In this document: positions 1 through 23,428 of the stretch, one piece after another
Layout of the letters: each line of letters begins with the position of its first letter
Position numbering within the stretch: the stretch's first letter is position 1
DNA from: a virus
DNA length: 23,428 nt
Virus record (IMG/VR): IMGVR_UViG_3300017741_002102
Location: 1 to 23,428 of that record
Direction: 5' to 3' (one strand)
Notes under the pieces: generated by a model
What the model was told of the DNA's origin: nothing
Seen by the model: the letters and a program-made list of their open reading frames with translations, nothing else
Databases searched by the model: none
Made by a program: the position numbers and the translations under genes

Positions 1-78
1 TGCAGCGGCACAGATAACGCAACCGAAAAGCAGTTATGGATCATGCCGCAGCACTGTGAATTGGAGGAGGAAGAATAA
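1..78 (+). CDS. C-terminal end of an unrecognised small protein (5' partial)
   Basis: The frame is open from the window edge for 25 codons and ends in TAA. The visible tail includes TEKQLWIMPQHCELEEEE, which I do not recognise. The terminal run of Glu codons (GAG GAG GAA GAA) also serves as a very strong ribosome binding site (GGAGGAGGAAG) for the next gene, whose ATG overlaps this stop in a TAATG pentamer. That arrangement supports the reading frame. The start and most of the protein lie outside the window, so no function can be given. Confidence 0.6.
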   Translation, partial: CSGTDNATEKQLWIMPQHCELEEEE

Positions 79-209
79 TGGCTAAACCAAAAGTATATAC
101 AATGTTTGTATCATTTTCAGCTATGGATATGGAACAAGCAATAGAATATATCCACGACTTAGATGATAAAGATATTAGAAGTTGTTTGGAGGAGGAGAGT
201 AATGGCTAA
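78..209 (+). CDS. Small hypothetical protein, 43 aa
   Basis: The product begins MAKPKVYTMFVSFSAMDMEQ and ends in LEEESNG. It has no membrane segment. A beta-strand-like stretch (VYTMFVSFS) followed by an acidic helix suggests a tiny alpha/beta protein, but I recognise no family. The start is set by the GGAGGAGGAAG ribosome site just upstream and the TAATG overlap with the preceding gene. Its 3' end overlaps the next gene by 8 bases, and its GAG codons again provide that gene's ribosome site. The tight coupling makes it likely to be translated. Function unknown. Confidence 0.55.
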   Translation: MAKPKVYTMFVSFSAMDMEQAIEYIHDLDDKDIRSCLEEESNG

Positions 210-408
210 ACTTAAAGAAAAAGAATGCACGCATAGACATGAAGTTACATTTTCAATAACTGTTATTGGTATTGGAGATCATAAAGATGAAGTAATACAA
301 GACGCAAGAGAATATTCACTTTGTGATTATGACATAAGCGACTTAGAAGTAGTAAAAGTTACACAAGATAGTGATTGGTGTGATGATTGTATAGAGAGCG
401 CGGAATAA
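202..408 (+). CDS. Small hypothetical protein, 68 aa, Cys-containing
   Basis: An in-frame ATG lies further upstream at 163, but the start at 202 is preferred because GGAGGAGGAGAG sits at 188-199 and the resulting N-terminus, MAKLKEKECTHRHEV, resembles that of the gene before it (MAKPK). The sequence is strand (VTFSITVIGIG), helix (DEVIQDAREY), then strand (LEVVKVTQ). Four cysteines and two histidines are present, with a terminal CDDC, so metal or disulfide binding is conceivable but not shown. It is acidic overall. It sits in a run of small phage genes coupled by stop/start overlaps. No family recognised. Confidence 0.6.
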   Translation: MAKLKEKECTHRHEVTFSITVIGIGDHKDEVIQDAREYSLCDYDISDLEVVKVTQDSDWCDDCIESAE

Positions 409-617
409 TGGTAAACATAGAAGAAGTAACTCTATTAATTAAAACTGATTTTGGATTTGCACTAGATGAAGTGTTACGAACTTTACACAATGCAGAATTT
501 GAGAAAGGTAACACAAAGATACTTGACTTTGAGAGTAAAGAAGTAGTAACTATAAAGTACAAGCACAATCAATATAAAGTAGACGGAGTTAAATACAATG
601 CAGGAGGTGTCAAGTAA
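408..617 (+). CDS. Small hypothetical protein, 69 aa
   Basis: An upstream in-frame ATG exists at 387, but ATG 408 overlaps the previous stop as TAATG, the pattern used throughout this cluster, and gives MVNIEEVTLLIKTDFGFALD. The protein reads as a helix-rich N-terminal half (ALDEVLRTLHNAEFEKG) followed by strands rich in Lys, Tyr and Val (VVTIKYKHNQYKVDGVKYN). No membrane segment, cysteine or known motif is visible. The ribosome site is weak (AGAG), so translation probably depends on coupling to the gene before. Function unknown. Confidence 0.6.
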   Translation: MVNIEEVTLLIKTDFGFALDEVLRTLHNAEFEKGNTKILDFESKEVVTIKYKHNQYKVDGVKYNAGGVK

Positions 618-733
618 TGGATCAATTTGATGAATGGTTAGCAAGTTGCCCAATATCATATTGGACTAAAAGTGATGATGGCGATCAAATAACAATAACT
701 TTTAATGTAGGCGAATTAGAGGAGGAAAAATAA
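617..733 (+). CDS. Very small hypothetical protein, 38 aa
   Basis: The product is MDQFDEWLASCPISYW followed by an acidic, strand-like tail ending in GELEEEK. A perfect AGGAGGT ribosome site lies at 601-607, and the ATG overlaps the previous stop as TAATG. Its terminal GAG GAG GAA codons double as the ribosome site for the next gene, the same trick seen at 61-80 and 188-204. The strong initiation signals make this likely to be real despite its length. The negative charge would suit a small inhibitor that binds a basic partner, but that is only a guess. Confidence 0.55.
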   Translation: MDQFDEWLASCPISYWTKSDDGDQITITFNVGELEEEK

Positions 734-954
734 TGGAGTTCCACTTCAATGTCGTGAGTCATATCATGGTCGCACTCGGCAGCGTAGTGTTAGGTTACTA
801 TTTTGCTAACGAGCAATGGCGGACACGTAGATTATGGGAATGGAAGAACATAACCCAAGAGATACGCCTAGCACAGACAGAGAACCATAGACTCGAAGAG
901 ATAAACGCAATTCTAGTCGGACAATTAAAGGAGATCGGCGACATAAAAAAATAG
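733..954 (+). CDS. Small membrane protein with coiled coil, 73 aa
   Basis: Residues about 7-24 (VVSHIMVALGSVVLGYYF) form one hydrophobic segment, followed by an Arg/Trp-rich patch (WRTRRLWEWK) and then a heptad-like region (residues about 40-70) ending in KEIGDIKK. This is the layout of a type II membrane protein with a short cytoplasmic or periplasmic coil. Such a topology would fit a membrane anchor or a tiny inner-membrane spanin, but it is much shorter than known Rz proteins and no o-spanin is seen. It is the last gene of its unit: a terminator follows 25 bases after the stop. The stop TAG lies inside the AATAGATC motif that recurs in other intergenic regions. Confidence 0.65.
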   Translation: MEFHFNVVSHIMVALGSVVLGYYFANEQWRTRRLWEWKNITQEIRLAQTENHRLEEINAILVGQLKEIGDIKK

Positions 955-978
955 ATCCCCAAGAAATTCAAGAGAATC

Positions 979-1009
979 AGCAGCAGCGCCGCCTCGTTGC
1001 TGCTTTTTC
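979..1009 (+). terminator. Rho-independent terminator after the small-gene operon
   Basis: AGCAGCA at 979-985 pairs with TGCTGCT at 998-1004, and the stem extends inward through G.U, C-G and G-C to about ten base pairs around a six-base loop. A run of Ts (1004-1008), C and more Ts follows. It closes the operon ending at 954 and separates it from the ArdA unit. Confidence 0.8.
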
Positions 1010-1115
1010 TTTTACCTGGAAAAAAACAGGGTATTTAAAAGCCATGAGAGAGTCCTTGAATTTGCTGCTTCACTATGTCCCACACATAAAACCCTATAAA
1101 CATTACATTAAATGC

Positions 1116-1143
1116 TTGTATAAATTTTATATTTTGGTACAAT
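1116..1143 (+). promoter_or_regulatory. Sigma70-like promoter for the ardA unit
   Basis: A -35 like box TTGTAT (1116-1121) and a -10 like box TACAAT (1138-1143) are separated by 16 bases of AT-rich DNA. The start of transcription would fall near 1150, giving a short leader with AGGAAGG at 1159-1165 before the ATG at 1175. It lies between a terminator and the ardA gene, so an independent promoter is expected here. Confidence 0.55.
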
Positions 1144-1174
1144 TTTATTATAACTTTAGGAAGGAGTTAGAAGA

Positions 1175-1750
1175 ATGAATACTATCGAAACTATCGAAAA
1201 CAATAACTATATAGAAATATGTCCTGGCTGTTTAGCTTGCTACAATCAAGGGCGCCTTACTTTTTATTGGTTCCAAATTACCAAAGAGACAACGCTTAAA
1301 CAAATCCAAAAAGCATTGGATATTGAAGAGATACACAAAAAAGCTAAGACTCCGTACGCATGCGGCGGGGATGAAGTACACATACAGGACAATGATTTTG
1401 GCGGCGGCGAGTACATGCTAGCCGAAGAGATTTACGGACTTGTGCAGCTGCTTCAATTGGTTCCTAATTTTGATTATGTAAGAGCATTTAAAGAAGTGTT
1501 TCTTATGGGTGATGAGTTGGACGTTAATCACGAACCAACGGAAACGTTTAAAGATTTTGCAGACAGTGTAACAGTCTTTACATCACGGGAAGAGGAAGAG
1601 AACGCGCTAGAAGATAGATTTGTAGAACATTATGATGTTCCAGAATATCTTACGCCGTTTATAAATTGGCGAGAAGTCCGCGAGTATATGCTTAATGGAT
1701 TAGAGCGCGCAGAGATTAACGGGGTTACGTATCTATGGGGTAGCTTCTAA
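1175..1750 (+). CDS. ardA: ArdA-like antirestriction protein, 191 aa
   Basis: ArdA proteins are elongated, acidic DNA mimics that occupy the DNA-binding site of type I restriction-modification enzymes and protect incoming phage or plasmid DNA. The N-terminal segment CLACYNQGRLTFYWFQI (residues 19-35) matches the family's start, where a strand is followed by the YNxG turn. The segment VHIQDNDFGG (68-77) corresponds to the family's conserved strand with acidic 'QDxE/F' residues. The C-terminal third (LEDRFVEHYDVPEYLTPFINW, then a final strand) fits the last ArdA domain. Length is within the usual 165-195 residues and Asp/Glu strongly exceed Lys/Arg. It has its own promoter and an AGGAAGG site ten bases before the ATG, and is followed by three small genes. 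The call rests on pattern recognition of a divergent family; I am fairly confident. Confidence 0.78.
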   Translation: MNTIETIENNNYIEICPGCLACYNQGRLTFYWFQITKETTLKQIQKALDIEEIHKKAKTPYACGGDEVHIQDNDFGGGEYMLAEEIYGLVQLLQLVPNFDYVRAFKEVFLMGDELDVNHEPTETFKDFADSVTVFTSREEEENALEDRFVEHYDVPEYLTPFINWREVREYMLNGLERAEINGVTYLWGSF

Positions 1751-1911
1751 TGAATCTGTTTATATTGTTACTCATAGCTAGCCATTCGTTCCTTGTTGTC
1801 TATGCCTGGAGTTTACGCCAGGAACTAAGAGAGACACAAGCAGACCTGGAAGAGTACGTTAATTATATTGGAGATGAATTTGCAGCAGCAAAAGAGAGGG
1901 GAGAAATTTAA
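1750..1911 (+). CDS. Small N-terminally anchored membrane protein, 53 aa
   Basis: The N-terminus, MNLFILLLIASHSFLVVYAW, is a single hydrophobic segment and could be a signal anchor. It is followed by SLRQELRETQADLEEYV, an amphipathic helix with coiled-coil character, and an acidic tail. The ATG overlaps the ardA stop as TAATG, so it is translationally coupled to ardA. Its layout (one membrane segment plus short coil) resembles the 73-residue product of the preceding operon, though sequence similarity is slight. Function unknown; coupling to ardA hints at a role early in infection. Confidence 0.55.
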   Translation: MNLFILLLIASHSFLVVYAWSLRQELRETQADLEEYVNYIGDEFAAAKERGEI

Positions 1912-2115
1912 ATGAAGAATGAATTAATTAAAGCTATAAAGAAAATGTTCGATGAGAATTGGAAGAGCTTAGAGTTAGGAAGCAGTCAAGCGGACAGAGT
2001 GGAAGCGTACGTGCTTGGAACAATCAAGGATGTATTCAGAGAGAGGGAAGAAAAGTTGCAGGAGTTTAAAGTACCAGGATTAAAAGAGTTAAGAATAGAG
2101 AGAGAGGACAATTAA
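1912..2115 (+). CDS. Small hypothetical helical protein, 67 aa
   Basis: The product starts MKNELIKAIKKMFDENWKSL and looks entirely alpha-helical, with a highly charged C-terminal half (FREREEKLQEF, LRIEREDN). An AGGGGAG ribosome site lies about ten bases before the ATG, and the start directly abuts the previous stop. No domain recognised. It is the third gene of the ardA unit. Confidence 0.6.
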   Translation: MKNELIKAIKKMFDENWKSLELGSSQADRVEAYVLGTIKDVFREREEKLQEFKVPGLKELRIEREDN

Positions 2116-2116
2116 A

Positions 2117-2302
2117 ATGGCGGTAAGTAAAGACAACTACAAAGTGGAAGAGGTCGCGGCAGAAGTACAAAACGCTTACGACTTCTTAGAGCAAGGTTAC
2201 GGAATGCTACCGAATAGTAAGGTTGATTTGAGCGATAAGTTTTACGGACTTATGCAAGAGTTAGCGGACTTAAAGGAAGAAGTCGAGCGAACGAAAGAAT
2301 AA
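2117..2302 (+). CDS. Small acidic helical protein, 61 aa
   Basis: The protein (MAVSKDNYKVEEVAAEVQNA at the start, ELADLKEEVERTKE at the end) is acidic and probably two helices joined by a loop containing LPNSKVDLSD. AGAGAGAGG precedes the ATG. It is the last gene of the ardA transcription unit; a terminator follows about 60 bases later. No family recognised. Confidence 0.6.
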   Translation: MAVSKDNYKVEEVAAEVQNAYDFLEQGYGMLPNSKVDLSDKFYGLMQELADLKEEVERTKE

Positions 2303-2365
2303 GGTGCAACTCCTGGAATAAGCAATCCCCTAATTGTTTACGTACTAACCAGGAGAGAGAGACAG

Positions 2366-2387
2366 GCGGCGCTACGGTGCCGCTTTT
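2366..2387 (+). terminator. Rho-independent terminator with UACG tetraloop
   Basis: GCGGCGC (2366-2372) pairs with GTGCCGC (2377-2383), with one G.U pair, around the loop TACG. A C(UACG)G closing is one of the most stable RNA tetraloops. TTTTCTC follows at once. It closes the ardA unit. Confidence 0.85.
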
Positions 2388-2444
2388 CTCATTGTGAGAG
2401 AATAATAGATCACCAAGTCAGAAGAAACACGAATAGATCTCCGT

Positions 2445-2504
2445 GAAAATTTTGTAGATCGAAAAATCCTGGAAGAAAATTTTGTAGATCGGAACTTCTG
2501 GAGA
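2445..2504. repeat. Two tandem copies of a 30-base direct repeat
   Basis: GAAAATTTTGTAGATCG occurs at 2445-2461 and again at 2475-2491, exactly 30 bases apart. The rest of each unit is similar but imperfect (both contain a CTGGA segment). Each copy contains the palindromic AAAATTTT and a TAGATC core. Tandem sites of this kind are commonly binding sites for a regulator or replication protein, but no partner is identified here. Confidence 0.75.
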
Positions 2505-2532
2505 GACGTATATCCTCTATTTTAAGCTGCGA

Positions 2533-2613
2533 GTAGTCGATTTGATAGGCGAACGCATAAGTCAGCAGTCCAGGACAAACCGCCTACGATTCGCCGCACC
2601 GCGCCGCACTACC
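2533..2613. other. Candidate structured element with alternative stems
   Basis: GTAGT (2533-2537) can pair with ACTAC (2609-2613), enclosing a segment in which the same bases can form either TAGGCG/CGCCTA (2546-2551 with 2581-2586) or GGCGAA/TTCGCC (2548-2553 with 2590-2595). The stretch is much richer in G+C than its surroundings. This could be a small RNA, a leader or a protein-binding site. The stems are short and may be chance. Confidence 0.3.
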
Positions 2614-2709
2614 CACACACACGCATACAAAGTAAGTATTAACCCCCATACCTTAATCTCGGGGCGCATAAAATATGTATGAATTAGTCAATTTAAACCT
2701 GGCAATTTG

Positions 2710-2787
2710 TGGAGGTGGTGGGAGTCGAACCCACTGTTATTAGATGTTTATATGGGATAAGATCTAACACGAAACCAGTACACCCCC
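2710..2787 (-). ncRNA. Mini-tmRNA: tRNA-like domain of tmRNA without a tag region
   Basis: The 78-base transcript starts GGGGGUGUACUGGUUUCG and ends GUUCGACUCCCACCACCUCC plus A. The 5' GGGGGUG pairs with 3' CACCUCC over seven pairs with a G3.U70 wobble and A73, the identity elements for alanine charging used by tRNA-Ala and tmRNA. The T arm is perfect (GUGGG, UUCGACU, CCCAC). The D region lacks a proper stem and reads CUGGUUUCG, as in tmRNA. Where tmRNA has helix P2, this RNA has UUAGAU paired with AUCUAA, capped by UUAU/AUAA and loop CCCAU. No seven-base anticodon loop is possible, and there is no room for the pseudoknots or tag frame. CCA is not encoded. Alternatives are an attachment-site copy of the host ssrA gene or a decayed phage tmRNA. 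Confidence 0.7.
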
Positions 2788-2794
2788 CGTCTAC

Positions 2795-2822
2795 AGTATA
2801 CTATATATAGTGTAGTCTATAA
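2795..2822 (-). promoter_or_regulatory. Candidate promoter of the mini-tmRNA
   Basis: On the minus strand a TATACT box (2800 down to 2795) stands seven bases before the first G of the RNA, so transcription would begin at or next to the mature 5' end. The -35 region is weak (TTATAG at a 16-base spacing). The placement of the -10 box supports the RNA being expressed independently. Confidence 0.45.
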
Positions 2823-2852
2823 CCACTATATGTGGTATAACTACCAATAGTA

Positions 2853-2883
2853 TGTTATATTACGCAGATCCTGTAATATAACA
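2853..2883. repeat. Perfect 11-bp inverted repeat
   Basis: TGTTATATTAC (2853-2863) and GTAATATAACA (2873-2883) are exact reverse complements separated by nine bases (GCAGATCCT). There is no T-run after it, so it is not a terminator on the + strand. The AT-rich arms spaced at about two helical turns (20 bases centre to centre) suit a dimeric operator or initiator site. Confidence 0.75.
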
Positions 2884-3125
2884 GTCGAGCGCGCGGCAGT
2901 CGTAGCAATCCCTGTGTCACTCCCAACCCAACGCAGTTTATTAAGTGCAGTAACGTAAAAATATTGTCTCTCTCTAATAAATAAAATGTGAGGAAGATCC
3001 CTCAACGGATGACTAAGGCGGTCCTGCTAGTCCAACCACAACTCTTTTGTATTATCATATGGTGTTTGTATAGGCAGGAACACCACATTACTTATCCCAC
3101 GTATGCTACACTATACCATAGAGAT

Positions 3126-5033
3126 ATGTCAAATAAAGAAAAAATCACCATCTGCACAGCAGACAACTGTCTGATCCCTTTACCAGAAGGTCGTAAGAAG
3201 TATTGTAGTGATAGGTGTTCTAAAAGAACACGACAGAGAGCGTGGAGAGCTAGTAAACCCACAGCAGAGATACAGAACCCCAAGCAGGTAGATGAAAATG
3301 TACAGAAACGACGTGGGGATTATTATGCCATAATGAAACAGAAAAATTTTTTTCACGACATAATGAGTGGTACTAAGACTAAAAAAGAGATCGCTAATAT
3401 ATTAAGCTGCAGTCCATCAACCGTATCTAGGGCAGTAGCTGCTTACTTAGAGGACGTAGAGAAAGAAGCGCTGCACGAAAAGAGGGGGGATCCCTTCGAG
3501 CTGCAGGCGGACGTAGAGTCCTTTGTAAAGTTTAGAGATGAATATTTCCTAACAGAGCGTGGGGAAAATTATGAAACACCTGACTTCCAAAAGAAGTGGA
3601 TAGCTGCTATCTTAGATAGTATAAAGTATGGTAAGCGACTTATGATTTTGTCTCCACCTAGACATGGTAAGACAGATCTCTTAACTCACTTTTGTATTTA
3701 CATGATATGTAAAAATCCAAACATACGTGTTATGTGGTGCGGTGGTAACGAAGACATTGCACGTAACTCTGTAGGTGCGGTACTAGACCATTTGGAGAAT
3801 AATGAAGGACTCATACAAGATTACGGAGACTACGACGGATTTAGACCTTCTAATAGAGGTGGAAAAAGTTGGTCGTCCAGTCAATTTACTGTTGCAACTA
3901 GAACAGTCTCTGGTATTAAGTCACCAACTCTTGTCGCAATTGGAAAGGGAGGTAAAATCCTTTCCCGAGACGCAGACCTTATTATTGCAGACGACATCGA
4001 AGATCATGGCACAACTGTGCAACCAAGTGCTAGAGAAAACACCAGGAACTGGTGGACTACAACATTACAATCGCGTAAAGAAGAACATACAGGAATGGTC
4101 GTCATTGGATCAAGACAGCACCCCGACGATCTTTACCATCATCTCTTAGAGAATAAAGCATGGGAATCTATAGTGGATAGAGCGCATGATCTAGAAATAC
4201 CTTTAGAAGATGAATCATTAGATCACCAACCGCATATGTTATGGCAATCAAGACGATCTCATAAATGGTTATTAGAACAGTTAGCTGCAGCAGAGACTGT
4301 AGGCGGTAGAAATATATTTGAGATGGTATATCTTAATAAAGCAGTACCTGACGGTATGGCATTGTTTACCGCAGAAATGATTGATCAATGTATAGACAAG
4401 TCACGTAAGCTAGGAGACATACCACCTGGTACAACACTTATTGCAGGACTTGATCCTGCTAGTACAGGGTATCAAGCAGCAGTACTATGGGCATATAATA
4501 TTAAAACCCAACAAGTATGGCTTGTAGATATTAAGAATGATCAAGGTGGTGGTGTACAAAAAGCACATAAACTTATGAAGGAATGGTACGACAAGTATTG
4601 GTTAGCACATTGGGTAATTGAAGAAAACGGTTTTCAAAGAGCGATCGGACAAGACCGAGACATAAAACAATGGGCAGCTAATCATGGTGTACGTATAGAG
4701 GGACATCAAACATATAAAAATAAATGGGATCCTACATTTGGTGTGACCAGTATGGTAGGTATGTATGAACAAGAAAAAGTAAACATACCGTACTCTGACG
4801 CAAACACACAACGTAAAGTAAATATCTTTAGACAGCAACTGATCTACTTTTCACAAGCAGGTGCAAGCAACTCACGTAACGTAGGAACTAAAACTGACTT
4901 AGTTATGGCTAGTTGGTTTCCTATGAAACGAATACGTACCAATGTAAAAATGATGTTAGCTGAAGCTGAAGCTGACTATAATCCATCCTATAGTTATTAT
5001 AAGCAAAGTGAATACAACGAGGTTTTTTGGTAA
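3126..5033 (+). CDS. terL: Terminase large subunit with N-terminal zinc-finger and HTH region, 635 aa
   Basis: Packages phage DNA into proheads using an ATPase and a nuclease. The ATPase region shows a Walker A variant SPPRHGKT (residues 176-183), Walker B DLIIADDIED (284-293) and a coupling-type motif VVIGSRQHPDDL (325-336). The nuclease region begins LIAGLDPASTGYQAA with D443, followed by VIEENGF (E499/E500) and DLVMASW (D591), the expected three acidic positions of an RNase H-like fold. Before the ATPase lie a Cys pair cluster (C10, C15, C27, C31) and a helix-turn-helix, KKEIANILSCSPSTVSRAVA (residues 86-105). No separate small terminase gene is seen next to it. The start at 3126 is preferred over the in-frame GTG at 2988 and ATG at 3009 because the longer leader looks non-conserved; none of the three has a good ribosome site. 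Confidence 0.92.
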   Translation: MSNKEKITICTADNCLIPLPEGRKKYCSDRCSKRTRQRAWRASKPTAEIQNPKQVDENVQKRRGDYYAIMKQKNFFHDIMSGTKTKKEIANILSCSPSTVSRAVAAYLEDVEKEALHEKRGDPFELQADVESFVKFRDEYFLTERGENYETPDFQKKWIAAILDSIKYGKRLMILSPPRHGKTDLLTHFCIYMICKNPNIRVMWCGGNEDIARNSVGAVLDHLENNEGLIQDYGDYDGFRPSNRGGKSWSSSQFTVATRTVSGIKSPTLVAIGKGGKILSRDADLIIADDIEDHGTTVQPSARENTRNWWTTTLQSRKEEHTGMVVIGSRQHPDDLYHHLLENKAWESIVDRAHDLEIPLEDESLDHQPHMLWQSRRSHKWLLEQLAAAETVGGRNIFEMVYLNKAVPDGMALFTAEMIDQCIDKSRKLGDIPPGTTLIAGLDPASTGYQAAVLWAYNIKTQQVWLVDIKNDQGGGVQKAHKLMKEWYDKYWLAHWVIEENGFQRAIGQDRDIKQWAANHGVRIEGHQTYKNKWDPTFGVTSMVGMYEQEKVNIPYSDANTQRKVNIFRQQLIYFSQAGASNSRNVGTKTDLVMASWFPMKRIRTNVKMMLAEAEADYNPSYSYYKQSEYNEVFW

Positions 5034-6781
5034 TGCTAAACGCAGATGAGCTGTTAATCAAAACAGACGATTTAAAAGCAATGCACGAACAAAGCGGTCA
5101 TTTCGAGTACCGTGATCGTGTACGTTCTATTATGAACGGTGGGACAAATGGTATCTCTGCATTACTAGGTCAAGAAGCAAAAAACTACGATGTTGACTTA
5201 CCAATACCTAATCTTATTAATTCAGGTCTAGAGCATTTAGCACAGAAGTTAGGACGTATGCCTGACATAAAAGTAGACTCCTATGCAGAGAGTGAACGTG
5301 CTAAAGCAAAAGCAGATAAGTTAGAACGTATTGTTACAAGTTTAGACGCTTCATCTAAAATGGAAATGCAGTTACCACAAGCTGCACGATGGTTACCAGG
5401 TTATGGTTTTTGTGTATGGATCATTAGACAAAAGAAATCACCTGAAGGAATCATGTATCCACATGCGGAACTAAGAGATCCTTACGATTGTTATCCAGGA
5501 TATTATGGCGCAGATCAACAACCTAAAGAGTTGGCGTTAATACGTTTAGTACCTAACCAAGTTATTAAATCTATGTATCCACAAGCTAAAGTCACCATTG
5601 ATGAAAACAGTGCATTCCCATCAGGGTATAGCAAGTTTAAATATACTGATGGTTTCTCTAGAAGTTGGGACAACCACACAGGTGACGGTACAGAATTAGT
5701 TGAGTATTATGACGAAGAAGGTACATATGTATTTTTACCTGAAACAAAACAAATATTAGATTTCACACCTAATCCAATAAAATCGGGACCACGATTTGTT
5801 GTATCAAAACGTTTTAGTTTTGACAGACTATCAGGTCAGTACGATCATGTTTTAGGTTTGATGGCAGCTATGGCTAAGATTAACGTCTTGTCCATAATTG
5901 CAATGGAAGACAGTGTATTCACTGAAACAAATATTATAGGAGAGCTAGAGAGCGGGAATTACAAGAGAGGTAGACTTGCAGTCAACTATCTAACACCTGG
6001 TTCACAAGTAGCTAAACCACCAAATAATATACCGTATCAATTGTTTACACAGATCGACCGTATAGAGAGACAGCTTAGAGTTGGATCTAGTTATCCAGTG
6101 AGCGATGACGCAATATCCCCTAACAGTTTTGTTACTGGTAGAGGATTGCAAGAGTTATTATCATCCGTTGATCTAAACGTAAAAGAATATCAGCTATCAC
6201 TTAAAACAGCAATAGAAGAGCTTGATTATAAACGTTTAGAAATGGATCAGGCACTCAATGGAAATACTAAAAAACCATTAGCAGGTTATCTAAACGGTAC
6301 AGCATATGCTGAAAACTATACACCATCTACTGATATTGCAGGTATGTACAAGACAAGGCGTATTTACGGTGTCATGGCAGGATTCGATGAACCTACAAAG
6401 ATTGTGTCAGGTTTACAGTTACTACAAGCAGGTATCATAGACAAAGAGACTTTGCAAGAAAACATGGACGGATTAGATAACGTACAGAAAATAAATGATA
6501 GAATACTTAAAGACGAAGCAGAGAGAACTTTGTTTGAGACATTAAAGGTACAAGCAAGTCAAGGAGATCCTAAAGCAACAATGGCATTGGTACAGATATA
6601 CAAGAGTCCTAACGACATGCAGAAAATATTAGATAAGTTTTATACAGCTACAGAACCTGAAGTACCTGAAGGTGAAGCTGCATTATTAGAGCAGATGATG
6701 GGCGGTGGTCAACAACCACAACCTGGACCTGCACCTGATGTTAGATCATTATTACTAGGAGGTTTGCAAGGTGGCGCCTAA
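5033..6781 (+). CDS. Portal protein, 582 aa
   Basis: Forms the dodecameric ring at the packaging vertex. The size, its position directly after the terminase, and segments such as LPIPNLINSGLEHLAQKLG, the conserved LRDPYDCYPGYYG (about residues 147-159) and the long C-terminal helical part (VNYLTPGSQVAKPPNN, then FVTGRGLQELLSSVD) fit phage portals. The C-terminus is Gln/Pro/Gly-rich (GGGQQPQPGPAPD). A TTG two codons upstream is also possible, but ATG overlaps the terminase stop as TAATG, the usual junction here. The last ten codons overlap the next gene. Confidence 0.85.
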   Translation: MLNADELLIKTDDLKAMHEQSGHFEYRDRVRSIMNGGTNGISALLGQEAKNYDVDLPIPNLINSGLEHLAQKLGRMPDIKVDSYAESERAKAKADKLERIVTSLDASSKMEMQLPQAARWLPGYGFCVWIIRQKKSPEGIMYPHAELRDPYDCYPGYYGADQQPKELALIRLVPNQVIKSMYPQAKVTIDENSAFPSGYSKFKYTDGFSRSWDNHTGDGTELVEYYDEEGTYVFLPETKQILDFTPNPIKSGPRFVVSKRFSFDRLSGQYDHVLGLMAAMAKINVLSIIAMEDSVFTETNIIGELESGNYKRGRLAVNYLTPGSQVAKPPNNIPYQLFTQIDRIERQLRVGSSYPVSDDAISPNSFVTGRGLQELLSSVDLNVKEYQLSLKTAIEELDYKRLEMDQALNGNTKKPLAGYLNGTAYAENYTPSTDIAGMYKTRRIYGVMAGFDEPTKIVSGLQLLQAGIIDKETLQENMDGLDNVQKINDRILKDEAERTLFETLKVQASQGDPKATMALVQIYKSPNDMQKILDKFYTATEPEVPEGEAALLEQMMGGGQQPQPGPAPDVRSLLLGGLQGGA

Positions 6782-6995
6782 CGAAGAAGTCAATATGATG
6801 TTTGGCGAGATAGTCAATAGTTGTTTAATTGACGTATGGCAAAAAACAGAGCTAGAAATATCTGATCACGAAGAAGAATTGTTTCAAGATGAACCACAGA
6901 TTTCTGACATGCCACAAGGAATGATTGTACAATATATACCACAAGGATTAATAATATTTTTTGGTAAACAGGAGGATCTAGATGGCAACTGGTAG
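6771..6995 (+). CDS. Small acidic hypothetical protein, 74 aa, GTG start
   Basis: Starts at GTG eight bases after a perfect AGGAGG (6757-6762) placed inside the end of the portal gene, which makes the unusual start and the 11-base overlap credible. The protein is acidic (EISDHEEELFQDEPQISD) and contains MIVQYIPQGLIIFF, a hydrophobic strand pair rather than a clear membrane helix. It overlaps the next gene by 14 bases. A small protein after the portal may be a head-assembly helper, but I recognise no family. Confidence 0.65.
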   Translation: MAPNEEVNMMFGEIVNSCLIDVWQKTELEISDHEEELFQDEPQISDMPQGMIVQYIPQGLIIFFGKQEDLDGNW

Positions 6996-7440
6996 TAGTA
7001 GAAATCGTGGACGTAGAGGTGGAGTCAAAAGACCTGCAGCTGTAAGTGGTCCTGGTAAATTATCACGTAGAACAGATGGTGCTGCACCAACAATAGAAGA
7101 TGTACGTGGAATGGTTAATGAGTCTGCAGGAGAAGAAGCAGCACTTGTAGATCAAGTTAGACAAGGTAATATAGAACAACCACAAGAAACTTTTACTGCA
7201 CAACCACAACAAGGTCCTGCACCATTAGGTGGGTTACCTACAGGGTTAGCAGATGTATTTGCACCAGGAGAAGATAATCTAGGTCAATACCAATCACCAC
7301 CAACACAAGATCAATTTTTAGAACCTGATGATGTCATGCTTATAAGAGCAATGGCAGAAGTAAATCCTACTTCAGAACTTCTAGGACTACTTAAATTTGC
7401 TTCTGATAGACAGATAGGTAGAACGCAGCGTAACCTCTAA
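6982..7440 (+). CDS. Hypothetical virion-region protein, 152 aa, disordered
   Basis: The N-terminus MATGSSRNRGRRGGVKRP is strongly basic, followed by a Gln/Pro-rich, probably disordered middle (PQETFTAQPQQGPAPLGGL) and a more ordered helical end (DDVMLIRAMAEVNPTSELLG). CAGGAGG lies about eight bases before the ATG. A basic, flexible protein in the head-gene block could bind DNA inside the capsid or act as an assembly factor; no family was recognised. Confidence 0.7.
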   Translation: MATGSSRNRGRRGGVKRPAAVSGPGKLSRRTDGAAPTIEDVRGMVNESAGEEAALVDQVRQGNIEQPQETFTAQPQQGPAPLGGLPTGLADVFAPGEDNLGQYQSPPTQDQFLEPDDVMLIRAMAEVNPTSELLGLLKFASDRQIGRTQRNL

Positions 7441-10400
7441 TGGCTACATTTCACAGAGATAATCCTGCGGAGGAAGCTAACTTTTACAAAGAGCTACAAC
7501 AAAGACAAGCTACATACAAAAGAGCTAAGAACTCTATAACTAAAGAAGACGCGCTACGTGCTAGTGCAATAGCAAAAGCATATCCAAACTTTTCACCTGA
7601 TGTAATTACATCTTTAACAACGTTGCAAGTAAAACCTGAAGCACAAGTTTTAAATGACATATCTAAAATGATTTCACAATCTAACAGTAAGACAGTGCTA
7701 GATAAAGTCTTTGATCCACTACAAGCAGGAGTACGTTTAGGATTTTTAGGATTAGAAGATTTATATAGAACAACAGTAGATCGTCCTATCAATTCATTTA
7801 TAGCAAGTACGTTTGGTGATAAATCAGAGAATCTATCTTTTGCTGACGCATATAGACAAAGTGGTAAATCAACTGTTAAACAATTGTTTGGTGAAATGAA
7901 CAAAGGTAAAAAAGTAAATTTAGGTGAAGGGTTCTTACCTGTATCAGAAACGTTCGACGCACAGAATCCACAGTCTAAATTTTATGATGAATACCAATAC
8001 ATGATACGATCAGGATTTGATCAAGGTAGAGCAGAACAAATAATACAAAACTATCTAGGTACACCAATAACTTCTATAGATAGACAAATGCAAGAAGGTA
8101 ATGAGAATTTTACTATTAGTAATGAAAAGGGTACAGTTCCCATATCTTTAGGCAGATCGTTAGCACTACAAGTTGCAGAACCTAATACAAGAACATTTAA
8201 TGTTGTATCAGGTGTATTAGACGCAGGTAAAGCATTGTTCTTAGATCCTGCAAACTATTTAACATTAGGCATGGGTGCATTTACAAAAGGTAGAAAATCT
8301 TTAAAGATACCTGATTACTTAGAAAAGATTTTAAATGATACACCTGTAGATAAGATGACTAAAGCACAAAAAGAATACATCGGTGCTGTAAACAAAAGTT
8401 GGGGTTTACCGTTTATATCAGGTAGATCAGTATCTAATTACCTTGTTAAAGATGAAGGTGGTAAGAAATTAATTAATTATTTTGCAGAGTTAGATGATCC
8501 TAATAAGTTTATAGAACTTACTGGTATTACTGATAGAGAAGCTATCACTGCTTTTATGGATGTATCACAAGACTTTACAAAGTCAAGTGCAGATAAACAA
8601 ACAGCAGTTAAAAACTTACTTACAGAATTTTTAGAAGATCCTTTTGGACCTATGGGTACAGGAGAAAAACCAACAGTAGGTGCAATAGGTAGATTCTTAG
8701 GTGGTGCTACAGAAGAGTTGTTAGGCGGAGTACCTGAAGGTACAGGTAAATTATTTGGTGCTAAAAAAGTTATTAAGACAAAACTTATGGATAGTCCTAA
8801 TAGATCAGCAAGAATACTATCTACGTATGCAGGAGAGTTTCCATATAGATATGTTGATAGCAATCAGTTAGATGACGCTGTAACAAACCTAAAAGGTTTC
8901 ATGGATCAAACAACTATGGATGGTGTTGCTAAAAATCAAATACTTAACAGAGCTATACGTTTAGAAGATGGAGATCAAACAGGTTTATTTAACGTTGTAA
9001 AAGATATGGTAAAGTTTACTGCTGATGATCTAGTAGATAACTACGGTGTCAATGCAGAAGACGCATATACATTTAGCAGGATCTTTGAAGATTACTTACC
9101 TGAACTACGCGCATATTTTATAGATTCTGTAACAGGTAACAACGTAGCTAATCCTGGTGCAAAGATAAGTCAAACAATTGTTGACAACAAAGCATTCGTT
9201 AATCCTGATCCGCATTTATTAACAGAGTTTATCGAACGTACAATACCTTTACCTGATCCTTCACAATTAGCAAAAGCTATGAACTCTATGTCTTTAATTA
9301 GAGCTAAAGCGTCAGAACAAGGTATAGACATGTTTAGTAAACTACCTGCCAAAATTAAATCAGGAACTATGTCAAAGATTATAGATAGTTACTACGGTGA
9401 CTTTTGGAAACCATTCGTATTATTACGTGGTGCCTGGTTACTACGTGTTGTTGGTGAAGAACAATTACGTATGTATACACGTGGTTATGACAATATATTT
9501 AGCAGACCGTTATCTGTATTGTCTTTAGGTATACTTAAAAAACCTAGCAGTACAGAAGCTGCACGTTGGACAAGCAAGAATGTAGAGTTTAAAGATTTAC
9601 TAGGTAACCCGTTAGAAGAAGCACTTGAATGGCAAGCTGCTAGTTCACGTAGGTATGGATCTAATAACTTTGATCATCTATTCGGTGGTAACTACAGAGC
9701 AGGCAAGAGAAGAAAAAAACCTGGTGTACACCCAATGGATACTATTACAAAAGAAGAAGCATTAGCGGCACAAGAGACAAGACCACAATTATTACAGAAG
9801 TATTTTGATGATGGGATTGTAAGAGAAGTTGCGCATTTACATTACGATAGATTGTTTAATCATTTGTTTAGAGGTGCTTTAACTAAAAAACAAAGAGATC
9901 AAAGAATGAAAGAGTTTATAGAAGGTACTTCTACTAGAGCGCAAGATATTATAGAAGCATACTCACAAGGTGGACCTACCTATAAAGCTAGAATGTCCAC
10001 AGCAGGTGGTAGATTTGCATACACTGAATCTATTTATGCTAGAGCAAACCAATTAGCAGGTGGTGCTTTTGATCAGAACTTAGACGTATTAGAAGATTTA
10101 GCTAATAAAATGAACATAGACGATCTTGACTTCGGTAAAACACCATTCCCATTATCTATAGAAAAAACTGCTAACACAAACATATTTGAAATGCTTGTAC
10201 GTAACAGACTAAATAGAATAGATGGCAAACAATATACAACTGAAACCTTAGATGATTTTTTTGATAGCATACAGAATGGAGATAACACTCTATATAAAAA
10301 TGTTAAGAAGACTCTTATGTCAGATGAGTACATAAATGATCTACCTAACGTTGTTGCTGTAGGTAAAACAGATTACATTGATGATGTAGGCAAGATGGAG

Positions 10401-12824
10401 TTCTATACAAACAAAGCATTCGACGCTTTAATGGGACAAAGAACTGACAATGCTTCTAGGTCACCAGTCTTTAGACAAGCATACTGGAGAACAATATACG
10501 ATATGCTTCCATACATGTCTGCGAAAATGCGTAACACAATGATGGAGGGTGGTAACTATATTGTAGGAGGTAAAGAGTTCAACGTATCGGGTGCTTTAAA
10601 TGCAAACTTACCTGGTGAAAACTTAATGTCTTCTCTACGTGCAGATATTGGATTGCCTGCACAGAAGCTACGTAAAACTGATACAGAGATAAACATTGAC
10701 ATGTTCCAAAGAAAAATTAAAGAACTGAATGATCGTGATGTAAAAGCAGGTCTAGATTATCAAGATGTAGATGATGAGTTTGAAAAGTTTCAGACAGCTT
10801 ATTTAAAACGTAAAGGTGATCTAGATAAACAACTTACAGATAAGACTGAAGAACTAGCTAAGTTAGAACTAGACATAACAGGTACTTATGGATCAGGTGT
10901 TAGTTACGAAGATGACATTGTACCTATGAATGTTAAAAAAAGAGTAGACGATCTACAAGAAGATATGTTTGATCTAGAAGCAAAACTAGAAACCAATAAA
11001 GAATTGTTTGATTCAAACTTAGAGACAAGATCAGAACTACTAGGTTTTACAGATAAATCAGGTGACGTTGACTTAATTGATAGAATAGCAAAAGCACGTG
11101 CGTTAACAGAAGTGCAAGAGTTATTGTATGACTTAACTAAACGTAAAAAGGTTGCATACAACCTACGTGGCATATTCCCATTCGGCGAAGCGTACATAGA
11201 GATTATGACAACATGGGCTAAGTTATTAAAAGAAAACCCTGAAATTACACGAAGAGGACAAGTAACAGTTAATGCTTTACGTGGTGACAATCCATTTAGT
11301 CCAGTACAAGGCGAAGGATTCTTAGGACAGGATGAAGTTACTGGTGAAGAAGTATTCTATTATCCTATGATTGATGATTTAGCTTCAGACGCATTGTTTG
11401 GTGAAGATCGAAATGTAGGAGTAAGGTTTCCTGGTTATGCTTCATCAATTAACTTAGCATTAGAAATAGTACCTGGTATTGGACCTGCTGTAGCTATACC
11501 TGCTAGTTTCTTTGTTAATGCTAGTCCAAACTTTGACGAAGCTAAAAAAATATTATTCCCTTATGGATTACCTGATGTAAGAACAGCAGGAGATCTTATT
11601 TCAGCAGCAGGTGTACCTGCATGGTTACGTAATACATACCAGGCATTGTACGCATATAACGAAGATGTTGGACAAAACGAAATAACACGTATTGCTTCTA
11701 ACACTACTATTGATGTATACCGAATATTAAAAGCTAATGGTTCAGATGATCGTACTTCGCAACAACAAGAAGAACTTATGAAAGAAGCTAGATCTATTGC
11801 TAGGAACTTAACCTTAATTAAAGCTGCTTCACAATTTGTTGGTCCAGTAGGACTTAACCCTAGATTTGATATAGGCAACGATAAGAATGCAGGACATGTT
11901 TATTCTATGCAAATACTTGCGGACAGATACAGAGAGATGTTACAGACACCACCTAAAGATGAAGTTACAGGACAATTCCTCTATGCACCTGGAGATAACT
12001 ACTCAGCTACTAAGTTCTTTATTGATGAGTTTGGATTTAATCCACTAGACATTGCTACACCTAAGACAGTAGTTATAGAACCTAGACCAGTAGATGAACG
12101 TGGTGTAAAGTTTCAATTAGAAAATCCTGAAATATTTGAGAACTATACTTTTACTGCACAGTATGCAATACCACAAGGCGGAGGTGGACCATTCGATTAT
12201 GAAGCATATGTACGTACAATTGCTAATGAACAAAGAGAACCTCTTAAACCTGAAGAGTGGCTAGCTAAAAGGAATCAAAGACTAGGTGATTTCTTTATGG
12301 AAGATAAGAGAGTAAGTACTTTACAAACATATGACATAACAGATCCATATCAGAATCAAATGCGTGAGAGAGAAATGGCATTATCTAGAGATATTGCTAG
12401 ATCAAAGTTTCCAGGATTCGATTCTACGATACCTGGATTACCACAAACATCTACATTAGATATGCAATTTGAAGAGCTTAAAAATTGGGAAAAGAGTAGA
12501 ACCCTATCACAAACAGCAGTAGGTAAAGACTTACGTGTTGTATTAGGGTTTATAGATACGTTAGAAAAACGTGCATTAGTTGTTGGTTTATCTAAAGAAG
12601 GTTGGAAAACATCAAGGACTATGTTAAAAGAACGTCAACAATTACGTGATACTATAGGTATGTTAATAAATAAGAACCCTGATTTTCAAATATTAGCAGA
12701 ACGTGTATTGCTACCTTTATTCCAGGAACGTACAGATTTCTTAGAAGATTTACAGTATGACTATGATACACTTAATGAATATGGTGTGTACTTACCAAAC
12801 GTACCTGGTACAGAGGATATTTAA
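7440..12824 (+). CDS. Giant internal/ejection virion protein, 1794 aa, family unknown
   Basis: At 1794 residues this is the largest product. The sequence is mostly alpha-helical. Residues about 657-680 contain PFVLLRGAWLLRVVGEEQLR. A charged coiled coil spans about 1077-1200 (LDKQLTDKTEELAKLEL). A hydrophobic, glycine-containing stretch at about 1330-1365 (SINLALEIVPGIGPAVAIPA) could insert into a membrane. The C-terminus is charged and helical. I found no polymerase, HExxH or lysozyme motif. Its place between portal and scaffold and next to a transglycosylase suggests a protein carried in the capsid and ejected with the DNA, comparable in size to T7 or N4 internal proteins, but that is inference. 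There is no ribosome site before the ATG; the TAATG overlap with the previous stop implies coupled translation. Confidence 0.75.
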   Translation: MATFHRDNPAEEANFYKELQQRQATYKRAKNSITKEDALRASAIAKAYPNFSPDVITSLTTLQVKPEAQVLNDISKMISQSNSKTVLDKVFDPLQAGVRLGFLGLEDLYRTTVDRPINSFIASTFGDKSENLSFADAYRQSGKSTVKQLFGEMNKGKKVNLGEGFLPVSETFDAQNPQSKFYDEYQYMIRSGFDQGRAEQIIQNYLGTPITSIDRQMQEGNENFTISNEKGTVPISLGRSLALQVAEPNTRTFNVVSGVLDAGKALFLDPANYLTLGMGAFTKGRKSLKIPDYLEKILNDTPVDKMTKAQKEYIGAVNKSWGLPFISGRSVSNYLVKDEGGKKLINYFAELDDPNKFIELTGITDREAITAFMDVSQDFTKSSADKQTAVKNLLTEFLEDPFGPMGTGEKPTVGAIGRFLGGATEELLGGVPEGTGKLFGAKKVIKTKLMDSPNRSARILSTYAGEFPYRYVDSNQLDDAVTNLKGFMDQTTMDGVAKNQILNRAIRLEDGDQTGLFNVVKDMVKFTADDLVDNYGVNAEDAYTFSRIFEDYLPELRAYFIDSVTGNNVANPGAKISQTIVDNKAFVNPDPHLLTEFIERTIPLPDPSQLAKAMNSMSLIRAKASEQGIDMFSKLPAKIKSGTMSKIIDSYYGDFWKPFVLLRGAWLLRVVGEEQLRMYTRGYDNIFSRPLSVLSLGILKKPSSTEAARWTSKNVEFKDLLGNPLEEALEWQAASSRRYGSNNFDHLFGGNYRAGKRRKKPGVHPMDTITKEEALAAQETRPQLLQKYFDDGIVREVAHLHYDRLFNHLFRGALTKKQRDQRMKEFIEGTSTRAQDIIEAYSQGGPTYKARMSTAGGRFAYTESIYARANQLAGGAFDQNLDVLEDLANKMNIDDLDFGKTPFPLSIEKTANTNIFEMLVRNRLNRIDGKQYTTETLDDFFDSIQNGDNTLYKNVKKTLMSDEYINDLPNVVAVGKTDYIDDVGKMEFYTNKAFDALMGQRTDNASRSPVFRQAYWRTIYDMLPYMSAKMRNTMMEGGNYIVGGKEFNVSGALNANLPGENLMSSLRADIGLPAQKLRKTDTEINIDMFQRKIKELNDRDVKAGLDYQDVDDEFEKFQTAYLKRKGDLDKQLTDKTEELAKLELDITGTYGSGVSYEDDIVPMNVKKRVDDLQEDMFDLEAKLETNKELFDSNLETRSELLGFTDKSGDVDLIDRIAKARALTEVQELLYDLTKRKKVAYNLRGIFPFGEAYIEIMTTWAKLLKENPEITRRGQVTVNALRGDNPFSPVQGEGFLGQDEVTGEEVFYYPMIDDLASDALFGEDRNVGVRFPGYASSINLALEIVPGIGPAVAIPASFFVNASPNFDEAKKILFPYGLPDVRTAGDLISAAGVPAWLRNTYQALYAYNEDVGQNEITRIASNTTIDVYRILKANGSDDRTSQQQEELMKEARSIARNLTLIKAASQFVGPVGLNPRFDIGNDKNAGHVYSMQILADRYREMLQTPPKDEVTGQFLYAPGDNYSATKFFIDEFGFNPLDIATPKTVVIEPRPVDERGVKFQLENPEIFENYTFTAQYAIPQGGGGPFDYEAYVRTIANEQREPLKPEEWLAKRNQRLGDFFMEDKRVSTLQTYDITDPYQNQMREREMALSRDIARSKFPGFDSTIPGLPQTSTLDMQFEELKNWEKSRTLSQTAVGKDLRVVLGFIDTLEKRALVVGLSKEGWKTSRTMLKERQQLRDTIGMLINKNPDFQILAERVLLPLFQERTDFLEDLQYDYDTLNEYGVYLPNVPGTEDI

Positions 12825-14605
12825 TGACAGAAGAATTTAAACAGGCGCTAGTACAAAGTATTATAGATCAGCGTGGTTTTACAGAAAATGAACAGATATA
12901 TAAAGATCTTGTTGCATTAGTCAAAGAATCTAATGATCAATTGTTTATTGCTAAAGTGTATAACGATCTAGCAATGTACGACAAAATACAAGCACAGATG
13001 TCTAATCAGTTAATAAGTTTTGAGTCTGCATACAGTGGAGTTATGGGACAACCCACTGCTAACCCTACACTTGCTACATTTAACAAAGCAGTAGATAACA
13101 ATGCAGAGTCTCGTACATGGAGAAATCCTCAATCCCCAAAAGAAGAAAAATTTGCAGCAGATATATATAGAGGTTTAGATGTTGCTGCAGGGCTTAAAGG
13201 TCCTGAAGGTTCAGAAAATGCTAGTAAGTATTATGACTATTTAAACACAAAACTAGAACAAATAGTTGAAGAGACAGGTACATTAGGAGTTATAGTTAGA
13301 CCACCACGTGGTGAGGGTGGACAGATTTATGTCACAGAAGATCTTAATGAATGGTTTCTTAACAATCCACCTAGAGATATGACAGAAGGTTTTTATCCTA
13401 CAGAAGGTAAAGATTATAAAAAATATCCTGGATTTGCTAAACCTACAATATTAACAAAACCAGTTATGACTTTTAATGATGAGTCAGGATACTACGAACA
13501 TACTGGAGATTACTTGTTTGGTGCTGAAACTTTTAATGACAGTGGTAAATTTAATACAGCTTTAGATACTGGTGATACATTCCAGGTAGCTGTTGGTGTG
13601 AATAGACCTGACGGCACAAGTACTGGAGAAGTACAGACACTAAGCTATGATGAATTGCAATTACTTAATTCAGAAGTAGAAGGTGATCCATCTAAAACTA
13701 TTATCAACGTATCAGGTGATAAACAAGAAATTAATGCACAATTACAACAATGGATTGATTTTAATACACAACAAGCTAATGCACCTGAATATGATATTTT
13801 TGGAGGGATCTCACCTGACTATGCAATATATAAACAACCTGATGTAGCAGACGCTTTTAAAGACGGAGATCCTACAGCAGCACAAATGAAGGACGCTATG
13901 TTACCGCAGCAAGTATATGCAGGTAATATTCCTGAAGGTCAGTTTTATGGTGGCACAGATCACATATCAGGTCAAGGACCAGGTATGAATGGTACACAGA
14001 AAATATCATGGATCTCATTAGCGCCACAGGAAATAAAAGCTGTACAAGTAGATTTAATGCAAGCAGGTTATATAACTGCTGAAGACTTCTTTTTAGAACA
14101 AGGTGCATGGCAAGGTAAAACATCACAAGGTATGTACTCTGCTATGGTTGACGCAAACTTAAACATGATAGATGTGTATTCACAACTTAACAGTGAGAAG
14201 GAACGTTATTTCAAGAAACCACCTTTAGCACCTAAAGTATATGCAACACCATCTCCAGGATTTATTAAAGGAGAAATAGACAATGCACTCAGATCTGCAG
14301 GAGTTACACGTAAACTAACAGACGCAGAACTCATTGCTTTTAGTGATTTCTATATAGGCGCAGATAAAGATTATGAGACAGCAAGTGCAGAATATAGTAA
14401 GAATCTTGATTTAGCTAACAGGTTATTTCCTGGCGCACCTGATAGTATTTCTATACCAAGTACACCAAGTGAAGAACTTGCAGCATTTGCAGAACAAAAG
14501 TTTGAACCTGAACTAGCAGCACAGCAGAGAGGTATACAAGAAAAGAATGATCTTAGCTTTTTGTTTAGTTCATTAGATCAATTCGATAATATGATTGGAA
14601 GATAA
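12824..14605 (+). CDS. Virion structural protein of actinophage type, 593 aa
   Basis: The first part is helical (MTEEFKQALVQSIIDQRGFT). The middle is rich in Asp, Gly and Thr. From about residue 395, WISLAPQEIKAVQVDLMQAG, GAWQGKTSQGMYSAMVDAN resembles the layout of peptidoglycan-binding repeats ('q..L...G....G.wg..T..A'). The next segment, FIKGEIDNALRSAGVTRKLT followed by DAELIAFSDFY and a charged, Ala-rich end, is a pattern I know from minor virion proteins of actinobacteriophages. It is probably part of the ejection or internal complex with its neighbours, and it sits in TAATG overlaps on both sides. The assignment is by resemblance only. Confidence 0.65.
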   Translation: MTEEFKQALVQSIIDQRGFTENEQIYKDLVALVKESNDQLFIAKVYNDLAMYDKIQAQMSNQLISFESAYSGVMGQPTANPTLATFNKAVDNNAESRTWRNPQSPKEEKFAADIYRGLDVAAGLKGPEGSENASKYYDYLNTKLEQIVEETGTLGVIVRPPRGEGGQIYVTEDLNEWFLNNPPRDMTEGFYPTEGKDYKKYPGFAKPTILTKPVMTFNDESGYYEHTGDYLFGAETFNDSGKFNTALDTGDTFQVAVGVNRPDGTSTGEVQTLSYDELQLLNSEVEGDPSKTIINVSGDKQEINAQLQQWIDFNTQQANAPEYDIFGGISPDYAIYKQPDVADAFKDGDPTAAQMKDAMLPQQVYAGNIPEGQFYGGTDHISGQGPGMNGTQKISWISLAPQEIKAVQVDLMQAGYITAEDFFLEQGAWQGKTSQGMYSAMVDANLNMIDVYSQLNSEKERYFKKPPLAPKVYATPSPGFIKGEIDNALRSAGVTRKLTDAELIAFSDFYIGADKDYETASAEYSKNLDLANRLFPGAPDSISIPSTPSEELAAFAEQKFEPELAAQQRGIQEKNDLSFLFSSLDQFDNMIGR

Positions 14606-17600
14606 TGGATAATGAAGATAAAGTTATGCAACTTCTTGATGATCTCAAAGAAAAATACGGAGAGTTTTTAGACAGTACTGCTAGTGAAGCAGGAGATGGC
14701 AGCGGTTTACATTTTGATTTAACAAGTGGAAATATAATCAATGGTAATGAAATATATATAGAATCATTTTATTTAAAACCTGAAGCACAAGGTCAAGGCA
14801 TTGGTAGAAAAATGGTTGACGCTTTAAAACAATTATCAGACGAAATAAATGTACCTATTACTTTATTAGATAAAACTTTAGAATCAGCATACAGTAGTAG
14901 CTTTTGGAGAAACATGGGATTTGATCTTGATGATGATACAGCTTCAGCATTCTATAATTACGAAGGAGATCCTCAAAGTTCAAGATTTGCAAAAGAAAGT
15001 TTGCTATTAGACGAAGGACTATCTGACGATGTTGCAGAAGTTAACAATGACTTTGTATATGAGAAATTTAAAGATCGTCAGAACACAGCAGACAATGTAA
15101 TTTTTAAAGAAGCACAAGATGGGACTATAGAACTTCTTGTTATTAAACGCAAGCGTGGTCCACATAGAGATTTGTTTGCGTTACCTGGTGGCATAGTTGA
15201 AGCAGAAATGTCTGATGAAAAAATAATTAAAAGTGTTGTTGATCCTAATGAAGTAGGACGTTTGCAAGAGTTCTATTTTAATATTGATGGTAAATTTATA
15301 CCAAACGAAAGCGGAAGTGCTTCTAGAATTTTTGCATTAGAAGCATTGCGTGAAGCAGTTGAAGAAGTTGGTTTAGAGAGTAAATTTATTAGAGCTTCAC
15401 AACCTTTACCTATTAAATACAATAGATATGATTGGGACGCAAGAGCAGCTAGTGGTGTAAACGTTGGTGGTGCGTTTACGATTATAAAAGATTTACAAAA
15501 TGATGAAGTAGTCAACGGACAAATAAAATCTACTTTTACAGAATGGAAACCAAAAGCAGGAGATGACGCTTTATCTTATCAATGGATAAAACTTGAAGAT
15601 GTTATTGACGGATCAGCAGAACTTGCATTTGGACACACAGAGTTTGTAGAAGACGCATTAACAACTTCTTTAAAAAACAAATATTTTGATAAATCTAATA
15701 TGTTTACAATAATTAAAGGCACAGCTGTATATGATTTTGAAGATGTTGAAAATCTTAAAATACAAACACAAGCTGCTGCAAAACGAAACATTGATATTAT
15801 AAACGGTAGTAATGTAGTACGTGAACAAGTTGGTCAACCAATAATACCTATAGAAGGTAACAATGTTATTGATCGTCAAAACAAAGCAATGATTGATAGC
15901 ATTAGACAAATGGGTAAAATGGATTATGGCAATAATATAAAATTCAATGCTATGGATCAAATGAGATCTGACTTTATATTTATAGATATTATGCACTCTG
16001 CAATAAAAAACCCAACAATAGTTACATTAGGTTCTGCAGATATTGAAGGCAATGTAGTACCTACAAGAAATCAAATGATGAACAGCGAGTTTATTTTTGA
16101 CGCAGACCTAACTGAGAAAGGTAAAAAGCGCGTTACAAAATTAATTACAGAACATACTAAAAGATATTACAGATCTTTATTAAAAAGAAAATTAAACGAA
16201 GGCATGCAAATAACACCAGTTATTGTTGCTATGCAACAAAATGCAGATAAAATTATTAACAGTCAAGAATTTAAAACAATAATTTCAGAATCATTTGAAC
16301 GAGTAATGGTGGAAGAAGCAGATGACAATTTGTATTATTTAAAAAGTGCTGATACTGACGCTGCACTTTATTCTTTTTTAGATCCCCAAAATACAATCAT
16401 TGCTAAAGAAGGTTTAGAGGTTGCAGTTGATGATCTTATTGAGTATCAAAAAAATAACAATCCTGCAGTAGGTAATGCGATGGAATCTATTAGAAATAAA
16501 AATAACAAGTTTTATACTAAAACATTTCCCGAAGAGATATATACACCTGCATGGGATTACTATAAAAACAATTCACCTGCTATGCCTGAAGCTATGTTAG
16601 ATACACAAAAGCTAGTTAAAACTGCTGACGGTAATTTAAGTGGGATGGTTTATCACGGTGGTAATGGTCTTAACGCAAAAGGTAGAAAAGTTTTAGACAT
16701 ACTGCAAACATATTTACCTGCTACAAATTTTGGAACAACTGCACCTATGATGGAATTTGAAAATACTATGCAAGGATTTTTAAACCGTATTACCTACGAA
16801 AATAATATTGACTGGTTAGATCCTAGAAAATATAGAAACCAACAACTACGTTTAAATTATATGTACACAACTTCAAATCCATTTCTTGCAGCTTCATATG
16901 CAACAGGTGGTCATAATCCAGGAACAATAAGTGCTATGAATAATGAAGTGTTCGACGCAGTATATCAAATATTAAATCACCAAGATATTCTAGATGTAGA
17001 TGATACAGACTTAATAGACATGATGAATCGTGATTTACGTGAAATTGGTTTAGAAGTAGTAGTGAATCCTAAAGAAGGAAACTATTTAAAAAGTGTAACT
17101 AATGAAAACACATTGTTAGTTGATCCAGGTATTATGCAAATAAAATTCAATGCAGAACCAAATTCAATATTACATACAGACATGCCACTTATAAGACAAA
17201 CTAATAATCCTAATGTTACAAAACTATTAGGACAGGTTATACAGAACTCTAGTCCTGAACATGTGCTATCAGAAGAGTCACTTGATTATTTAATAGAAGA
17301 TTTACACAAAGCAGCAACAAGTAGAGATTTTCAAGTTATAAGAACTGAAGAAGCAGATAGAATAGTTTCTCAAATGTTACTTGACGCAAGAAAAGATGGT
17401 CCTGCAAGAGAAACAATTAAAAAATATTATACAAATATTATGAGTACCGATGAAGGTATGGAAGTTGTTATTAAAAATATTCTTAAAGGCAAAGATGAAT
17501 TTAAAATAAACTTTAGTAATATGCAAGATATTATGGCAGGAATGATTAGACCAAGAGAAGCAATAGCAACTGAACTATATAATGAAGCATTTCAGTATAT

Positions 17601-19371
17601 TAAAAAAGTTGATCGTACTTTTGATAGTACAACATTTGTTACTCCCGAATGGTACCATACGAATCGAACTACAGCAGGACACGTTTTATTTACTGCAAAA
17701 GCAGATGAGTTTTTTCCATATAAAAGAATACAATTTGAAGATATGTTTGAATTTGCTGCAACGCAAGTAGATCCTGCTTCACTAGGTTCACATCAAGCTA
17801 TTTCTGAATTGTTGTCCATTAAAAATATTACAGAGTATCTAAATGATTATCCACAACTTAAAGCAGAGTTCTTTAAAGATTTACCATTGGAAATGGGATA
17901 TGAATATATTGCAAAAGGTGGGAATGGAATCAGCATAAATGATAATCTCCTACAAGATATGGCTATAGCTGCTGAACTAATTAGACAAAAACATGCACTA
18001 CGCTATGAAGCAAAAAATCTAGATGGTAACTTTAGAGACTATAATCCTAATGAAAATGGTGGAAGTAAGTTAGTAGATGATTTAGTTTACGAATCTTTTG
18101 GTTTTAAAGATGGAGATAGAGACCTTATAAACTTTTTAAATCAGATGAATGGACAAACTAGAAGCACTCCAATACCAGGAGGAAATCCAACTAAATACGC
18201 AGATATAGCTTTATTAAAATCTCTATCCGAAAGCGGTATAGAGATAGTTGCAGGTACAGGCGGTGGTCGTCAAAGAAATAATTTCCATGATGTTTTCGGT
18301 ATAGTAGATCCAGGTGACAAGTTTGGTACAGGAATACCAAGAAAAACAACCTACGATATTAAAGCAACAGAATTAAATGAAGATACTTTATTTTTACTTG
18401 ATCAAATAAATATGGGTACAACAAGTCTTAATGATCTTGATGATAACAGTATTAAACAAATTGCTAATTTTATACCTATAGAGACAATTATGCAAAATGA
18501 AGAACTTACTGATATAAAAAAACAACAGTATTTAGAGTTGTATAGTACATTAAATATTAATGACGAACGGTTTTTTAATCTTAGTGAAATAAATCCTACA
18601 GCAATTGATGGTGTATTTTTACAAAACTTTGACGAGCTTAGAGAACTTATTGCAAGACAATCTATATTTGGTGATGTCCAAGATAACGTAGTACAAAATC
18701 ATGCAACAAAAGTTATGGATGAATTGTTTGCACAAGTACCTGCAGAAAATGTAGCAAAAGTAGCAGCAAGAAATGGTCTACTCCAAACATTAGGTAATGG
18801 GTTTGATCTATTTGACGCTGCAGTATTAGGACCAGTTATGTTAGATCTTTTAGTTTCAAAGACAACAGGTGTAGGAAATGCTACTGAAACTATAGGTGGT
18901 GCAGTCGCAGATGTTGCACAAGACATTTATGATCCAAGCAAAACTGACACAACTTTTGAAAAGCTATATGGATCTCCTGAAGATCAAGGTACCTTAGCAG
19001 GTAGTGTAAGTGGTACATTCGATATATATAAAGAAGCAGCTAATCCTATAGTTGAAGAAGCAAAGAACAATAAGTTACTCGGACCAATGTTTGAGAGTAT
19101 TAAAGAAGGTGCTATTTCAGCATTAGATACTGTCAAAGATGGGTTCGGTATGAACGATTGGATATACAATGTCAAAAGAGATATGTATGTATCTACTAAA
19201 CTAAAAGAAAAAGGTTACAATGGTAAAGATAGACGTATACCATCAGGACTTGTTTCACAACTAGAATCAGAATATGAAGCAGGTTTACCAAAACTAGAAG
19301 ATAAATACGGGAGACCATTAGATGTTGCTGACAGTACTAATTTTCCTAAGTACAATCCAGGTAGGAGATAA
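14605..19371 (+). CDS. Polyvalent virion protein: GNAT + Nudix + ADP-ribosyltransferase-like, 1588 aa
   Basis: Residues about 30-118 are a GNAT acetyltransferase domain: FYLKPEAQGQGIGRKMVDAL has the acetyl-CoA loop Q62-x-x-G-x-G, followed by ITLLD and FWRNMGFD. Residues about 163-357 are a Nudix hydrolase: LLVIKRKRGPHRDLFALPGG, G195-x5-E201, then REAVEEVGL (249-257), with an extra ~40 residues between these halves of the Nudix box. Residues about 680-860 look like an ADP-ribosyltransferase: MVYHGG (H684), MYTTSNPFLAASYATGG (Y765), and a later strand IMQIKFNAEPNSILHTD. The remaining 700 residues are unrecognised and end in a hydrophobic stretch (VLGPVMLDLLV) plus a charged tail. Large phage proteins joining such enzymes are known as polyvalent proteins and are thought to be injected. 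Nudix and GNAT calls are strong; ART is moderate. GGAAG precedes the ATG. Confidence 0.8.
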   Translation: MDNEDKVMQLLDDLKEKYGEFLDSTASEAGDGSGLHFDLTSGNIINGNEIYIESFYLKPEAQGQGIGRKMVDALKQLSDEINVPITLLDKTLESAYSSSFWRNMGFDLDDDTASAFYNYEGDPQSSRFAKESLLLDEGLSDDVAEVNNDFVYEKFKDRQNTADNVIFKEAQDGTIELLVIKRKRGPHRDLFALPGGIVEAEMSDEKIIKSVVDPNEVGRLQEFYFNIDGKFIPNESGSASRIFALEALREAVEEVGLESKFIRASQPLPIKYNRYDWDARAASGVNVGGAFTIIKDLQNDEVVNGQIKSTFTEWKPKAGDDALSYQWIKLEDVIDGSAELAFGHTEFVEDALTTSLKNKYFDKSNMFTIIKGTAVYDFEDVENLKIQTQAAAKRNIDIINGSNVVREQVGQPIIPIEGNNVIDRQNKAMIDSIRQMGKMDYGNNIKFNAMDQMRSDFIFIDIMHSAIKNPTIVTLGSADIEGNVVPTRNQMMNSEFIFDADLTEKGKKRVTKLITEHTKRYYRSLLKRKLNEGMQITPVIVAMQQNADKIINSQEFKTIISESFERVMVEEADDNLYYLKSADTDAALYSFLDPQNTIIAKEGLEVAVDDLIEYQKNNNPAVGNAMESIRNKNNKFYTKTFPEEIYTPAWDYYKNNSPAMPEAMLDTQKLVKTADGNLSGMVYHGGNGLNAKGRKVLDILQTYLPATNFGTTAPMMEFENTMQGFLNRITYENNIDWLDPRKYRNQQLRLNYMYTTSNPFLAASYATGGHNPGTISAMNNEVFDAVYQILNHQDILDVDDTDLIDMMNRDLREIGLEVVVNPKEGNYLKSVTNENTLLVDPGIMQIKFNAEPNSILHTDMPLIRQTNNPNVTKLLGQVIQNSSPEHVLSEESLDYLIEDLHKAATSRDFQVIRTEEADRIVSQMLLDARKDGPARETIKKYYTNIMSTDEGMEVVIKNILKGKDEFKINFSNMQDIMAGMIRPREAIATELYNEAFQYIKKVDRTFDSTTFVTPEWYHTNRTTAGHVLFTAKADEFFPYKRIQFEDMFEFAATQVDPASLGSHQAISELLSIKNITEYLNDYPQLKAEFFKDLPLEMGYEYIAKGGNGISINDNLLQDMAIAAELIRQKHALRYEAKNLDGNFRDYNPNENGGSKLVDDLVYESFGFKDGDRDLINFLNQMNGQTRSTPIPGGNPTKYADIALLKSLSESGIEIVAGTGGGRQRNNFHDVFGIVDPGDKFGTGIPRKTTYDIKATELNEDTLFLLDQINMGTTSLNDLDDNSIKQIANFIPIETIMQNEELTDIKKQQYLELYSTLNINDERFFNLSEINPTAIDGVFLQNFDELRELIARQSIFGDVQDNVVQNHATKVMDELFAQVPAENVAKVAARNGLLQTLGNGFDLFDAAVLGPVMLDLLVSKTTGVGNATETIGGAVADVAQDIYDPSKTDTTFEKLYGSPEDQGTLAGSVSGTFDIYKEAANPIVEEAKNNKLLGPMFESIKEGAISALDTVKDGFGMNDWIYNVKRDMYVSTKLKEKGYNGKDRRIPSGLVSQLESEYEAGLPKLEDKYGRPLDVADSTNFPKYNPGRR

Positions 19372-19372
19372 T

Positions 19373-20251
19373 ATGTTTGACGCAAGAAGTTTTCCAGTTA
19401 TAGAGGGTGGAGGTAATTATCCACTTATTAAATATAGAGAAGACGGTATTGGTGTAGTAGATCCTAACAGAGTATATGAAGCTATGATGAATCACAGAAA
19501 ATCTAATGCTAGAGACTACAACGGTAGAAAAAAAGTAGCATGGTATGAAAACGGTAAAGACATGGCAGATGAACTGTTAACAGTATTTGGTGTTGAGAGT
19601 GCAAGTAATCGCACTAAAGATGGTGAGATTTTAAATATTAATAATATACCTTACAATGCACATGCAGAATATAACGTACCAGGTAGTGGTGAAAGTTATG
19701 GATTAATGCAAATAGACGTTATGGGTGACAATAAAACCTATGTGATGATGGCAATGGATAATAAGTATGCAGAGGAAATAAATAAAGCTACTTCAGTAAC
19801 TGAACGTAACGCTATAGGTGCAAAGCTATTTGAAGAAAATAGAGATGAAGCTATAGGTTTTCTTAAAGACATAAACAATATAGATAAACATATGATGATT
19901 GCTAGTACTATATTTAATGACAATGGTATGGATGGTTGGAATGCTTACGGTAATTATAAGAATGGTAACGATCAGGGATTTAAAGATCTATATGAATCAG
20001 TACAATTAGCTAATGAAGAGCGTGTGTACAGCACATGGGACCAGGATCTTATGATTCAAAACCGTAAGAACACAGCAGACATGTTACGTATATTGGAATT
20101 ACGTGACGAAATGCCTGTTAATATAGAGGATAGAGCGAAAGCATTGATAGACGCATACACTTCTTTAAAAGAAAGACGTGAAGATATGACTGATTTTGCT
20201 GATAAGAAAATAGAAAAACTAAAACCATTTGCAGGGATATATGGCAGCTAA
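19373..20251 (+). CDS. Virion-associated lytic transglycosylase/lysozyme-like protein, 292 aa
   Basis: Likely cuts peptidoglycan during DNA entry. The core reads LLTVFGVESASNRT, with E75 as the probable catalytic acid, followed by GSGESYGLMQIDVMG, which matches the 'G..GLMQI' motif of SLT/GH23 enzymes, and later MMIASTIFNDNGMDGWNAYG, like the C-terminal SLT segment. The ~80 N-terminal residues and the helical C-terminal 80 residues are not recognised. An upstream TTG at 19322 would add 17 residues, but GTAGGAG directly before ATG 19373 decides the start. There is no signal peptide from this start, consistent with a virion rather than a secreted endolysin. Its last bases overlap the next gene. 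Confidence 0.75.
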   Translation: MFDARSFPVIEGGGNYPLIKYREDGIGVVDPNRVYEAMMNHRKSNARDYNGRKKVAWYENGKDMADELLTVFGVESASNRTKDGEILNINNIPYNAHAEYNVPGSGESYGLMQIDVMGDNKTYVMMAMDNKYAEEINKATSVTERNAIGAKLFEENRDEAIGFLKDINNIDKHMMIASTIFNDNGMDGWNAYGNYKNGNDQGFKDLYESVQLANEERVYSTWDQDLMIQNRKNTADMLRILELRDEMPVNIEDRAKALIDAYTSLKERREDMTDFADKKIEKLKPFAGIYGS

Positions 20252-21482
20252 TTTAATACCACAGTTACCAAGCGATACACAAGTTTGGCAAGAGATAAAT
20301 GAATCAGGTCAATCTATATATTATCTTGTTTATAAACTACCGCAAGAAGCAGCAGAACTATCACCTGGTTTAGAGAACTTTACATTCAGATATAAGGTTA
20401 AAGATTTGAAATCAATTACTGCTACAGGTACTGTAACACCTGACGTAGTCATTACAAAGAATGGCGAAGTCTATAGTACAGAAGGTAGTTCAAATATTAC
20501 AGCTGATGAATATACAAACAGTTTTTACTTTGGAGATCATACGCAACTAGCAGCTATACATGGTGGTATGGAAGCAGGTGCAGTTGGTTATGAATACTTT
20601 ATAGAAGCATTAGAACAAGAGTCTAAATATAAACCTTACATATTCAGTAAGAATGCAGCAGGTCAATATGATTATCTTGCCGTTGCATTAGAAGCAGCTA
20701 AAGAAGGTAGGACAGCTAGAGAATCAGAACTATCACAAACTACCTGGTGGCTAAAGCATACAGATACAGAGAGACAGCAGATGAACTTTGCACATAAAGA
20801 TCCTGCTACATTTAGTCAACAAGGTATTAAAACAAGAGAAGATATTATTGGCAGGATGTTATCAGCAGGTTTAACAACATTAGATCCTGCAGTCATTGAC
20901 GCTATTACACAGAAAAAACAATACGGTATGTTTGATGATAAAGATATAACTAACACGATTAACAAACTTGCTAATCCATTAATTAGATTTACATTAGATC
21001 CTGAAGTTAAAGCTGCATTAGAAGGCAAGACTTTAGAAACTATAGAATTTACAAGACAAATGGAAAATACAATTAACTCCATACTAGGTCCTGGTACATC
21101 AGATAACTTTAACTTAGAACAACTTAGTGCAGACTATACAGATAACCCTACAGCTTTCACGCAAGAGTTTTTACCTAAGTTACAAGATCAATTTCAAACT
21201 ACATACGCACAGTACAAAGGTACTAACGTCAAAGCATATGAAGAAATAGCACCAAGTTTAAGAAGTGAATGGGTAAGCATAACAGGACAAAAAGCAGACG
21301 AAACCACTGCACAATGGAAACAGTTTGCTGCTACTAATGATATAGCAGAACGTAAAGATATAGCATTCGCAGCAGCAGCAGAGCTAGGTACACAAGCATA
21401 TAGAGATCAAGTAATAAGTGATTTAGAAAACAACTTTGGTAAAGCAGGTGCGCGAGCAACAGGAGGAGGATCGTTTAGATAA
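20241..21482 (+). CDS. Virion structural protein of actinophage type, 413 aa
   Basis: Begins MAANLIPQLPSDTQVWQEIN. An N-terminal strand-rich region (YYLVYKLPQEAAEL, then VVITKNGEVYSTEG) precedes a helical part with TTWWLKHTDTERQQMNFAHK followed by DPATFSQQ. That 'WW...T...R......DPA' pattern is one I associate with internal virion proteins of actinobacteriophages. The C-terminus is Ala-rich and helical. The gene overlaps the transglycosylase by 11 bases. CAGGGA shortly before ATG 20241 favours this start over the TTG at 20229. No enzyme motif is visible. Confidence 0.65.
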   Translation: MAANLIPQLPSDTQVWQEINESGQSIYYLVYKLPQEAAELSPGLENFTFRYKVKDLKSITATGTVTPDVVITKNGEVYSTEGSSNITADEYTNSFYFGDHTQLAAIHGGMEAGAVGYEYFIEALEQESKYKPYIFSKNAAGQYDYLAVALEAAKEGRTARESELSQTTWWLKHTDTERQQMNFAHKDPATFSQQGIKTREDIIGRMLSAGLTTLDPAVIDAITQKKQYGMFDDKDITNTINKLANPLIRFTLDPEVKAALEGKTLETIEFTRQMENTINSILGPGTSDNFNLEQLSADYTDNPTAFTQEFLPKLQDQFQTTYAQYKGTNVKAYEEIAPSLRSEWVSITGQKADETTAQWKQFAATNDIAERKDIAFAAAAELGTQAYRDQVISDLENNFGKAGARATGGGSFR

Positions 21483-22807
21483 TGGCAGATATATTTGATA
21501 GAATAATACAGTTTTTACCTGAAGAAGATAGACAAGCAATTGCAGCTTCAAGACAAACTGGTCCAAGAGCTGTTGCAGCAGGACCTGCAACAATGGCTAA
21601 TGATAGACCATCAGAAGTAGAAGTAGAAGCTATTGCAGATCGATACGTAGCTGAACAAGAAGCAGCTACACAAGGAGATTACAATTTTAAAGATTTAAGT
21701 ATTAATTCAGGACCTGCTACAGATAAATCAGGTGACGATGAAACAGATCCAGTTGTCACAGGTGGTGGTAAATTGGAAAATATGCCACCAAGTGATGAAA
21801 CTGTTATAGAAAATGGAAGGTTACTTGTTTACACTATTGTTAGAGACTCTGAAGGTAACATAGTTAGCAGAACATTTAAAAGTGATCTAGGTCCTAGTGG
21901 CGGAGGAGGAAGCGGTGGTGGAGGAGAAGTAGCACCAGTACCAGGAGATCCTGTAGAAAAATTTAATGTCAAAGAATTTGCACAAGCTAACTATGGTTTC
22001 TTAGGTCAAGAGTTATTAGATTTATTTATTGATGAATACAATGTTAACGGTGGTGACGCAGACGAAGCACTAAGAGGTATGCGTACTACACAAGCATACA
22101 AAGATAAGTTTCCTGGAATCTTTAGAGAAGATGGTACAACACTTAGAATAGAGAGTAATACACCTGAATTAGATTACATAAAAATTAAAGAGGATTACAG
22201 AACATACTTAGAAGATTACAATTTGAATCCTGATTACTTTGAAAATCAAATGACAGACTTGTTTACTAATGACGTAGATCCTAGTACTTTTGCTAACAGA
22301 TTAGAAACTGCATATACATCCTTGTTTACACAGTTTGACGCTGTTAAACAATACTACGTACAAAACTATCCTGGTATATTTCCATCAACAGATGATCTAA
22401 CTGATGAAGCTATATTTGCTTCATTTATTAGTGAAGATATATCATCTGACATAATAGAACAGAGAGTCAAGGTATCACAAATAGGTGGTGCTTTTGGTGA
22501 AGAAGACTTGACTATATCTGCAGATCAAGCACAACGATTAGTTAGTGCAGGACTTAGCGGCACAGGTGCGCAACAGATAGCACAAAGAGCAGAAGCTAGG
22601 TTACCTAGATTACAACGACTTGCTAAAAGATTTACAGGTAGAGAAGACATCTTTGGTTTATCAGAATTTATTGAATCAGAAGTATTCGGTGAAGGTACAG
22701 CAGCACAACTAGAAGAGAGATTAGAGTCAGAACAAGCGTCAGTTTTCACAAGAGCTGAAGGTGCAGCTGCTACACAAGCAGGTGTTACAGGATTAATTGA
22801 ACAATAA
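21482..22807 (+). CDS. Virion structural protein of actinophage type with Gly linker, 441 aa
   Basis: A flexible N-terminal third with a short strand unit (NGRLLVYTIVRDSEGNIVSR) ends in a glycine linker (residues about 138-148). The C-terminal two-thirds contain TTQAYKDKFPGIFREDG, then IKIKEDYRTYLEDYNLNPDY, NDVDPSTFANRLETAYTSL, YVQNYPGIFPSTDDL, and a final segment QIGGAFGEEDLTISADQAQR with LPRLQRLAKRFTG. This order (AYK-RF-G, EY-YR-GL-P-Y, NDV-P-F-RL, then a Y-G/LDP-like strand) closely follows a module I know from large actinobacteriophage virion proteins. AGGAGGAGG precedes the ATG, and TAATG joins both ends. Confidence 0.7.
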   Translation: MADIFDRIIQFLPEEDRQAIAASRQTGPRAVAAGPATMANDRPSEVEVEAIADRYVAEQEAATQGDYNFKDLSINSGPATDKSGDDETDPVVTGGGKLENMPPSDETVIENGRLLVYTIVRDSEGNIVSRTFKSDLGPSGGGGSGGGGEVAPVPGDPVEKFNVKEFAQANYGFLGQELLDLFIDEYNVNGGDADEALRGMRTTQAYKDKFPGIFREDGTTLRIESNTPELDYIKIKEDYRTYLEDYNLNPDYFENQMTDLFTNDVDPSTFANRLETAYTSLFTQFDAVKQYYVQNYPGIFPSTDDLTDEAIFASFISEDISSDIIEQRVKVSQIGGAFGEEDLTISADQAQRLVSAGLSGTGAQQIAQRAEARLPRLQRLAKRFTGREDIFGLSEFIESEVFGEGTAAQLEERLESEQASVFTRAEGAAATQAGVTGLIEQ

Positions 22808-22980
22808 TGTTTAAGTGGGTAAGAGCAAGAAATAAAAAAGGTCACTATAAGTCTGACAAAGCATGGACCTGGTGGAATGACGCTTACAAAATAATATTAA
22901 CAGAACAAGGAAAAAAACTAATTACCGTGTTTTTGTGTGTTATAATAATTCTATTGGCGTGGTCAGTATCCGCCAAGTAA
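22807..22980 (+). CDS. Tail-anchored small membrane protein, 57 aa
   Basis: A basic, Trp-rich N-terminal half (MFKWVRARNKKGHYKSDKAW) is followed by one C-terminal membrane helix, LITVFLCVIIILLAWSV, and the end SAK. The start overlaps the previous stop as TAATG. The topology (cytoplasmic basic domain, C-terminal anchor) could suit a small holin-like or membrane-docking protein; single-helix holins usually have the membrane segment nearer the N-terminus, so this is uncertain. It is the last gene before a structured non-coding stretch. Confidence 0.6.
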   Translation: MFKWVRARNKKGHYKSDKAWTWWNDAYKIILTEQGKKLITVFLCVIIILLAWSVSAK

Positions 22981-22989
22981 ATAATAGAT

Positions 22990-23048
22990 CGACACTCTAG
23001 CTTAGGGTTCCTACGTCCTAGCTACGTATTAAATTCGTAGAGGTGTTG
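22990..23048 (+). promoter_or_regulatory. Candidate structured RNA leader before the scaffold gene
   Basis: CGACACTCTA (22990-22999) can pair with TAGA-GTGTTG (23038-23048, one bulged G and one G.U), enclosing an inner stem GCTTAGG/CCTAGC (23000-23006 with 23017-23022, one bulged T). An alternative hairpin CTACG/CGTAG (23022-23026 with 23036-23040) competes with it. The following 23049-23161 holds a further 6-bp hairpin, ATGTTG/CAACAT (23056-23061 with 23073-23078), and otherwise nothing I recognise. Possible roles are an RNA processing site, a promoter region or a translational control element for the highly expressed head genes. Confidence 0.35.
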
Positions 23049-23161
23049 TATGCGTATGTTGCAGCGCCGATTCAACATGTAATTAAATTTTGTAACCACT
23101 CCCAATATGTACCACACCTTATTGGAGAATAGTGTAATCGTGTGAGAAATGGAGAATATCA

Positions 23162-23428
23162 ATGACAGACGAGCAAACAATGGACGGCATGGAAAACAAT
23201 GACGGCATAAAAGGTTTAAGAGAAAAACTTAAATCAGTTGAACAAGAGAATAAAGAATTAAAGAGTGTAGTTAAGACTTCACTTTTTAAAGATGTTGGAT
23301 TAGATCCTGATTCAGGAACTGGTAAAATGGCTTTCGATCTATATGACGGAAAACCAAACACTGGCGAACTAGGATCATGGCTTAAAGAAAACTATAACAT
23401 CGATACTAACGTACAGCAGAACAACGAA
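23162..23428 (+). CDS. Scaffolding-like protein, N-terminal 89 residues (3' partial)
   Basis: The visible part starts MTDEQTMDGMENNDGIKG and continues into a coiled coil (LREKLKSVEQENKELKSVV), then SLFKDVGLDPDSGTGKMAFD and LYDGKPNTGELGSWL. A leading acidic tail, a 'LRE..K..E.EN..LK' coil and a 'D...G.lf..YDG' segment match the layout of scaffolding proteins from actinobacterial siphoviruses and podoviruses, which come directly before the major capsid gene. GGAGAA lies about six bases before the ATG. The gene runs off the window, so the capsid gene expected next cannot be seen. Confidence 0.65.
   Translation, partial: MTDEQTMDGMENNDGIKGLREKLKSVEQENKELKSVVKTSLFKDVGLDPDSGTGKMAFDLYDGKPNTGELGSWLKENYNIDTNVQQNNE

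Follow-up and report, generated by a model that had tools for sequence, protein, structure and literature searches.

The closest described system is the tmRNA of mycobacteriophage DS6A, which is reported in accounts of the tmRNA database to consist of little more than a tRNA-like domain (TLD) and is referred to there as 'TLD only' (PMC4131195, PMC11915505, citing Mao et al. 2009). According to the same accounts, a DS6A-like molecule is a strong inhibitor of tmRNA in E. coli, chargeable or not, perhaps through titration of SmpB (PMC4131195, PMC11915505). These database papers, from 2014 and 2025, also record that the tag reading frame is missing in mitochondrial and two plastid tmRNAs (PMC4131195, PMC11915505). 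The RNA gene described here is located in a window of 23,428 nt, the whole stretch of viral DNA that was analysed, and resembles the DS6A tmRNA (tmID 11587 of the tmRNA Website), as that RNA is described, in being phage-borne, tagless and composed of little beyond the TLD. Its placement with the DS6A kind follows from the published description and not from sequence, the window RNA being a phage-encoded TLD that features both G3.U70 and A73. The DS6A RNA comes from a single named phage with a tRNA-Lys attachment site, whereas the window RNA belongs to a conserved lineage in whose searched members no integrase was found. The initial annotation knew of no earlier stand-alone TLD, but the reported DS6A RNA is such a case (PMC4131195, PMC11915505). 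Within the open-access literature searched, the TLD-only kind is known from this one named phage, and other reports are possible. What appears to be new is the breadth: a conserved family, distinct TLD-only RNAs in unrelated phages, and unannotated genes in Streptomyces phages.

Other tmRNA forms share part of this architecture. The one-piece tmRNA (RF00023) has both TLD halves, G3.U70, A73, the T arm and the tmRNA D loop in common with the window RNA, but is about 270–370 nt long and carries an mRNA-like domain, a tag frame and pseudoknots, none of which are present in the approximately 80 nt of the window RNA. The permuted two-piece tmRNA (RF04321), encoded by marine phages such as Melnitz and by Ruegeria phage RpAliso, likewise features a tmRNA-type TLD; in it the T arm comes before the D loop, with a tag piece after both, in contrast to the order of 5' acceptor, D loop and T arm in the window RNA. 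The tmRNAs of oomycete mitochondria and Mallomonadaceae plastids are also tmRNA-derived and without a tag reading frame. These tag-less tmRNAs are organellar, the mitochondrial ones being served by a nuclear-encoded, targeted SmpB, whereas the window RNA is encoded on a phage genome. The RpAliso match obtained in the present searches (3' half only) represents a full permuted tmRNA and was kept as a control. This complete permuted tmRNA (L144:1443-1786) is unannotated in the RpAliso record.

Identification and anatomy of the RNA gene

The gene is encoded on the minus strand, from 2787 to 2710, and its 78 nt make up a complete tmRNA TLD alone (Table 1); the coordinates in the initial annotation were exact. 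The minus-strand sequence from 2787 to 2710 reads GGGGGUG UACUGGUUUCG UGUUAGAU CUUAUCCCAUAUAAAC AUCUAAUA ACA GUGGG UUCGACU CCCAC CACCUCC A. The acceptor stem (GGGGGUG/CACCUCC) is composed of seven pairs including G3.U70, and the P2 helix (UGUUAGAU/AUCUAAUA) is composed of eight pairs, one of them G.U, closed by 16 nt. The CCA end is not encoded, as A73 is followed by CAAAUU. A sixth G is located at position 2788 of the window and is missing from most close relatives; because of this extra G, the 5' end of the RNA is ambiguous by one base. The minimum-free-energy fold of the 78-nt RNA is the expected acceptor stem, P2-like hairpin and T arm. Sequence and fold together agree with the anatomy first noted for the element, that is, an acceptor with G3.U70 and A73, a T arm, a tmRNA D loop and a P2-like helix. 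The folding energy itself is unremarkable (z -1.7) and for this reason was left out as evidence.

Table 1. Features of the TLD-only RNA gene and its conserved flanks, in window coordinates.
Feature	Position	Strand	Basis
TLD-only tmRNA gene, 78 nt; G1 = 2787, A73 = 2710	2710..2787	-	RF00023 and conservation
Acceptor stem, 5' strand, GGGGGUG; G3 = 2785	2781..2787	-	Invariant in 16 variants
D region, UACUGGUUUCG, tmRNA-type, without D stem	2770..2780	-	Alignment to RF00023 consensus
P2-like helix, 5' strand, UGUUAGAU	2762..2769	-	Fold; core kept in most relatives
16-nt closing loop, CUUAUCCCAUAUAAAC, in place of mRNA-like domain; without tag frame	2746..2761	-	Sequence
P2-like helix, 3' strand, AUCUAAUA	2738..2745	-	Fold
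T arm, GUGGG-UUCGACU-CCCAC, 5-pair stem and 7-nt loop	2718..2734	-	Pair variation across relatives
Acceptor stem, 3' strand, CACCUCC; U70 = 2713	2711..2717	-	Invariant in 16 variants
Promoter-like block, TATAGTATACTGTAGAC	2789..2805	-	About 90% column identity, 13 relatives
Conserved 3' flank of RNA	2670..2709	-	About 90% column identity

Comparison with the tmRNA model RF00023 produced a match of 52.6 bits (E 2.7e-18 for the window; gathering score 47 bits) in which model positions 1–374 are spanned in 81 nt, bearing out the earlier description of a TLD without an mRNA domain. When the window was searched against all of Rfam, RF00023 was the sole match above threshold. The tRNA model RF00005 was not among the matches listed for the window, overlaps from related families scored below tmRNA, and the permuted tmRNA model RF04321 gave only a sub-threshold partial match of 22.6 bits to the RNA. 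ARAGORN analysis of the window returned 0 genes, neither tmRNA nor tRNA. An anticodon loop is absent in every variant checked, and the D stem and anticodon arm of a tRNA were not found. The Rfam and ARAGORN comparisons proposed in the initial annotation returned a tmRNA above cut-off, an empty ARAGORN result and no ordinary tRNA. The mRNA-like domain (resume codon, tag frame and pseudoknots) is also absent, the gap from the D region to the T arm being only 35 nt. The case for a TLD-only RNA rests on the covariance-model score together with conservation and covariation, not on energy, and the element is assigned with high confidence as a genuine TLD-only RNA gene.

Conservation across terL-linked loci

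A TerL scan of IMG/VR identified 74 loci with about 79–100% identity. Among 53 loci linked to terL in which the region is covered, 52 (window included) have the RNA intact, in 16 distinct sequences. Its position and orientation are identical wherever the upstream region of terL is present, save in L067, the sole damaged locus, where the 3' third is missing through deletion or assembly error. In the 16 variants the acceptor and T-stem cells are 100% paired (shuffled mean 93.4%), and pairing falls to 69% or less when the partner is slid by 1–3 columns. In three of the five T-stem pairs both bases differ between relatives with pairing retained, providing the compensatory changes in related phages that had been suggested as a check on the element. 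The G3.U70 pair and A73 are unchanged in 16/16 variants. The acceptor stem as a whole exhibits no variation and, being invariant, is evidence of constraint but not of covariation. The P2 helix is weaker, with a GTTA/TAAC (CTAAC/GTTAG) core in most variants and a single mismatch in several. This core is GTAAG/CTTAC in one variant group and exhibits one U-A to A-U swap in L042, L043 and L045. The D-loop/T-loop contact bases covary in all 16 variants, with TGG and TTC found together in nine and TAG and TGC in seven, and this joint change may be a single event. The second clade (TAG/TGC) scores poorly against RF00023.

Genomic setting

The window phage is a tailed phage in which TerL, portal and major head proteins were found, and it is presumably marine, given what the source metagenome numbers are taken to mean. 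The RNA lies in a non-coding region directly upstream of terL and is divergent from it; the surrounding predicted phage genes share one direction, and the RNA is encoded in the opposite one. No SmpB gene was found among 25 contigs that either carry such an RNA or are related. The promoter-like block TATAGTATACTGTAGAC is present as a single copy in the window and contains TATACT (2800-2795), a plausible -10 element that ends 7 nt before G1. A -35 consensus was looked for near the block and not found, and for this reason the block is regarded as a putative promoter only. The conserved 3' flank of the RNA is a possible processing or termination signal.

Additional non-coding blocks are located between the RNA and terL (2910-2949 and 2970-3029). 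They are 89–100% conserved in 13 relatives, exceeding the conservation of the RNA itself, and may be a signal for packaging, an origin or part of the terL leader. A terminator-like hairpin, TGAGGGATCTTCCTCA followed by CATTTTATTT, is located at 2989-3004 on the minus strand, upstream of the promoter-like block, and is conserved in relatives. In the virion-gene region, a 1588-aa protein (14605-19371) has a GNAT acetyltransferase domain at its N terminus and also matches NUDIX weakly.

TLD-only RNAs in other phages

IMG/VR was searched for the layout of a D-loop motif, 22–52 nt, a T arm and an acceptor end. This search identified TLD-only RNAs in contigs without the terL setting, among them phage contigs as long as 194 kb, and in these phages the RNAs are located elsewhere, for example in tRNA clusters. 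A pattern scan for the window family found 55 stretches, comprising members of the family and others; as exact-pattern scans, these provide minimum values for the viral contig counts. RF00023 scored the other TLD-only RNAs scanned at 47–73 bits, always with model positions 1–374 in about 70–88 nt. Most TLD-only families retain a D loop of the tmRNA type. In many of these RNAs the P2 hairpin contains an internal loop rich in A and is capped by a short CC..GG, unlike that of the window family.

Because the earlier patterns forced U70, base 70 was left free in one scan, in which C71, C72 and A73 were still forced by the pattern. No contig was added, and G3.U70 is present in 15/15 distinct RNAs, in which pairs 4–7 exhibit four or five base combinations each. 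The G3.U70 pair is inherited from tmRNA; that it has been retained while the pairs next to it drift suggests that alanine charging is under selection.

Routine annotation misses these genes, as ARAGORN called no TLD-only RNA correctly in the loci tested. The start of the 530-nt 'tmRNA' that it predicted in L105 is 450 nt upstream of the TLD, and the proposed tag is not credible; RF00023 assigns 80 nt at this locus. Several layout matches were set aside. L080, L082, L084, L094, L096 and similar loci are tRNA-Ser-like or protein-coding-like and were discarded by the acceptor-stem test, and a 69-nt match in L103 is doubtful, lacks the tmRNA D loop and was not counted. Weak extra RF00023 matches in three large phages are ordinary tRNAs. 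Also not counted was Microbacterium phage Camille, which has the T arm in common but an acceptor without G3.U70. Two TLD-only RNAs are preceded on the same strand by Pistol ribozymes, one about 200 nt away (L106:706-767) and the other about 1.25 kb away (L127:5471-5534).

A BLAST search with one candidate matched about 82 Streptomyces phage records, in which a TLD-only RNA of 80 nt is encoded. The gene is located between tRNA genes and is unannotated in all records listed. Examples are found at L133:1485-1690 on the minus strand and at 501-577 in L139, L140, L141, L142, L143 and L146. The variants exhibit compensatory P2 changes. RF00023 scores these RNAs at 29–37 bits, below the cut-off, yet positions 1–374 are spanned in 80 nt; the assignment in phage LukeCage rests on homology and structure, as RF00023 did not list the RNA there. 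A full tmRNA of about 270–285 nt is also encoded in 5/5 Streptomyces phage genomes checked, with tag peptides predicted by ARAGORN of ANSNVASAYALAA in LukeCage and AESNSAFALAA in Mildred21. A paper describing phages of this type reports one tmRNA (PMC5764925), which is evidently the full one. Since a conserved family and unannotated genes in cultured phages have been found, phage manipulation of ribosome rescue is now directly testable in existing isolates, including dozens of cultured Streptomyces phages.

Predicted function

The window RNA is predicted from its sequence to inhibit or compete in trans-translation, as a rival of host tmRNA that can be charged with alanine and bind SmpB. This reading, in keeping with the decoy suggested in the initial annotation, is the best explanation of those considered and is assigned a probability of roughly one half. 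The mini-RNA would have its own promoter on the minus strand; host enzymes would mature the transcript and add CCA, host AlaRS would charge it, and SmpB and EF-Tu of the host would bind it. It would then vie with host tmRNA for SmpB and stalled ribosomes, and trans-translation would be damped during infection because the mini-RNA offers no resume codon or tag. This proposal is supported by the RF00023 match to both ends without an mRNA-like domain, by conservation, compensation, the joint D-loop/T-loop changes and G3.U70, and by the similar RNAs in unrelated phages and in the Streptomyces phage records. The reported DS6A precedent, with inhibition of E. coli tmRNA perhaps through SmpB titration, is consistent with it by analogy.

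Some observations count against the competitor proposal. The altered D and T loops of the second clade (TAG/TGC) might weaken SmpB binding, and the Streptomyces phages hold a full tagging tmRNA beside the TLD-only RNA, a misfit to simple blocking there. This coexistence and the strict G3.U70 both resist a plain SmpB sponge, and titration of SmpB alone does not explain the conserved pair, as the inhibition was reported to need no alanine charging. A charged competitor entering stalled ribosomes, or a tagless rescue RNA, fits the strict G3.U70 better than a plain sponge does. A wider form of the competitor proposal, offered tentatively and with the odds somewhat against it, is that stand-alone TLDs are a widespread class of phage regulatory RNAs that arose or diversified in many lineages and target trans-translation as alanyl-RNA/SmpB competitors. 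If this is true, the TLD of the BE1 Streptomyces phages would act beside the phage's own full tmRNA, setting tagging versus untagged stalling.

As a tagless rescue RNA, the charged TLD with SmpB would enter stalled ribosomes and clear them untagged, as proposed for the frameless mitochondrial tmRNAs. Mitochondrial and some plastid tmRNAs have been kept despite the lost tag frame, and the strict retention of G3.U70 is what a peptide acceptor would require. This role is nevertheless unlikely, since without a stop codon a peptidyl-TLD has no known release route in bacteria, and the phage-type TLD that was tested is reported to have inhibited tmRNA. The RNA could also serve another partner, as an alanine donor or as a sacrificial substrate for a host nuclease or toxin directed against acceptor ends. 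No part of the RNA is better conserved than the acceptor and T arm, and the BE1 Streptomyces carriers also encode 43–48 tRNAs, a suggested counter to tRNA-based defences; neither role needs the tmRNA-type D loop that is kept in most families, and such a partner appears quite unlikely. The position of the element, divergent and adjoining terL upstream amid other strongly conserved blocks, would suit a packaging or terL-regulating RNA of borrowed tRNA shape, transcribed against the terL leader. An alanine identity pair is useless for packaging, however, and TLD-only RNAs of other phages are not tied to this position, making such a role improbable.

The initial annotation also raised the option of an attachment site copying host ssrA, and such a fragment or a pseudogene is highly improbable, because no tyrosine integrase was found in 20 relatives (contigs up to 44 kb) or in 25 further records, most with other TLD-only RNAs, and no resolvase or serine recombinase in 12 relatives; both TLD halves are moreover intact with a complete 5' half, the T stem is compensated, and damage is confined to the single locus noted above. 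Several TLD-only RNAs lie beside ORFs of ~390 aa, which are integrase-sized but have no integrase match. The ssrA gene does serve phages as an integration site, and Mycobacterium phage Validus has an ssrA fragment adjoining its integrase. The Validus match is an attP fragment comprising the 3' half of ssrA only, in contrast to the two halves of the window RNA, and was kept as a control.
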